In this document: positions 1 to 64,000 of the stretch, one piece after another
Layout of the letters: each line of letters starts with the position of its first letter
How positions within the stretch are numbered: position 1 is the first letter of the stretch
Source of the DNA: an uncultured Chlorobiaceae bacterium
GTDB lineage: Bacteria > Bacteroidota > Chlorobiia > Chlorobiales > Chlorobiaceae
DNA length: 64,000 nucleotides
NCBI GenBank assembly: GCA_903882665.1
Contig: CAIRXW010000042.1
Span: 1-64,000 of the forward strand
Reading direction: 5' to 3'
Notes under the pieces: model-generated
Databases searched by the model: none
Seen by the model: only the letters and a program-made list of their open reading frames with translations
What the model was told of the DNA's origin: nothing
Made by a program: the position numbers and the translations under genes

Positions 1-1155
1 GGGATCACCTTCATCGACGAAGCAACCGCCTGTATGCTTGGCTACATCGATATGGTTCTCGACCGCGAACCCTACTGCATCGTGGATTTCGGAGGAGGCA
101 CTCTCGATGTTTCTGTCGTTCGTACCGATCTGCTTCGTGCTGGACATGCGAAATGCAGAATACTGGGCCGGGCTGGTGAGGAGATTGGCGGGATTATGAT
201 CGATAACTGGCTGCTGGAACATATTCAGGAAGAGGAGGGGCTCACCGATGACGATATTGCTTCGATCGGCCCATCACTGCTCGAAGCGATCGAGGGGGCG
301 AAAATTGCTATATCGAACGGCAGCGAGCAAGCATCCTTCACCCGCTATAACGATGTTACCGGCAGACTCATCGAGGTCACGCTCACTTCCGCCACACTGA
401 AGGAGGCTCTTGAAAAAAAACGAGAGCCGGACAGGAACAACCTCTACCAGCACATCATCCGCACGCTCGATCGTGCTCTCGATCAGGCACGCGACAGGTC
501 AGGCATCCGCAAGGAGGAGCTCAAGGGGATTTTTCTTGTCGGGGGAAGCAGCCTGCTGCCCGGCATCGAGGAGAAAATTCGTGAGTTCTTTCCCCTCAGC
601 GACGTTCATGCCGGTAATCCGTTCGAAGCCATCGCCAGAGGGGCATGCCGCTACTCTGGCGGCATCTTCGACCAGACGCTGATCCACGACTACTGTCTGC
701 GGAGCTGGAACCGCGAACTTCGGGATTTCGAACTGGTTCCAGTTGTTCCACGCGGAACTCCTTACCCGACCGGAAAACCGGTATGCAGCAAATATATCAA
801 GGCAGCTTCGGACAACCAGGAGACGCTCGGACTGGTTATTTATGAGCGTTCGTCAATGAGCCGCCCGCTGATCACCTATGTCAACGGGGCCGACGGCTTG
901 CGTCCGGTACGGGAAGGGGAGCGAGAGGAGTGTCGGCATAAGCCCCTCAATCCCGAAGACAGCGAGTTCATCCATGCCGTACCGCCCTGCCATTCGGGAG
1001 AGCGGCGCTTTATAGCAGGATTCGGGGTCGACAGCAACCGCCGCCTTACGCTCTGGCTGCGGGATACAGAGGAGAACAACTGTTCCTATATCCTGTTACG
1101 CGACGGCTCGCGACTTCCGTTGCCGGTAACCGATCTGCCGGTAGTGAAACTCTAA
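1..1155 (+). CDS. Hsp70-like chaperone ATPase, 5' partial
   Basis: The reading frame is open from the first base, so the N-terminus lies outside the window. The visible part starts near the end of nucleotide-binding lobe I: an 'IDEATACMLGY' stretch matches the DnaK 'EPTAAALAYG' region and is followed by the phosphate-2 motif 'DFGGGTLDVS'. The adenosine motif is 'FLVGGSSLLPGIEE'. After the ATPase lobe there is a short beta-rich substrate-binding-like segment ('PRGTPYPTGK', then 'GFGVDSNRRLTLWLRD', comparable to the DnaK 'FDIDANGILxV' strand). The protein ends there, with no alpha-helical lid. By family knowledge it should bind and hydrolyse ATP in the cytoplasm and act on protein clients; the missing lid suggests a specialised Hsp70 rather than housekeeping DnaK. 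It is 27 bp upstream of an AAA+ gene and is probably co-transcribed with it. Confidence 0.88.
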   Translation, partial: GITFIDEATACMLGYIDMVLDREPYCIVDFGGGTLDVSVVRTDLLRAGHAKCRILGRAGEEIGGIMIDNWLLEHIQEEEGLTDDDIASIGPSLLEAIEGAKIAISNGSEQASFTRYNDVTGRLIEVTLTSATLKEALEKKREPDRNNLYQHIIRTLDRALDQARDRSGIRKEELKGIFLVGGSSLLPGIEEKIREFFPLSDVHAGNPFEAIARGACRYSGGIFDQTLIHDYCLRSWNRELRDFELVPVVPRGTPYPTGKPVCSKYIKAASDNQETLGLVIYERSSMSRPLITYVNGADGLRPVREGEREECRHKPLNPEDSEFIHAVPPCHSGERRFIAGFGVDSNRRLTLWLRDTEENNCSYILLRDGSRLPLPVTDLPVVKL

Positions 1156-1182
1156 CGTTACAACCCAATAACTTAACGCAGT

Positions 1183-2742
1183 ATGGCCTGGCTCGACGAA
1201 CTCAAACTCAATGTTGACGCGCGGGTAGCCGTCATACACCTGGCAACCATCGACGAAGAGGAGGCCCTGCGCACGCTTTCCGGCTGGTCGCAATCAAGCG
1301 AGTGGCCTGAAGGAATGGGGCTCATCACCTGGGATATCGGCGACCAGTTTCGCCACCTGCGCGAGCCAGCAGCGACCTTCAGCAAGCTGGCGGCCACCCC
1401 TGAAACCGTCCTCGACATCATTGACGACTACAAGGGCTCCGCAACATTCGTGCTCAAAGACTTTCACCATTTCTGGGAACATAACCGCAAGGTTTCGCGC
1501 ACGCTGCGGAACCTCGCATCGCGTCTTCCTTTCCGCAGCGAAACGGTGAACATCATCATCACCAGCCCCCAGTTTGCGCTTCCCGTCGAACTCCGTCACG
1601 ACATTCCAACCATTGATGTCGGCAAGCCCGACGGCAAGCAGATACTCGAACTGCTCGATCGGGAAACCCGCTCGACGCGGGCGCTCGACAACGCCACGCA
1701 TGGCTTGCGCGAACGTCTGGTCGAAAGCGCGCTCGGCCTTTCCATCGTCGAAGCGGGAAGGGCGTTTCGCAAAGCCATTGTGGTTGCCGGAGGCCATGGG
1801 CTCGACGAACGGAGTGTCCGGCAGGTGCTGAACGAAAAACGGCATATCATCCGTGAAAGCGGCGCTCTTGAACTCTACCCCTATACCGGATCCATGAACA
1901 ACGTTGGCGGACTTGGGGCCCTGAAGGGGTGGCTCGACGAGCGCCAGGAGGCCTTCAGCCAGGATGCACGCGAGTATGGCCTCAGTATGCCCAAAGGGGT
2001 GGCACTCATCGGGATTCCCGGAACCGGAAAAAGCCTTTGTGCAAAAGTAACCGCAGGCCACTGGGGGATGACGCTGCTGAGAATGGATGTCGGCGCTATC
2101 TTCAGCGGCCTGCTCGGTTCGAGCGAACAGAATATTCGCGAAGCGATCCGTATTGCCGAAGTTATCGCTCCCTGTGTGCTCTGGGTTGACGAGATCGAAA
2201 AAGCCTTTGCCGGCTCTATGGGCGACAGCGGCACAGCGAGTCGGGTCTTTGCCACCTTTCTTACCTGGATGCAGGAAAAAACCGCTCCGGTATTCGTCTT
2301 CGCCACGGCCAACAATGTCCGGCGGCTTCCCCCTGAACTCCTGCGCAAAGGTCGGTTTGATGAGGTCTTTTTCCTCGATCTTCCCACCCACGGCGAGCGG
2401 ATAAAGATACTTGAAGTCCATCTCAGGGAGCGCGGCTATACCATGCTCTCGCAACGGTTCAACCTTGGCGCCGTCGCATCGGCAACCGAGGGGTTTGTCG
2501 GCGCCGAACTGCAGGCGCTGGTCAACGACGCCATGTTTCCCGCATTCCGCGACAACCGCCGGGAGCTGGAAACGGAGGATCTGCTCAACGCAGCCGGAGA
2601 GATGGTTCCCCTTTCCGCATCGCATCAGGAGCATATCGAGCAGTTGAGAATGATGGTCGGAAACGGACAGGCGCGCAACGCCTCCGACGACCGGAATGCT
2701 TTGTCAGCCTCATTGAAAACCGGAGATAACAGCGCCCCATGA
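1183..2742 (+). CDS. Ycf46-like AAA+ ATPase
   Basis: A 519-aa cytoplasmic ATPase. The N-terminal ~230 residues resemble the degenerate ATPase half of the Ycf46/AAA family ('VAVIHLATIDEEEALRTL' at the start). The C-terminal half is a classical AAA module: Walker A 'GIPGTGKS' near residue 280, Walker B 'VLWVDEIEKAF' near 330, sensor/arginine-finger region 'LRKGRFDEVFFLDLP' near 395, and a helical lid. Members of this family are protein-remodelling ATPases; the substrate is unknown. It lies between an Hsp70-like gene and an FGE-fold gene and overlaps the latter by 4 bp (ATGA), so translational coupling is likely. The ATG was chosen because it follows the Hsp70 stop closely and starts the conserved N-terminus. 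Confidence 0.85.
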   Translation: MAWLDELKLNVDARVAVIHLATIDEEEALRTLSGWSQSSEWPEGMGLITWDIGDQFRHLREPAATFSKLAATPETVLDIIDDYKGSATFVLKDFHHFWEHNRKVSRTLRNLASRLPFRSETVNIIITSPQFALPVELRHDIPTIDVGKPDGKQILELLDRETRSTRALDNATHGLRERLVESALGLSIVEAGRAFRKAIVVAGGHGLDERSVRQVLNEKRHIIRESGALELYPYTGSMNNVGGLGALKGWLDERQEAFSQDAREYGLSMPKGVALIGIPGTGKSLCAKVTAGHWGMTLLRMDVGAIFSGLLGSSEQNIREAIRIAEVIAPCVLWVDEIEKAFAGSMGDSGTASRVFATFLTWMQEKTAPVFVFATANNVRRLPPELLRKGRFDEVFFLDLPTHGERIKILEVHLRERGYTMLSQRFNLGAVASATEGFVGAELQALVNDAMFPAFRDNRRELETEDLLNAAGEMVPLSASHQEHIEQLRMMVGNGQARNASDDRNALSASLKTGDNSAP

Positions 2743-3536
2743 ATACACCAACATATAACGAAATCCTTACGGAACTGAGAAGACTCGCGCTTTGTCCATC
2801 CGGCGCCGAGCTGCCTCCGGTTGTCGTCAACGAACAGGATGGCTCCCCGATGGTGCTTGTTCCCGCAGGCAGTTTCACCATGGGAGACGACCTCGATAAG
2901 GAGAGTTCGCAGCGCACCGTCACTCTCGATGCGTTTTATATTTCGGTTTATGCCGTTACCAATCGACAGTACCGGGCTTTTGTGCAGGCAACGGGCCATC
3001 GGCCTCCCAACATTGGCGCAAGGATAGACTCGCTTTCGGTTTGGCACGAAGATGGCTGTCCTGCAGAGTTCGACGATTATCCGGTCGTGCTCATCAACTG
3101 GGACGATGCGGAAGCCTACGCCCGGTGGGGGGGATGCCGTTTGCCCACAGAAGCCGAGTGGGAAAAGGCTGCACGCGGTACGGAAGGACATATCTACCCA
3201 TGGGGAGATCGGTGGGATGAAAACAACTGCCGAAACAGGAACAACCGGGGTGCGGACTCGGTCGCTCCGGTGTACGCCTATCCCGAAGGGGTTTCGGGTT
3301 ATGGTACCTGGAACCAGAGCGGCAATGTTATGGAGTGGTGTTCTGTCTGGCGCGACGAAACGGATTCCGCAAACACCGCCTCCGGTGAAGAATCGCTCCG
3401 CCAGGAACGCGGCGGCTGCTGGCGTTACCCCGATAAGTTCGCTTTTCGTTGTTCGCAGCGTTCGTTTGTGGTTTCCAAAGCGGTTAACGATTTCCGGGGT
3501 TTTCGGCTGGTGTTGCCTGTGGAGGCGGGGGAGTGA
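2739..3536 (+). CDS. FGE/SUMF1-fold protein lacking the FGE catalytic cysteines
   Basis: A 265-aa protein with the formylglycine-generating-enzyme (C-type-lectin-like) fold: 'MVLVPAGSFTMGDD' near residue 38, 'YPVVLINWDDAEAYARW', 'RLPTEAEWEKAARG', 'YPWGD', and a C-terminal 'FRGFRLVLP'. In true FGEs two cysteines lie about 10 and 5 residues before the 'YRC' cysteine. Here the equivalent stretch 'GGCWRYPDKFAFRC' has W and K at those places, by eye alignment. It is therefore probably a binding or effector protein using the fold rather than a sulfatase activator. There is no signal peptide. It overlaps the upstream AAA+ gene by 4 bp, which argues that the two function together. Such domains also occur as diversified ligand-binding proteins in bacterial conflict systems. 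Confidence 0.8.
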   Translation: MNTPTYNEILTELRRLALCPSGAELPPVVVNEQDGSPMVLVPAGSFTMGDDLDKESSQRTVTLDAFYISVYAVTNRQYRAFVQATGHRPPNIGARIDSLSVWHEDGCPAEFDDYPVVLINWDDAEAYARWGGCRLPTEAEWEKAARGTEGHIYPWGDRWDENNCRNRNNRGADSVAPVYAYPEGVSGYGTWNQSGNVMEWCSVWRDETDSANTASGEESLRQERGGCWRYPDKFAFRCSQRSFVVSKAVNDFRGFRLVLPVEAGE

Positions 3537-3711
3537 GGAGTGGAAACAGGGGAGGCGGTGCATCTCCCGGTTCCCGTGCAGGAGCCTTTCGTACATGTCA
3601 GGCGAAATGGATCGCGAATTGGTGCCCACCTGAGCACGCATAAGCAAGAGATTGGGATAAATATTTTGAAATATATCTGTACTTTACAGCTTGAAAAGTT
3701 GGAGCCGTTCA

Positions 3712-3723
3712 CACTGTACAGTG
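3712..3723. repeat. perfect 12-bp palindrome beside the IS target site
   Basis: CACTGTACAGTG is its own reverse complement and ends two bases before the TAA target duplication of the IS element. The rest of 3537-3728 shows no gene. The palindrome may have been a structural target for insertion or may be a chance operator-like site. Confidence 0.4.
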
Positions 3724-3732
3724 ACTAAGAAC

Positions 3733-4203
3733 TTATTCGTAAATAAAGCCAACTTTTCTGAGCGCGATAATAGATGCGGCCATGAACAACAATGCCTCAT
3801 ACCGTTCGTTAAGCTTTTCAAACCTCACCAGAATTTTTCTGAAGCGATTGAACCATGAGTGAGATACTTCTACAATCCATCGACGAGCCTTGTAATTCGG
3901 ATTATCTTTTTTCTCCTGGAACTCTTCGTTAAGTTTTTTTACATGAGGAATATACCGTTCCGAATGAATAATCAGATAGGCAGGCTTTCCTTGGTATCCT
4001 TTATCAGCACAAAGATGTTGTTCGCTTTCTGGACGTTTAACCACAATATTTTCAAGCACTGCTTTCAGTTGAGTGACATCGTGCCGGTTTGCTCCGGTTA
4101 CGACTATCGAGAGCGGGACCCCACGCCCGTCTACCAGTATATGGCGTTTTGTGCCATTTTTTTCCCCTGTCCGTAGGATTTCGTCCAACAGTTTCCTCTG
4201 CAA
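3733..4203 (-). CDS. IS5-family transposase, C-terminal frame (orfB)
   Basis: This frame carries the C-terminal catalytic core: 'KRHILVDGRGVPLSIVVTGANRHDV' region (second DDE aspartate area), 'CADKGYQG', and the 'RRWIVEVSHSWFNRFRKILVRFE' segment with the terminal DDE glutamate, ending 'IIALRKVGF'. Its similarity to transposases begins at the A7 run shared with orfA, so its own ATG is probably not used. The protein is likely made as an orfA-orfB fusion by slippage at A7, as described for several IS5 subgroups, unless the shift is an inactivating indel. The stop codon overlaps the left inverted repeat. Confidence 0.85.
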   Translation of the reverse strand: MQRKLLDEILRTGEKNGTKRHILVDGRGVPLSIVVTGANRHDVTQLKAVLENIVVKRPESEQHLCADKGYQGKPAYLIIHSERYIPHVKKLNEEFQEKKDNPNYKARRWIVEVSHSWFNRFRKILVRFEKLNERYEALLFMAASIIALRKVGFIYE

Positions 4204-4567
4204 GTGGAGCTTTTGTCATAGCGCCATCTATGCTTTGCCAGTTCCATGCGATTCCTTCCATATCATCATATTCTGCCAGTCCCTTCTGCCAAAGTGCAAG
4301 AAAAAAACCTTTACGCTGCCATCGTGCAAAATGCGTATAAATTGAACTGGGACTGCCAAACCGCTCTTTTGGCAAGGCTTGCCACTGACAACCAGTTCGC
4401 AGGACAAACATAATCCCTTCAAAGATGGTTCTTGATTGGATTGGTTTGCGTCCTCCTCCAGACTTTCGTTTATACGCTTTATTTGGATCTCGCTCAGGTG
4501 GAGGTATCAGTGGCTCAACCACATTCCAGAAAGAATCAGATACTTCCCATGATTTTATTTTTGGCAT
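4052..4567 (-). CDS. IS5-family transposase, N-terminal frame (orfA)
   Basis: This 171-aa frame holds the N-terminal part of an IS5-type transposase: 'SFWNVVEPLIPPPERDPN', then 'RTIFEGIMFVLRTGCQWQALP' and 'SIYTHFARW', ending with the first DDE aspartate region 'SIDGAMTKAP'. ATG at 4567 is preferred because GGGAGA lies just upstream. An in-frame ATG at 4579 is also possible. Past an A7 run (minus strand, 4157-4163) this frame loses similarity and ends in unrelated sequence. A complete transposase therefore needs a shift into the orfB frame. Confidence 0.85.
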   Translation of the reverse strand: MPKIKSWEVSDSFWNVVEPLIPPPERDPNKAYKRKSGGGRKPIQSRTIFEGIMFVLRTGCQWQALPKERFGSPSSIYTHFARWQRKGFFLALWQKGLAEYDDMEGIAWNWQSIDGAMTKAPLAEETVGRNPTDRGKKWHKTPYTGRRAWGPALDSRNRSKPARCHSTESSA

Positions 4568-4707
4568 AATTTCTCCCAAGGTAATGAGTTACTTTTGAGA
4601 GAAATATAATACTTCGCTGCTATATGTGAAAATTATTTACGAATAAGATCTAAATATGCGATGCTGTATTGAAAGGGTTCTTTTTCGTTGGAAGGAGTTG
4701 TAAAACT

Positions 4708-5250
4708 ATGATTCAGACCAGCAAAATAAATCACCAGGGCGAGGATAGGCTGAAACTTGTGTTTGCCTATAATGACTTCATTATAAATAAGATAAGGCAC
4801 ATTGAAGGTGCTGTCTGGAGCAAGACACTCAGAGCATGGCATATCCCGTTCACCGAGGAAGCTTTTGGCGAATTTAAGAAGCTATTTCCGGATATAGTCG
4901 TACCAGATCCTGCAGGTTCAGCAAACATGTCAGGTACCGAAGAGCTAACGGAAGCTACCAATGAACCACCGGTGCCAGCACCTTCGGTAAAGGCGCAATC
5001 TGAAGTGAAAACTGCGACAAAAGCAGATCTGCAAAATGTTACGCAACACAACGGAATCGCTATCGAAATATCCCCGAAACAAATTACCGTTACAATGCCT
5101 AAGAATGAGACGGATATACAGTTCATCCGTACCTTCAATTATGTGAGGTGGAACAGCAATAAATTTTGCTGGACTATACCCAACTACGGCAAAAATATCG
5201 ACTTGTTAAAAAATTACTTTGGTCAGCGTATCACGCGGTATAGCCAATAA
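4708..5250 (+). CDS. protein with two W-x6-W-x-I-P repeats, resembling integrase N-terminal domains
   Basis: A 180-aa protein with two copies of a ~50-residue module separated by a low-complexity E/T/A/P/K linker. Copy 1 is around 'RLKLVFAYN ... VWSKTLRAWHIPFTEEAF' (residues ~10-60) and copy 2 around 'ITVTMPKN ... RWNSNKFCWTIPNY' (residues ~125-178). Modules of this kind, as I remember them, form the N-terminal extension of many tyrosine recombinases of Bacteroidetes and Chlorobi; no catalytic recombinase domain follows here. ATG 4708 is chosen because GAAGGAG lies 10 bp upstream; an upstream in-frame start at 4669 has no ribosome-binding site. The stop codon falls inside the left arm of the first attC-like site, as is usual for a cassette gene. 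It could be a decapitated integrase or a stand-alone cassette protein. Confidence 0.6.
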   Translation: MIQTSKINHQGEDRLKLVFAYNDFIINKIRHIEGAVWSKTLRAWHIPFTEEAFGEFKKLFPDIVVPDPAGSANMSGTEELTEATNEPPVPAPSVKAQSEVKTATKADLQNVTQHNGIAIEISPKQITVTMPKNETDIQFIRTFNYVRWNSNKFCWTIPNYGKNIDLLKNYFGQRITRYSQ

Positions 5251-5356
5251 GGGTTTCAATGGTATGCGAAGTTCATCACCCGCATCAATCTTTCGTCTCG
5301 GTTGATAGGAACGTCGCTTCGCAATCCCTTACTGGCCATACCGCAAAACGTTGTGT
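5224..5356 (+). other. attC-like recombination site A
   Basis: Inverted arms GCGGTATAGCCAATAAGGG (5235-5253) and CCCTTACTGGCCATACCGC (5326-5344) pair over 19 positions. The two top-strand mismatches are both A opposite C, which become T-G wobbles if the bottom strand folds. A second inner pair, TGCGAAG/CTTCGCA, extends the hairpin. The right end reads AACGTTGTGTGC, that is the core AAC-GTT at 5347-5352. This is the architecture of integron attC sites, whose folded bottom strand is the substrate of IntI. Confidence 0.7.
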
Positions 5357-5518
5357 GCAATTTTGCCCTAACTAGGAGAGACGGGCTTTTAGCTAACGAT
5401 TTCTTAGAAAAATGGGAAATTAAGTGTGATTTAAAAGTTTTATAAATAATTGATTGATATCACTTTTAAAAATATGTTAGTCTTATATATATTCTAACTC
5501 TAACTTAAAATTAATATT

Positions 5519-7714
5519 ATGAATACAACTACTGAATTAATCAAGATATTTGAAGATATCACTAGTAAGCTACTGGAAAGTACCGAACCTAACACTTTAT
5601 ATAATGCTGTTGTTCAAATTGCAATGCAAAACACTGATGCACAAGCATGTTCACTATATTTAGAGGCTACAAATGAATTGGCTAGTAAAGAACCACATGT
5701 TATTATTATGGTTGCTGGTGCAGGATATGAAAAGTATCGGATAGGAGCAAAATACACAAAGGGACAAGGGCTTACAGGAAGTATTTGGGAGCAAAGTGAA
5801 AGTGTAAAATTTGACACGCAAAAAGATTTAGAAAATCTGAAGGGATCATGGAAAGGATTACATAATGATACGCTAAAGGAAAAAGTTCCGAATTGGAAAT
5901 GTTTTTCACTCATTGGTGTACCACTTAGAATTGGTGAAAAAACAATTGGTGTTTTAAAAGTGGAAAACAAAAATCCTGGTTCTCCAGAACATTTCTCTTT
6001 ACAAGATCAGGCAACTCTTGAAATTATTGCAAGTACTATTGCAATGGCTATAGAAAATCAAAGACTCACAGAGCAAACTTATAGTGCGATTTTATATGCG
6101 TTAAGGGATGTTTCTGAGATGTTAGTTGGAAAACAAACCATGTCAATCCCAAATTTTTGCGATCGTGTTGTTTATAAATGTATTGAAGTATTCAATTCTC
6201 AAGCATGTTCAATATACCTTGAGCCTTATGAAAAAAATAGAGAAGACGAATATATAGAAATGATCTCTGGATCTGGATACGAAAAACATAGAAAAGGTGC
6301 AAAATATAACAAAGGAGAAGGATTAACTGGAAGCATTTGGTTAAATAGTGAATCGGTGAAATATGATACACAGGAAGATGTTGAAAATACTAAAGGTTCA
6401 TGGAAAGGAAAATACAATGAAGATATTACTAAGAATGATCCGAACCGGATATGTTCATCGCTGATTGGAGTACCATTAAGAATTGGAGATCATACAATTG
6501 GAGTGCTTAAGGTTGAAAATAAAAAACCTTCACCACAATCACACTTTAATCATAATGAATTAAGAAGTTTGGAAATATTAGCTTCAAATATTGCATTATC
6601 AATAGAAATGCAAAGAAATTATGAATCTAAATTTATGGAAGGTGAGCGTGCAAGGGATTTTACTCATAGCTTAAGAAACAAAATAAATACTGCAATTGTG
6701 AACATAAGAGATGCAAAATCTAGTATTAAGAAAGCTGACAAACAAAATGATCTATATATTGTTAATGAATGCTTGGATATTGTTGATTCAACACTTTCAG
6801 AAATCAGTGAGTACCAAAAAGGTGCACTATCCGATACGGAAGGAAATAAATCAAATATCTCTATTTTAGAGTTAATAAAAGATTTAAGTAATAAATTTAA
6901 CCAATTATTTAATGAAAAGGATGTAGAATTTATTATCAATCAACCTAAGGAGGATCGAATACTTTACATTAATAAACAACAAATATTAGAAGGATTAGGT
7001 AATATAATTGGGAATGCAATTGATGCATTAACCACTATTGAAAGCCCAAAATTATGGCTTGAAGTAAATATTGCATCTAAACATGGTAGTGAGCAGGTTA
7101 TTATTAAAATTACGGATAATGGTATTGGTTTAACTGAAGCACAGAAAAAAGAGTTTGCAAATAATAAAATTATAACATCCACAAAAAGGTTTGCATTAGG
7201 ATCTGGAATAGCGAGGGCAAACCGATGTTTTGCTGATAATGCAGCCCATTTTGAATTTATAGATCCCCCAGTTGAAAAAACATCAAATGGAGCTTCATTT
7301 ATAATTACGTTTTCTGCATATATGCCTCAAGATTTGAGAATTCTGATAATAGATGATGAACAAGCAACACTCGATACATTTAAAAGAAAGGTTAAAGAAA
7401 AAAATAATTTAATTGGTGAGTTTCGCAATAATCTTGAAATTCTTCAAAATGAACTTGATAAGGAGTTAAAAGATCAAAAAGCATATATTCGATCGTTTGA
7501 TTACATATTACTAGATTGTCATTTTAATAACTCAGCAGTTGATGGTATTGATATCTATAAAAGATTTATTGAATTTGATCTAGAAATAGCTAAAAAAATA
7601 ATTCTAATGTCTGGACAGAATAGTTTTTTAATTCGAAAAGATGTTAAAATAAAAGATAAATACACTGATATTTTGAATGATTTTTCAATATTTATTTCCA
7701 ATTTAAGTCATTAA
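5519..7714 (+). CDS. GAF-GAF-histidine kinase-receiver hybrid sensor
   Basis: A 731-aa soluble sensor. Two duplicated GAF domains (about 10-185 and 190-365) share motifs such as 'AKYTKGQGLTGSIW' / 'AKYNKGEGLTGSIW' and 'SLIGVPLRIGEKTIGVLKVENK'. A dimerisation helix with a candidate phospho-histidine ('FTHSLRNKI', about residue 380) is followed by a HATPase domain: N-box-like 'GLGNIIGNAIDAL' and G-box 'ITDNGIGL'. The C-terminus is a receiver-like domain ('ILIIDDEQ' near 607, candidate aspartate in 'YILLDCHF' near 665). No signal peptide or membrane segment is seen. It is strongly AT-rich compared with the flanking core genes. It lies 15 bp before a receiver-HD gene in the same cassette, and the two probably form one signalling pathway. 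Confidence 0.85.
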   Translation: MNTTTELIKIFEDITSKLLESTEPNTLYNAVVQIAMQNTDAQACSLYLEATNELASKEPHVIIMVAGAGYEKYRIGAKYTKGQGLTGSIWEQSESVKFDTQKDLENLKGSWKGLHNDTLKEKVPNWKCFSLIGVPLRIGEKTIGVLKVENKNPGSPEHFSLQDQATLEIIASTIAMAIENQRLTEQTYSAILYALRDVSEMLVGKQTMSIPNFCDRVVYKCIEVFNSQACSIYLEPYEKNREDEYIEMISGSGYEKHRKGAKYNKGEGLTGSIWLNSESVKYDTQEDVENTKGSWKGKYNEDITKNDPNRICSSLIGVPLRIGDHTIGVLKVENKKPSPQSHFNHNELRSLEILASNIALSIEMQRNYESKFMEGERARDFTHSLRNKINTAIVNIRDAKSSIKKADKQNDLYIVNECLDIVDSTLSEISEYQKGALSDTEGNKSNISILELIKDLSNKFNQLFNEKDVEFIINQPKEDRILYINKQQILEGLGNIIGNAIDALTTIESPKLWLEVNIASKHGSEQVIIKITDNGIGLTEAQKKEFANNKIITSTKRFALGSGIARANRCFADNAAHFEFIDPPVEKTSNGASFIITFSAYMPQDLRILIIDDEQATLDTFKRKVKEKNNLIGEFRNNLEILQNELDKELKDQKAYIRSFDYILLDCHFNNSAVDGIDIYKRFIEFDLEIAKKIILMSGQNSFLIRKDVKIKDKYTDILNDFSIFISNLSH

Positions 7715-7729
7715 AAGTGTAGCGATAAT

Positions 7730-9349
7730 ATGAATATTCTAATAGTCGACGATCAAAAAAAAGATTATATTAAATTATCAGACAGGTTGCAAATCGATAA
7801 TCCATGTTTTAATATAGATTATGCGAAAAATGCCATTGAAGGCATTCAAATACTTGAAAAAAAAGAGTTTGATATTTTAGTTCTAGACCAGAAAATGGGT
7901 GGTCCAAATATGGATGGAACTGACCTCCTAAGAAAAATTAGAGAGAAAAATATTCGAAAAGTACCTGAAATTATTTTTGTAACAGCCAATTATAATCTGA
8001 TCCCTGCTGAAACTATTGTTGCTGAGAATGTTTCAATTACTCTATTTATTGAAAAGGATACCTCGTTTTTAGATACCTTATATAGAGGTATTATGCTTAT
8101 TGTTAAGCGCATGAGAGGGGGGGCAAAGTATCAGCCTAAGGATTTGTTCGGGAATCAATTTAATAATTTGATTCTCGAAGAAGCTAATAAATTGTTAACA
8201 AATGATATACCCGGATATTATTCTCCACTTCAACGAAGTCAAATAGGTACTATGATCAGATCTTATATAAGCAGTTTGAAGATGAGATCTGAATGGGATG
8301 AAGATGATGTATTAGAACTTTCAATATTTTTTGCTGAGGGATTATGTAAAATATTTAAAATACCTGAAGAGCTAATTGACATATTAAAACGATTTTTAAA
8401 TGTTGAAGAAATATTATATACAATACCTCATTATAGAGATCATTTTTTCCACCAAATAAAAGTATTCTTCCTTGGTTTTTGTTTAATCAACGAATTAAAC
8501 AGAAATAGGCTATTAGCTGGTCATATTCTTGAAACCAATATTGGTATTAAAACTTGGTTTATTACATCGGTTTTTCATGATATTGGCTATCCGTTTGAGA
8601 AAATGAAGTTATGGCTAAATTCATTTATTATGGGGGTGTTAAAATCTCCGGTTGAATGTACCAACGAAACTGATATTATTCCTCTTGAGTTTCATTGGGG
8701 TGCCTTGTTTGGGAAAAAATATCATTGGTATCATTTACAAAAGATAATAGAGGTGATATGTCAAACTTATGATAAAGAAAAACCAACATATTTTGCCGAA
8801 TTAATCAGTGATGTTGCTTCATTTGTATCTGAAACACCTGATCATGGAGTTTATAGTTCTTTAATACTACTGAACTTTTTACGAGAAAGATTATCTGAAA
8901 AAGAAATTGATTCAATCTCAGTTGCAGTAGCATTACACAATGATAATATTTCTAAGCTAGTGAGACAAATATTGAATGAACCACTTAGTTTTGAAAAAGA
9001 CCCATTATCTTTTCTATTAGCATATTGCGATATAGCACAGGATTGGGGTAGAGTTAAACCTACTATTGATAAATCTAAAGGGTATAGCAAATTTGGTTTT
9101 CCTTCTTTTGCAAGTGATAAAATTTTTGATTTTGAAAATAAAGTGGTGAATATTAATTTATGTTATAATAATTACATGACAGTACCTGAACAAAAGGAAT
9201 GGTATAATACTATTTTTAGTAAGCACATTCAACCCATGACGAACTATTGGTCATCAAGGAGAACTCTATTACCCAAAATTGATTTTTCTATAACATACTA
9301 TCACCAAGATATTAGAATAGAAAATATCCTTAATAGGTTAAATATTTAA
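7730..9349 (+). CDS. response regulator with HD-type phosphohydrolase-like C-terminus
   Basis: The first ~130 of 539 residues are a receiver domain: 'ILIVDDQ' at the start, phospho-acceptor Asp53 in 'ILVLDQKM', and 'IIFVTANY'. The C-terminal part has HD-superfamily features: a histidine in 'HYRDHFFHQ' (~235), the HD doublet in 'SVFHDIGYPFEK' (~281) and a late aspartate in 'LAYCDIAQDWGR' (~432). By family knowledge HD proteins are metal-dependent hydrolases of nucleotides or phosphoesters, so an output acting on a nucleotide messenger or nucleic acid is plausible but not shown. It is 15 bp downstream of the hybrid kinase, which is the likely phosphodonor. The next recombination site starts 21 bp after its stop, so both genes share one cassette. 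Confidence 0.75.
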   Translation: MNILIVDDQKKDYIKLSDRLQIDNPCFNIDYAKNAIEGIQILEKKEFDILVLDQKMGGPNMDGTDLLRKIREKNIRKVPEIIFVTANYNLIPAETIVAENVSITLFIEKDTSFLDTLYRGIMLIVKRMRGGAKYQPKDLFGNQFNNLILEEANKLLTNDIPGYYSPLQRSQIGTMIRSYISSLKMRSEWDEDDVLELSIFFAEGLCKIFKIPEELIDILKRFLNVEEILYTIPHYRDHFFHQIKVFFLGFCLINELNRNRLLAGHILETNIGIKTWFITSVFHDIGYPFEKMKLWLNSFIMGVLKSPVECTNETDIIPLEFHWGALFGKKYHWYHLQKIIEVICQTYDKEKPTYFAELISDVASFVSETPDHGVYSSLILLNFLRERLSEKEIDSISVAVALHNDNISKLVRQILNEPLSFEKDPLSFLLAYCDIAQDWGRVKPTIDKSKGYSKFGFPSFASDKIFDFENKVVNINLCYNNYMTVPEQKEWYNTIFSKHIQPMTNYWSSRRTLLPKIDFSITYYHQDIRIENILNRLNI

Positions 9350-9370
9350 AATAATGTTAGAATAAAAAAA

Positions 9371-9502
9371 GCACACAACAATATATAAAAATAATAGCCG
9401 ATTCATTAGTAATTTCAAGGGTTATAGTCCGCTTGAACTTTCATGTAACTTGATAGAGTTGTAGCCCGCAATCGGCTACTATTCTTATACAAAACGTTAG
9501 GC
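9371..9502 (+). other. attC-like recombination site B
   Basis: It opens with GCACACAAC (9371-9379), the exact reverse complement of GTTGTGTGC that starts this cassette at 5350-5358. The arms tataaaaataatagccgatt (9384-9403) and aatcggctactattcttata (9470-9489) pair over 20 positions; the two mismatches become T-G wobbles on the bottom strand. It closes with AACGTTAGGC (9493-9502), where GTTAGGC fits the classic GTTRRRY core. Confidence 0.75.
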
Positions 9503-9581
9503 TGCATTCTAAAACACTGGAACATAGACGAAAGATTCAGAAAAATGTTGTTAATTTGTAGTTGATTTAAAATCTGAAAAT

Positions 9582-9803
9582 ATGTTTATCACAATCGAAA
9601 TTGACCGAGCCAAACTAACCATAATGGGAGTGAAATTTTTAGACTTGAAAACATTAGAAAGTACAGCAAATGCTTTGGGAAGTAATATGTTTGAAGGTTT
9701 TAACCCAACCCCGAAAGGAAATGAAATAATCAGAGACTATGTCGCTGGGAAAATTTCAATGAGTGAATTGGTGATATTAGCTAAAGAAAAAGCGTATGTC
9801 TAA
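9582..9803 (+). CDS. VbhA-like Fic antitoxin
   Basis: A 73-aa protein directly upstream of, and overlapping by 8 bp, a Fic gene. It contains 'SNMFEG', which matches the (S/T)xxxE(G/N) inhibitory motif of class I Fic antitoxins. In VbhA the motif glutamate blocks ATP binding in the partner's active site. The C-terminal helix 'GKISMSELVILAKEKAYV' is also typical for these proteins. Together they form a toxin-antitoxin pair acting in the cytoplasm. A later in-frame ATG at 9624 would give a more usual VbhA length, and no clear ribosome-binding site decides between the two. Confidence 0.8.
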   Translation: MFITIEIDRAKLTIMGVKFLDLKTLESTANALGSNMFEGFNPTPKGNEIIRDYVAGKISMSELVILAKEKAYV

Positions 9804-10329
9804 TTCTTATAAATACATTGACCCTGACTACACCTATACTGACCCAAAGACAGGACTACTAAGAAATATTCAAAATATTACAGACCCTGATGTATTATTG
9901 TTTGTTGAGAGCGTTGCTGTTACTAAACGACTACAAGAACTTTATGAAAATCCGATAAAGATTAAGGGAATTGAAAGTCTTTTTGAAATTCACAAACAAC
10001 TATTTCAAGACATATACGCTTGGGCTGGAAAAAAACGGATTGTTGAAATTAGCAAAGACAGAAAACAATTTTTTCCAACTACACATTTTGACAATGCTTA
10101 CAGATACGTTGAAACTTTAATAACTGAATTCAAGAAAATTCCAAAGAACAACAAAAAGCATTTAGCGGAGAAGTTAGCAGAAATTTTGGACAATGTAAAT
10201 TATTTACACCCCTTTAGAGAAGGAAACGGGCGAACGCAAAGGGAGTTTGTAAGAGTGTTAGCGTTAGAAAAGGTTTTGACTTTAAACCTTAACCCCCCCA
10301 CAATTAAAGTGTTTACGAAAGATATATGA
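9796..10329 (+). CDS. Fic-family AMP-transferase toxin, 3' end frameshifted
   Basis: The 177-aa product has the full Fic motif 'HPFREGNGRTQREF' near residues 138-151 and the upstream 'HKQLFQDIYAWAGKKR' segment that precedes it in the family. It should transfer AMP to a target protein unless held by the antitoxin. After 'RVLALEK' the sequence departs from the usual 'LNPPDNKSVYERYMKG' ending. A neighbouring frame reads 'SVYERYMKGTIESEVAILTELIFELIETNI' (to the stop at 10398-10400), interrupted by a C7 run and a TAA. The C-terminal ~40 residues have thus been lost by an indel at the homopolymer plus a substitution. Activity of the truncated toxin is uncertain because the core motif is intact. Confidence 0.8.
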   Translation: MSNSYKYIDPDYTYTDPKTGLLRNIQNITDPDVLLFVESVAVTKRLQELYENPIKIKGIESLFEIHKQLFQDIYAWAGKKRIVEISKDRKQFFPTTHFDNAYRYVETLITEFKKIPKNNKKHLAEKLAEILDNVNYLHPFREGNGRTQREFVRVLALEKVLTLNLNPPTIKVFTKDI

Positions 10330-10410
10330 AAGGGACTATTGAAAGTGAAGTAGCAATATTAACAGAGTTGATTTTTGAATTAATTGAAACCAATATCTAA
10401 AAATAAGAAC

Positions 10411-10557
10411 GGTGCATAACAAACGCTATTGCAGGTGCTATAGCAAATGCGGGCTTGCGTGTTCGTTGAAACATTTGAAATCTTAACTTACATTTTTGCT
10501 TGCAGACAGTTGAGCAACAATTTATTCCCGCGCTTGCCATAGAGTCAGCCGTTAGCG
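10411..10557 (+). other. attC-like recombination site C
   Basis: The left end GGTGCATAAC (10411-10420) matches 6 of the last 7 bases of the reverse complement of the cassette start GTTAGGC. The arms ctatagcaaatgcggg (10438-10453) and cccgcgcttgccatag (10527-10542) pair at 13 of 16 positions, plus two bottom-strand T-G wobbles. The right core is GCCGTTAGCGGTC, with GTT at 10551. It follows the degraded Fic tail by about 10 bp. Confidence 0.65.
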
Positions 10558-10600
10558 GTCATTTTAAGACGACTACATACTACAAGACATAAAAACAAAA

Positions 10601-11203
10601 ATGGCGACAGGTTTATATTTAATTACAAACTCAAAATTGACAGGAAAGGAAACTCAAAAGGATTGGGAGAGAATTGTTGGTAAATTAGACCAACTAAAAA
10701 TGGACACAACTTCATATGTCAACGCACAGAACGAAATTGTCAAAGAATACGGGAGTTGGAGTTATGACATTGAACACGAAGAAGAAGACCTTACATTTAA
10801 TGTTGACTTAGTTGGGCCTTTCCATATTCAACCAAGACTGTATTCAAACATCGGTGTAATCTACACAATATACAAATACACACTTCTATATGAAATTTAC
10901 GGTTGTGATTGGTTTGGATCTTTTAGAAAAAACCTGTATAACATTGTGAAAATTATTGGAGGAACAGAAGTAATTTATTTGGCTGACAATGCTTGCGATA
11001 AACTTTCAACCTACTTGGAATGTATGGCGTGGGAAAATGTTCCATACGAAGACATAAAAGAGAAAATGCTGCAAGAGTTTGGACAGCCATTAACAGACTA
11101 CTCAAAACTAAATTATAACACATTAACATATGCTAAAATAGACGAGTTTTTCTTGGACGACTTTAATGACTTAAAAATGAAGGATACAAAAATGAACTGC
11201 TAA
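10601..11203 (+). CDS. cassette-encoded protein of unknown function
   Basis: A 200-aa AT-rich protein rich in acidic and aromatic residues, with no signal peptide or membrane segment. I do not recognise the family. Visible features are an N-terminal 'GLYLITNSKLTGKETQKDWERIV', a central 'WSYDIEHEEEDLTFNVDLVGPFHI' and an acidic C-terminus. It is the only gene between two attC-like sites, and its TAA stop lies inside the R''-like sequence AACTGCTAAC of the next site, which is typical of a single-gene integron cassette. Integron cassettes often encode orphan proteins, so the context gives no function. Confidence 0.7.
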   Translation: MATGLYLITNSKLTGKETQKDWERIVGKLDQLKMDTTSYVNAQNEIVKEYGSWSYDIEHEEEDLTFNVDLVGPFHIQPRLYSNIGVIYTIYKYTLLYEIYGCDWFGSFRKNLYNIVKIIGGTEVIYLADNACDKLSTYLECMAWENVPYEDIKEKMLQEFGQPLTDYSKLNYNTLTYAKIDEFFLDDFNDLKMKDTKMNC

Positions 11204-11291
11204 CACGGGTTTTGCCTCAGGTGGGGTGACGTGCAAACTTTGAGCTGTTTGGGACGAGCAAAATGCCAAGTGGTGGTTTTCTGTGTTGGAT
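11195..11291 (+). other. attC-like recombination site D (more degenerate)
   Basis: The left end AACTGCTAAC (11195-11204) matches the reverse complement of the cassette start GTTAGCGGTC at 8 of 10 positions, and both differences are transitions. AACAC at 11202-11206 pairs with GTGTT near 11283-11287, and TTTTGC pairs with GCAAAA inside, with an asymmetric bulge. The right end GTTGGAT (11285-11291) fits GTTRRRY exactly. Confidence 0.55.
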
Positions 11292-11574
11292 ATTGTTGCA
11301 GTGCTTACCGACCAAGATGACTATTCAAAAAATCGCATTTATTGGAAATACCTTAAAGCAAAGTTAAAGAAAGAAAATAGCCAAGTGGTTAGTGCTACTA
11401 CCCAGTTGAAGTTTCTTGCTCCAGACGGAAAAAGACGTTTTGCTGATATGTTGGATTACAGCGGCATTATTGCATTGGGTAAAGAGTTCCCTTGAAAAAA
11501 AGCAAACCGATTTATTGAATGGTTTACATACAGTGATGAGAGTATAGACGGAATAAGTAAAACAAAAGCGTATG
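11283..11574 (+). pseudogene. Bro-N-type gene fragment, missing its start and interrupted by TGA
   Basis: The reading frame starts mid-domain with 'LDIVAVLTDQDDYSKNRIYWKYLK' and continues 'LKFLAPDGKRRFADMLDYSGIIALGKEF', as in Bro-N/antirepressor-like proteins. The normal N-terminal ~30 residues are absent, and the break coincides with the GTTGGAT core of the last attC-like site. A TGA at 11493-11495 interrupts the frame, but it then continues with 'KKANRFIEWFTYSDESIDGISKTKAYA', which belongs to the same protein. After that it runs into a transposase remnant. It cannot make a complete protein. Confidence 0.7.
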
Positions 11575-11582
11575 CATGGTTT

Positions 11583-11730
11583 GAAGAGCCGGAGCAATAC
11601 CCTTGGAGCGGCCCATGCAGCGTTCATGGGCAGGAGAGCGTATGAGTGGCAGGATTCAGACTATGTGCTCGGCTATTTCGGAAAACAGGTCGGTGCTGCC
11701 CGAACGGCTTATCTGTAGTTCATGCAGTAA
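11583..11730 (+). pseudogene. RAYT (Y1 transposase) C-terminal remnant
   Basis: 'EEPEQYPWS' is followed, after a one-base shift, by 'HAAFMGRRAYEWQDSDYVLGYFG' and 'AARTAYL', then TAG and 'FMQ'. This is the C-terminal signature of REP-associated tyrosine transposases. The shift, the TAG and the loss of the N-terminal catalytic part show it is dead. Its GC content is higher than that of its flanks, so it came from a different source than the neighbouring AT-rich genes. The rest of 11731-11800 shows no gene. Confidence 0.6.
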
Positions 11731-11803
11731 GCCTAAAAACAATGGAAATGTCAGCTTTTACCCCTCTTTTTGTAATTAAGTTACAATAATCATTTTAAAA
11801 CGC

Positions 11804-11834
11804 TTGCATTGTTATATTTTATCGTCTATATTTG
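11804..11834 (+). promoter_or_regulatory. Bacteroidetes/Chlorobi-type promoter
   Basis: TATATTTG at 11827-11834 is an exact match to the TAnnTTTG -7 box of Bacteroidetes sigma factors. A TTG lies 20 bases upstream (11804-11806), where the -33 TTTG/TTG element is expected. It ends 28 bp before the AbiLi-like start codon. This suggests a donor with Bacteroidetes-type transcription. Confidence 0.55.
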
Positions 11835-11862
11835 TAGTTAATTTACATAATCAGAAAGAAAG

Positions 11863-13161
11863 ATGATAATTAACTTCAGTATACAAAACTTTGGGTCAAT
11901 CAAGGACAAACAAACATTGACCTTTGAAGCTGACAAATCAGAGCATCTTGAAAATAGCTATGTTATTAATACAAATGGATTGCGGCTTTTAAAGATAATC
12001 CTGATCTACGGTGCCAATGCCTCAGGAAAAACTACTATTCTTAAAGCACTTGAGTTTCTAAGGGATATTGTTCTTGAGCCAGAAACAAAAAAAACTGATG
12101 AGCTGGATTTTCAGCCATTTTTATTTGATTCTGAAACACCTGAACAAAATTCGATAATTAGTATTGAGTTCTTGGCAAATGATACTAAATATTATTATGA
12201 AGTGGAGTTTTTCAAAAAAGCTATAGTTAATGAGGTTCTAAATTTTTACAATCCAAATAAAGCGAATGTATTTAAGCGAAATACAGACATAAATAATCAG
12301 TTCGCCGTAATCAAGTTTGGGAGTAAGATTAAAATTGATAAGACCATTGAAAAAAACTTAGAAGCAAATACACTTTGGAATAATACTGTATTGGGTGGAT
12401 TTTTAAAAACCAATGTTGACATCAAAGAACTTAAAGTAGCCGTCGAATGGTTTAAAAACTATTTACGTCCTTTGATTTACACAAGAACACAATTAGAAGG
12501 ATTCGTTACTTCAAAGATTGAAAAAAGTGAGTTGTCAAAATTAGATGTAATAAACGTACTGAAGAAAGCTGATTTCCATATTTCGGACATAGTAATTCAG
12601 GAAGAAGAAAAAGAAATACCTGATGGACTCATTGATTTCTTAAAGGGTCAACTTAAGGATTCTTTTGATGAGATAAAAAAACTGGAAGAAAAGGGGAAAG
12701 TAACATCGGTGAATATCGAGTTTGAACACACCGTTAATCAAACGAAGTATACGCTACCTATTGAAATGGAATCACAAGGAACCAGAAGGTTTTATGGTTT
12801 TGCGGGATTACTGGCACTCTTAATTAAAAATTCGACTGCTTTTACTATTGATGAATTAGAATCATCACTACATCCCGACCTTTATATGCATTTTATACTT
12901 TCATTCTTGCTGAATACAGATAAGTCTCAACTTATTGCTACTACTCATAACAGAGAAATTCTTGACAATAAAGATGTTTTTAGAAGCGATGCGATTTGGT
13001 TTACAGATAAAAATGAAAATTGCTCAACAGAATTATATTCCTTAGCTGATTTCGATAGTTCGATAGTAAGAAATACAACAAACATTTTAAACGCCTATAA
13101 AAGTGGAAGATTAAAGGCAACGCCGAATTTAGGTGATAATTTCATTGATTTGAAGATATGA
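11863..13161 (+). CDS. AbiLi/RloA-like AAA ATPase, abortive infection
   Basis: A 432-aa SMC/ABC-type ATPase of the AAA_15/AAA_21 class: 'NFSIQNFGSIKD' at the N-terminus, Walker A 'GANASGKT' at 50-57, a signature-like 'MESQGTRRFYGFAGLLALL', Walker B 'AFTIDELESSLHP' near 326, and a switch histidine in 'LIATTHNREILD' near 358. Families of this form pair with RloB proteins. Here an RloB-like gene follows with a 4-bp ATGA overlap, as in the lactococcal AbiL system (AbiLi-AbiLii). The expected role is NTP-driven sensing of phage infection in the cytoplasm. It is AT-rich and carries a Bacteroidetes-type promoter, so it was probably acquired horizontally. Confidence 0.8.
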   Translation: MIINFSIQNFGSIKDKQTLTFEADKSEHLENSYVINTNGLRLLKIILIYGANASGKTTILKALEFLRDIVLEPETKKTDELDFQPFLFDSETPEQNSIISIEFLANDTKYYYEVEFFKKAIVNEVLNFYNPNKANVFKRNTDINNQFAVIKFGSKIKIDKTIEKNLEANTLWNNTVLGGFLKTNVDIKELKVAVEWFKNYLRPLIYTRTQLEGFVTSKIEKSELSKLDVINVLKKADFHISDIVIQEEEKEIPDGLIDFLKGQLKDSFDEIKKLEEKGKVTSVNIEFEHTVNQTKYTLPIEMESQGTRRFYGFAGLLALLIKNSTAFTIDELESSLHPDLYMHFILSFLLNTDKSQLIATTHNREILDNKDVFRSDAIWFTDKNENCSTELYSLADFDSSIVRNTTNILNAYKSGRLKATPNLGDNFIDLKI

Positions 13162-13796
13162 GAAAATCAAGGAAGATTATAAGTCAGGTTGCTCCCGCAT
13201 TTGTATTTGTTGTAGATGGAGAGACTGAGATTTGGTATTTGCAGATGCTGAAGCGCAATGAACGACAATTAAGATTAAACATTGAGCCTAAGATACCCCA
13301 AAAGAAAAGTATTGAAGAGCAATTCAAATTAGTTGTAGATTTATCGGAACGTGAATATTTGAAAGTCTTTTGGCTTATTGATTTAGATACAATTATCAAA
13401 GAATCAAGAGAAACTCCTAAAGGGAAGAAAACATCACTACAGGTTTTAATAGAATTCAGAAAAACTATTAAACGAGAATACAAAAACATCATTTTTATTA
13501 TTAATAATCCTTGCCTGGAGTTTTGGTTCATACTGCACTTTGAAAAAACCTCCAAACTTTTCGACACTTGCGCTAAAGCAGAAACTGAGCTTAAAAAGTA
13601 TCTTAAGGATTACGAGAAGACTCGAAAATATTTTACAAAACAAGACAATGATATCTATATAAAACTGAAGCAATTTTTAAAAACTGCCATTAATAATTCA
13701 GAAAGTTTGGGACAGTTTGATGTGGATGAACAAACAAAAGCAATTTGTGAAATGCACTTACTATTTCAAACTGACGAATTTAAGAAAATATTATGA
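13158..13796 (+). CDS. AbiLii/RloB-like protein
   Basis: A 212-aa RloB-family protein. Key stretches are 'FVFVVDGETEIWYLQML' near residue 15, with the conserved E of 'DGETE', 'VFWLIDLDTI' near 72, and 'NNPCLEFWFILHFEKT' near 118. These acidic and hydrophobic strands suggest a TOPRIM-like metal-binding nuclease core, which is the usual interpretation of the family. It overlaps the AbiLi-like ATPase by 4 bp and would be its effector. The 160 bp that follow, up to the next gene, hold no convincing gene. Confidence 0.78.
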   Translation: MRKSRKIISQVAPAFVFVVDGETEIWYLQMLKRNERQLRLNIEPKIPQKKSIEEQFKLVVDLSEREYLKVFWLIDLDTIIKESRETPKGKKTSLQVLIEFRKTIKREYKNIIFIINNPCLEFWFILHFEKTSKLFDTCAKAETELKKYLKDYEKTRKYFTKQDNDIYIKLKQFLKTAINNSESLGQFDVDEQTKAICEMHLLFQTDEFKKIL

Positions 13797-14013
13797 AGAC
13801 TGAAAGAAGGCCTACTACTAACATGCGGTATAATAAATTGCCGGGGAAGTAGGTTATTCAAGTCTCCAATAAGTAATGCTCAATGGCCTTTTTCCACGGG
13901 CTGTCATAATGATGATTAGAGTTTTCGAGAACCGGTATCCAAGTCAGAGAGGTTGAGCAACTAGTACTGCTTGAGGGATTTTTCGAATGCGTTGCAGGCC
14001 TTCATCTGGTCAA

Positions 14014-15195
14014 TCACCCGATCCAGGTCGGTGTAGTCGAACGCGGCGCTCCATTGCTGGATTTTCTGCATGGCGGAAATGAATGGTTCAGTGTTCCGCG
14101 TACGTTTTTCGGTGAAACGAACGTGGTGTTTTCTGCAAAATTCTCACGGTCTTTGAAGTCACCGGGAGCCGCTTCCGGACGTTCTTTCATCAGATCCAGA
14201 TGGCGTTGCTGCAACTGATGCAAGACGGCTTCTCCTGGTGCCATCGACTGGTTTGACCATCCGGGATCGATGGCTTGCCTGAATACACCGAGAATGTCGT
14301 GTGAGTCCTTCGGGCGTTGGTCGATAATTTTCCCTTCAAGTACAATTCGCCGCGCCTCAGAGAGATCGAATTCCGTACCCTCGATGAAGTTGCTGAAATA
14401 GGACTCCAGAAACGCAAAATTGAAGCGCGCGCTTCCGGTTGTGGTTGATAACGGTTTTTGCATGAGAGGCAGTGCTCGCAATGTGGCGGCCAACGTTTCA
14501 AAAAGGGCCAAACGCCGAGCGTCAAAAGGTGTGCCTGCGGCCAGTGCCTGTCCTGCTGCCGTGGCGAGTCGGGCACTTTTTGTTCCGAGAATGCTTCCGA
14601 TGAGGTCATGCAAAATGTTGCATTCCTTCTCAAACTCCAAAGTAGCTGCGATAGTGCGGGCCTCTTCCCTTATGCGGTTGAGCGCGTCCGGACCTCTCGA
14701 TTCGTAAATACTGATCAGCCGTTCTTCGACGGCAACACGACCCGTGGCTTTTCTGATCGCTCCACGACTCTGGGTGAGGTTTTCCATCAGCATGCGTGCT
14801 TGAGAGGGAAAAAATATGTTTCGTCCTGACATTGGCTGGTCACCTTGAACGTTACCGTGCCCCTTGACCAGAACAACTTGTAATCCCGGTAAATCGACAA
14901 CCCTTTTGTAGCTGTAGCTGAGGTGCATTACGCCATCGACGGGCATACCGCCACTGAAAGCACTTCGATAGCCGATGACCGCACCAGGGAAAAGAGCAGC
15001 GAGGAGTCGTATTCTATGCAAAGCAATAATTGCCGGCCATTCCTCTTCGGGGCTGGCGCTAAGAACGCCAGAGACAATCCGCTTAAACAACCCGGTTTTC
15101 AGGTGCCGTTGTGCAGCTCTTATCTCAGCATCATTGAGCTCCGCATAAAGGATCAGAGAGTCATCGATTGTCGTGTTTTTTAGCGATCTCTTCAT
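14014..15195 (-). pseudogene. large Fic-family protein, truncated before the Fic motif
   Basis: The 393-aa frame has an N-terminal DNA-binding-like part ('LKTGLFKRIVSGVLSAS', as in AbiEi-type winged helices), a central region, and a Fic N-domain segment 'SYFSNFIEGTEFDLSEARRIV' near 270 with 'DSHDILGVFRQA'. It ends about where the catalytic loop should follow; no HPFxxGNGR motif is present. Its last ~45 residues look non-native. In a shifted frame, 13961-14110 encodes 'TEPFISAMQKIQQWSAAF' and a C-terminus ending 'FEKSLKQY', so two protein ends have been joined out of register. This is most likely an inactive deletion remnant, although the truncated protein could still be made. Confidence 0.65.
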
Positions 15196-15389
15196 GATTT
15201 TGTTCGGAATGTCGTGTTATTTGTCCTAATGTGTCGGTTTTGTCGCAAATATCAGCTTAAATAAATCCTTGAGAAATGGCAAATGTGTCAAAATAATTTT
15301 GGACAGCTTTAAAATCGGACTGTTGAGCGGCTTCACGGCATCCAACGCAGTTGCGGATAAGCCGGGGGTTCAGGGACTGGCCGGGGCGT

Positions 15390-16028
15390 TCAGGCTTCGA
15401 TGTGCTCTGTTTTCCTGAGCAGAATCCTGAAGAAGGTGCGGAAGTCCTGTTCCAGCCATTTGCGCTCGAATCTGGTGTCGAATTGCGGCGGTATGGTGCT
15501 GCTTTTAACCTCGAAGCCGGTGTTGGGGAGCTTCTTCAGCACCCAGTTGCAGTAATCTTTACTGTCGGTCACGATGAGCGCTTCGCCGCCTGAAATAAGC
15601 CGGTTGTTGAGCAGGCGCAGGTATTGCGTCGAAAAGAGTCTGTATTTGATATGCCTTTTTTTTGGCCAGGGATCGGGAAAGAGTGAATAGGCCCGTGAAA
15701 GAGAACAGGCAGGCAACAGGTAGGTAAAGACGTTGCTGGCGCACGAATCGAGCAGGCGGATGTTATCGAGGTTATGGCTTTCAACCTTTTTTGCAACTTC
15801 TGTTATCAGGCCGGATTTCTTTTCGATGCCGATAAACAGTCTGTCAGGGTATTCCGATGCCCTCCTGAGAAGATATTCGCCGCTGCCGAAGCCTATTTCA
15901 ACCTCGATCGTTCCGGCATTCTTCAGATTTATCTGCTCCCATGCTTCCCGATCTGCGATAATGACAGGGCTCTTGTACAATGACACTCTGGTATCCATGA
16001 ACATACGGGAGATTGCGTTATAACTCAT
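15390..16028 (-). CDS. trmB: tRNA (guanine-N7)-methyltransferase
   Basis: A class I SAM methyltransferase of TrmB type: SAM motif 'VEIGFGSGEYLLRRA', 'FIGIEKK', and the hallmark 'LFPDPWPKKRH', followed by 'RLFSTQYLRLL' and a C-terminal 'TRFERKWLEQD'. It makes m7G46 in the variable loop of tRNAs, using S-adenosylmethionine, in the cytoplasm. ATG 16028 is preferred because AGAGG lies 8 bp upstream; an upstream in-frame ATG at 16061 is possible. It stands alone and is host-like in composition, marking a return to core chromosome after the accessory block. Confidence 0.92.
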   Translation of the reverse strand: MSYNAISRMFMDTRVSLYKSPVIIADREAWEQINLKNAGTIEVEIGFGSGEYLLRRASEYPDRLFIGIEKKSGLITEVAKKVESHNLDNIRLLDSCASNVFTYLLPACSLSRAYSLFPDPWPKKRHIKYRLFSTQYLRLLNNRLISGGEALIVTDSKDYCNWVLKKLPNTGFEVKSSTIPPQFDTRFERKWLEQDFRTFFRILLRKTEHIEA

Positions 16029-16309
16029 GGGAACCTCTGAAACGGTATTGCGCACCAGCATTGCCGTGTTGTCCCGACTCTGTCCGTGCGTTTAAATTTG
16101 CGCACCTTTATAGAGGTTCCTGTAAAAAGGGCCGGAATATAAGCAAAGTCCTGACAGAGGTCTCAACGAGTTTGAAGAATAAACCGATGATGCGTTGTTT
16201 ACTGCCGGAGATTGCCGGGGTGTTCAGCCGGGAAATGTGCTGAACGGGTGGAAAAATCTGTAATGAATGCTTTTCTCTGTTTTTTTTATCGGGTAATTTT
16301 CTTAAAATA

Positions 16310-16545
16310 GGCCACTGTTCTTTCGTCGTAGCTGGTGCCGGTTTAAAAGCCGGAGAATAGGGAATTACGTGAAAATCGTAAACTGTACCCGCAACTGTAC
16401 AACGGTTAACCCCCAAAAGCCATGCATGGCCTCATGCAGAATTTTTTGGCGGTCGTTTCAGGTCACTGCACTCTTTTCCTCCCAGGAAAACTGCGGGAAG
16501 GCCCGAAGCGGAATGAAGCCGTTATAGTCAGGAGACCTGCCAGTT
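16310..16545 (+). promoter_or_regulatory. cobalamin riboswitch
   Basis: Conserved elements occur in the right order: GGTGCC near 16334, AATAGGGAA then GTGAAAATC near 16355-16376, CCCGCAACTGT near 16388, and the B12 box AGTCAGGAGACCTGCC at 16526-16541. The spacing fits the adenosylcobalamin-binding class with a long variable arm. It lies about 280 bp before the start of a BtuB-like receptor gene and should repress it when cobalamin is plentiful. The stretch 16546-16824 shows no other feature I can support. Confidence 0.92.
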
Positions 16546-16824
16546 ATTATTTGCATTACAAGATCGGACTACGGGTTATAGTCGGGGCAAAGCTGTACCA
16601 CTTTTGCATTGCTTTCCATTTGATCTTTTTGCACGATATTTTTGCTTGCTATTGCAGAGTTTCCCGAAACATCAGGGCATCAGCACCTGTTTCGTTTCTC
16701 TGTTTTCCTTGTGAAATCCTGTTGTAAAAAAATCACCAGCACTGTTTTAATGCCGTTACACACCGCCTTTAGATAGCCCCTGTCAGTTGATGTATTTCTA
16801 AAACTGAAAACAGGTGAAAAACAA

Positions 16825-19450
<2,626 letters not shown>

Positions 19451-19451
<1 letters not shown>

Positions 19452-20956
19452 TGGCTGCAAAAAAATCACGGGCCCTTGCCATTTTTGGTACGGCATCTGA
19501 TGTTGGCAAAAGCATAGTTGCCACGGCGCTCTGCCGGCTTTTCAGCAATGCCGGTATTGATGTTGCCCCATACAAGGCACAGAATATGTCGAACAACTCC
19601 GGTGTCACCCCGGACGGCTTTGAAATCGGCCGGGCGCAGATTGTCCAGGCCGAGGCTGCCCGGGTTGTGCCAACGCCTGACATGAATCCCGTGCTCCTGA
19701 AGCCGAACTCCGATACTGGAGCACAGGTGGTGCTGCAAGGCAAAGTCTGCACGACAGAGACGGCGAAGGGCTACTTCATGGATACCACCCTCTGGGCCGA
19801 GGCGGCCCGGGAAAGCCTTGAACGGCTCATGGAGCACCACGAGCTGGTGGTGATCGAAGGGGCTGGTTCTTGCGCCGAGATGAATCTTTACGACCGCGAT
19901 TTTGTCAATTTCAGAACCGCCCGGCTCTCTCGGGCTTCGGTTATTCTTGTGGCCGATATTGATCGTGGAGGCGTTTTCGGCCAGGTGGTCGGAACGCTTG
20001 CGGTTCTTCCTCCTGAAGATCGCGCACTGGTCAAAGGGGTGATCATCAACCGTTTTCGCGGGGATATCGATCTGTTCCGTGATGGCGTGGAGATGCTCGA
20101 ATCGATGACCGGCGTCCCGGTGCTCGGGGTTATTCCCTTTTTCAGGGAGTTCACTATTGATGCCGAAGATGCCGTGCCGCTCTCCGCTAAAGTGGATCCT
20201 GCAGGCGCTCCTGAAGAGGGCAAAATCGGGGTTGCAGCGATCTATTTTCCCCATATCTCCAATTTCACCGATCTGTCGCCGCTGGAGCATGACCCGGCAG
20301 TTGCGCTGCACTATCTCCACTACCCGAGGCCACTGAAGGGGTACAAGGCGCTCATTCTTCCAGGATCTAAAAATGTGCGCGGCGATCTCGACTGGCTTTA
20401 CTCGCTTGGCTGGGAGAGTGAAATCCGGGCCTTCAGGGCAGAAGGGGGGATCATCATGGGAATTTGCGGAGGCTACCAGATGCTGGGGAACTCCATTGCC
20501 GATCCTCATGGTGTTGAGGGCCCTGCCGGGATAACAAAGGCACTCGCCCTGCTCGATGTTGAAACGGTGCTTGAAGAGGATAAATGCCTCGCAAATGCAC
20601 GAGGCACCATCGTTGGAACAACCGTTGAAGTTTCGGGTTATGAGATTCACCATGGCCGGAGCGTTGTTTCTGATACATGCCATCCCTTTATTAAAATGTC
20701 GGCGCGGAACAACTGCCCGGTGGATGACCTTGACGGAACGGTGAGCAGCGATGGCAGGGTTATGGGCACCTACTTCCATGGTTTTTTTGATGAACCGTCG
20801 GCAAGGCAGTGGTTTCTCTATCTTGCGGAGCCCTCATACAGGCCACAAAAGCATGAAAAGGGCCGACAGGAGAGCTACGAACTCCTTGCAGCCCACTTTT
20901 CAAGCCACCTTGACCTGAAAAAAATTTTTACCATTATTGACAAGGTGCTTCCATGA
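19451..20956 (+). CDS. cobQ: cobyric acid synthase
   Basis: A ~500-aa amidotransferase. The N-terminal dethiobiotin-synthetase-like ATPase has '[10 protein letters not shown]' and '[11 protein letters not shown]'. The C-terminal class I glutaminase carries the nucleophile in '[10 protein letters not shown]' and the histidine in 'GTYFHGFFD'. It amidates positions b, d, e and g of adenosylcobyrinic a,c-diamide using glutamine and ATP. ATG 19451 overlaps the bluB stop; another in-frame ATG is two codons upstream (19445). It overlaps the next gene by 4 bp. Confidence 0.95.
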
Positions 20957-22083
20957 CCACTCTTTATCATCATCAGCACGGCGGAGCGCCTCACAAAAAT
21001 GCTTCGCAGGACAGTATGGCTCCGATTGATTTCAGTGTCAATATCAGCCCGATATCTCCTCCCCTCGGCACCCTTTCGCTCGACTCTTTTGCTCTTCAGG
21101 CCTATCCTTCGATTGATGGGCGGGGGATCAAGGATTTTTATACAGGAAAGTTTGGCTTCAATGGTGACACGGTGCTTCCGCTCAACGGTGCGATTGAAGG
21201 GATTTATCTGCTGCCAAGGGCTCTCGGCTTTCGTCGCCTGCTGCTACTTTCCCCCTCGTTTTACGAGTACGAACGGGCAGGAAGGATTGCGGGAGCAGAG
21301 ATCACGTTTCTCCCTCTTGCAGCTGAAAACGGCTTTCAGTTACCCTCCATTGATCTGCTGGCCGACGCACTGCTTCATGCCGACGCATTTGTTGTGGCAA
21401 ATCCCAATAACCCGACCGGTACGGAGGTACCCCCGGAAATTATCATGGCGCTCGCAAGTCGTTTTCCCGAAAAGTGGTTTATTCTTGACGAGGCCTTTAT
21501 ACAGTTCACACCCGCCTTCCCCGACAACTCCCTTATGGGGAAGGTGACGGCGCTGAAAAACGTTATTGTGGTGCATTCACTCACAAAATTTTATGCGCTT
21601 CCAGGGTTGCGTCTCGGAGCCATGATTGCCCATCCGACAGTTATCCGGCGACTGCTCAACTACAAGGAGCCCTGGACGGTCAATGCCATTGCCGAGTCCA
21701 TTGCTCCATTGCTGCTTGAGTGCGGCACCTACGAAGAGGAACTGCGCGCCATGATTTTGTCCGAAAGGGAGAGGATAACGGCCTCGTTCCCGCAGATTAA
21801 AGGAATAAAACTCGCTGGTGGTGCCGCCAATTTTTTTCTGGCCCAGTGGAATGGAGATAGTTCACTTGATGTGCTGCTCTCGTGGCTTGTCGGGCAGCAT
21901 CTCCATGTCAGGGATTGCCGGAACTTTTCCGGTCTTGAAGAGAACTATTTCCGCTTTGCCGTCAGAAAACCTGTTGAAAATGATCATCTTCTTGATGCAC
22001 TCCAGTCAGCCATGCTGTGGTCAGGCAACCCATTGAGAACGGAAAGTTTGTTGGAAAACCACACTCCTCAATCCTCATCCTGA
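20953..22083 (+). CDS. cobD: L-threonine-O-3-phosphate decarboxylase
   Basis: A 376-aa PLP enzyme of the HisC-like aminotransferase fold: 'HGGAP' start, '[13 protein letters not shown]', '[10 protein letters not shown]', '[10 protein letters not shown]' and the PLP lysine in '[15 protein letters not shown]'. It makes (R)-1-aminopropan-2-ol phosphate, the linker of the nucleotide loop, which CbiB then attaches. It overlaps cobQ by ATGA and is followed after 8 bp by cbiB, so the three are translated from one transcript. (This is CobD of Salmonella, called CobC in Pseudomonas.). Confidence 0.92.
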
Positions 22084-22091
22084 GCGAAAAA

Positions 22092-23048
22092 ATGGTTACT
22101 GCTGAAGCCCTTCTTCTTGCAGCATTCATGCTCGACCTCATTGCCGGTGATCCGCGATGGATGCCGCATCCTGTCAAAGGGATTGGCTGGCTTGCGTTGC
22201 AGAGCGAAGCGCTGCTGAGACGCACCGCTCTGCCGCTTCGTCTGGCGGGCATTCTCGCTGTTCTGCTTGTTGTTGGCGGCTCTGCCGGAATTGCCGGGTT
22301 GCTCTTGATGCTGGCGGCAGGGGTGCATCCGTGGGCCGGGATGGCTGTGACCATTTATCTTTTGTACAGTTGCTTTGCCGTCAAAGATCTTGGTGATCAT
22401 GCCGTGGCAGTCGAGCGGGCACTTGATGCCGGAGATATTGAGCTGGCCCGTGAGAAGGTCTCCTTTATGGTCGGGCGGGATACCGCCTTTTTGACGGTGG
22501 GAGGTATTGCTCTTGCAGCAACAGAGAGTGTTGCAGAGAACAGCGTTGACGGTGTCATTGCACCCCTCTTTTATGCGCTGCTCTTCGGCCCGGTTGGCGC
22601 TATCGCCTACAAGGCTATCAACACCCTCGACTCCACCTTCGGTTATAAAAATGAACGCTATCTTGAGTTCGGCTGGGCTGCGGCAAAACTTGATGACCTT
22701 GCCAACTACCTGCCTGCAAGAGTAACGGTGATTGTGATTGCACTGGCGGCAGCTCTCAGTAACCTTCAATTTTTTGATATCTTTCAAGCTGTTCGTCAGG
22801 GGGCGCGGCGTCATGCAAGTCCCAACTCAGGATATCCCGAATGCGCCTTTGCCGGTGCACTTGGCGTCACCTTTGGGGGTAACAGAAGTTATGGCGGTGA
22901 GTTACATAACGCCCCGCTGCTCGGCATCAGGGCGGGGGAGTGTTCACCGCTCACCATCCGGCAAAGTGTCATGCTGATGCGCCTGACCGCCGTGTTGTTC
23001 CTTGTTTTTGGGGTGGGAGGCAGAATTATCGTGCAATTTGCGTTATAA
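22092..23048 (+). CDS. cbiB: adenosylcobinamide-phosphate synthase
   Basis: A 318-aa membrane enzyme: 'LIAGDPRWMPHPVKGIGW' at the N-terminus, several hydrophobic helices, 'KDLGDHAVAVERALDAGDIELAREKVSFMVGRDT', 'ESVAENSVDGVIAPLFY', 'NTLDSTFGYKNERYLEFGWAAAK' and 'SPNSGYPECAFAGAL'. All are CbiB hallmarks. It joins adenosylcobyric acid to aminopropanol phosphate in the inner membrane. The upstream frame extends into cobD, but ATG 22092, 8 bp past the cobD stop, gives the family's usual length. This operon stretch ends here; debris follows. Confidence 0.92.
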   Translation: MVTAEALLLAAFMLDLIAGDPRWMPHPVKGIGWLALQSEALLRRTALPLRLAGILAVLLVVGGSAGIAGLLLMLAAGVHPWAGMAVTIYLLYSCFAVKDLGDHAVAVERALDAGDIELAREKVSFMVGRDTAFLTVGGIALAATESVAENSVDGVIAPLFYALLFGPVGAIAYKAINTLDSTFGYKNERYLEFGWAAAKLDDLANYLPARVTVIVIALAAALSNLQFFDIFQAVRQGARRHASPNSGYPECAFAGALGVTFGGNRSYGGELHNAPLLGIRAGECSPLTIRQSVMLMRLTAVLFLVFGVGGRIIVQFAL

Positions 23049-23155
23049 GCTCCACCACTATCCGGAAGAGAGGATTATGTGCGTAGAGGGATGGGAAATC
23101 AGTACATTTGGAGAGTGGTTTCAAGCAACTTGAATAATTTTGAATTCTAAAACAT

Positions 23156-23251
23156 ATGACAGATAAAGAAGGAATGAAATTATTTGAGGATAAAAAAGTT
23201 CGCATCCATTGGGATCAAGAGAAGGAACAATGGTATTTTTTTTGTTATTGA
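23156..23251 (+). pseudogene. Bro-N/DinD-like N-terminal fragment
   Basis: A 31-codon frame, 'MTDKEGMKLFEDKKVRIHWD' then 'QEKEQWYF', matches the first strand and helix of Bro-N/DinD proteins and closely resembles the start of the intact homologue 270 bp downstream. It then runs into unrelated sequence and stops. It looks like a deletion junction with the VapB remnant that follows. Confidence 0.6.
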
Positions 23252-23366
23252 TAACACTGAACAACTTTTTAGATATAGCCCTTGGCAAAATTTGATTGAC
23301 AGCACAGATTCTTTTACATCAGATTTTATGGACGAAAGAAACCAGCCAGATCAACAAAAAATATAA
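23230..23366 (+). pseudogene. VapB-type antitoxin remnant
   Basis: The frame ending 'WQNLIDSTDSFTSDFMDERN' followed by 'QPDQQKI' resembles the C-terminal tail of VapB antitoxins (compare the usual 'SFMxxRNQP' ending). The DNA-binding N-terminal half is missing, replaced by the DinD-like fragment. It is followed after 11 bp by a VapC-like start, the normal order of vapBC. Confidence 0.5.
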
Positions 23367-23377
23367 TCTTTAGACTA

Positions 23378-23443
23378 ATGGAATACTTTCTTGATACAAA
23401 TATCTGTAATAAAATACTGAAATCATGTCGAAGAAAAATATAA
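23378..23443 (+). pseudogene. VapC-type PIN toxin, N-terminal fragment only
   Basis: Reads 'MEYFLDTNICNKILKS' and stops after 21 residues. 'LDTNIC' is the first acidic motif of VapC PIN-domain ribonucleases. The remaining ~110 residues are absent; the DinD-like gene starts inside the fragment in another frame. The toxin is therefore dead. Confidence 0.55.
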
Positions 23444-24267
23444 TTCTATTTGAAAGCAAGCAAATTCGCAGGCAATACAATGAGCAAAATGAAATGTGGT
23501 ACTTTTCAATTATAGACATTATTGAAGTACTGACAGGAAGCACTATTCCTAAAAGATATTGGAGCGATCTAAAAAAGAAACTAACAAAAGAAGGTAGTCA
23601 GTTGTACGAAAAGATCGTACAACTGAAATTTGCAGCAGCCGATGGGAAAAAATATGCTACCGACTGCCTGGATACGCCAAATTTATTACGCCTGATTCAA
23701 TCCATTCCTTCCCCAAAAGCAGAACCTTTCAAACAATGGCTGGCCAAAGTAGGCTATGAAAGGATGAAAGAAATTGCCGACCCTGCCCAAAGTTTGGATA
23801 GAGCTCGTGAAAACTGGCAAAAGCCGGGTCGTAGCGAAAAATGGATTCAGCAACGCATGACTGGCCAGGAAACCCGAAACAAACTCACCGATTACTGGAA
23901 GGAGACGGGCATCAAAGAGCAGGATGAATTTGCAGTGCTTACCAACATCATTCACAAAGAATGGACTGATCTAACGGTAATGCAACATAAACAATTAAAA
24001 GGGTTGGCAAGTCAGAATCTTCGTGACCACATGAGTGAAGCTGAATTGATTTTTACTGCATTGGCAGAGCTTTCGACCCGTTAAATTGCAGACAGTGAAA
24101 AAGCAACTGGCTTAACCGAGAATGCAACGGCAAGTAAAAAAGGTGGGGCTGTAGCAAAAAATGCACGCAAAGAATTGGAAGCAAAAACCGGAAAATCAGT
24201 GATTACCGGGGAAAACTTTTTACCGCCAGCAAAAGAGAAAAAACAAATTGCACCAAAAAAGAAATAA
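23425..24267 (+). pseudogene. DinD-like (Bro-N) gene with an internal TAA stop
   Basis: The first 219 codons encode a DinD/Bro-N-type protein: 'EMWYFSIIDIIEVLTGS', 'KRYWSDLKKKLTKEGSQ', 'KFAAADGKKYATDCLDT', 'LLRLIQSIPSPKAEPFKQWL', and 'MTGQETRNKLTDYWKETGI'. The frame stops at TAA 24082-24084. The same frame continues for 60 more codons with family-typical sequence ('IADSEKATGLTENATASKKG', 'AVAKNARKELEAKTGKSVIT', 'GENFLPP') to a TAA at 24265. A single CAA-to-TAA change explains this. The role of the family is unclear; the E. coli namesake is DNA-damage inducible. The truncated 219-aa product may still be made. Confidence 0.75.
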
Positions 24268-24357
24268 GCACGTCATAATAATTTGCTCTGCAATAAAAAG
24301 GCTTGTTGTGCAAGATAGTGCTATAAAATATTGGACACCAATCGAAACACAGACGCA

Positions 24358-24885
24358 ATGAAACAACAACGAATTCTCCTCTTCACCGGAAACGGCAAGG
24401 GAAAAAGCACAGCGGCATTTGGAATGTTGGCAAGAGCACTGGGCCACGATATGCGTGCCAGGGTGATCCAGTTTGTAAAATCTGACGATTCGGTTGGCGA
24501 ACAGAAATTTTTCAGCCAGCTCGAAGGGGTGGAGTGGGAGCAATTCGGTGAGGGATTCCTTCCGAGAGACCCTGAAAACCCGAGCATGGAGCTGCACAGG
24601 GTTGCGGCCCGCAAAGGGCTTGATGCGGCCATTGCAGCGCTGCATTCGCCCGATTACGACTTAGTGCTACTCGATGAAGTTTGCTTTGCCCTTGGTCAGA
24701 AGCTTATCCCCCTTGAGCCTCTGCTTGAGGCGCTCAGATTGGCAGTGGAGGGCAAGATTGTGGTGATGACTGGCCGGAATGCTCCGGAGGCGCTTGTTGC
24801 TGCCGCTGATACGGTTACCGAGATGACGATGGTCAAACATGGCTATGAGCAGGGCATTGCGGCACAAAAGGGTGTTGAAAACTGA
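24358..24885 (+). CDS. cobA: cob(I)alamin adenosyltransferase (CobA/BtuR type)
   Basis: A 175-aa P-loop enzyme: 'LFTGNGKGKSTAAFGMLARALGH' region with Walker A, 'VIQFVKSDD', 'DLVLLDEVCFAL', and 'VVMTGRNAPEAL'. It transfers the adenosyl group of ATP to cob(I)alamin or corrinoid precursors. ATG 24358 is preferred over a TTG at 24331 because it starts the conserved region directly. It overlaps the following permease gene by one base (TGATG), so salvage, adenosylation and import are coupled. Confidence 0.92.
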   Translation: MKQQRILLFTGNGKGKSTAAFGMLARALGHDMRARVIQFVKSDDSVGEQKFFSQLEGVEWEQFGEGFLPRDPENPSMELHRVAARKGLDAAIAALHSPDYDLVLLDEVCFALGQKLIPLEPLLEALRLAVEGKIVVMTGRNAPEALVAAADTVTEMTMVKHGYEQGIAAQKGVEN

Positions 24886-25922
24886 TGGGTATGAAGGGTT
24901 CACCGATTTGCGCCGATAACAGTTTTACCGGCACAGGCAAGGTCAAGGCAACATGGAAAATGGTGCTCTTTTTTGCAATTTTTCCTTTGCTGCTTGCCCT
25001 CTCCCTGCTGCTCGGACCTTCGGGCATTGGTATTCCTGATTTGCAGTCGCCTTCGGGTAGCGCCATTCTTTCGCTCCGGTTCAGCCGTCTCCTGATGGGG
25101 ATGATGACTGGTGCAGCGCTTTCGGCATCGGGTGTGGTCTTTCAGGCATTGCTGCGTAATCCTCTGGCCGAACCCTATGTGCTTGGCGTGAGCGGCGGGG
25201 CTGGTCTTGGCGCGACACTCATCATTCTGGCCGGATCGGGCGTGCTGGCAACCCTCAGTCTGCCGGTTGTGGCTTTTGTTTCTGCCGTTCTGACGCTGAT
25301 GGTGGTCTATGGTATTGCAAGCCAGGGTTCGAGTGGACAGCCCTCCGTGTACAGTCTTATTCTCAGTGGTGTTATTGTGAGTTCAATCTGTTCAAGCGTT
25401 ATCATGTTTCTGGTCTCTACGGCAAGTGTTGAGGGGATGCACAATGTGATCTGGTGGATGCTTGGCAGCTTGCAGCCGGTCACCGCCGGGCAGCAGCTTC
25501 TTTCGGCGGCACTTATTCTTGGGGGGCTGGCTGGAATATGGCTGCTCTCTCCCCGGCTCAATGCCCTTGCGCTTGGTCGGGAGATGGCCCATTATCAGGG
25601 CCTTCATGCCGATTTTGTTATTGTTATCGGGCTTCTTTTTGCAACGCTTCTTGCCGCAACAGCCGTCTCCCTTTCGGGCATGATCGGCTTTGTCGGTCTT
25701 ATTGTGCCCCATGTCATGCGTGCCATGTTCGGGCCGGATCACCGAAAGCTTGTCCCTCTCGCCGCACTTGGCGGTGGTACCTTTCTTGTTCTCTGCGATG
25801 CCGTTGCCCGCACCCTGCTTGCTCCAATCGAGATACCGGTCGGTGTTGTGACCGCCCTTGCCGGGGGGCCATTTTTTCTCATTATTCTCCAGCGGAGAAT
25901 GAAACAGGCGTGGATAGCATAG
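24885..25922 (+). CDS. btuC: BtuC/FecCD-family cobamide ABC permease
   Basis: A 345-aa integral membrane protein with about ten hydrophobic helices and FecCD hallmarks: 'LRFSRLLMGMMTGAALSASGVVFQALLRNPLAEP', 'VLGVSGGAGLG' and 'GFVGLIVPHVMRAMFGPDHR' regions. It forms the channel of a BtuCD-type importer. The gene overlaps cobA by one base and is followed 1 bp later by the ATPase gene. No periplasmic binding protein gene lies nearby, so BtuF must be elsewhere. The B12 context makes a cobamide substrate likely rather than iron-siderophore. Confidence 0.88.
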   Translation: MGMKGSPICADNSFTGTGKVKATWKMVLFFAIFPLLLALSLLLGPSGIGIPDLQSPSGSAILSLRFSRLLMGMMTGAALSASGVVFQALLRNPLAEPYVLGVSGGAGLGATLIILAGSGVLATLSLPVVAFVSAVLTLMVVYGIASQGSSGQPSVYSLILSGVIVSSICSSVIMFLVSTASVEGMHNVIWWMLGSLQPVTAGQQLLSAALILGGLAGIWLLSPRLNALALGREMAHYQGLHADFVIVIGLLFATLLAATAVSLSGMIGFVGLIVPHVMRAMFGPDHRKLVPLAALGGGTFLVLCDAVARTLLAPIEIPVGVVTALAGGPFFLIILQRRMKQAWIA

Positions 25923-25923
25923 T

Positions 25924-27189
25924 ATGGAACAGGATGCCTTGACATTCAGGAATGTTTCTGCCGGATACAAGCAGAGACGGGTGCTCGATAACGTCAGTTT
26001 CACAGTGAGGGAGGGGGAGTTTGTTTCGCTTATCGGTCCGAATGGCTGCGGAAAAAGCACCTTGCTTAAAACCGCTGCGGCGCTTCTGAAACCCCTCTCA
26101 GGCACAGTTGAGCTTTTCGGCCGTGATGTTCAGCGTATCAAGCCAGCCGTCCGGGCATCTCTGCTTGGTGTTGTACCGCAGAAAATTGAGTCGCCGATGG
26201 CCTTTACCGTCAGCCAGATTGTGATGAACGGTCGAATAAGCTCCATGGGGCGGTGGGGAACGCCCTCTTCGCTCGATCATGACCTGGTTGAGCGCTCCAT
26301 GATCTACACCGATGTTTTGGGCCTTCGCTACCGCTTTTTTACCGAGCTGAGCGGGGGAGAACAGCAGCGCGTCGCCCTGGCGATGGTGCTTGCGCAGGAG
26401 CCGAAGATCATCATGCTCGACGAGTCGATCTCCCATCTCGATATCAACCATCGCCAGGAGGTACTCCAGATTCTGATGAACCTCAACCGTGAAAAGCGGA
26501 TGACCATTCTGCTGGTAAGCCATGACCTGACGCTCTCTGCCGGTATCTCCGACCGTTTTCTGCTTATGGAGGCTGGTACCCTTGCAAGAGCGGGAACGCC
26601 TGCCGAGGTGCTGGAACCAGAACTGCTGAGCCGGGTCTACAACTGCGACCTTACGGTGCAGCAGGACCCCTATACCGGCTTTCTTCAGGTATCGGGCGCA
26701 ATTGAGAGCCTGAGGCGACGCGGGAAGCTGGAGAGGAGTGTTCATGTCATTGCCGGCGGGGGCAGCGGCATTGAGCTCTACCGCAGGCTTCTTATTGAGG
26801 GGTATGAGGTGACCACCGGGGTTTTGAACCGCCTTGATTCTGATGCTGAAGCGGCCAGGGCACTCAACATTCCGGTGGTGCTTGAACAGCCCTTTTCGCC
26901 GGTCGGCGCCGATGCGATTGCAAAAGCGATGGAGATGATCTCAAGCGCTGACGCAGTCGTGCTCAGCCAGGTGCCTTTCGGCTCAGGAAACCTTGTCAAC
27001 CTTCAGCTTGCCGAAGAGGCCATTCAAAGGGGCAAAATGGTTTTGCTCGCCGCCGGTATCGGAGAGAGGGACTATACCGAAGGTAAAGCGGCGGTTGATT
27101 TTGCCGCTCGCCTGAAACGTGCCGGGGCCCTCAACTGGAACTCCATTCATGAGCTGATGGCCCAACTTCAGCAACAACCACACCACTGA
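25924..27189 (+). CDS. btuD: BtuD-type ABC ATPase fused to an extra C-terminal domain
   Basis: Residues 1-255 are a complete ABC ATPase: Walker A 'GPNGCGKST', Q-loop 'VVPQKIESP', signature 'LSGGEQQR', Walker B '[12 protein letters not shown]', switch 'VSHDLTLS'. The remaining ~165 residues form a separate Rossmann-like domain starting '[21 protein letters not shown]' and including '[21 protein letters not shown]' and '[20 protein letters not shown]'. This C-terminal domain is found on BtuD-like proteins in other lineages, but its role is not known to me. The glycine-rich loop suggests nucleotide or corrinoid-related binding. It works with BtuC in the inner membrane. Confidence 0.88.
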
Positions 27190-27194
27190 CCGCC

Positions 27195-27995
27195 ATGACC
27201 CTCAAACAGCAATTTCCCTTTCGTTTCGGGACAAGCTCCTATATTATTCCCGCCGATATCATACCCAATGTGGAGTTTCTCAAGGATAAGGTGGACGATA
27301 TCGAACTGGTACTTTTCGAGTCGGATGAATTCAGCAACCTGCCCTCTCCCGCTGATATGCAGAAACTTGCGGAGCTGGCCGAAGAGTGGGCGCTGACCTA
27401 CTCGGTGCACCTGCCGCTCGACGTCTATCTCGGCCATCCTGACCGCCGGGAGCGGGAGCGCTCTGTCGGCAAATGCCTGAGAATTATCGAGTTGACCCGC
27501 GATCTGCCGAAATCAGCTTATGTCATGCACTTTGAGGCGGGGCCGGGTGTCGATATCAATGCCTTTTCAACAGATGAAAACAGACGGTTTACGGAGGCGC
27601 TGCGCGATTCCATAACAATGCTTCTGCAAGGTACCTCTGTACCGGTTTCAGAATTTTGCGTTGAAAATCTCAACTACCCTTTTGAGCTTGTCTGGCCTGT
27701 GGTCGAAGAGTTCGGCCTCTCCGTCACGCTTGATGTGGGCCATCTTGAGTTCTATGGCTTTCCTACTGGAGAGTATCTGGAGCGTTACCTGCCTCATGCC
27801 AAAGTGCTGCATTTACATGGCACGCTTGAGGGAAAGGATCACAACTCTCTTGCCTTCATGAATCCGGAAGCGCTTGATCTGGTGATGAACGCTCTCACGG
27901 ATGCGCCCGTGCCAGGCAGGGTTTTTACACTCGAAATTTTCTCGCAGGAGGATTTTGACTCCTCCTGCATGGTTATGGAGCGCTTCATTTCCTGA
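27195..27995 (+). CDS. cbiR: CbiR-like cobamide-remodelling phosphodiesterase
   Basis: A 266-aa AP-endonuclease-2/xylose-isomerase-like TIM barrel: '[20 protein letters not shown]', 'SVHLPLDV', 'VMHFEAGPG', '[11 protein letters not shown]', '[11 protein letters not shown]', '[15 protein letters not shown]', '[11 protein letters not shown]'. The H, E and D residues at these barrel ends are the usual metal ligands. The CbiR family removes the lower loop of cobamides so that a preferred base can be attached by CobS and CobT. The tight position after btuD supports a B12 role. A generic sugar-phosphate isomerase is the alternative. Confidence 0.72.
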
Positions 27996-28021
27996 GTGCT
28001 CTTTCTCTACTCCAGATCCGG

Positions 28022-31000
28022 TTACATCAGCAATGCCGGGTTAAGCTCAATGGTGTCGGAGTAGACCAGTCGAGGCCAGACGGCTGTTTTGCTGACATGA
28101 GCAGTCATCCGCAGAGCGGAAGCCGCTGTTGTGTCGAGGCCGCGACCCGGATCAGCATTAAGAAACTCGTATTCCTCCACGACAAGCCGGTAGCGCTGGG
28201 CGTCGCGGACTTGTGGGAGACAGATTTCCCCGTTCCACACCGTGACGGTTTTTGATACCTGCATTTCGCCCAGAGGCACCCATGTCTGGGCAAGAGGTGC
28301 CCAGACGGGTGGCTCGGTTCCGGGCATACAGATTTCAGCCCGGACGATGACGCGGTTCGGGCAGACAACGTTGTAACAGAGTCGAGGAGCAACTCCGGAG
28401 AGTGAGACGCGGACGCTGAACGGATTATTGGGATTCGGGCCGACCCAGACGAGACGTTCAGGTGTTGTCTGCACACAATCGGCGGTGAAGACGCGAGACA
28501 GCTCCGTTTTCGTAACAGAACAGGGTTGATAGCGTGCCAGAGCAAGACGGACAAAAGGATAATAGGACGGTCCGGCATCAATGGTAATGTCGCAATACCA
28601 GAGTTTGCGTTCAGAGTCATAAGCTACGCTGTGGCCAGCAACGGCAACTCCCCAGTTTGGTTCTCCAGCGGGTATTGCGGGATTTTCTTCAAGAATGAGG
28701 TCGGTAGCCCTGACAGTGGCATCCGGAAAGTGGTGGAGCGTTGGCGTCTGGTGGACCAGTCCCGAAAGCCAGATCGGATCGCTGCCCCAGCGGGTAACAA
28801 ACGGCTGAAGTGTCTCCGGAGGGACTGGCGCAGCAGGGCTGATGAGTGCCTTGACCTCGCCTCCGTTAAGGCCGTCTTGTGTGACGATCTGCGGGCCATG
28901 AGCAAGAATAACTCCAAGCAGTTCACCCTCTCCTGAAGAGAACCACTCTCCGCTCATGTAGACGCGGAGGCTGTTGCCGGTGCGCCGCCGGAAGGCTCCG
29001 TCATCGCTGCGCTCTTCCTCCCAGCCAAACGTTGGAATGATGTATTCGATTTTCGGCGAAAGCGGGCGTGCCGAGCTGGGTACATCAAGAATGAAATCGG
29101 CTGGACGCTCATTGGTGGCAGGTGTGGTGAACACAAGATCTTCCGTCGGTGGTGGAGTAATGGTGTCGTCTTCGAAGTACTCACGGAATCGGGAAGTGGC
29201 TGTCGCCCAAAAGGAGATACGGCGGTGCCGGGTATCGCCAAGTTCATGACGTTCCGACATTGGAGAGTAGAGCAGTTCAGGATCGCTGACCTTGAAATGG
29301 CAGGCGTCGGCTGATCGATCTTCCAGGATAAATCCCTCTGGTCTGTCAAGCGCAGACAGAACCTCTTTCCATGCACTCCGGAAATCAACCTTGTCGGTAC
29401 TCTTGCCGTGAACCTGGAGAAGGCCGTTGAGGGTGAAGAATGTGTCTCCCGCATTTCTCAACGCTGAAGCTCCCTGCAACACCGGAGCCAAAAGAGGGTT
29501 CTGAACGGCGTGAATGAGTGTAATCTCACGGAACGGGGTGAGCATCCAGTGCCGGCCCTCAATGGCTATCTTTCTGAATTTATTGAGCCACGCGACAGGC
29601 GTCGCCTCTCGAATCCATTGCCAGAGACCAAGCTTTTCCAGTGAGGCCGCGTCAGGCAGATTGCAGCTCATACGAAGGGTTATGCGCTCGGCTTTTGGAA
29701 GAGAGATAACAAGTTCCCGATTGGTTTCTTTCCACTCGAAACCGGCAGGCCCTTCCTGAAGGATAATTTTGAATGTGCCGGAGTGCGGCCATGCGGAGCC
29801 GGTGGAAAAAGTGACCGGAAAAGCAAGAGGCGCATCGATTCCGGGCAGTCCCATAAAGGTGGCTCCGCTGGCGATAGGGTCGGGCAGATAAGGTGCCTCG
29901 TCAAGGGTTTCACCAGAAGGGAGAAACTCGGTAATGGTTGCTGCGTCTCGTTTTGCGAGTTCCGGATACCATGTTTTACCAACAGGAGGCGCCGGGTCAA
30001 TCATGCCATGCTGCTCGGCCATCTGCACCGAGGTGCGGGGCGCAAGGATATGACGGCGAGTGGTCTCATCAGTTGGAAGAGAACTCTCGGCTGTCCAGCT
30101 CCGGATGACCAGTCGGTCAACGGATTCACCCGGCCTCAGCCCCGGATCGCTCATCATAGCCGGAGAGGTGACTGGCTCGAAACGCAGATAAGGCTCGGAA
30201 GATGTTGCACCTGTTGCATCGAGATCTTCCTCAAAAAGTCGGCTGTTGCCCGCAATGTCGACAATTCTTGCCCTGAGCCGGTAGCCATGGCCGAAACGCA
30301 GTTTGGGAAGTGAGCCAGCCAGTACTTTGAACTTCGTATCAAGACCGATTGTGTTGGCGATATCGGTCGGTTCGTAACCCACGTTGTTTGTATCGTTTTT
30401 TACAATTTCCAACGGGTAGGCGTCTTCAAGCAGCAGGTGGTTCAAGCGTATCAGACTTTTTCCTTCCGGATTCTCTGCCAGAAGCTGTGACGTTACCTCA
30501 CGCATGATGACAGCGGAAAACAGTTCGTCACTATAGATAGATCCGCTTTCGATAACGGCAACGATATCCTTTGCCAGATATTGTCCAAGATCTCTTTCAA
30601 GTGTCTCCAAATCAGATCCATCGCCGATATAGCTCGCCAGTGCAAGCAGGGTTTTTTCTTGCAATTTGCTTTTGAGAAAGCTTGAGAGATCGTCCGCAGG
30701 TAGCTTCATTTTTAGAGCGAAAGCTCTCATGTCGCTGAAAAAAGGAATGGGTTTACGGATGGTCAGGCCCGGATGGTTGACGACCAGACTCCATCCGTTC
30801 CAATGGAAAAGGGCTTCATGAAGATAGAGATCCTTGCTCCCGGCGGGGTTGCTGCTGCTTGTGGGGGCTACAGTTACGGTACCCTCATCCTGAAGCTCTT
30901 TGGGAAGGATAAAGGTACCCGCCGGGTCACTGCTGTGTGAATAGGAGCCGGTTCGCTGGCATAATGAACGCCATTGGCCTTTTGCTTCGTCGTAGATGTC

Positions 31001-32248
31001 GATGCGGTAACCCCGCACAATATCCTCGGCATTGAACTTGATGGTTTTACGATCCGCTTCATTGGCGAGCAGTGTTTCAAAGCCGGTGCTGTTCTGAAGT
31101 GTTTTGACCAACTCCGATGCCCGGTCGCTCATGAGTACCGTCATACCGCCGGAACGCAGGGCAGGAAGAGCGGCGGTTTTTGGCGTGCCGAGCACCGGAG
31201 GCTTGTTAATGCCGAGGTCGCCAAGCGTTTGGGTGAAGTTGATGGCCTTGATGGCGGAGCCGTCGATATCAACCTGGGCTACACTGAACTCATCGCCGGA
31301 CAGGTCGAGATGCCCACTTATGATAAGTGAACCGGCAGCTTTTGCACTGAACACTTTGGCCGCATTGTTGTAGTCGTAACGGGTTGCAAGGGCAATTTTT
31401 GAATCCACTTCGTCGCTGAGTGGATTTTCCGGCCAGACACGGACAACAGGCTCGGAAATGGTACCAATACCTGCCGGAACTGGCAGTTCGAGATCGAAAA
31501 CAAGAGCGAGGGCACGCAGCAGTTCAGGATAGTCGCCAAGCAGTGCCAGTACCTTGTGAAAATCAAGTTCCGGTTTTTTCGGGAGGTTGTCGTGCAATCC
31601 CCCCTTGAAAGCATGGAAATACTCTGCCTGGAAGAAATCGAGCTGTACGGCCTCATCGTTGCTGATCGTACTCGGGTAATTGCAGGGCACAACACCATTG
31701 GCAATCAGCGAATCAAGCTGCTTTTTCAGAAGATCACGGGTTTCGGGGATGCTGAAATCGAGCAGTGAAAAGTTGGTTTTGTTATGACGACCACCACCAT
31801 ACACTTCTCGGGGTGTAGGCAGCTCCGTCGGGAAGCCGAGCGCAATGGCCGTGTACTGCTGCTTGATGAACTCATGCACACGGAATGCCGGAAAAGAGCG
31901 TACTACAGGATGGGAGTAGTCGCCCGTTTTGCGGTCGCGCACCATAACGGGCGGCACGCCCATGAAGAGTTTTTTCCAGAGGGCGGGCAAAAGTGTATTG
32001 ACGGGTTGCACTCCGGTGGCCGTTGGCGTAACAGGTCCGCTGGTCGGGTAATCGCCGAAAAGCACGGAAAACGTCCACGGTTTGCCGGTCCAGTTGATGA
32101 AGTCGGTAAAGCTGCCAATGGGAGTGCCACCGCTGTCGGGCGTGAGACGAGGTGAAGAGCGTACGGTTAGTTTGAGTACGGGAGTAATCCCGTCGTCTGC
32201 AGTGCCGAAGCCGTTTGGCAGGGCGGTCCAGGTGATAAGTTGTTTCAT
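28022..32248 (-). CDS. giant protein of unknown function (1408 aa), second gene of operon
   Basis: I do not recognise the family. The ATG at 32248 follows AAGGAGAG by 9 bp, whereas the longer frame from 32272 overlaps the upstream gene. No signal peptide or membrane helix is seen, so it is probably cytoplasmic or exported by a non-Sec route. The N-terminus ('WTALPNGFGTADDGITPVLK', 'VRSSPRLTPD', 'VHEFIKQQYTAIALGFPTE') is followed by beta-rich, proline- and tryptophan-rich sequence through to 'YSDTIELNPALLM'. A central helical stretch (about residues 480-640) breaks the pattern. It is 13 bp downstream of an equally large gene whose stop codon abuts its ribosome-binding site, so the two are translated together. 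Base composition is host-like. Confidence 0.85.
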   Translation of the reverse strand: MKQLITWTALPNGFGTADDGITPVLKLTVRSSPRLTPDSGGTPIGSFTDFINWTGKPWTFSVLFGDYPTSGPVTPTATGVQPVNTLLPALWKKLFMGVPPVMVRDRKTGDYSHPVVRSFPAFRVHEFIKQQYTAIALGFPTELPTPREVYGGGRHNKTNFSLLDFSIPETRDLLKKQLDSLIANGVVPCNYPSTISNDEAVQLDFFQAEYFHAFKGGLHDNLPKKPELDFHKVLALLGDYPELLRALALVFDLELPVPAGIGTISEPVVRVWPENPLSDEVDSKIALATRYDYNNAAKVFSAKAAGSLIISGHLDLSGDEFSVAQVDIDGSAIKAINFTQTLGDLGINKPPVLGTPKTAALPALRSGGMTVLMSDRASELVKTLQNSTGFETLLANEADRKTIKFNAEDIVRGYRIDIYDEAKGQWRSLCQRTGSYSHSSDPAGTFILPKELQDEGTVTVAPTSSSNPAGSKDLYLHEALFHWNGWSLVVNHPGLTIRKPIPFFSDMRAFALKMKLPADDLSSFLKSKLQEKTLLALASYIGDGSDLETLERDLGQYLAKDIVAVIESGSIYSDELFSAVIMREVTSQLLAENPEGKSLIRLNHLLLEDAYPLEIVKNDTNNVGYEPTDIANTIGLDTKFKVLAGSLPKLRFGHGYRLRARIVDIAGNSRLFEEDLDATGATSSEPYLRFEPVTSPAMMSDPGLRPGESVDRLVIRSWTAESSLPTDETTRRHILAPRTSVQMAEQHGMIDPAPPVGKTWYPELAKRDAATITEFLPSGETLDEAPYLPDPIASGATFMGLPGIDAPLAFPVTFSTGSAWPHSGTFKIILQEGPAGFEWKETNRELVISLPKAERITLRMSCNLPDAASLEKLGLWQWIREATPVAWLNKFRKIAIEGRHWMLTPFREITLIHAVQNPLLAPVLQGASALRNAGDTFFTLNGLLQVHGKSTDKVDFRSAWKEVLSALDRPEGFILEDRSADACHFKVSDPELLYSPMSERHELGDTRHRRISFWATATSRFREYFEDDTITPPPTEDLVFTTPATNERPADFILDVPSSARPLSPKIEYIIPTFGWEEERSDDGAFRRRTGNSLRVYMSGEWFSSGEGELLGVILAHGPQIVTQDGLNGGEVKALISPAAPVPPETLQPFVTRWGSDPIWLSGLVHQTPTLHHFPDATVRATDLILEENPAIPAGEPNWGVAVAGHSVAYDSERKLWYCDITIDAGPSYYPFVRLALARYQPCSVTKTELSRVFTADCVQTTPERLVWVGPNPNNPFSVRVSLSGVAPRLCYNVVCPNRVIVRAEICMPGTEPPVWAPLAQTWVPLGEMQVSKTVTVWNGEICLPQVRDAQRYRLVVEEYEFLNADPGRGLDTTAASALRMTAHVSKTAVWPRLVYSDTIELNPALLM

Positions 32249-32261
32249 GGTATCTCTCTCC

Positions 32262-35200
32262 TTATGCGGCAAAAGCTGCGATATAGTCTTGTTCCCACTC
32301 GTTCAGGGTAAAGGTATCTTCAAGTGTTGGATCGGCGGCATCCCCCGCAAATTCGCGACGAACGGTGATTGTCACATCAATGCTGAAGAAGAGAATTCCG
32401 ATTTCCAGCGTCAGACTGGCTTCGCCCCACGCTTTGTTGTTCTTGAAATCATAGGTGAGACCGAGATAGAGTTCGACACTCACGTGAACCAGTCCAAGCA
32501 CATTGAGTGATCCCCCTGCCCGGACATAACCGGTGAGGTCAGCGACTTTCTTCGTTATTTTGATATAAATACCAGCCATGACGTGAATACCGCCGCTTGC
32601 CACCCCGATATCAAGAGACAAGTTGCCACCGAATTCAAGCGAGAGCTCCAGCGTTTCCACTCCGTCAAGTCCAACTCCAATGGCGAAGAAGCCACCGCCG
32701 CCAAAAATCGTTACAGAAATGGTGAAGGGATTCTGGCGCTCTGAAAGAGCAAAGCGTGCCCTGAATGGGTCTCCGGTGAAGGGAAGCGTGGCCGAGGCAT
32801 TAAGTGCAAGGTTTTTCAGGGAGAAGAGACCCACCTGGATTGATGGAAGCTGTACGCCGTAGCTGATCTCCAGCCCCTCGGCGGTCACATCAATACTTGG
32901 CGGATCAACAAAACGGTCGAGTTGCAGCTTGTCCGCAATTTCAGCAATAAAGCCAAGAGCGCCACAGAACCTGACTTCGCCCATATTCACGTTCACCTCG
33001 GGTTTTCGTCCTGCTTCCGTGTACATTGAGAACTCATTGAAAGGGATCTCGATGACACCTGCCAGGGTAATCGTGAAATCAATAATCCGGGCATCAATGG
33101 TTGTCTTGAGCTCAGTTGCGGCTCCGACCTGTACGTTGCAGGTGATTTTCAATGTTCTTGCACTGCCGGACACAAAGGGGGCTGCATCGGCTTTCAGCTT
33201 GTCAGTTTCCCATACGAACGAACGGGTGAGTTTCCCGTTTTCAATGGTGTTGATCCATTGCGGAATCTGCAAAGCTCCATCTGAAGCAAAATCGGTAATC
33301 TCTTCGAGTATCGAAAAGAGGTCAATACCGCCAAGGATTTTAGCTGATGCTCCACCGAAGAAATCCGCAGGATTGAACTTGCCATCTGCAAACTTTGCGA
33401 GCTGATCGTCAATGGAGCTGCTTGCTCCAGCTTTTGCCCCGACGATACCGTGAGCTCGAGAGAGACCGCTTGCACGCATTTCGGGTGAAATCATACCGCC
33501 TACCTTGTCGGTATTGTTGCCGCCGCCGTAGCTTATCGCAACACCGTCATTGAATTTGGCAAAAATCTCACCCTGTTTGTTGGGTCCGCTGAACCCATGC
33601 TGGAGGTAACCGGCAAAGAAGCTTATGGCGTTTGAGCTGCTGATATTGCCAAACTGGCGAATGGCCGGGACAACCACATGAGCGGTGGTCATGGTCGGGT
33701 AGAACGGACGGGCCCAGGTCTCTGCGGAATTTTTGTGCCTGAAGAAGCCGTTGAAGGTGATGCTGGTTGCCTCAAGTGCTTCGTCTGCTGCGCCGAGTGA
33801 ATCGGCAAATACGATTTTCTGTCCACCGAAAGAGTAGGTGCGGCGACCCTCAAGGAGCTTCTCTGAATTTTTTTGGTTGTCAATGACCAGTTGGACATCT
33901 GTTTCAACCTGGGAAACATCGCTGCGTATGAAGGCAAGAGGAGCGGAGAATTCAACCACATTTCCGTTCTTGTCGGTGGCATTCAGGCTGAAGAGAAAGT
34001 CAGTTTTGCCGACGCACGGCCAGAAGGCAGATTCACGTTCACTCGAGGTCGTGATACCCTTGATCATATCTTTATCTTCAATCTCGTCAAGCAAGGGAGT
34101 GATCTTTGTCAGCAGCCGTACGCTCCTGAACGGAATCTCACGTGCCTGACCTGGAAAGACTCCATGACCGGTCTGATCGTCGATATAGTTCCGTTCAAAT
34201 TCTTTGCTGACAATAAACGATCTTTTGCGCAGCCAGGCGCCAACACGGCCGGGCGGGTTCTGGCCGAATTTTCTTTCGGTGATTTCAATAAGCACAGCCC
34301 TGTGACCAAACGGAAAAAGGTAGCCGCGCATGACGACCTGAACAAACTGATCGCGACCAAGTGTTGAGCGGTGGAGCCATTTTTCCAATGGGTACTGATC
34401 TTCAGGTAATAGTGCCCAGTCGCCATCCAGATTCAGCCATGCACCGAGAGCGGTGAGCATCATGCGGTTGGCGTCAACGGCTTTCAGGGCGCTGTTCTTG
34501 ACGATGAAATTGCGGTCTTCAACAGTCAATGGGCTTAATTGTGACTTCTCTTTGAACGGATCCATCGATACGCCAAGAGTGTTATCGACCGACCAGATGG
34601 CACGAACGAGTGGTGTGGTTGGTTTCGGCGTGCGAAGTGAAGAATGGAGTCGTGCATGCCACAAATCGACGCGCGAGCTGGCAGCCATAACGGACGAAAC
34701 GGCAGTATCCCAGTATCCATGCTGGTCGGGAGAAAGAAGAAGGCGGTACGGAGCCTCGATTGCTGTGCTGTCGAGGGGTGGCGGGAATTTTTTGATGTTG
34801 ATACGCTTGCCGCTTTCAGCAGGCATGAACCAGCCATGAGCAAGTCTTGTTTTTATAAGGCCGTGCCTGGCGTAAACCGGTGCTGAACTCTCCGAAGCGC
34901 TGAGAGCGCGATCATCGAGCCGTGGTTTCAGCTTCTCTCCGTTCCAGTCGAGCAGGTGCTCAATGGTGTAGGGGATTTCGGTGATACCATCTTTGACATC
35001 AAATACCAGTCGGGAAAGTCCGGCGCTGCGGTAGTTGATCGGTGTCGCGGGCACATCATCGGCTGTTGTGTATTTGGTCTCGATAAAGGCTTGCTCGCCG
35101 ATGCTTTGCGGTGGAAAGTAGACGACAATTCGCGGCACATCATTTGAAGATCGGAGAAGATGACCGGGGTCGGTACCATGAAACTCAGGACGAAGGCCGA

Positions 35201-36614
35201 GGAATTGCAACCCCAGCACCATCAGGTCACGCGGGCGGACGATTTGTGTCAAAGTCCATTCCGGCAGACGAATGCGTGCATAAGGATCTGAATCGGAAAC
35301 ACTGATCTCTCCTTCGGTGAGCTCCAGAGGTCGATTAAGGGGGGCTATTGAGAGCACCATGGTGCTTGTCGCCAGCGGAGGCATCGGATCAACCACGGTT
35401 TCGTTCAGATGCGGTGCGGTTGCTATCAGGGCGAAATGCAATCCCTGCGGTTGCAGACCGCTGCCATTGGGCGGTGCTCCAATCCAGGGTTCGCCGGCAC
35501 CGGGTATGTCGAGCAGCATAAAGCCCGGCTTGCGTGGCATAGGCCCGAGGCCGAGGCTGCATCGTTTGGTATGGAGTGCAAGGGGGAGCTGCTTGCGAAC
35601 GGCAAGCAAAGCGGCTCCGAGCCGGGTGCCATCACCTTGGTACACTGCCGCGTAGACCGGAATTTGCAGTGGAATGGCAAACGGCACCATGTAGTCGTTC
35701 AAAAGGTCTGCACCGGGCTGGAAGAAGATCCCGTTGGAAGGCAGGCCTGCGGCAATTACGGCACGGCGCACAACACCATTGATTCGTTCATCAGCTTCGA
35801 TAGCCAGTGAGTGAAAGGCAGGAAAAGGGCTCAGGAAATGCCAGCCTGAGAGTCGTTCAGGCCAGAGAGGCATGTTGAATGCTTCCTGCTCGGGAATAAA
35901 AAGCGCTGAGCGGCGGTTGGCCGGCAGAGGAAGCGTACTTGGCATGCCGGGAGCGAGCAGCGCGAGAGCAAGCACCCTGGAGCGTATGGTTTCACCTGAG
36001 GTGGTCAGATCAACAACATACTGGCCACCCTCAAAAACAAAAAGCCAGGATGAATAAAAGAGTGCGTTTGTGGATCCACCAGCCCTGAGATTTACTCCTT
36101 CAGTCACCCGGCAGATGGTGTCATCAAGGAAGACCTGTGCCTCAGCCGGCGTTTTACCGTTGAGCCAGTCCACGAGGTCAACCTCTGCCGAGAAGCCGCA
36201 GAAGGGAAACTGAAACTCCATTTTTTCGACTCCATTGACGATAAAGAGACGAGCAGTAAAATCTGCCGACAGATCCAGTCCGGGGAAACGCGAGCGGGTG
36301 AGGGTGAGAATAATCTCGGTATTGTTCTTTCTTGCTTCGACCTTGAGTTTTGGTGTTCCGGCAAAACGGGTGGTGTCGGCATTCCATTTTCCGGTAAGAC
36401 CTGTTGACAGGGTAACCCACTCCGGGCTCCAGGATATGGTGACGGAACCGAGAGTAATCTTTTTTACCAGCGACACCTTTCCGGGTTTTAACGGCAGGAC
36501 TTCCCACTTGTGAAGCGTTTGGCCTGATTGGGAAACCAGAATTTTTCTGGACTCATCAAGGCGAAGATAGCTGTTGGTTTGAAGGACGGAGAGGTTTAGC
36601 TCTGTCTGTTTCAT
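32262..36614 (-). CDS. giant protein of unknown function (1450 aa), first gene of operon
   Basis: ATG 36614 follows AAAGGAG and starts 'MKQTELNLSVLQTNSYLRL'. There is no signal peptide. The first ~1000 residues are mixed, mostly beta-like, and include 'PEFHGTDPGHLLRSSNDVPR' and 'KRINIKKFPPPLDS'. Residues ~1060-1130 contain a glycine/serine-rich linker ('ISYGGGNNTDKVGG'). The last ~220 residues are a run of alternating polar/hydrophobic strands ('LFSLKNLALNASATLPFTGD', 'FGGGGFFAIGVGLDGVETLE', 'VGVASGG'-like 'IGVASGGIHVMAGIYI', 'LNVLGLVHVSVELYLGLTYD') reminiscent of membrane-interacting or barrel-like sheets. Function cannot be assigned. It is probably a partner of the following 1408-aa protein. 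Confidence 0.85.
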   Translation of the reverse strand: MKQTELNLSVLQTNSYLRLDESRKILVSQSGQTLHKWEVLPLKPGKVSLVKKITLGSVTISWSPEWVTLSTGLTGKWNADTTRFAGTPKLKVEARKNNTEIILTLTRSRFPGLDLSADFTARLFIVNGVEKMEFQFPFCGFSAEVDLVDWLNGKTPAEAQVFLDDTICRVTEGVNLRAGGSTNALFYSSWLFVFEGGQYVVDLTTSGETIRSRVLALALLAPGMPSTLPLPANRRSALFIPEQEAFNMPLWPERLSGWHFLSPFPAFHSLAIEADERINGVVRRAVIAAGLPSNGIFFQPGADLLNDYMVPFAIPLQIPVYAAVYQGDGTRLGAALLAVRKQLPLALHTKRCSLGLGPMPRKPGFMLLDIPGAGEPWIGAPPNGSGLQPQGLHFALIATAPHLNETVVDPMPPLATSTMVLSIAPLNRPLELTEGEISVSDSDPYARIRLPEWTLTQIVRPRDLMVLGLQFLGLRPEFHGTDPGHLLRSSNDVPRIVVYFPPQSIGEQAFIETKYTTADDVPATPINYRSAGLSRLVFDVKDGITEIPYTIEHLLDWNGEKLKPRLDDRALSASESSAPVYARHGLIKTRLAHGWFMPAESGKRINIKKFPPPLDSTAIEAPYRLLLSPDQHGYWDTAVSSVMAASSRVDLWHARLHSSLRTPKPTTPLVRAIWSVDNTLGVSMDPFKEKSQLSPLTVEDRNFIVKNSALKAVDANRMMLTALGAWLNLDGDWALLPEDQYPLEKWLHRSTLGRDQFVQVVMRGYLFPFGHRAVLIEITERKFGQNPPGRVGAWLRKRSFIVSKEFERNYIDDQTGHGVFPGQAREIPFRSVRLLTKITPLLDEIEDKDMIKGITTSSERESAFWPCVGKTDFLFSLNATDKNGNVVEFSAPLAFIRSDVSQVETDVQLVIDNQKNSEKLLEGRRTYSFGGQKIVFADSLGAADEALEATSITFNGFFRHKNSAETWARPFYPTMTTAHVVVPAIRQFGNISSSNAISFFAGYLQHGFSGPNKQGEIFAKFNDGVAISYGGGNNTDKVGGMISPEMRASGLSRAHGIVGAKAGASSSIDDQLAKFADGKFNPADFFGGASAKILGGIDLFSILEEITDFASDGALQIPQWINTIENGKLTRSFVWETDKLKADAAPFVSGSARTLKITCNVQVGAATELKTTIDARIIDFTITLAGVIEIPFNEFSMYTEAGRKPEVNVNMGEVRFCGALGFIAEIADKLQLDRFVDPPSIDVTAEGLEISYGVQLPSIQVGLFSLKNLALNASATLPFTGDPFRARFALSERQNPFTISVTIFGGGGFFAIGVGLDGVETLELSLEFGGNLSLDIGVASGGIHVMAGIYIKITKKVADLTGYVRAGGSLNVLGLVHVSVELYLGLTYDFKNNKAWGEASLTLEIGILFFSIDVTITVRREFAGDAADPTLEDTFTLNEWEQDYIAAFAA

Positions 36615-36996
36615 GGCAATCTCCTTTCATGAAAGTACGGCCGGCGATCGTCCGTAAAATGAGTAAAATTCTATGTTCTGCGTTTTGTGGCTGCGCAGGG
36701 TGGCGGCAGATGATAATCAGACGAATTTTGAACCCTGACAGGGTGCAAATACTACAGAAGAAAAGCTTTGGATTCTTATATTAATTGCGGGTTAACATCT
36801 TGTGGCATATTCTTTCTCGATACGGCCTGTCATGTAACTTACCAGAACTTTAGTGTTATTTTTGGTAAATATCAAAAAAAAGTTGAAGATTTTGATGGCA
36901 TTATCGCCGTGACTCGCAGCAAAAGCAACGTCGTTCAGCTTGACTTGACGATGCTCCCATGAAGCGGATGCTCTCAAAACGCTCTTGACCTGTGCA
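36615..36996. other. intergenic region upstream of the giant-protein operon
   Basis: About 380 bp between the giant-protein operon and the SET-domain gene, both on the minus strand. It must hold the operon promoter. I see AT-rich stretches near 36770-36900 but no clear -7/-33 pair, no RNA gene and no convincing small ORF. Confidence 0.4.
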
Positions 36997-37452
36997 TTAT
37001 GCCCTGGTGGCCCACCACTCTTCTCCGTAACTATAGAATAGCTCTTCACCCTTCCGGATATTCCGTAATGCATAGAGGACAAGTTCCACACCGAGTTCGC
37101 CCTGCTCGCGATAGTAGGCGACGTTGGGTGTCGAAGAGTGGTTAAAGAGCATCCCGTTGCCCATCACCACAAGGCGAGCGCTCTCCGTGCTGCCGTAAAA
37201 GACATAGTTCAGCAGTTCCCCCCCTACGTCCCGGTCATTCACCTCAAGGGCGGGGCAGCGCTCGATAATGTCGCCCTCACTGATCGCTTTCAGGGCAAAT
37301 GCCCCACGCCCGCTAACGGTTGATGCGCTGATCGTGACCAGTTCATCCCGGCCTGTCGAAGCTTTTTTGGCAAGAAAGAGGCCGATTACAATACCGGCCA
37401 TCGTGCCGATAAGAAGAATGAGAGGAATGATAAAAAAGGGGCTGACGTTCAT
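36997..37452 (-). CDS. membrane-anchored SET-domain protein
   Basis: A 151-aa protein with one N-terminal hydrophobic helix ('FFIIPLILLIGTMAGIVIGLFL', residues ~5-27) and a compact SET domain: 'SGRGAFALKAISEGDIIE', 'LLNYVFYG', the pseudo-knot pair 'MLFNHSSTPNVAYY' and 'EELFYSYGEEWW' with its catalytic-type tyrosine. SET proteins are SAM-dependent protein lysine methyltransferases. A tiny bacterial version tethered to the membrane, with the domain predicted on the cytoplasmic side or periplasmic depending on topology, is unusual. It stands alone; the target is unknown. Confidence 0.78.
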   Translation of the reverse strand: MNVSPFFIIPLILLIGTMAGIVIGLFLAKKASTGRDELVTISASTVSGRGAFALKAISEGDIIERCPALEVNDRDVGGELLNYVFYGSTESARLVVMGNGMLFNHSSTPNVAYYREQGELGVELVLYALRNIRKGEELFYSYGEEWWATRA

Positions 37453-37612
37453 AGGCTGATTGCAGTTGAAGGATATACCGCCTGGTAGGAATCCGCACGG
37501 CAGGTATTGAAAATATCAGGAAAAATAGCAATTTTCAAGGGGTTGCAAGAACGCTCAGCAGAAGATTTTCAGTTTACATAGCGGGCATGAAAATCGGATA
37601 CCTGAATAAAGA

Positions 37613-37642
37613 AAGGCCAGCAGCAGAAGATCTCCTGGCCTT
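37613..37642 (-). terminator. rho-independent terminator of the outer-membrane barrel gene
   Basis: Inverted repeat AAGGCCAG (37613-37620) / CTGGCCTT (37635-37642) with a 14-base loop. On the minus strand the stem is followed by TTCTTTATTC, a modest T-rich tail. It lies 22 bp past the stop of the gene at 37665. Confidence 0.6.
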
Positions 37643-37664
37643 GATGTTAACGAGTATGAACAAT

Positions 37665-38216
37665 TCAGAACTGGTATCTGATACCTGCCATAATGTGTTG
37701 ACTATGCAAGTTTACGTCATTCCCTTCATACGGACACTCAAGACCTTCCGGCTTGATGTAGCGGTAGCCCAGATCAAAGGTGAAATTGTCATTAACCTTG
37801 AAGCCCATTCCTGCCCCAACCTGCCAGACAAAAGAGGTCATCGAATCTGCTGACCACGAGACATCGACATCAGCAACGCCAGCACCGACCATCAGGTAGG
37901 GAGTGTATGCAGAACCCAGGTCAATATCATAATATCCGTTTGCCATCACAGTCAGGAGCGACAAATCATCACCACTCGGGCTTTTATAATTGTGGCTCTC
38001 ATATCCGAGAGCACCCTCAAGCCTCATCGATGATCCAAAACGATAGCCTACAGCACCATTCCATGCAGTAGCGCGGTCAAATTTTTTATGATAACCCGCC
38101 TCATCCCAATCGCCAAGTATACCAAGACCAACAGAACCACTGACATAAGGCTTCGAGTATGCAGGAGTGGTAGCAATACCTGCAAGCAATATGAGGCCCA
38201 AAACAAGCTCTTTCAT
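37665..38216 (-). CDS. outer-membrane beta-barrel protein (OmpA/opacity-like)
   Basis: A 183-aa protein with a signal peptide ('KELVLGLILLAGIATTPAYS', cut before 'KPYVSG'), then eight-strand-type alternating sequence ('SVGLGILGDWDEAG', 'YRFGSSMRLEGALGYE', 'YMVGAGVADVDVSW', 'VWQVGAGMGFKVND', 'FTFDLGYRYIKPEG') and a terminal phenylalanine in 'MAGIRYQF'. These are signs of a small porin-fold barrel. Its exact role (adhesion, stability) cannot be told. It has its own terminator and probably its own promoter in the AT-rich 230 bp upstream. Confidence 0.85.
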   Translation of the reverse strand: MKELVLGLILLAGIATTPAYSKPYVSGSVGLGILGDWDEAGYHKKFDRATAWNGAVGYRFGSSMRLEGALGYESHNYKSPSGDDLSLLTVMANGYYDIDLGSAYTPYLMVGAGVADVDVSWSADSMTSFVWQVGAGMGFKVNDNFTFDLGYRYIKPEGLECPYEGNDVNLHSQHIMAGIRYQF

Positions 38217-38447
38217 TTTTGTATTGATTTGATTAAGATTCTAAATACGCAACGTAAAAAATAAGTAACGTCGATTAGAGGCGTATCGTTCCCGCTCAGT
38301 CTTGAGGTGACAATACCAACCTTTTTTTTGATATAGTGAAAAGATTTTTTGCGCGAAGATTTTCTGGCAACCTTCTTGCAGGGAGAGAGAAAATGAGCGG
38401 GGATGATGTCCATTTTAGTTTAAATTCGAAGGAGAGAACAATTTAAT

Positions 38448-38798
38448 TTGGATACTGAAATGTGCGCGTTACCGAAAAAAAACATTCCAAAACCTGGAAC
38501 GATGGGAAAAGAAGAGCAGCAAAGCCTGGAAAGAAACCGGAAAAAAATACTCTATCATGCGACAATTGAGCAAATTGTTGATGGCTGGGCCGTCGGCAAG
38601 CCTGTGCTTGAGTCTACCGGCAAGCCGAGTGGATACTACCGGCTCACCAACTATCTGCGTCAGTACACCATTGCCCATGAAAGTCTGCCCAAAGGGATTC
38701 ACACCATGCCGGAAGGACGTGACAGCTTCAATAAGCTTGAGCCCTCTTTTCCTGTTGATTTCGACAGCATTATCGGAAAGATTACCTTGCCTGAATGA
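38448..38798 (+). CDS. small conserved-looking protein of unknown function
   Basis: A 116-aa basic protein with no recognised domain. The core 'IVDGWAVGKPVLESTGKPSG' and 'YYRLTNYLRQYTIAHESLPK' looks structured rather than random. A TTG start at 38448 has AAGGAG 12 bp upstream; ATG 38460 is the alternative. Codon use resembles nearby core genes. It is divergent from the barrel gene and 120 bp from the VOC gene. No function is proposed. Confidence 0.6.
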   Translation: MDTEMCALPKKNIPKPGTMGKEEQQSLERNRKKILYHATIEQIVDGWAVGKPVLESTGKPSGYYRLTNYLRQYTIAHESLPKGIHTMPEGRDSFNKLEPSFPVDFDSIIGKITLPE

Positions 38799-38918
38799 TT
38801 GCTAATAAGTCATAAAAAATAGAGAAGATCCAACAGCGCAAAAAATCTGTAAGCAATAGTCATCGAAAAACAGATGCATTAAACTACATTGTTAAAGAAA
38901 ACAAATGGAGAAAAGCCA

Positions 38919-39305
38919 ATGAGCAAACGCGAATTGTCCCCCTGTTTTGTCACTAAGAATGTCGATGCCTGTCGCGATTTTTACCAACGACACCTCTCAG
39001 CAAAAGCCATTTTTGATTGCGGCTGGTATCTCAATCTACGCATTGGCGGAGATGGCCCTTCAATTCAGTTTATGCAGCCGAAAGAGGGAATGGCGGAATA
39101 CCTTGCAGAAGGAGTGATGCTCAACTTCAGGGTTGACGATGTCGATGCAGAACATGCGAGGTTGCTCAGCGAGGGTGTTGAACCTGCCATGCCTCTTGAA
39201 GATCACCCATGGGGCGACAGGGGATTTTCGATTATCGATCCCATTGGAACCTCACTCTACATCTACTCTGATCGTGAACCATCAGACGCTTTCAAACAAT
39301 TCTAA
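38919..39305 (+). CDS. VOC (glyoxalase/bleomycin-resistance) family protein
   Basis: A 128-aa protein with the two-module VOC fold: 'LSPCFVTKNVDACRDFYQRH', 'AIFDCGWYLNLRIGGDGPSIQF', 'GVMLNFRVDDVDAEHARLL', 'PLEDHPWGDRGFSIIDPIGT', ending 'LYIYSDRE'. Members bind a divalent metal and act as dioxygenases, isomerases or drug-binding proteins; the substrate is not evident. ATG 38919 has GGAG 10 bp upstream. The following acetyltransferase frame overlaps its 3' end. Confidence 0.8.
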   Translation: MSKRELSPCFVTKNVDACRDFYQRHLSAKAIFDCGWYLNLRIGGDGPSIQFMQPKEGMAEYLAEGVMLNFRVDDVDAEHARLLSEGVEPAMPLEDHPWGDRGFSIIDPIGTSLYIYSDREPSDAFKQF

Positions 39306-39786
39306 ACAGCCTGACGAAGACGCGTCTGCCGATCACCTGATTGGCGACGGCATCACCTGCTTTATGGCCAGCCGGAATGATCTGCCTATGGTACGGGCGC
39401 TTTTATCGGAAAATGGCCTCCCTGAGGAAGACGTTGGCGAACACATAGAGTATTTTGTGCTGGCTTGGGACAATGGCTTGCTTATCGGGACGGCCGGGGT
39501 TGAATTGCTCGGAACCAGTGGATTGTTGCGCTCGCTCTGTGTCCGTTCGAATTACCGAAACCGGGGGATTGCGACTGAATTATGCAACCGGATCGAGGTG
39601 TATGCGCGCAATGCCGGAGTCAACCGGCTTTACATGCTCACCACGACGGCGAAAGATTATTTTTTCCTCCGGGGATACTCTGTTTGTTCTCGTGATAGTG
39701 TTCCGACCGCAGTGCAAGCTACTGCCGAGTTCCGCTCTCTCTGCTCATGCACGGCTGTGTGTATGGTAAGGCGCTTCGTTGATTGA
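39274..39786 (+). CDS. GNAT acetyltransferase (ArsN2-like)
   Basis: A GNAT domain: 'NDLPMVRALLSENGLPEEDV', 'GTAGVELLGTSGLLRSLCVR', the acetyl-CoA loop 'NYRNRGIATELCNRIE', 'RLYMLTTTAKDYFFLRGYSV' and 'CTAVCMVRRF'. This pattern resembles ArsN2-type N-acetyltransferases, sometimes linked to arsenic or organoarsenical resistance; the assignment is tentative. The start is unclear. ATG 39364 would cut the first strand, so GTG 39274 inside the VOC gene is proposed, and the frame is open further upstream (to 39133). Overlap suggests coupling to, or a past fusion with, the VOC gene. Confidence 0.65.
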   Translation: MNHQTLSNNSKQPDEDASADHLIGDGITCFMASRNDLPMVRALLSENGLPEEDVGEHIEYFVLAWDNGLLIGTAGVELLGTSGLLRSLCVRSNYRNRGIATELCNRIEVYARNAGVNRLYMLTTTAKDYFFLRGYSVCSRDSVPTAVQATAEFRSLCSCTAVCMVRRFVD

Positions 39787-39915
39787 ACATCGCTCAGATA
39801 ACAGGTATCTGTATGTTGTTTTAAGTGGTAAGTCGGAGTATGGTTGCAGGAGGAATGATCAGCATGTTTTTCTGGTTGTAAACTTTAAAGGTAAAGCAAT
39901 AACGGCTTGCGAATC

Positions 39916-40329
39916 ATGAATTTTACGACACCTCTTCGCTATCTCTGGGCCTTTCCAAACACCGCAATCGGATTGCTGCTGTTTTTTCCTTCGCTGGTTT
40001 CAGGCGGCAGGGTGAGATGCGTCCGTGGTGTGCTGGAAATCACGGGCAATGCTGCGGCATGGGTGCTTCAGCGAGTTTCCTTCAGCGGGCCTGTTGCGGC
40101 GCTGACACTTGGTCATGTGGTGCTTGGGGTCGATGAAGAGAGGCTTGAATGGTGGCGCAGTCATGAGCTTGTACATGTTCGGCAGTACGAGCAGTGGGGC
40201 CCTTTTTTCATTCCAGCCTATCTTTTCAGTTCACTTGCAGCACGACTGAAAGGCAAGGACAGTTATCTTGACAACCGGTTTGAAGCTGAGGCGTTTTCCC
40301 TTCAACTGAAGGTTGCAACGGTAAGATGA
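39916..40329 (+). CDS. membrane-associated protein with an HELVH zinc-site-like motif
   Basis: A 137-aa protein. Residues ~10-30 are hydrophobic ('[19 protein letters not shown]'), and further hydrophobic segments follow near '[15 protein letters not shown]'. '[20 protein letters not shown]' contains HExxH, the zinc signature of metallopeptidases, with a possible third ligand in the C-terminal '[11 protein letters not shown]' segment. Proteins of this type appear as small uncharacterised membrane proteins. Protease activity is an inference only. ATG 39916 is used instead of the TTG three codons upstream. Confidence 0.65.
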
Positions 40330-40330
40330 T

Positions 40331-40412
40331 GTAAGTGCTAATAGTCAACAACGTCCCCTTATTGATATGTTTGGAGTAAGTGCTAATAGTCAACAACGTC
40401 CCCCTGTTGATC
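40331..40412. repeat. 28-bp direct repeat, two copies, 45-bp period
   Basis: Copies at 40331-40358 and 40376-40403 are identical over 28 bases (start GTAAGTGCTAATAGTC, end CCCC), with weaker similarity continuing to about 40412. The second copy lies inside the 5' end of the ABC ATPase frame, and the ATG at 40367 lies between the copies. It looks like a recent tandem duplication that may have changed the translation start. Confidence 0.75.
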
Positions 40413-41122
40413 ACCCTGATGGGGAGGTGCTGAGGATTAGCGATTTGTCTAAGATTTATATGATGGGGGAGGTGCGGGTTGATGCGCTGAAGCATATTTC
40501 GCTGGAGTTTCAGGCGGGGGAGCTGGCGGTTCTGCTGGGGGCTTCGGGCAGTGGCAAATCAACCCTGCTTAATATTATCGGGGGGCTTGATGTGCCCTCT
40601 TCAGGGAAGCTTTTTTTTCATGGTCGGGAGATGACTGCGGCCACTGAAGCGGAGTTGACCGCTTACCGTCGCCGCTCGATCGGGTTTGTCTTCCAGTTTT
40701 ACAATCTTATTTCGAGTCTTTCAGCGCTTGAGAATGTGCAGCTTGTGACCGAGATTGCCGAGAATCCGATGGAGGCAAAGGAGGCGCTCAGGCTGGTGGG
40801 TCTTGGTGACCGCTTGAACCACTTTCCGGCACAACTCTCCGGTGGGGAGCAGCAGCGGGTGGCGATAGCAAGGGCTGTTGCCAAGCGGCCTGAGCTGCTG
40901 CTTTGTGATGAGCCTACGGGGGCGCTTGACTTCCAGACGGGAAAACTGGTGCTTGATGTAATCGAGAAGGTCAATCGCGAACTGGGGACGACAACGCTGG
41001 TCATTACCCACAATGCTTCGATTGCCGGAATGGCTGACCGGGTGGTGCGTCTGCGGAGCGGAGAGCTTTCCGAGGATCGGCGGAACCTCACCCGGATGTC
41101 ACCTTCGGAACTGGTCTGGTAG
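40367..41122 (+). CDS. LolD/MacB-type ABC exporter ATPase
   Basis: A 251-aa ABC ATPase: '[20 protein letters not shown]', Walker A 'GASGSGKST', Q-loop 'FVFQFYNLI', signature '[15 protein letters not shown]', Walker B '[12 protein letters not shown]', switch 'VITHNASI'. This is the LolCDE/MacB subclass that works with FtsX-type permeases. The gene is 8 bp before such a permease and the membrane fusion gene follows, so a three-part exporter is encoded. The annotated start depends on an ATG inside a short tandem repeat; the first ~15 residues are therefore doubtful. Confidence 0.9.
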
Positions 41123-41130
41123 GGCGAGCG

Positions 41131-43494
41131 ATGAAAGCCCTCCAGAGAAAGTTGCTGCGCGAACTGATGCGCCTCAAGGGGCAGATGCTTGCCGTTGCCG
41201 CTGTTGTGGCTTGCGGTATTTCGGTTTTTGTCTCCATGAGCAGTGTGAAACATTCGCTGGAGGTTTCGCGGCAACGTTATTACAACAGGTTCCGTTTTGC
41301 GGATGTTTTTGTGCAGGTCAAGCGTGCCCCTGATTTTTACCGCGAAACGGTGAGTCGTATTCCGGGAGTGGCATCGGTCAGCACGCGCATTACCGCTGAC
41401 GTTACCCTCGATGTTCCGGGGCTTGATGAGCCGGCAACGGCCCGGCTGGTGTCGATTCCCGAGTATCGGACGCCGGTGCTGAACGATCTTTTTCTGAAAA
41501 AGGGGCGCTATATTGAGCCGGGCAAGCCTGAAGAGGTGATTGCAAGCAAACCCTTTCTCGAAGCGAACCACCTTGCTCCCGGCGACCGGATCAGTGCGGT
41601 GATCAATGGTCGAAAGAGGAATCTGCTGATTGTCGGCATGGGGCTCTCTCCCGAGTATATCTATGAGGTGCAGCCCGGCTCCTTTTTCCCCGACAAGCGG
41701 CGCTTCGGGGTTTTCTGGATGGGGCGCCGCTCGCTGGAGTCGGTGCTCGACATGAGCGGTGCTTTCAACGATCTCTCCCTGACGCTGGCTCATGGAGCAT
41801 CGGAAAAAGATGTCATCATGCGGCTCGACAACCTCTTCAAACGGTACGGTTCGCTTGGCGCTTACGGACGGAGCGAGCATCTTTCCGACCGATTTATTGT
41901 TGATGAGATCAAGCAGGTCGGCATTCAGATTACCTTTCTTCCGGTTGTCTTTCTTGCCGTGGCGGTCTTTCTGCTCAATATTGTGCTTCGCCGCATTGTG
42001 GCCACACAGCGCGACCAGATTGCCGTCCTCAAGGCTATCGGCTACTCCAATGAGGATGTCGGACTGCACTATCTCGGTTTTGCCATGATCCCCACCGCTT
42101 TTGGGGCGGTTGCGGGTACGCTGCTCGGAGCGTGGCTTGGCAGGGGGCTGATGAACATTTATGCGGAGTTCTACAATTTTGCCGAGCTGGTCTATTACTT
42201 CCGATTTGAGGATGTTGCCCTTTCGGTTCTTTTGAGTTTTGCTGCGGCCATTTTGGGAGCACTTGGTGCGGTTCGCAGCGCGGTGCGGCTTCCTCCGGCT
42301 GATGCGATGCGCCCGGACTCTCCGGTGCTCTACAAGCCGGGCTTTTTCGATCGGGAGTCGTTGCGAAAAAAAATACCTGTATCCCTGCGCATTATTGTTC
42401 GCAACCTGGAGCGCCGTCCATGGAAAGCAGCGCTTTCGGTACTGATGATCTCCCTTTCCGTTGCGATTCTCATTGCGGGCCGCTATACCTACGACTCCCT
42501 TGACCGGATGGTTCAGGTGGAGTTTACCCGGAAACACCGCGAGGATGTTACCGTGATTTTCAATAACCCCATGCCACCCTCGGTACGCTTTAATATTGCC
42601 TCGCTTGACGGGGTGCTCGAACACGAATACTATCGTGAAGAGCCGGTAAGGATGAGTTTTGGTCATCGTGTCCGTCGGCAGTCGATCAAGGGAATGGAAT
42701 CTGCCGAAGGGTTGCAGCGGCTCATTGACAAGGCAAACCGTCAGCTCAGCCTGCCCCCTGATGGTATATTGCTTACCTCCACTTTGGCTGAGCTTCTCGG
42801 TGTCAGGCCGGGCGACAAGTTGCAGGTTGATTTTCTGCAGGGCTGGCAGCGTCACCGGGAGTTGCTTGTCAGTGGCACCATCGATGAAATTCTCGGTCTT
42901 TCGGCCTACATGAATCTTGGTGCGCTGAACCGTCTGGCGGGGGATGGCGGAGCGCTGAACGCGGCATATCTGCGTCTCGATCAGGCCAAGGCAGGGAAGC
43001 TCTATACGACGTTCAAGGGTATGCCAGGAGTTTCGGGCATCATGATGCTGAAGGCGATGAAGGAGAGCTTTGATGAGCTGATTGCCCAGAGCATGAACAC
43101 CTCGACCGTCATTCTCACCTCCTTTGCCTGTGTACTTGCCTTTGCGGTGGTCTACAACGGCGCCCGCATCTCACTTTCCGAGCGGGCGCGTGAACTTACC
43201 AGTCTCAGGGTACTTGGTATGACAAAAGGGGAAATTTCCTTTATTTTACTTGGTGAACAGGCCTTGCTGACGATGGCAGCCATACCGGTCGGCTTTCTGA
43301 TCGGCATCGCTCTCTCTGCACTGCTTGCTCATGCGCTCAGCTCAGAACTCTACCGGTTGCCATTGGTTTTCAGCGCCTTTAACTTTCTCTTTGCCTTTAT
43401 GGTTATTGTTCTTGTTTCAGTGGTCTCCGCCATTCTCGTCAGAAGGCGGCTTACAAACCTTGATATGGTCGAGGTATTAAAAACAAGGGAATAG
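41131..43494 (+). CDS. FtsX-like ABC transporter permease
   Basis: A 787-aa inner-membrane permease with an N-terminal helix ('MLAVAAVVACGISVFVSM'), a large periplasmic domain, three helices near residues 265-390 ('FLPVVFLAVAVFLLNIVLRR', 'LLSFAAAILGALGAV'), a second periplasmic region and three C-terminal helices ending in 'FMVIVLVSVVSAILVRRRL'. This duplicated FtsX arrangement is typical of the MacB/LolC superfamily of mechanotransmitting exporters. Substrate is unknown. It sits between its ATPase and an HlyD-type fusion protein, 5 bp before the latter. Confidence 0.9.
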   Translation: MKALQRKLLRELMRLKGQMLAVAAVVACGISVFVSMSSVKHSLEVSRQRYYNRFRFADVFVQVKRAPDFYRETVSRIPGVASVSTRITADVTLDVPGLDEPATARLVSIPEYRTPVLNDLFLKKGRYIEPGKPEEVIASKPFLEANHLAPGDRISAVINGRKRNLLIVGMGLSPEYIYEVQPGSFFPDKRRFGVFWMGRRSLESVLDMSGAFNDLSLTLAHGASEKDVIMRLDNLFKRYGSLGAYGRSEHLSDRFIVDEIKQVGIQITFLPVVFLAVAVFLLNIVLRRIVATQRDQIAVLKAIGYSNEDVGLHYLGFAMIPTAFGAVAGTLLGAWLGRGLMNIYAEFYNFAELVYYFRFEDVALSVLLSFAAAILGALGAVRSAVRLPPADAMRPDSPVLYKPGFFDRESLRKKIPVSLRIIVRNLERRPWKAALSVLMISLSVAILIAGRYTYDSLDRMVQVEFTRKHREDVTVIFNNPMPPSVRFNIASLDGVLEHEYYREEPVRMSFGHRVRRQSIKGMESAEGLQRLIDKANRQLSLPPDGILLTSTLAELLGVRPGDKLQVDFLQGWQRHRELLVSGTIDEILGLSAYMNLGALNRLAGDGGALNAAYLRLDQAKAGKLYTTFKGMPGVSGIMMLKAMKESFDELIAQSMNTSTVILTSFACVLAFAVVYNGARISLSERARELTSLRVLGMTKGEISFILLGEQALLTMAAIPVGFLIGIALSALLAHALSSELYRLPLVFSAFNFLFAFMVIVLVSVVSAILVRRRLTNLDMVEVLKTRE

Positions 43495-43499
43495 GAGTT

Positions 43500-44663
43500 A
43501 TGGTACTTTCAAAAACACAGCGCATTGCCGCGATATCGGTTGCAGTGGCTGCGCTCATTCTTTTTTTTGTCTTCCGGTCATCGCCGCTTCCGGTGGATTC
43601 GGGTGTGGTGAAGCGCGGCCCGCTGCAGGTAACGCTTGAAGGTGAAGGAGTTACCCGGGTGAATGATCGCTTTGTGATTGCCGCTCCGGTCAGCGGAGAG
43701 TTGGTGAGGGTAGAGCTTGAAGAGGGTGACAGCGTCCGCAAGGGGAACGTAGTGGCTTCGCTGCTTCCTGCGCAGCTCGACAGCCGTGAGTACCGTGAAG
43801 CCTCTGCCAGATCGGGGGCAGCCCGAGCCGCTCTTGACGAGACGATTGCCCGGCAACGCAGGGCGGCGCTCACCCTTGCACAGGCAGAACGTCGCTTCGG
43901 GCGTTACCGTAACCTCTATGGTGAAGGGGCTGTTTCAAAAGAGGCTTATGAGCTTGCAGAAAACGAGGCTCAAACGCTGCGGAAAGAGAGTCAGGCGGCC
44001 CGGTCAGGGGTTGAGGCGGCCCGCTATAACTATGGCGCACTTCAGGCTGTTGTCGACCGGCAGTTGTCAAAAAAACCGGTGAAGGTGCTCTCCCCGGTTG
44101 ACGGTCGTGTGCTTCGCATCCATGAGCAAAGTGAGCGGGTTGTGAGCGCCGGTTCACCGCTGATCGATATCGGTGATCCTTCGCTCATTGAAATGGTGAT
44201 CGATCTGCTCTCTTCCGATGCCATCAGGGTAAAGCCGGGCAACAGGGTGATAATCATGGATTGGGGCGGTGAGCGGGAGCTGCAGGGGGTGGTGAAAACG
44301 GTCGGTCCTGCCGCTTTTACCAAAACCTCTGCACTCGGTATCGAAGAGAAACGGTTGAACATTGTGGCAACCCTCAGCCGGAATGAGCCGCTGCTTGGTG
44401 ATAATTTCCGTGTCCAGGCAAGCATTGTGCTCCTTGAAGCGGCCGATGTGCTTCAGGTGCCGGTCAGCAGCCTTTTCAGGGGCAAAGAGGGGTGGCATCT
44501 TTTTGTTATTGAGGATGGGCGGGCGGTTGATAAAGCGGTGATGGTCGGGATGCGGGGAACCTTGCAGGCGCAAGTGCTTGCAGGGGTCAACGTGGGGCAG
44601 CGGGTGGTGGTGCATCCCACCAATGAGCTGAGAGATGGCATGATGGTGAAAGCCCAGGAGTGA
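43500..44663 (+). CDS. HlyD/MacA-type membrane fusion protein
   Basis: A 387-aa protein with one N-terminal membrane helix ('IAAISVAVAALILFFVF'), a split biotinyl-lipoyl domain ('VIAAPVSGELVRVELEEGDSVRKGNVVASL' region and 'VLSPVDGRVLRI'), a long alpha-hairpin between them (~95-185) and a beta-barrel domain. It should bridge the permease to an outer-membrane channel in the periplasm. No TolC gene is adjacent, so the outer component must be elsewhere. Confidence 0.9.
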   Translation: MVLSKTQRIAAISVAVAALILFFVFRSSPLPVDSGVVKRGPLQVTLEGEGVTRVNDRFVIAAPVSGELVRVELEEGDSVRKGNVVASLLPAQLDSREYREASARSGAARAALDETIARQRRAALTLAQAERRFGRYRNLYGEGAVSKEAYELAENEAQTLRKESQAARSGVEAARYNYGALQAVVDRQLSKKPVKVLSPVDGRVLRIHEQSERVVSAGSPLIDIGDPSLIEMVIDLLSSDAIRVKPGNRVIIMDWGGERELQGVVKTVGPAAFTKTSALGIEEKRLNIVATLSRNEPLLGDNFRVQASIVLLEAADVLQVPVSSLFRGKEGWHLFVIEDGRAVDKAVMVGMRGTLQAQVLAGVNVGQRVVVHPTNELRDGMMVKAQE

Positions 44664-44752
44664 GCTTTCAAAGAGGGAGCCTCCCCGTAAGCTGTAATGC
44701 GGTGAAAAAGAGTGCTTGCACCTTTCCCGGCACGGAGTAACTTTACCCCACT

Positions 44753-46117
44753 ATGAGCAACAATAAAACAACAGCAGAAACAGAGGGCCAGCCGCATTCC
44801 ACAATTCTTATTATTGGCGGTGGTGCGGCAGGGATTGCTGCGGCCATTGCCGCACGCCGGAGCGAGAAAGCTTCCGGCAAGCCATGTTCCATAACCATCT
44901 TTGAGCGGAATGTTCGTCCTGGAACGAAAATCAGGATATCGGGGGGCGGCAAATGCAATGTGACTCACCGGGGAACTCCGGCAGAGCTGCTTGAACAGGG
45001 TTTTTTGCGTCGTAATGAAGCGCGTTTTTTGCGTCACGCTCTCTACAGCTTTTCAAACAGCGATCTTCTTGCCCTTCTGGGTTCGCGGGGTGTTGAGACC
45101 GAAGAGCGGCCTGATGGTAAGGTATTTCCCCGCAGCGGAGATGCTTTGACGGTGGTCCGCGCCTTTGAGGAGTTGCTGCGGGAGTCAAGGGTGGAGCCTC
45201 ACTATTCCAGTCGGGTTCGGCGTGTCGAACGCAAGGGTGAGCTCTTTGTTGTAACCACTGCCGACAAGGCCTTCACTGCAGATTGCCTCATTCTGGCAAC
45301 CGGTGGGGTCTCCTGGTCAAAAATCGGTACTTCGGGTGACGGCCTTGCAATTGCCCGTGCGCTTGGTCACACCATAACAAAGCCTTCGGCGGCTCTGGCA
45401 CCGTTGTTTACCCTTAATGCTCCTCCAGCCTCTCTTTCAGGGCTGGCGCTCCGCTCAATCACTCTGGTTGCTACTGCCGGTGGGCGGAGTGTTGAGCGTC
45501 GTGGCGACCTGCTCTTTACGCACCGGGGCTTCAGTGGCCCGGTGGCACTTTCTCTTTCGCGCTATGTTGCGGAACTGATGGGTGAGTCGGGTAATTGCGC
45601 TCTCTTTGCTGACCTCTTTGCGCAGCAAAGCAGCGCTGAACTTGAGGCTGAGCTTTTGAAACAGGCGAGCAAGAGTGGCACACAGATGATCCGCAAATTT
45701 TTGCAAAGCTGCCCGATAACTCCCCCCAATGGTTCATTTGGCACAGCTCCGCACGGCACGATTCCCACGGCTCTTGTCCCCTTTATCATGCGCCATGCGG
45801 GCCTTGAAACTGATGTCACCTGGAGCGCACTTGCGAGGGAGAATCGCCATTCGCTTCTCTCGGTGCTCAAGCGATTTCCGCTTGGCAGCGTGCGTGATGT
45901 GCCGCTTGACCAGGGCGAAATCTCTGCCGGAGGCGTTTCGCTGGGGGAGGTGAACCCCAAAACGATGTCTTCCAGGGTTGTGCCTCACCTCTTTCTCTGT
46001 GGCGAGATCCTCGATTATGCCGGCGAAATTGGCGGCTTCAACCTGCAGGCCGCATTCTCCACCGGCTGGGTTGCAGGCGAGAATGCGGCCAAGACAGTAG
46101 TGATGAGCTCTCCGTAA
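44753..46117 (+). CDS. BaiN/HI0933-family FAD-dependent oxidoreductase
   Basis: A 454-aa flavoprotein: FAD site 'ILIIGGGAAGIAAAIAARR', the family motif 'ISGGGKCNVTHRG', 'KVFPRSGDALTVV', 'LILATGGVSWSKIGTSGDG', 'THRGFSGPVALSLSR' and the terminal 'LFLCGEILDYAGEIGGFNLQ'. The HI0933/YhiN/BaiN family contains proposed reductases of unsaturated or steroid-like substrates, but most members have no proven reaction. It is transcribed alone and ends at a bidirectional terminator shared with the convergent gene. Confidence 0.87.
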   Translation: MSNNKTTAETEGQPHSTILIIGGGAAGIAAAIAARRSEKASGKPCSITIFERNVRPGTKIRISGGGKCNVTHRGTPAELLEQGFLRRNEARFLRHALYSFSNSDLLALLGSRGVETEERPDGKVFPRSGDALTVVRAFEELLRESRVEPHYSSRVRRVERKGELFVVTTADKAFTADCLILATGGVSWSKIGTSGDGLAIARALGHTITKPSAALAPLFTLNAPPASLSGLALRSITLVATAGGRSVERRGDLLFTHRGFSGPVALSLSRYVAELMGESGNCALFADLFAQQSSAELEAELLKQASKSGTQMIRKFLQSCPITPPNGSFGTAPHGTIPTALVPFIMRHAGLETDVTWSALARENRHSLLSVLKRFPLGSVRDVPLDQGEISAGGVSLGEVNPKTMSSRVVPHLFLCGEILDYAGEIGGFNLQAAFSTGWVAGENAAKTVVMSSP

Positions 46118-46158
46118 CAGGCAGAAAACGTTAATTGCCGGTTTGCGTTTTCTGCCAG
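46118..46158. terminator. bidirectional stem-loop terminator
   Basis: Perfect 11-bp inverted repeat GGCAGAAAACG (46120-46130) / CGTTTTCTGCC (46146-46156) with a 15-base loop, placed between two convergent genes 50 bp apart. The A/T-rich inner stem can serve both strands. Confidence 0.6.
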
Positions 46159-46166
46159 GCACTCTT

Positions 46167-47102
46167 TTATTCCGAGCAGGAATACATTGGCTCTTTCGTT
46201 ACGGCGTCCATCATTCGTACTTCAAACCGGTAGGCTTCGATGACGAAGGAGAATTTTGGATTATCGTGAAAGATGACCTGCCTCTTTTCGAAGCGCACCT
46301 TCATGGGTATGCTCACCTTGCGCTCATCACCACAGACGTTGTTCTTAACCCCTGGATGGAAGAGTTCTGCCGCACCCCCGGATGCCGAGACATGGATGGC
46401 ATGGTCTACTGTACTGAGCGCCTCTATGGAGCCGTCCTCCGCAAAATGGACAGAGTTGACGTCGCCGTGAATTCCGTTCGGCTCGTTATCGTAGGAGGTA
46501 ATTATCCCGATCGGGGTAGAAATCTCCATTTTTTTGAGTGGCTCAAAAGAGCGGATGGCGCCTGACTCATAGAAGGCCAGCCCTTTTCTCACCGTGACGG
46601 CTCCCATCGGCGTCTCAATCGTCAGGGTCTGGCCCGGCCAGAGTGTGATGCTTTTCAGCGCACCGCTTTCGTAAAATTGCAAGCCAATCACCTTGGCCGC
46701 AAGGGTTCCCACCGGTGAACGGAAGGTTAGTGTGGTGGCAAGGGCGAACTCATTCTTCCACGACCAGAAGCCGCTCAGTTTGCCGTCAAGCGGAAAGATG
46801 CGTTTGATGCTGCCATTTTTATGAAAGGTAAGCAGCTCCGCCAGTATGCTTCCGACCGGAGTTTCAAGCATGGTTTGCGATTGCAGGGCAATTGATTTCA
46901 GTGCACCATCCTTGTAGAAGTACATCGGCTTGACGGTGCGCCGTCCCATGTCCTCCGCTTCGTATTGGGGTATCAGCGTGCCGTAGGGGGTGGTCAGGCT
47001 GTTGGCCTCGGTGACCAGGCAGCCATCCGTTTTGCCGTTTGAATAGAGTGTGCGGAACTCGATACCCGAAAGGTCGCCGTATATGGTGCTGATAGTGCTC
47101 AT
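46167..47102 (-). CDS. MORN/YwqK-like repeat protein
   Basis: A 311-aa soluble protein built of ~20-30-residue repeats of the type 'FYxxGALKSI': 'MYFYKDGALKSIALQSQTML', 'LTFHKNGSIKRIFPLDGKLS', 'LQFYESGALKSITLWPGQTL', 'LAFYESGAIRSFEPLKKMEI', 'VHFAEDGSIEALSTVDH'. Several units are followed by 'ETPVGS' or 'STPIGI' segments. Repeats like these occur in MORN/YwqK-type proteins and may bind lipids or act as scaffolds. Function is unknown. GGGAGATATC upstream of ATG 47102 acts as ribosome-binding site. Confidence 0.75.
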   Translation of the reverse strand: MSTISTIYGDLSGIEFRTLYSNGKTDGCLVTEANSLTTPYGTLIPQYEAEDMGRRTVKPMYFYKDGALKSIALQSQTMLETPVGSILAELLTFHKNGSIKRIFPLDGKLSGFWSWKNEFALATTLTFRSPVGTLAAKVIGLQFYESGALKSITLWPGQTLTIETPMGAVTVRKGLAFYESGAIRSFEPLKKMEISTPIGIITSYDNEPNGIHGDVNSVHFAEDGSIEALSTVDHAIHVSASGGAAELFHPGVKNNVCGDERKVSIPMKVRFEKRQVIFHDNPKFSFVIEAYRFEVRMMDAVTKEPMYSCSE

Positions 47103-47666
47103 GATATCTCCCGTTGTTTTTTTTCGACTCTTTTCATGTTCCTCTACTATTTTAATTGCAAGTATCGTGCCAAAGGATGATTGCGTAGTACAAGAGACAG
47201 TTTTACAAGAGGTTGGCTCTTTATTTTTCTGGCGGAGAAGGCTGAAAAGAGCTACAAAAAGGTAGGAATCGCCGGGTGAGCTGCATTATTGTAGAAAATA
47301 AGTTTATGGAGAGCCATTGCTGTCGATTATTTCCGGCCTGCTTAAAAAATGTTAAAGTATTGTTATGTAATGCATTAAATTTCTCTTTGAACGGGTGCTT
47401 TCTATGGTTAGTGGCCTGGATATATATAGACGGTGAGAATGACGTGCTTTTTGTTAGGGAAGGTTGTTTTCCGCTTGCTATTAACCGGAAGGGTTTGCTT
47501 GTGCCGGGATGGGGGTCATGGCAAGAAAACGTTTTTTTGCGGGAGCCTTGCTTGCGGATCACTATATTCCATACCGCTCAATTGCGAGCATCGTTACGGA
47601 TTATTCACGGTTGTTTGACGTAAAGCGAAGTCATGAAATAATTTTTATATACAGTAAGCGTATTAC
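47103..47666. other. long intergenic region before cobU
   Basis: About 560 bp with no gene I can support. Open frames here (for example 47276-47623) have cysteine-rich, low-complexity translations and no ribosome-binding site. I looked for a second cobalamin riboswitch upstream of cobU and did not find the B12 box or the GGGAA/GTGAAA core. Confidence 0.5.
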
Positions 47667-48203
47667 ATGGAACCGACCATCACACCGAAGATCTTTTATG
47701 TCACTGGCGGGGCGCGGAGTGGCAAGAGTTCGTTTGCCTTGCAGCTTGCCAAACCTTACAAAAACAGGCTTTTTCTGGCAACGGCGGAGCCTTTTGACGG
47801 GGAGATGGTGCAGCGGATTGGAAAGCACCGGGTCGAGCGGGGTGAGCAGTTTACAACGGTTGAGGAGCCGCTCGCTCTTGATTGCGCACTGCGTGCACTG
47901 CCGGCAGGAACAGAGGTGGTCTTGCTCGACTGCCTGACGGTCTGGGCTGGAAACCTGATGCACTATGCTGAAGGGAAGGGGGAGGGGGAGATGGAGCAAC
48001 AGATTGAGCGCTTTCTTGAGGCGTTGCGTCATCTACCCTGCGATATCATTGTGGTTTCCAATGAGGTAGGGATGGGCATTGTGCCGGAGAATGCCATGGC
48101 CCGAAGGTTTCGTGATATCGCCGGTATTATTAACCAGCGCGTTGCCTTACTTGCTACGGAGGCATGGCTGCTTTGCAGTGGTCTGTCGCTTCGTTTGAAG
48201 TAG
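47667..48203 (+). CDS. cobU: adenosylcobinamide kinase / guanylyltransferase
   Basis: A 178-aa P-loop enzyme: 'YVTGGARSGKSSFALQLA', 'LFLATAEPFDGEMVQRIGKH', 'VEEPLAL', 'VVLLDCLTVWAGNLM', 'IIVVSNEVGMGIVPENAMAR' and 'FRDIAGIINQRVA'. It phosphorylates adenosylcobinamide and activates it as AdoCbi-GDP. It precedes cobT and cobS in one operon, which completes lower-loop assembly. Confidence 0.94.
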   Translation: MEPTITPKIFYVTGGARSGKSSFALQLAKPYKNRLFLATAEPFDGEMVQRIGKHRVERGEQFTTVEEPLALDCALRALPAGTEVVLLDCLTVWAGNLMHYAEGKGEGEMEQQIERFLEALRHLPCDIIVVSNEVGMGIVPENAMARRFRDIAGIINQRVALLATEAWLLCSGLSLRLK

Positions 48204-48256
48204 CACGGTTTATGCTTCTGAGTAACCAATAATAATTATATAAGAGAGAGATAATC

Positions 48257-49321
48257 ATGCATGAAGAGTTGCAGCAGTTGCTGGATTGTATCAAGCCGGT
48301 CTCCCGCTCGCTCAGCGATGCGGCCCGAGCCCATCTTGATGATTTGACCAAGCCGCAGGGGAGTTTGGGACGACTGGAGGAGATTGCCCTGAACTTTGTT
48401 CTGGCGACCGGCAGAGTGAATCCACTGCTTGCAAAAAAGAAAATATGCTGTTTTGCCGCCGATCATGGTGTTGCGGCTGAAGGGGTTTCGGCCTTTCCTG
48501 CAGAGGTGACTCCCCAGATGGTCTATAATATGCTGAGTGGCGGCGCGGCCATCAACGTGCTGACGCGCCATGCGGGTGTTGACCTCGATGTGGTGGATAT
48601 GGGGGTGAACCACGATTTTGCGGATCTGGCGGGACTTGTCAAAAGAAAGGTGCGGCCCGGCAGCGCCAATATGGCCATCGGCCCGGCCATGAGCGAGGAG
48701 GATGCCTTGCAGGCCCTGCTTTGCGGGGCGGAACTGGCGACTGCGGCCCAGGAGGAGGGCTACCATCTCCTTGGAACCGGAGAGATGGGGATTGCCAATA
48801 CTACTCCGGCAACGGCGCTTTATTCTGTTCTGCTTGATGTGCCGGTTGAGGGTATTACGGGCAGGGGCACCGGTATTGATGATGAGCGCCTGCACCACAA
48901 GATTGCGGTTATTAAAAGGGCGATTGCCGTTAATGCCTCCCGTTGCACAACGCCTTTTGGGACACTTGCTGCCCTTGGAGGTTATGAAATTGCCGCCATT
49001 GCAGGATTCATTCTTGGTGCGGCCGCAACCCGTGTTCCGGTTGTGGTCGATGGCTTTATCTCTTCCGCCGGAGCGGTGGTGGCGCTCAAGCTCTGCCCGG
49101 CAGTTGAAGGCTATCTCTTTTTCAGCCACCTTTCCAACGAGCAGGGGCACAGGGCGGTTATGGAGAAGCTTGGCGCCCGGCCGATGCTTGATCTTGATCT
49201 TCGTCTTGGGGAGGGAACGGGAGCGGCCATTGCCATGCAGCTTATTGAGGGGGCTGTGAAAATCTATAATGAGATGGCCACCTTCAGCGCTGCAAGGGTG
49301 AGTGAAAAAAGCGGGGAGTAA
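48257..49321 (+). CDS. cobT: nicotinate-nucleotide-dimethylbenzimidazole phosphoribosyltransferase
   Basis: A 354-aa CobT: '[19 protein letters not shown]', '[18 protein letters not shown]', 'VDMGVNHDF', '[20 protein letters not shown]', '[14 protein letters not shown]', '[20 protein letters not shown]', '[17 protein letters not shown]', and '[14 protein letters not shown]', which holds the catalytic glutamate. It makes alpha-ribazole phosphate from DMB, consistent with bluB in the same window. It is followed 3 bp later by cobS. Confidence 0.95.
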
Positions 49322-49324
49322 GGG

Positions 49325-50077
49325 GTGCTGAGCGGCCTGGTTACAGCCTTGAGAACCCTCACTGTGCTCCCGGTTCCGGGACGGGAGAGCGATAGTTTCA
49401 GCAACTCGCTCTTCTGGTTTCCGGTTGTCGGCCTGCTGCTAGGGCTTGTGGAGGGGACGATAGGGTTTTGCGGGTTTCGTCTCGGGTGGAATGAGCTTTC
49501 GGCGGCGCTGGTGCTGCTTGGCGGCATAGCCTTGAGCCGGGGGATGCATGCCGATGGTCTGGCCGATCTGGCCGATGGATTCTGGGGAGGCAAAACGAGG
49601 GAGGCGGCACTAAGGATTATGAAAGATCCCAACGTCGGCTCCTTTGGTGCCATTGCTCTCTCTGCCATGATGCTGCTCAAGTGGATAGCCCTCCTTAAAC
49701 TTGTCGGACTGGGAGCGTTCGAGCTCATTGCTGCTGGTGTTCTGCTTGCCCGCGAGGTGCAGGTTCTCCTCGCGTCATCTCTCCCTTATGCCCGTAAGGA
49801 GGGAGGCACGGCGCAGGCCTTTGTGAGCGGTGCTGGAGCGCTCCATATTGTGGTTACCTCCCTGCTGACGCTCTTGTTTCTTGTCGCTCTTCTTCATGCT
49901 GACCTGTATGCGCTTGTTACTGTGGTTGCGGCTGCACTTGTTGGGGCGCTGTTGACTGGAGGGTTGAGCAGGCGCAAAATCAATGGGGTTACCGGCGATG
50001 TGCTGGGGGCCGGAAGCGAGGTGACCGAACTCTTTGTCTGGATTGCGGCGGCGCTTTATGCGGGCTTCAGGGCGTAA
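49325..50077 (+). CDS. cobS: adenosylcobinamide-GDP ribazoletransferase (cobalamin synthase)
   Basis: A 250-aa membrane enzyme starting at GTG: 'ALRTLTVLPVPG', 'FWFPVVGLLLG', the metal-binding motif 'GMHADGLADLADGFWGG', 'RIMKDPNVGSFGAIAL', several helices and 'RRKINGVTGDVLGAGSEVTELF'. It joins AdoCbi-GDP to alpha-ribazole phosphate in the inner membrane, the last step of B12 assembly. Confidence 0.94.
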   Translation: MLSGLVTALRTLTVLPVPGRESDSFSNSLFWFPVVGLLLGLVEGTIGFCGFRLGWNELSAALVLLGGIALSRGMHADGLADLADGFWGGKTREAALRIMKDPNVGSFGAIALSAMMLLKWIALLKLVGLGAFELIAAGVLLAREVQVLLASSLPYARKEGGTAQAFVSGAGALHIVVTSLLTLLFLVALLHADLYALVTVVAAALVGALLTGGLSRRKINGVTGDVLGAGSEVTELFVWIAAALYAGFRA

Positions 50078-50096
50078 AAAGGTATAGAGGGGATGG

Positions 50097-50789
50097 TCAG
50101 TCGCGGTTTTCGATCTGCACCATTCGTCTTTCCGGCAGGATAACGGCGGTCAGCCATCCAAGAAGGGGGTTATCGGTGTAGACGCAGCCGGTATCAATGG
50201 CAACAAGTTTTTCAAGCATGACGGGCAGGGGAAGGGCGGTGTGGGCGCAGACAACGGTTTTTTCCCATTTGTAGTCGTTGCGTTCAAGAAAGGAGCTCTT
50301 CATGTGTACCCGTTGCCAGCAGAACTCTTCAGACTTGTAGTAACGGAGATTATCCTTTATGGAGAGTTCAGGGTCGAGGCCGCCGTGGGTAAAAAAATAG
50401 TTTTCGGTTTCAAGAAAGTAGTGGCAGTGCCGTAAAAGATGGAGATGTTTTTCAGGCAGGTCGCGGCCGTCAGCGCTCTTGTAGGATTTGAGTGTGGCAT
50501 GTCCGCCGTTGTGGAGCCATTTGTCGGAATTGCTGTGTTTAAGGTAGTCGAGGTACATCAGCTCATGATTGCCCATAATAAAATGACATGCGTATCTGCT
50601 GCTGAGAGTGATGAGGTAGTCGATCACCTCTTTTGAGTGCTTGCCCCGGTCAATCATGTCGCCCAGAAAAACCAACTGATCGTCAGTTTCCGGATCAATT
50701 TGTTTGATCAACTTTTTGAGGGGACGCAGGCAACCGTGAATATCTCCTAAGGCGATAATACGACGGCTTTCCGACAAGGAATCAGGCAT
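50097..50789 (-). CDS. calcineurin-like metallophosphoesterase (ApaH/PPP type)
   Basis: A 230-aa phosphatase: 'IIALGDIHGCLRPLKKLI', 'LVFLGDMIDRGKHSKEVI', 'HFIMGNHELMYL', 'YFFTHGGLDPE', and 'VCAHTALPLP'. These supply the D-H, GDxxDRG, GNHE and two H metal ligands of PPP phosphatases. Targets may be phosphoproteins or diadenosine polyphosphates. ATG 50789 is chosen over a TTG at 50813. It is convergent with cobS. Confidence 0.88.
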   Translation of the reverse strand: MPDSLSESRRIIALGDIHGCLRPLKKLIKQIDPETDDQLVFLGDMIDRGKHSKEVIDYLITLSSRYACHFIMGNHELMYLDYLKHSNSDKWLHNGGHATLKSYKSADGRDLPEKHLHLLRHCHYFLETENYFFTHGGLDPELSIKDNLRYYKSEEFCWQRVHMKSSFLERNDYKWEKTVVCAHTALPLPVMLEKLVAIDTGCVYTDNPLLGWLTAVILPERRMVQIENRD

Positions 50790-50846
50790 TTCGGTAGTGC
50801 GGTGCACTGGCAAGGTTAAAAGGCAAGCGGATGTTGCGATAGCGGT

Positions 50847-51320
50847 TCATGAAGCGATACGGTATTTCATGGCAACGGTTATCTCAAGCTCTTTCTGGTC
50901 GAGCGTGAAAACGGAATCCTGGAATTTTGGTCCGCCAAACCCGATTTTCGGGTTGTTTGAAACGCCCACACCTTCTTTTGGTACACCAAAAAAGTTGGTA
51001 TCAAGTTTTCCGTTGTTGTTTTCGTCGTGCATGATGCTGACGGCGTAGTTGCCGTAGGGAAGGTGTTCAAAAACAACGCTGTCGTTACTACTGGTCACTT
51101 TTTTCAGGGCCGAGGCAAAGGCTTGTTCGTGTTTGCCGGGAAACCCTTTTTTTGAGTTGTAGAGTGAAACGCCAAACATGCCAACAAGGTTTGTCATGCC
51201 GGTAATGTGCACGGTGATGGTGCCGAACTGTGCCGGGGGTTCCGGCGTGTTGTCTGCCGCAAAAAGGGTGATGGAGGTTGCAAAAAAGAGGGCAGTAAAA
51301 ATCGTGAACAGTTTTTTCAT
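50847..51320 (-). CDS. secreted DUF2141 protein
   Basis: A 157-aa protein with a signal peptide ('KKLFTIFTALFFATSITLFA') and a DUF2141 domain: 'GTITVHITGMTNLVGMFGVS', 'LYNSKKGFPG', 'FEHLPYGNYAVSIMHDENNN', 'GKLDTNFFGVPKEGVGVSNN'. The 'DENNNGKLDTN' segment is a putative calcium-binding turn. The domain forms a small periplasmic or cell-surface beta sandwich of unknown role. Confidence 0.85.
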   Translation of the reverse strand: MKKLFTIFTALFFATSITLFAADNTPEPPAQFGTITVHITGMTNLVGMFGVSLYNSKKGFPGKHEQAFASALKKVTSSNDSVVFEHLPYGNYAVSIMHDENNNGKLDTNFFGVPKEGVGVSNNPKIGFGGPKFQDSVFTLDQKELEITVAMKYRIAS

Positions 51321-51498
51321 CTGGCCTGGGGAAAAGAGGTTTCAGGGTTGAAGGCGAAATATCGCTAATCGTTGTTTCCCATACAAGAGAAAGATGGCGT
51401 GTAACAATAACCGCTGCTTTTGTTTGTAAAGAAGAGAATTATGGAGTAAACTTTTAGAGCATCCGTTATTCCGGGAACCTTCCAACAAGAGATGATTT

Positions 51499-54400
51499 AT
51501 GAAGAAAGAGTTACCTCCTCATCCGGACGTTGGGGCCGAAGGTTCCGCGGAGGCGTATCTACAGCAAATCAATTTCCCTGTTGTCGGGATTGGTTCTTCA
51601 GCGGGCGGGCTGGAAGCCCTTGAGATTTTTCTCAGGAATGTTCCATCGCAATGCGGGATGGCTTTTGTGATTGTCCAGCATCTTGATCCGACGCACAAGG
51701 GTATTATGGTGGAACTGCTTCAGCGGGTTACCGATATGAAGGTTGTTCAGGTCACCGATCGTCTTCTTATTGAGAGAGACCATGTCTACCTCATTCCTCC
51801 GAACAAGGATATGTCGATGTTGAACGGGATGTTGCATTTGCTTGATCCTGTTGAGCCACGGGGATTGCGTCTTCCAATTGACTCTTTTTTTCGTTCTATG
51901 GCTTGTGATCTTCGCCAGCACTCCATTGGAGTAATTCTCTCAGGTATGGGTTCTGATGGTACGCTCGGCCTTCGTGCCATACAGGAGAAGGGTGGTGGTG
52001 TTTTTGTTCAGGATCCCGCATCGGCCAAGTTTGATGGAATGCCTCGCAGCGCAATCAACTCCGGTCTGGCTGATGTTGTCGCTTCTGTTGAGGAGCTCCC
52101 TGCAAGAATCTTTTCCTATCTCAAGCATCTGCATTTTTCCGGAGAAGAGAATCGACTCTTTTCCTATCTCAATATGGATCATCCTTTTTCCGGAGACAAG
52201 CATTGCATTGAAGAGAGTGCCCAGAGTGCACTGGAAAAAGTGATCATCCTGTTGCGTGTGCATACCGGCCATGATTTTTCGCTGTATAAAAAAAATACCC
52301 TCTACCGCCGGATTGAACGTCGCATGGGTATTCATGAGATTGAAAAAATGGCGAGCTATGTTCATTTTTTGCAGGAGAATCCGCACGAAGTTGCACTGCT
52401 TTTCAAGGAGTTGCTGATTGGGGTGACAAATTTTTTTCGGGATACTGCCGTCTGGGAGGTGTTGAAAAAGAGCGCGATTCGTCCTCTTCTCTCTTCCCGA
52501 CCGGCTGACGATCTCATTCGGGCATGGGTGATTGGATGTTCTACCGGAGAGGAAGCCTATTCTCTCGCCATTGCCTTCAGGGAGGCGGTTGAAGAGGTCA
52601 AACCGGCAGGGAATTTCCGGCTCCAGATTTTTGCAACTGACCTCGATAAAGATGCTATTGACAAGGCGCGTCAGGGGGTCTATCCGCCTAATATATCGGC
52701 TGATGTTTCCGGTGAACGGCTGCAGCGCTTTTTTGTAAAAGATGAACATCACGGCTTCAGGATATCGAGAGAGATTCGCGAGACGATTGTCTTTGCTCCC
52801 CATAATGTCATCATGGATCCCCCGTTCACCAAGCTCGACATTATTGTATGCCGAAATCTCTTGATCTATATGGAGCAGGAGTTGCAGAAAAAGCTTCTCC
52901 CCTTGTTTCATTACAGTCTCAACGCCGGAGGCCTCCTTTTTTTTGGTACGGCTGAAAGCATCGGCTCTTTCACCTATCTGTTTGACGCTCTTGATGCAAA
53001 AGCACGAATTTTCCGGAAGCTTCCCTACGGGCATCGTGCTGAGCCTGTTGAGTTTCCAGCCTCCTTTTCTCCGATGATGCATAAAGCGCCGGAGATGATG
53101 AACCGCCAAACCACGATGAGAACATCCTCGGAGAACCTGCAGTCGATAACCGAACAATTTTTGCTTCAGCATTATACTGCGGCGGCGGTACTTACCAATG
53201 ATAAGGGTGATATCATCTATATCAGTGGACGAACCGGCAAATATCTTGAGCCAGCCGCAGGCAAGGCCAACTGGAATGTTTTGGCGATGGCCCGCGAAGG
53301 GCTTCGCTATGAACTGAATATGCTGTTCGGGAGTGTGCTTCATAAAAAAATAACCCTTACCAAAAAGGGGGTAACCGTTGGTACAAACGGAGAGGCGCAG
53401 CAACTGGATCTGACGGTTGAACTGCTTGAGAAGCCCGACCTTTTGAGAGGGTTGATTTTGATTACGTTTAAAGATGTGGATGGTGTTGCCGGATTGGCTA
53501 AAGGGAGTGCTGTGAAGGCAGATGATGGATGCAGCCATCCTGATTTGATCGATCAGGAACTTATGGCAGCTCGTCATGAGATTTTGACTATTCGCGAAGA
53601 GATGCAGACTTCGCAGGAGGAGTTAAAATCGATGAATGAAGAGATGCAGTCGGCCAATGAAGAGTTGCAGAGCACCAACGAGGAGCTGACCACCTCCAGG
53701 GAGGAGATGCAGTCATTGAATGAGGAGTTGCAGACGGTCAATCAGGAGCTGCAATCGAAGGTGATCGACCTGTCGGAGAGCAATAATGACATGAAAAACC
53801 TGCTGAACAGCACCGATATTGCAACGCTTTTTCTTGATGATGCGTTCAAAATACGTCGTTTCACCAACCAGATTTCTGCGATCATCAAAGTGATTCCTAC
53901 GGACGTTGGCCGTCCCATAACCGATATTGTCAGTGATCTGGACTATCCAGAACTGGTTGATGATGCGAGGGAGGTGCTTCGCACCCTTGTGTACAGTGAA
54001 AAGCAGATTCCGGCAAGTGATGGCCGGTGGTTTATCGTGAAAATCATGCCCTATCGTACCCAGGAAAACAGGATTGTCGGATTGGTGATTACGTTTACCG
54101 AAATCACGGTTGCCAAGAAGCTTGAAGGATGTTTGCGGGAAACAGAAGAGCGCTTTCGTTTTTTGTTTGAAGCCATGCCCGGTGGAGCTCTCCTCCAGGA
54201 TTGTGAAGGCCGAATTCTGATGGCCAATGGAGAGATGGAGCGTATTCTCCGGATTTCTATAAAAGAGATGCACACCAGTAGGCTGGAAGAGTTGCAATGG
54301 AGAGCTGTTCACGAAGATGGATCGCCTTTTCCGGTTGACGACTATCTCTTTCAGCTTGTCTTGCGTTCCGGCAAGCCGGTCAAAGATCTCGTCATAGGTC

Positions 54401-54543
54401 TGTTGCAGGATTATGAAAAGGGGTGTCGTTGGTTCAAGGTCAGCGCACTTCCCCGTTTCAAGGCGGGGAGTGCAGAATTATTCCAGGTTGTCTCAACATT
54501 TATTGAAATCAGTGCACCCCTGCATGGGACGAAGAGCACCTGA
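51499..54543 (+). CDS. CheB-CheR-PAS signalling protein
   Basis: A 1014-aa protein. Residues ~27-210: CheB methylesterase domain with the catalytic triad in 'IGSSAGGLEAL', 'VQHLDPTHKG' and 'SGMGSDGT'. Residues ~235-490: CheR methyltransferase ('VIGCSTGEEAYSLAIAFREA', 'CRNLLIYM'). Residues ~680-760: a long coiled coil of 'EELQSTNEEL'-type repeats. Then two PAS domains. No receiver or histidine kinase domain is attached. The next gene supplies a PAS histidine kinase 15 bp downstream. With no chemoreceptor or flagellar gene in view, a non-chemotaxis signalling role is likely. Confidence 0.9.
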   Translation: MKKELPPHPDVGAEGSAEAYLQQINFPVVGIGSSAGGLEALEIFLRNVPSQCGMAFVIVQHLDPTHKGIMVELLQRVTDMKVVQVTDRLLIERDHVYLIPPNKDMSMLNGMLHLLDPVEPRGLRLPIDSFFRSMACDLRQHSIGVILSGMGSDGTLGLRAIQEKGGGVFVQDPASAKFDGMPRSAINSGLADVVASVEELPARIFSYLKHLHFSGEENRLFSYLNMDHPFSGDKHCIEESAQSALEKVIILLRVHTGHDFSLYKKNTLYRRIERRMGIHEIEKMASYVHFLQENPHEVALLFKELLIGVTNFFRDTAVWEVLKKSAIRPLLSSRPADDLIRAWVIGCSTGEEAYSLAIAFREAVEEVKPAGNFRLQIFATDLDKDAIDKARQGVYPPNISADVSGERLQRFFVKDEHHGFRISREIRETIVFAPHNVIMDPPFTKLDIIVCRNLLIYMEQELQKKLLPLFHYSLNAGGLLFFGTAESIGSFTYLFDALDAKARIFRKLPYGHRAEPVEFPASFSPMMHKAPEMMNRQTTMRTSSENLQSITEQFLLQHYTAAAVLTNDKGDIIYISGRTGKYLEPAAGKANWNVLAMAREGLRYELNMLFGSVLHKKITLTKKGVTVGTNGEAQQLDLTVELLEKPDLLRGLILITFKDVDGVAGLAKGSAVKADDGCSHPDLIDQELMAARHEILTIREEMQTSQEELKSMNEEMQSANEELQSTNEELTTSREEMQSLNEELQTVNQELQSKVIDLSESNNDMKNLLNSTDIATLFLDDAFKIRRFTNQISAIIKVIPTDVGRPITDIVSDLDYPELVDDAREVLRTLVYSEKQIPASDGRWFIVKIMPYRTQENRIVGLVITFTEITVAKKLEGCLRETEERFRFLFEAMPGGALLQDCEGRILMANGEMERILRISIKEMHTSRLEELQWRAVHEDGSPFPVDDYLFQLVLRSGKPVKDLVIGLLQDYEKGCRWFKVSALPRFKAGSAELFQVVSTFIEISAPLHGTKST

Positions 54544-54558
54544 AACAAGGTCAAGTCA

Positions 54559-55890
54559 ATGATGAAAAAACACAGGGTACTTTCAGAGGATCTCTCGGCA
54601 TTGCGGCGCAGGGCAGAAGAGCGCTTGCTGAAACATAAGCAGAACAATCAGGGCTTTTCACTGTCAGCGGGTGATATGCATCGCATGATTCATGAATTGT
54701 CGGTTCATCAGATTGAGCTTGAAATGCAGCAAGAGGAGCTCCTGCAGTCGCGCGATGATCTGGAAAAGGGGCTGGAGCGCTATACCGAGCTTTATGACTT
54801 CGCGCCGGTGGGTTATCTGACACTTGCGCGCGACAGTACCATACTTGAGGTGAATCTGACGGCAACCAGGATGGTTGGTGTGGAGCGCTCCCTTTTGAAG
54901 GGTGCGCGTTTCGTACTCTTTGTTGATCCGGAAGAGAGCAGGGTGTTTAATGCATTGATGGAGCGGGTCTTCAGTCATCAGGAGCCAGCTTTCTGTGAGG
55001 TTATGCTTGTGCATGACGATGATCCTTTGGCCCTGCGATGTGTGGTACGTATTGAGGCGGTCGTTCAGGATGATGGACAGTCATGCTGGACGGTGCTTTC
55101 TGACATCACCCGGCAGAAGCAGATCGAGATGGAGAATACCCGGTTGCAGGCAACTCTGTTTCAGGCCCGGAAGATGGAGTCGATCGGCCGGCTTGCAGGT
55201 GGTGTTGCCCATGAGTTTAACAATATGCTGCAGGTAATGCTTGGCAATATTGACCTGCTGTTCGCCAGGGAGGATCTTGACGTCAGTGCGCATCTTTCAC
55301 TTGCCACAGTGCGGAGTTCCATCATGAAGTCAGCCGGGATTGTTCGTCAATTGCTTGCTTTTGGCGGAAAGCAGATTATTTCTCCGACGATACTCGATCT
55401 TAATGTTGTGGTTGAGCATATCATCAAGATGCTTGAACGTCTGTTGGGAGAGCATATCAAGGTGATCTTTACTCCAGGCGACGGACTTTGGCCGGTGAAG
55501 ATGGATTCGACGCAAATAGATCAGGTTATGATCAAACTTGCCCTCAATGCAAGGGATGCCATAAAGGAGTGCGGAACGCTGGTTATCACAACCAGAAATA
55601 TCGTCGTTGATTCGGCATATTGTTTCGTTCATTCTGAACTGGTGCCCGGCGATTATGTGTTGCTTCAGGTGCACGATGACGGATGTGGCATAGACAAGGA
55701 GACGCTTGACTCTATTTTTGAGCCGTTTTTTACAACAAAATCGATGACAGAGGGTATCGGCCTCGGGCTTGCAACGGTCTATGGTATTGTCCGGCAGAAT
55801 CAGGGTGCGATATTCGCCTCCAGCAGAAAGGGAGCCGGTACGATATTTGAGATTTATTTGCCCCGAAGCGCAGCCAATGGATCAGCCTGA
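54559..55890 (+). CDS. PAS-domain histidine kinase
   Basis: A 443-aa soluble kinase: an N-terminal helical segment ('MHRMIHELSVHQIELEMQQE', common to sensors paired with CheB-CheR proteins), a PAS domain (~75-190), a HisKA dimerisation helix with the H-box 'LAGGVAHEFNNMLQVMLGNI', and a HATPase with 'MIKLALNARDAI', 'DDGCGIDKETLDSIFEPFFT' and 'GIGLGLATVYGIV'. No output regulator is encoded nearby. It probably passes signals from or with the CheB-CheR-PAS protein. Confidence 0.9.
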   Translation: MMKKHRVLSEDLSALRRRAEERLLKHKQNNQGFSLSAGDMHRMIHELSVHQIELEMQQEELLQSRDDLEKGLERYTELYDFAPVGYLTLARDSTILEVNLTATRMVGVERSLLKGARFVLFVDPEESRVFNALMERVFSHQEPAFCEVMLVHDDDPLALRCVVRIEAVVQDDGQSCWTVLSDITRQKQIEMENTRLQATLFQARKMESIGRLAGGVAHEFNNMLQVMLGNIDLLFAREDLDVSAHLSLATVRSSIMKSAGIVRQLLAFGGKQIISPTILDLNVVVEHIIKMLERLLGEHIKVIFTPGDGLWPVKMDSTQIDQVMIKLALNARDAIKECGTLVITTRNIVVDSAYCFVHSELVPGDYVLLQVHDDGCGIDKETLDSIFEPFFTTKSMTEGIGLGLATVYGIVRQNQGAIFASSRKGAGTIFEIYLPRSAANGSA

Positions 55891-55924
55891 TTGTTGCGTG
55901 AAAACAACGAACCTTTTATGGTGC

Positions 55925-57550
55925 ATGACCTATTATTGCCATTCAACACCACCTGCTGTTTCTGAAAATGTCTCTCTTGCCGGGAGGGCTTATTACGGGA
56001 TAGGGGGGAGCGCCCGCTTCTTTGCCGAGCCGAACTCTCTTGCTGAGCTTGCCGATATTTTGCTTTGGAGTGTCGGGCAACGCCTCCCGCTTGCGCTCAT
56101 GGGAAGCGGGAGCAATATCCTATTTTCTGACTCTGATTTTGCGGGTATGGTGATCTCCCTTGGCCGGATGGAGCACATGCACTGGTTCTCTGATGATGAG
56201 CTATTTTGCGAGGCGGGGGTGGAGAACAGCCGCATTGCTGAAGAGCTGTTGCGGGCTGGCAGGGGAGGGGGCGAGTGGCTCTACCGGCTTCCCGGCCAGA
56301 TAGGGGCAACGGTGAGGATGAATGCCCGCTGTTTCGGGGGCGAGGTTTCGGCCATTACTGCAGCGGTCTTGACGCTTTCGGTTGAGGGTTGCCTGCGCTG
56401 GCAGTTGCCGGAAGAGATCTTTTACGGCTACAAGCATACCGCCTTGATGGATAAGCCGGAGATGGTGGTTGCCTCTCTTTTGCGTTTTGCGGAGGCGCGG
56501 CCCATTGAGGAGATACGAGCGTTGATGCATGGCCATGAAGGGGAGCGTAAGGCGAAGCACCATTTCGATTTTCCGAGTTGCGGCTCGACCTTCAAGAATA
56601 ACTATGCGGTGGGCCGTTCGAGCGGCAGCATCTTTGAGGAGCTTGGTTTCAAGGGTCAGTCGGAGGGTGGCGCCATGGTGAGCCCCCATCATGCCAATTT
56701 TATTTTTAACAAGGGAGGGGCAACCGCCACAGAGGTGCTTACGCTTGCTGCACGCATGAAACATGCTGCTTTTGCAGAGGCTGGAGCTCAGCTTGATCTT
56801 GAAGTGCAGTGCGTCGGGCTATTTGATGGCGATCTGCTCGCGTCATGCGGAGTGCCTTCTGCTGCCGACAAACTGGAGCCCTCCAAAGGGTGGGCAGGTC
56901 TTTTCTGGAATCCGCAGAAGGAGGGCGCGGCGGCTACGCCGGAACTGCTCTTTCCCCGTATGCTCATGCAGGGAGCGCTGGTCGGTTATTCGTGTATTGA
57001 CAGGGAATTTCCTGCCGGAGCGTTTGCCGCCGTTGAGCAGTTGCGTTCGCTTGAGGATGCGGCTCTCAATCCCGAAGCACCCTTTCTTCGCTGGACGACC
57101 AGCAGCAGTGTTCCTGCTCTTTTTCCACTCAAGCCGCCTTCAACTATTCCGCCAGGAAGCTTTACTGATGGACTTTGGCACTACAGCGTCTCTGAACTGT
57201 TTATCGCTTCCGGCACTCCGGGAGGAGGTTATCTTGAGTTTGAAATGAGTCCTGAGGGGCACTGGGTGGCATTGCGCTTTGATGCTCCGCGAAAGAGGGC
57301 GAAAGGGCATGAAGTTCTTTCAGCGGAACCCTGGCTGAAAGCGGTGCATAAGGTGCAGGATGAGGGGCGCTTTGGTATGGAGCTGTCGTGGAAACTTTTG
57401 CACCCCTTCGTCAAAGGGGATATTCTTGCCTTGCAGTGCTCAGCCTCTTCCGGCAGGGGAGAGCTTGGCCTCTTTCCCTGGTGGCCCAATGCATCACTAC
57501 CGGCTGATTTTCACCAGCCGGAGCGCTTTTTCCGGATTCGCCTGCTCTGA
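55925..57550 (+). CDS. murB: MurB reductase fused to a C-terminal DOMON-like domain
   Basis: Residues ~1-330 are UDP-N-acetylenolpyruvoylglucosamine reductase: FAD site 'ALMGSGSNILFSDSDFAG', 'RLPGQIGATVRMNARCFGGE', the catalytic serine in 'PSCGSTFKNN', and 'FIFNKGGATATEVL'. It forms UDP-MurNAc for peptidoglycan using NADPH. The last ~200 residues are a beta-rich DOMON/CBM9-like domain ('FLRWTTSSSVPALF', 'GLWHYSVSELFIAS', 'YLEFEMSPEGHWVALRFDAP'). CDD describes a DOMON-like domain on MurB-like proteins. ATG 55925 is used; the frame reaches into the kinase gene upstream. Convergent with floxA, 9 bp apart. Confidence 0.88.
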   Translation: MTYYCHSTPPAVSENVSLAGRAYYGIGGSARFFAEPNSLAELADILLWSVGQRLPLALMGSGSNILFSDSDFAGMVISLGRMEHMHWFSDDELFCEAGVENSRIAEELLRAGRGGGEWLYRLPGQIGATVRMNARCFGGEVSAITAAVLTLSVEGCLRWQLPEEIFYGYKHTALMDKPEMVVASLLRFAEARPIEEIRALMHGHEGERKAKHHFDFPSCGSTFKNNYAVGRSSGSIFEELGFKGQSEGGAMVSPHHANFIFNKGGATATEVLTLAARMKHAAFAEAGAQLDLEVQCVGLFDGDLLASCGVPSAADKLEPSKGWAGLFWNPQKEGAAATPELLFPRMLMQGALVGYSCIDREFPAGAFAAVEQLRSLEDAALNPEAPFLRWTTSSSVPALFPLKPPSTIPPGSFTDGLWHYSVSELFIASGTPGGGYLEFEMSPEGHWVALRFDAPRKRAKGHEVLSAEPWLKAVHKVQDEGRFGMELSWKLLHPFVKGDILALQCSASSGRGELGLFPWWPNASLPADFHQPERFFRIRLL

Positions 57551-57559
57551 AAAGAGCTG

Positions 57560-58426
57560 TTACAGATCAGCGGCTGGCATACGGGAGACCTCTTCGGCGG
57601 TAAAGACCGGTCCTTCCTTGCAGACATAGACCGACCCAACATTGCAGCGTCCGCACTTGCCGACGCCGCATTTCATGCGGTTTTCGAGCGTTGTGTAGAC
57701 GTTTTTTTCATCAAAACCAAGCTTTTTGAGCGAGATCAGGGTGAACTTGATCATGATTGGCGGCCCGCAGATTACGGCGATGCAGTTGTCGGGAGAGGGG
57801 GCGGCCTCTTCGAGTACCGTGGGCACAAAGCCGACACGGTATTTCCAGTCGGGAGACTCTCCCCCCGGATCGACGGTGAGGACAAGGTCAACATCAGCAC
57901 GCTCCTGCCACTCGTCAAGTTCATGCTTGTAGACCAGATCAGCCACGGTACGGGCACCATAGACAATGGTGACCTTGCCGAATTTTTCACGCTGATCAAG
58001 GCACGACCAGATAACACTTCGCGTCGGCGGCAGGGCGATTCCTCCTGAAATGAAGAGAAGGTTTTTGCCGTGGAACTCCTCAATAGGGAAGCGGTTGCCG
58101 TAGGGGCCCCGGAAAGTGACGAGGTCACCGATATCGGCATTGGCGAGAGCCGAAGTGACCCGGCCCGACTGGCGGAAGGTGCATTCGATATACTCTTTCC
58201 GTGTCTCAGGGCTTGCAACGCAGAAGGTGCTCTCTCCCTCGCCGTAGACGCCGTAGAGACCGAACATGCCGGTACGGAAGGTTTTCTTGAACTGCTCATG
58301 GTCAGCCGGGTTCTGAAACTCGAGCCTCATGGTTCTCACGCCGGGCGCTTCGTCGTGGCGGCCGACGATTTTCATGATAGCCGGCTTGTAGATGTTGGGT
58401 TGCGCGTTGTGAATGGTTTCTGTCAC
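57560..58426 (-). CDS. floxA: FloxA-like FAD/NAD(P)H reductase subunit
   Basis: A 288-aa ferredoxin-NADP-reductase-like protein: FAD part ('VRTMRLEF', 'FRGPYGNRFPIEEFHGKNLL'), NAD-binding 'FISGGIALPPTRSVIW' and 'VICGPPIMIKFTLISLKKLG', and a C-terminal [2Fe-2S] site 'RMKCGVGKCGRCNVGSVYVC'. It resembles sulfhydrogenase gamma and NfnA subunits. In the Flox-Hdr complex it oxidises NADH and passes electrons inward. It is the last gene of the minus-strand operon. Confidence 0.85.
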   Translation of the reverse strand: MTETIHNAQPNIYKPAIMKIVGRHDEAPGVRTMRLEFQNPADHEQFKKTFRTGMFGLYGVYGEGESTFCVASPETRKEYIECTFRQSGRVTSALANADIGDLVTFRGPYGNRFPIEEFHGKNLLFISGGIALPPTRSVIWSCLDQREKFGKVTIVYGARTVADLVYKHELDEWQERADVDLVLTVDPGGESPDWKYRVGFVPTVLEEAAPSPDNCIAVICGPPIMIKFTLISLKKLGFDEKNVYTTLENRMKCGVGKCGRCNVGSVYVCKEGPVFTAEEVSRMPAADL

Positions 58427-58428
58427 GG

Positions 58429-59436
58429 CTATAATTTTGATATCTCTTGTAAAGTCTCGGTAATACCCATGTCAACCGGGCACTGGCGTGAGCATCGGCC
58501 GCATCCGCTGCAACTGTTCACGCTGAACTTGCCTGGAAAATAGTTGAATTTGTGCATGATGCGCTGGCGCCATCGTGCCGATTGCGTCGAACGGGGGTTG
58601 TGGCCCGAGGTGTGCATGGTAAAGAGGGCAAAGGAGCAACTGTCCCAGTTTTTTCTTCTGATACCGCTGTAGGTGTCGCCTTCGTCCTGGATGTCAAAAC
58701 AGTGACAGGTTGGACAAAGGTAGGTGCAGGAGGCACAGCCGATACAGCGCATCGAAATCTCTTTCCAGAATTTACTGTCAAAGTTTTCGGGGTTCTGCAG
58801 CCAGGTAACGCAGGCATCGAGGTTGAATTTTTCCGGCACTTCGACGGTCGGAAGTGCTGTTTCAGAGCCCTCCTGGAGGTATTCGGAAATAATCACGAAT
58901 GCTTCACGTCCCCGCTCGGTAAGCTCTTCAACCAGCCATCCCCGGTTTTTGTCGAGGGGACGAAGCAGTACGTCTGCGCCCTTTGTGCTGTCGGGGGCCA
59001 GTTTGAGCGAGGTGCACATGCAGAAATCATCCGCTTTTGTACAGGCAATGGTTACAATAACTGATTCTTTGCGTCGCTGAAACCAGTATTCGTCCTTGTA
59101 ATCCCATCCAAAAAGAGGATCGTCAATCGCCAGACCTGACGCATCGCACGGCCTGGCACCAAAAATGATTCTTGGAGCTGAGGGCGCCGTGAAGTCAGCC
59201 GTTTCGATTTCATTTTTCTTGATGGTGTAGCGCAGCATCGGTTCCGTCTGGGGGAAAAAAAGCTCCTTGAGTGAACGGTCGGGCAGCACCAGGCCTAAAT
59301 GCAGATCGGTACCTCTCTCAACTGTGGCATAGCTTGAAAGGGACTCTCCCTGCACAGGGCCAATCACGGTCAGCCCTGCCGAGCGCCATTTTGCGACACA
59401 ATTGTCAAGTTTATCACTGAAAAGGATTCTTGTCAT
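58429..59436 (-). CDS. floxB: FloxB-like iron-sulfur subunit (sulfhydrogenase beta type)
   Basis: A 335-aa protein with an N-terminal domain typical of HydB-like subunits ('IIFGARPCDASGLAIDDPLF') and two [4Fe-4S] motifs: 'CIGCASCTYLCPTCHCFDIQ' near 235 and 'CSGCGRCSRQCPVD' near 310. It carries electrons between FloxA and the Hdr part. The start is 13 bp downstream of the floxC stop, and its end is 2 bp from floxA. Confidence 0.85.
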   Translation of the reverse strand: MTRILFSDKLDNCVAKWRSAGLTVIGPVQGESLSSYATVERGTDLHLGLVLPDRSLKELFFPQTEPMLRYTIKKNEIETADFTAPSAPRIIFGARPCDASGLAIDDPLFGWDYKDEYWFQRRKESVIVTIACTKADDFCMCTSLKLAPDSTKGADVLLRPLDKNRGWLVEELTERGREAFVIISEYLQEGSETALPTVEVPEKFNLDACVTWLQNPENFDSKFWKEISMRCIGCASCTYLCPTCHCFDIQDEGDTYSGIRRKNWDSCSFALFTMHTSGHNPRSTQSARWRQRIMHKFNYFPGKFSVNSCSGCGRCSRQCPVDMGITETLQEISKL

Positions 59437-59449
59437 AGGTGTTGGTTAC

Positions 59450-60280
59450 TTAGAGAATGAATGTCTCAGTGTCGTCCTTTTTGAAACTTGCCAGCACCGG
59501 CTCCTGGGTCGGGCTTAAACCGGCAAAGTGATCGAATCCATCAACCACCTCTTTGGCCATCCGCTGGTTGATGAGGCGGAGCGGAATGTTGACAGGGCAG
59601 GCCCGGTCACAGTTGCCGCACTGGACGCATCGGCCGGAAAGGTGAAATGCCCTTACGACATTCCATTCAAAATTTCCGAGTGTATGCGACGAGGTGTTGA
59701 CCCATTGGGGCTGGTTGCTGTCGACAATGCAGCGGCGGCAGTAGCACATGGGGCAGGCCTGGCGGCAGGCGTAGCATTTGATGCATCGTGAAAACTCCTG
59801 CTGCCAGAAGTCGAACCGCTCTTTAGCATTCATCTTCTCGATACGCTCAAGGAGTGGCTCTTTCGTGGCGAGCGGAGGGTTTTCCCTGATTTCGCTGAGC
59901 AGTGCAGAAAAGTCTCCGGTAGTTTGACCCTGCAGCGCTCTGACCTCCCGGCCAGTGAAGTCAAATCCGAAAATAATAATCTGATCCACATTGAGCTGGT
60001 ATTCAGCAGCAAGGATGTTGATGGAGCGTATCCCTTCGGGGCGAAGAAAGATGCCAACCCGTTTTTCATCGCTCAGCAGACCTTCGGTGACGAGGTATCC
60101 TGAAAGGTTGGTTATGCAGGTACTGTCGAGCACAAGCTGGTCGGCCTCTTCCGAGGTGCGGATAAAGAGCGGGCGACGCCGGTCGGAAGTTGAACCTGGC
60201 CTGTAGCCGATAGCCATTTTTATCGAGCCATTGGCAAGAAGCTCTTTTACCGTTGTTCTGTATTTTTCCTGTGTAATCAT
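59450..60280 (-). CDS. floxC: FloxC-like 4Fe-4S protein
   Basis: A 276-aa protein with an N-terminal FrhB/HycB-like segment ('MAIGYRPGSTSDRRRPLFIR') and two ferredoxin motifs: 'CIKCYACRQACPMCYCRRC' near 165 and 'CVQCGNCDRACPVNIPLRLI' near 220. It fits the FloxC position between floxD and floxB. It probably links iron-sulfur relays in the complex. Confidence 0.8.
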   Translation of the reverse strand: MITQEKYRTTVKELLANGSIKMAIGYRPGSTSDRRRPLFIRTSEEADQLVLDSTCITNLSGYLVTEGLLSDEKRVGIFLRPEGIRSINILAAEYQLNVDQIIIFGFDFTGREVRALQGQTTGDFSALLSEIRENPPLATKEPLLERIEKMNAKERFDFWQQEFSRCIKCYACRQACPMCYCRRCIVDSNQPQWVNTSSHTLGNFEWNVVRAFHLSGRCVQCGNCDRACPVNIPLRLINQRMAKEVVDGFDHFAGLSPTQEPVLASFKKDDTETFIL

Positions 60281-60293
60281 TGTCTCTTGTTTT

Positions 60294-60743
60294 TTAAAGG
60301 GTCGCCGGTGATTCAGTTTCCTTGATCAACTGCTGGTACTGATCAAAGGGGCCGAGTTTACGGATATCTTCCGTGACGCTGTTGATGAGATCAGCAAATT
60401 TGCTTCCTTCTGCCGCACTGATCCACGAGAAAATGACCCGTTCCGGTGATATGCCGGTGAAGTCGAGCAGTGCACGAAAGACCATCCAGCGGCGGCGCGC
60501 ATGGTAGTTTCCGTGGGTGAAATGGCAGTCACCCGGATGGCAGCCACTGACCAGTACACCGTCAGCCCCCTTCTGCAGCGCTTTGAGGATAAACATGGGG
60601 CTGATTCTGCCGGTGCAGGGAAGTCGTACAATGCGCACATTGGGCGCATATTTCAGCCTGCTGGTTCCAGCCAGGTCAGCTCCTGCATAGGTGCAGTAGG
60701 TACAGACAAAAGCGACGATCTTTGGTTCAAATGGTTCACTCAT
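60294..60743 (-). CDS. floxD: MvhD/FloxD-like [2Fe-2S] subunit
   Basis: A 149-aa MvhD-family protein: 'IVAFVCTYCTYAGADLAGTS', 'VRIVRLPCTGRISPMFILKA' and 'VSGCHPGDCHFTHGNYHARR' supply the cysteines of the [2Fe-2S] cluster. In methanogens MvhD delivers electrons to HdrA. Here it joins the Flox part to HdrA, whose gene lies 53 bp upstream in the operon. Confidence 0.88.
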   Translation of the reverse strand: MSEPFEPKIVAFVCTYCTYAGADLAGTSRLKYAPNVRIVRLPCTGRISPMFILKALQKGADGVLVSGCHPGDCHFTHGNYHARRRWMVFRALLDFTGISPERVIFSWISAAEGSKFADLINSVTEDIRKLGPFDQYQQLIKETESPATL

Positions 60744-60796
60744 CGGCTTACTCCAGTAGCAAAGTTCTGTTCGTTCATGGAAAAAATGGAGGCTTT

Positions 60797-62767
60797 TCAG
60801 AGCCCCATCACTTCAGCAAAGATCTGTTTTTCGGTAAAGCCGGCCAAATCGAGACTGTTCGAGCGGCAGAAACTGACGCAGGTGCCGCATCCCTGGCAAA
60901 GGCCTGGATTGACATAAGCCACCTGTTTGACAAGCTTTCCTGAACGGTCGCGAATATCCTTTTTCTCAATGGCATTGTAGGGACAGGCAAGAACGCAGCC
61001 CCAGCATCCGGCGCAGGTTGCTTCGTTGTTTACGGCAATAACCGGCTCCCGCTCAAGCTTCTCCTTGCTGAAAAGGGCAAGTACCTTGCTGGCCGTGGCC
61101 GATGCCTGGGCAACCGAATCAGGAATATCTTTTGGCGACTGGCATGCTCCGGCAAGAAATACCCCTGCTGTGGACGATTCAACGGGGCGAAGTTTGAGAT
61201 GGGCCTCGTTGTAAAAGCCATATTCGTCGTAGGCGATGCCGATGGTTTTGGCAAACTCTTTTGCATTGGGCTGAGGCACCATTGCGGTGGCAAGGACGAC
61301 CATGTCAGCCGCGACGGTAACCGGCTTGCCGAGAAGAGTATCGACACCGCGCACCATCAGTTTGCCGTTTTCCTGCCAGAGCTTGCTTACCCTGCCACGG
61401 ACGTAGGAGGCCTCATCCTCCTCAATGGCACGACGGGTAAATTCATCATACCCTTTGCCTGCCGCACGGATATCCATGTAAAAAATATGGGTTTTTCCGT
61501 CATGCACCTTGTGTGCGTAGAGCATGGCATGTTTGGCGGTGTACATGCAGCAGATTTTGGAGCAGTAGCGGACTCCCTTTGAGGGGTCGCGTGATCCGGC
61601 GCACTGGATGAAGACAACGTTTTCAGGCTCCTTGCCGTCAGAGGGACGAAGGATTCGGCCTGCTGTCGGGCCGCTTGCAGAAGCGAGGCGCTCAAACTGA
61701 AGGCCGGTGATGACGTCCGGAAATTTGCCGTAGCCATACTCTCCGTAGAGGGCGGTATTCTGAACCTGGAAGCCGGTGGCAACAACAATTGCTCCAATTT
61801 CAAGGTCGATGAATTCATCCTGCATCTCAAAGTTGATGGCGTTGAGTTCACAGGATTTCTGGCACGTTTTGCATTTGCCGTTCTTGAAGTAGATGCAGCT
61901 TGCCTTGTCGATGACCGGCATATTGGGGACTGACTGGGCGAAAGGGGTATAAATGGCCGTTCGCTTGCCAAGACCGCAGTCAAATTCACTTGAGATTTTT
62001 TTGACCGGACATTTGGTGATGCAGTCGCCGCAGCCCGTACAGGCGTTCATGTCAACGTAGCGCGCTTTCATACGTACCCTGACCTTGAAATTGCCAATGT
62101 AGCCATCAACGCTCTCAATTTCGGCGTATGTAAGGAGCCTGATGTTGGGATGCTGGGCGGTTTCGACCATTCGGGGGGTCATGATGCACTGCGAGCAATC
62201 GAGCGTAGGGAAGGTCTCCGATAACTGCGCCATGTGGCCGCCAAGGGAGGGTTCACGCTCAACAAGAACAACTTCCTGACCGGCATTGGCAATATCGAGC
62301 GCCGCCTGGAGACCGGCAATACCTCCGCCGATGACCAGAGCCCGGCGGGTTACCGGTACCTCAATGGGCTGGAGTATGTTGTTGCGCTTGACCTTCTCAA
62401 CCATTGAACGGACGATGTCCGCAGCTTTGGCGGTAGCCATATCACCGTCGGTGTGTACCCATGAACACTGTTCGCGAATGTTGGCTATTTCACACAGATA
62501 GGGGTTCAGCCCCGCTTCTGCACATGCCTTGCGGAAGGTGGCTTCATGCATTCTCGGTGAGCAGGCGGCGATGACGATACCGGTAAGGTTGTTTTCGCGG
62601 ATTGCTTTTTTGACGCTCTCCTGGCCAGGATCTGAGCAGAAATATTTGTATTCGACAGAGACCTCTACACCAGGGTGTTCCCCCATGGCGGCTGCAAGTT
62701 TGGTACAGTCAACTTTCGCAGCGATGTTTTCGCCGCAGTGACATATAAATACCCCGATTTTTGCCAT
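60797..62767 (-). CDS. hdrA: heterodisulfide reductase subunit A-like flavoprotein
   Basis: A 656-aa HdrA: N-terminal 'GVFICHCGENIAAKVD', FAD site 'ALVIGGGIAGLQAALDIANA', 'GGHMAQLSETFPTLDCSQCI', an insert with 'CTGCGDCITKCP', 'IQCAGSRDPSKGVRYCSKIC', a second ferredoxin pair 'CAGCWGCVLACP' and 'CQGCGTCVSFCRSNSLDL'. It is the site of flavin-based electron bifurcation in Hdr complexes. The length is that of the full family, unlike the shorter QmoA. Confidence 0.92.
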   Translation of the reverse strand: MAKIGVFICHCGENIAAKVDCTKLAAAMGEHPGVEVSVEYKYFCSDPGQESVKKAIRENNLTGIVIAACSPRMHEATFRKACAEAGLNPYLCEIANIREQCSWVHTDGDMATAKAADIVRSMVEKVKRNNILQPIEVPVTRRALVIGGGIAGLQAALDIANAGQEVVLVEREPSLGGHMAQLSETFPTLDCSQCIMTPRMVETAQHPNIRLLTYAEIESVDGYIGNFKVRVRMKARYVDMNACTGCGDCITKCPVKKISSEFDCGLGKRTAIYTPFAQSVPNMPVIDKASCIYFKNGKCKTCQKSCELNAINFEMQDEFIDLEIGAIVVATGFQVQNTALYGEYGYGKFPDVITGLQFERLASASGPTAGRILRPSDGKEPENVVFIQCAGSRDPSKGVRYCSKICCMYTAKHAMLYAHKVHDGKTHIFYMDIRAAGKGYDEFTRRAIEEDEASYVRGRVSKLWQENGKLMVRGVDTLLGKPVTVAADMVVLATAMVPQPNAKEFAKTIGIAYDEYGFYNEAHLKLRPVESSTAGVFLAGACQSPKDIPDSVAQASATASKVLALFSKEKLEREPVIAVNNEATCAGCWGCVLACPYNAIEKKDIRDRSGKLVKQVAYVNPGLCQGCGTCVSFCRSNSLDLAGFTEKQIFAEVMGL

Positions 62768-62867
62768 TATTCAATCTTTTAGTATGAAGCCGCTGACCGG
62801 AACGGCCCGGCATGGAACGCCCCTGAACCCCGGCTTTTCGTCAGGTATTCAAGGGTTTGGTCGTACC

Positions 62868-64000
62868 CTAAAGTTTTGAGACAAGGTCGAGCGCTGGCAC
62901 AAAGTGCTCGCCTACAGCGACGTCAGATGGGTCGGCACCGCAGGCGATGGCGACAAGCTCTGAAATGTAGTAAACCGGCATCTCTTTGACATCTCCGAAG
63001 CGCTTTCTCATGCTTCCCTGACGCATGTCAAGATTTGCCTGGCAGAGGGGACAGGCAACTACAAAGGCCTCGGCACCGTTGTCGGCCGCGTTTTTGGCAA
63101 TGGAGTGTGTCAGCTCTTCAACAAGCGGCTGCTGTGCAAGCGTCAGTCCGGCTCCGCAGCACTCAATCTTGAATGCCCACTCTATGGGCGTCGCGCCAAG
63201 AGCGGTCATGATCGCCTCCATTTTGAGCGGATTTTCAGGATCGTCAAAACCCATGGCCTCCATAGGACGAACCAGAAGGCAACCATAATAGCAGGCAAGA
63301 TGGAGGCCGGTAAGGGGCTTTTTCACCCTTTTTTTGATCTCTTCCGGATCCATTGCTTCAAGAAGCTGGGTCACACCAATAAATTCAGCACGGCCGGTTG
63401 GCTCTATACCGGTAATCGAACGAACCTCCTCACGAAGTTCCTGGGAGTCAAGCAGTGACTGCCGGGTAGTAACCTGACGGTTCTGGCAGGCGGCGCAGGG
63501 CGCAAGGACCAAGTCCAGCCCCTGTGCATCGGCAAGTGCCTGGTTTCTTGCTGGCAGAAGCACGGCAAGCTTGTGATTGGTGGCATGCGCCGAGGTTGCT
63601 CCGCAGCAGTTCCAGTCCTCAATTTCCTGAAGCTTGAGGCCGAGCAGGGAGCACATTTTTTTGACTGAAATATCATACTCCCGTGCTGTTCCACTCAGCG
63701 AGCATCCGGGATAGTATCCGATGGTCATACCCGGCTTGATTGAACGGGCAGCTTTTGCGGTGAAATCCTTCTTTATGGGACGTCGTTTCGGTGCGGAAAG
63801 ATGGGCCTCTTTTTTGGAAGCTTCAAAGATTTTTACGATCTGCTCTTTTCCCTTGACCCCACCTTTACCGGTAAGGGTATGCAGCGGATTGATCTTTCCG
63901 CTCATAATCATCTTGACGCCCGACTCGGCATCCTGAAGAAATGTTCTGGTGCGGAGCTTGTAGCTGTTGATGAGTGAGAGTTCCTCAAGACGACCGTGTT
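62868..64000 (-). CDS. hdrB: HdrB-like subunit continuous with an HdrC-like part, 5' partial
   Basis: The frame is open to the window edge. Upstream of the first visible ATG (63911) it still codes ('LEELSLINSYKLRTRTFLQD'), so the real start is outside. The first residues resemble the tail of HdrC; then comes HdrB with two CCG domains: 'IGYYPGCSLSGTAREYD', 'WNCCGATSAHATN', 'APCAACQNRQ', 'HLACYYGCLLVRP', 'KIECCGAGLTLAQQ', 'ACPLCQANLDMRQ'. HdrB holds the special [4Fe-4S] clusters that reduce disulfides. Either the subunits are fused or HdrC ends just beyond the edge by frameshift. The likely partner disulfide here is DsrC-type, by analogy. Confidence 0.88.
   Translation of the reverse strand, partial: HGRLEELSLINSYKLRTRTFLQDAESGVKMIMSGKINPLHTLTGKGGVKGKEQIVKIFEASKKEAHLSAPKRRPIKKDFTAKAARSIKPGMTIGYYPGCSLSGTAREYDISVKKMCSLLGLKLQEIEDWNCCGATSAHATNHKLAVLLPARNQALADAQGLDLVLAPCAACQNRQVTTRQSLLDSQELREEVRSITGIEPTGRAEFIGVTQLLEAMDPEEIKKRVKKPLTGLHLACYYGCLLVRPMEAMGFDDPENPLKMEAIMTALGATPIEWAFKIECCGAGLTLAQQPLVEELTHSIAKNAADNGAEAFVVACPLCQANLDMRQGSMRKRFGDVKEMPVYYISELVAIACGADPSDVAVGEHFVPALDLVSKL

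Follow-up and report, generated by a model that had tools for sequence, protein, structure and literature searches.

The question raised by this locus is whether the two-gene segment lying between two imperfect palindromes is an integron-type gene cassette and, if so, on which enzyme its array depends. The analysed window, 64,000 nucleotides of contig C42 in a 2.8-Mb, 57-contig assembly, carries part of a real cassette array as judged from its sequence. Each cassette begins at G|TT and closes with an imperfect palindrome of about 130 bp (attC). The sites were scored with R1, a covariance model trained on 22 sites of the family; these training sites had been picked by an AAC/GTT stem finder, and the model is to some extent predisposed to strict AAC/GTT ends. 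R1 detects four sites in the window's genome (A, B and C, and one on contig C47), and an Rfam search of the window sites returned no family. The features of the locus are as follows.

2739-3536, plus strand: gene with an FGE-sulfatase domain (Pfam PF03781, E 3e-49)
3733-4579, minus strand: IS transposase fragments (PF01609, E 4.5e-20, and ORFs), between the FGE-sulfatase gene and the recombinase
4708-5241, plus strand: 5' part of a recombinase gene interrupted at site A, about 178 codons that cover only the N-terminal repeats
5232-5356, plus strand: attC site A (R1 match 5226-5356, 87.5 bits), without an outer R'' box
5351-9496, plus strand: cassette 1, about 4.1 kb, from the base following G|TT through the G that precedes the next TT, ends matching 9/9, attC on both sides
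5519-7714, plus strand: cassette 1 gene of 731 aa, two GAF domains and a histidine-kinase-type ATPase domain (Pfam)
7730-9349, plus strand: cassette 1 gene of 539 aa, receiver domain (PF00072) and a C-terminal HD-type motif (read by eye)
9371-9502, plus strand: attC site B, complete, R'' GCACACAAC and R' GTTAGGC (R1 match 9373-9502, 106 bits)
9496-10551, plus strand: cassette 2, with a Fic-domain gene at 9796-10329
10411-10557, plus strand: attC site C (R1 match 10426-10557, 86.8 bits), with an extra stretch duplicated in the left arm
10551-11205, plus strand: cassette 3, with a 200-aa ORF at 10601-11203
11197-11225, plus strand: left arm of a broken fourth attC, TGCTAACACGGGTTTTGCC.., read from the sequence
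11863-13796, plus strand: AbiLi/AbiLii-like defence pair (PADLOC, AbiLi E 5e-75, AbiLii E 2e-16), just outside the array

The first-pass annotation of this DNA had described the ends of cassette 1 as exactly complementary over nine bases, and they are: GTTGTGTGC (5350-5358) and GCACACAAC (9371-9379) are exact reverse complements, neither 9-mer recurs elsewhere in the window, and with six free bases the chance of such a match is 1/4096. The arms of site A (GCGGTATAGCCAATAAGGG / CCCTTACTGGCCATACCGC) and site B (TATAAAAATAATAGCCGATT / AATCGGCTACTATTCTTATA) also differ as had been reported, all four mismatches, two per site, having A on the left and C on the right. The added claim that this shared direction would not arise by chance was too strong, since four mismatches in one window could agree by chance; they constitute weak evidence because transitions in a perfect palindrome share their direction about one time in eight. 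The proposed comparison of both strands came out in favour of the bottom strand at A, B and the third site C, with DNA folding energies (bottom against top) of -27.6 and -22.5 kcal/mol at A, -15.4 and -12.5 kcal/mol at B, and -15.6 and -14.0 kcal/mol at C. The ends of the other two cassettes match their own partners at 6/9 (cassette 2) and 8/9 (cassette 3) positions, not 9/9, and the fourth attC, at about 11197, gave no match to R1. Cassette 1, with 4.1 kb and two genes at 5519-9349, is unusually large for a cassette. Its REC-HD gene has no close relative in the family, the best match reaching 36% over part of the gene; a relative is located downstream of the array in genome G079, and no attC was found behind it.

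Both A and B had been taken as cassette sites. This holds for B, which is complete and was also recovered by a finder that scores Watson-Crick matches only and is blind to the type of mismatch (39 candidate sites in 396 kb, none in the shuffle). Site A is truncated. Its left end is fused to the truncated recombinase gene at about 5231-5234 (..GCGTAT|CACGCGG..), where in the G001 copy ACGCGG is preceded by an R'' box, GCATGCAAC. In the window, recombinase coding sequence stands to the left of A; it continues differently on contig C57, and the truncated frame stays open to 5250. This frame encodes the N-terminal part of a tyrosine recombinase that has 484 aa when intact; the window fragment is 93% identical to the intact protein over residues 1-178, and an 89% identical copy on C57 is open up to the contig end. 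Comparison of these copies indicates that site A is a truncated attC, the outer box of which was lost in the fusion to the broken recombinase gene. Integrase cleavage at R'' was considered for this junction and set aside, since, with two bases of microhomology, an ordinary deletion would leave an indistinguishable junction. An FGE-sulfatase-type gene also precedes the intact recombinase in G083 and G084, where a similar 265-aa ORF lies upstream (L142 and L143).

Cassette 2 has homologues in four other genomes (G073, G079, G080 and G068), with breakpoints at G|TT where these were read. It starts at the same G|TTAGGCTGC in G073, G079 and G080, behind three other left neighbours, and its right end, also G|TT, stands before two neighbours, TTAGCGG in the window and G080 and TTAAGTG in G073 and G079. 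The copy in G068 is 77% identical, and cassette 3 adjoins cassette 2 also in G080. This is the distribution expected of a mobile cassette. The exchange of cassettes as units at G|TT, which characterizes classical integrons, is seen for the Fic cassette and also for blaVEB, described below. A short ORF from about 9582, overlapping the 5' end of the Fic gene and read by eye, may encode an antitoxin of Fic. The attC behind the Fic cassette has a left arm with a varying count of 12-bp tandem repeats (no extra repeat in G080, one in G079 and the window, three in G073), which push R'' away from the stem (window 10411-10557; L050:10705-10848; L052:8651-8818; L051:529-660).

R1 sites are present in 40 of the 86 family genomes. 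Their stems differ between sites and their loops are conserved. In related arrays, all 96 counted sites lie on the same strand as the recombinase, and the end rule is obeyed at 9/9 in 46 of 57 consecutive sites, against a shuffled mean of 1.5. The pair at position 15 after AAC is A.C in 64/69 unique Chlorobiaceae stems, and of 116 Chlorobiaceae sites 88 have their better fold on the bottom strand (p 2e-8). The same was found in an independent set of 89 sites from other Bacteroidota, collected without R1, with the direction of the recombinase gene setting their orientation: 15 nt into the site, A.C makes up 69/84 pairs and C.A none, A.C outnumbers C.A by 114 to 4 overall, and folding is better on the bottom strand in 68 sites and on the top strand in 20 (88 non-tied; sign p 3e-7). 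Another mismatch that recurs, T.G at position 6 (34 sites), points to the top strand instead; it opposes A.C, and the mismatches are therefore fixed landmarks and not a general bias. The bottom-strand signal noted earlier is retained in the form of the landmark A.C at 15, and the general bias is not. Like those of classical integrons, the sites have R'' and R' boxes (R'' missing from site A), an imperfect palindrome and a better hairpin on the bottom strand. The controls were shuffles, IntI loci and positional expectation only; loci L239-L258, with distant recombinases, were tried as negative controls and dropped, many of them also holding arrays. The array at L249 (G221), behind an insert-less recombinase, has stems of 11-12 bp with no mismatch and the same AAC/GTT end logic, and its sites are perhaps another attC type.

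The recombinase whose gene is broken in the window is intact in many relatives. Its homologues head attC arrays on their own strand, the first attC usually following at 0.7-3.5 kb, and the closest relatives in named genomes belong to Chlorobiaceae MAGs, so that the window probably comes from a green sulfur bacterium. Behind the recombinase, three Chlorobiaceae loci agree in sequence as far as ATAAAGGAG or ATAGATAAAGGAG and part at G|TT. Their first cassettes open with TTATGGGC, TTGGTGGC or TTGTGTGC, and the attC sites of these cassettes end GCCCATAAC, GCCACCAAC or GCACACAAC. An attI-like ..TATAAAYRA|GTT was read at more than 20 loci in many Bacteroidota families, mostly 80-104 bp behind the recombinase stop codon. 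The relatives have in this way an attI-like site beside the recombinase gene, as classical integrons have attI beside the integrase gene, and in the window this part is deleted. A recombinase match at E 1e-50 or better occurs in 119 of 394 genomes of the phylum. Of the 20 loci most similar in sequence the majority contain R1 sites, as do many of a further 20 that are more distant, and in a Bacteroidales MAG two sites follow a recombinase of 53% identity. In 16 Bacteroidota genomes with 122 sites, 47 were located downstream on the same strand, within 35 kb of the listed recombinases, 8 upstream on the opposite strand and 0 in the other two position/strand classes (expected 0.8 each), while 67 were away from any recombinase among the matches listed. 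Most Bacteroidota genomes searched hold 5-24 attC matches, many of them in arrays behind a recombinase, which is not the Xer/dif arrangement of a single dif site per chromosome used in dimer resolution.

The array recombinase has N-terminal repeats and a catalytic domain in which R, K, H, R, H and Y are invariant. In enzymes of the array type 89-94 aa separate Arg I from HxxR, against 131 in six IntI and 95-98 in two Xer proteins; the IntI insert of about 40 residues is missing from the array recombinase. The IntI profile TIGR02249 gives it 199 bits in two stretches, below the cut-off of 265, and an IntI-type integrase with the additional domain, expected beside the array of a classical integron, is absent there. 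In a structure predicted with AlphaFold from 37 sequences (pLDDT 81), the fold resembles IntI4 (2a3v) with Z 22.6 and 2.8 A over 270 of 317 residues, and the top match is XerA (Z 23.0). In the tree, six Chlorobi IntI fall inside the array recombinases on a long branch with moderate support (93/91, 85/72, 88/83), and this moderately supported placement is treated as a lead. According to PMC9668308 and PMC8138268, the insert defines IntI and is necessary to it.

These features are probably best explained by an integron-like array run by an insert-less tyrosine recombinase of the Xer/IntI type. The main alternative is an ordinary integron array of the CALIN kind, moved in trans by the IntI encoded on contig C13, with the linked recombinase as a bystander or degenerate relative. 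The window does have the composition of a CALIN (at least two attC and no IntI nearby), with A, B and C on C42 and the IntI on C13, and its own recombinase gene is broken. True IntI is present in 22 of the 86 family genomes, the window's included, where the C13 protein is full-length and scores 480 bits with TIGR02249. Moreover, the attC of veb1, which is of the window type, has been reported functional with IntI1 at low efficiency (PMC3518468), and IntI could use window-type sites in trans. Gene linkage speaks against this alternative and leaves it unlikely. An attC lies within 10 kb of the recombinase at 21 of 29 gene places and within 10 kb of a true IntI at 1 of 25; across the family genomes, attC presence tracks the recombinase (20/22 vs 20/64, Fisher p 9e-7) more than IntI (p 0.05); and many arrays in other families lie directly behind an intact recombinase, with the attI-like site at constant distance. 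By position, window-type attC is linked to a tyrosine recombinase other than canonical IntI. The integron-type cassette of the first-pass annotation is upheld by the end rule, the bottom-strand folding and A.C at 15, and its assignment of IntI as the linked enzyme is not. The C13 locus (G000:C13:1545-2576, L011) is In0-like, and no attC of the window type was found in the surrounding 12 kb. As the enzyme linked to the window array this IntI was rejected, no linkage being found, though it may act in trans. The IntI relatives in the 22 genomes are nearly all unlinked to window-type attC.

A cassette of clinical integrons carries a site of the same family. The 133-bp veb1 attC is recognised by R1 (E 8e-14) and conforms to the 9/9 end rule, and the veb1 cassette is so far known as a class 1 integron cassette; the attC of other cassettes in the blaVEB loci gave no R1 match up to E 10. 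Behind ..GGATATTAGGGA (L261, L265) the cassette of blaVEB, a beta-lactamase gene, starts at GTTAGCGGT, and it begins at the same base behind attI1 ..CTAAAACAAA (L263, L264). The first two loci (L261:4753-5765, L265) have a truncated Bacteroidota-type recombinase and an attI-like site, and the other two (L263:3002-4078, L264) are class 1. The blaVEB copy behind the Bacteroidota-type recombinase and attI-like site suggests a source for the cassette. A Chryseobacterium plasmid carries the recombinase with five R1 sites, and truncated recombinase copies immediately precede tet(X3) in Acinetobacter and blaVEB-3 in Klebsiella.

The palindromes might instead be a dispersed repeat of the MITE or REP kind, copied by another enzyme and not serving recombination. 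Similar loops between sites and the occurrence of single sites on their own agree with such a repeat, but the breakpoints fall at G|TT inside the site and not at the repeat ends, the 9-nt ends match the other end of their own cassette, the stems vary while the loops are conserved, and a cassette of class 1 integrons has one of these sites as its attC, which makes this explanation very improbable. That the hairpins work at the RNA level, for instance as intergenic terminators, is still harder to credit, for although they are intergenic and palindromic, folding is better on the strand complementary to the genes, and the end rule and G|TT junctions would be meaningless for a terminator.

For the preferred reading, an integron-like array with an insert-less recombinase, array anatomy, junctions, end rule, cassette reuse, linkage, the absent insert and the shared blaVEB cassette are read from DNA, and we infer catalysis by the recombinase, the strand choice and the role of the mismatch. 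The bottom strand of attC would fold to a hairpin, as in the integron, and the tyrosine recombinase would cut at the outer R box, releasing the cassette as a circle, which would be inserted at the attI-like site 80-104 bp behind the recombinase gene. The fixed A.C at 15, which is T.G on the bottom strand, may set the polarity of the hairpin and may take the role that extrahelical bases have in classical attC. The window array appears to have lost its own enzyme, a deletion having probably joined attC A to the first part of the recombinase gene; the recombinase copy on C57 or the unlinked IntI on C13 could then act in trans.

Classical integrons share with these loci the G|TT cassette bounds, outer boxes of the RYYYAAC/GTTRRRY type, arrays of different genes, an imperfect palindrome with the better bottom strand and an attI-like site beside a tyrosine recombinase gene. 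They differ in that the recombinase here is without the IntI insert and below the integron-integrase cut-off, that the sites have stem arms of equal length, a fixed A.C pair and an attC of about 130 bp, and that the order is usually recombinase and then array on one strand. With Xer (XerA, XerC, XerD, XerH) the recombinase shares the catalytic fold and the lack of an insert, whereas many members here have N-terminal repeats and serve, by location, tandem cassette arrays and not a single dif site. The integron-like tyrosine recombinase subgroup of PMC8138268 has a plasmid member named by NCBI 'site-specific tyrosine recombinase/integron integrase'; in the cited portions of that paper the insert is called essential for integron function, and insert-less members are not linked to attC arrays.

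A broader proposal is put forward tentatively, as somewhat short of an even chance: a second integron type may be widespread in Bacteroidota and Chlorobiota, with an insert-less recombinase folding and recombining single-stranded attC, IntI would have arisen within this group, and cassettes including blaVEB would have passed to class 1. Integrons are defined by IntI and its extra domain, and this domain is held to be needed for the use of attC. If insert-less recombinases run arrays throughout Bacteroidota, the IntI domain is not required for a cassette system, IntI-based searches miss a large cassette pool, the origin of IntI becomes open to comparative study, and a source is indicated for clinically important cassettes (blaVEB, and tet(X3) behind a truncated relative). 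The open-access literature searched, with preprints and subscription papers outside its scope, contained no description of insert-less recombinases heading attC arrays, and their novelty is provisional.

Some further observations were made at other loci and beside the array. In Acinetobacter, tet(X3) lies behind a truncated recombinase relative (L259:4004-6140, L262) and is followed by the apparent left half of an attC (GCTACTAACAAGCAGTTTTGCAATAGTGGGGC). GTTATGTGC was tried as the start of a tet(X3) cassette and rejected for want of a matching end, so that tet(X3) is an association only. The AbiLi/AbiLii-like pair has a 94% identical copy near a recombinase in G085 (L063) and near an array in G083 (L055). 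A cobalamin riboswitch is located at 16316-16558 of the window (Rfam RF00174, 82.9 bits).
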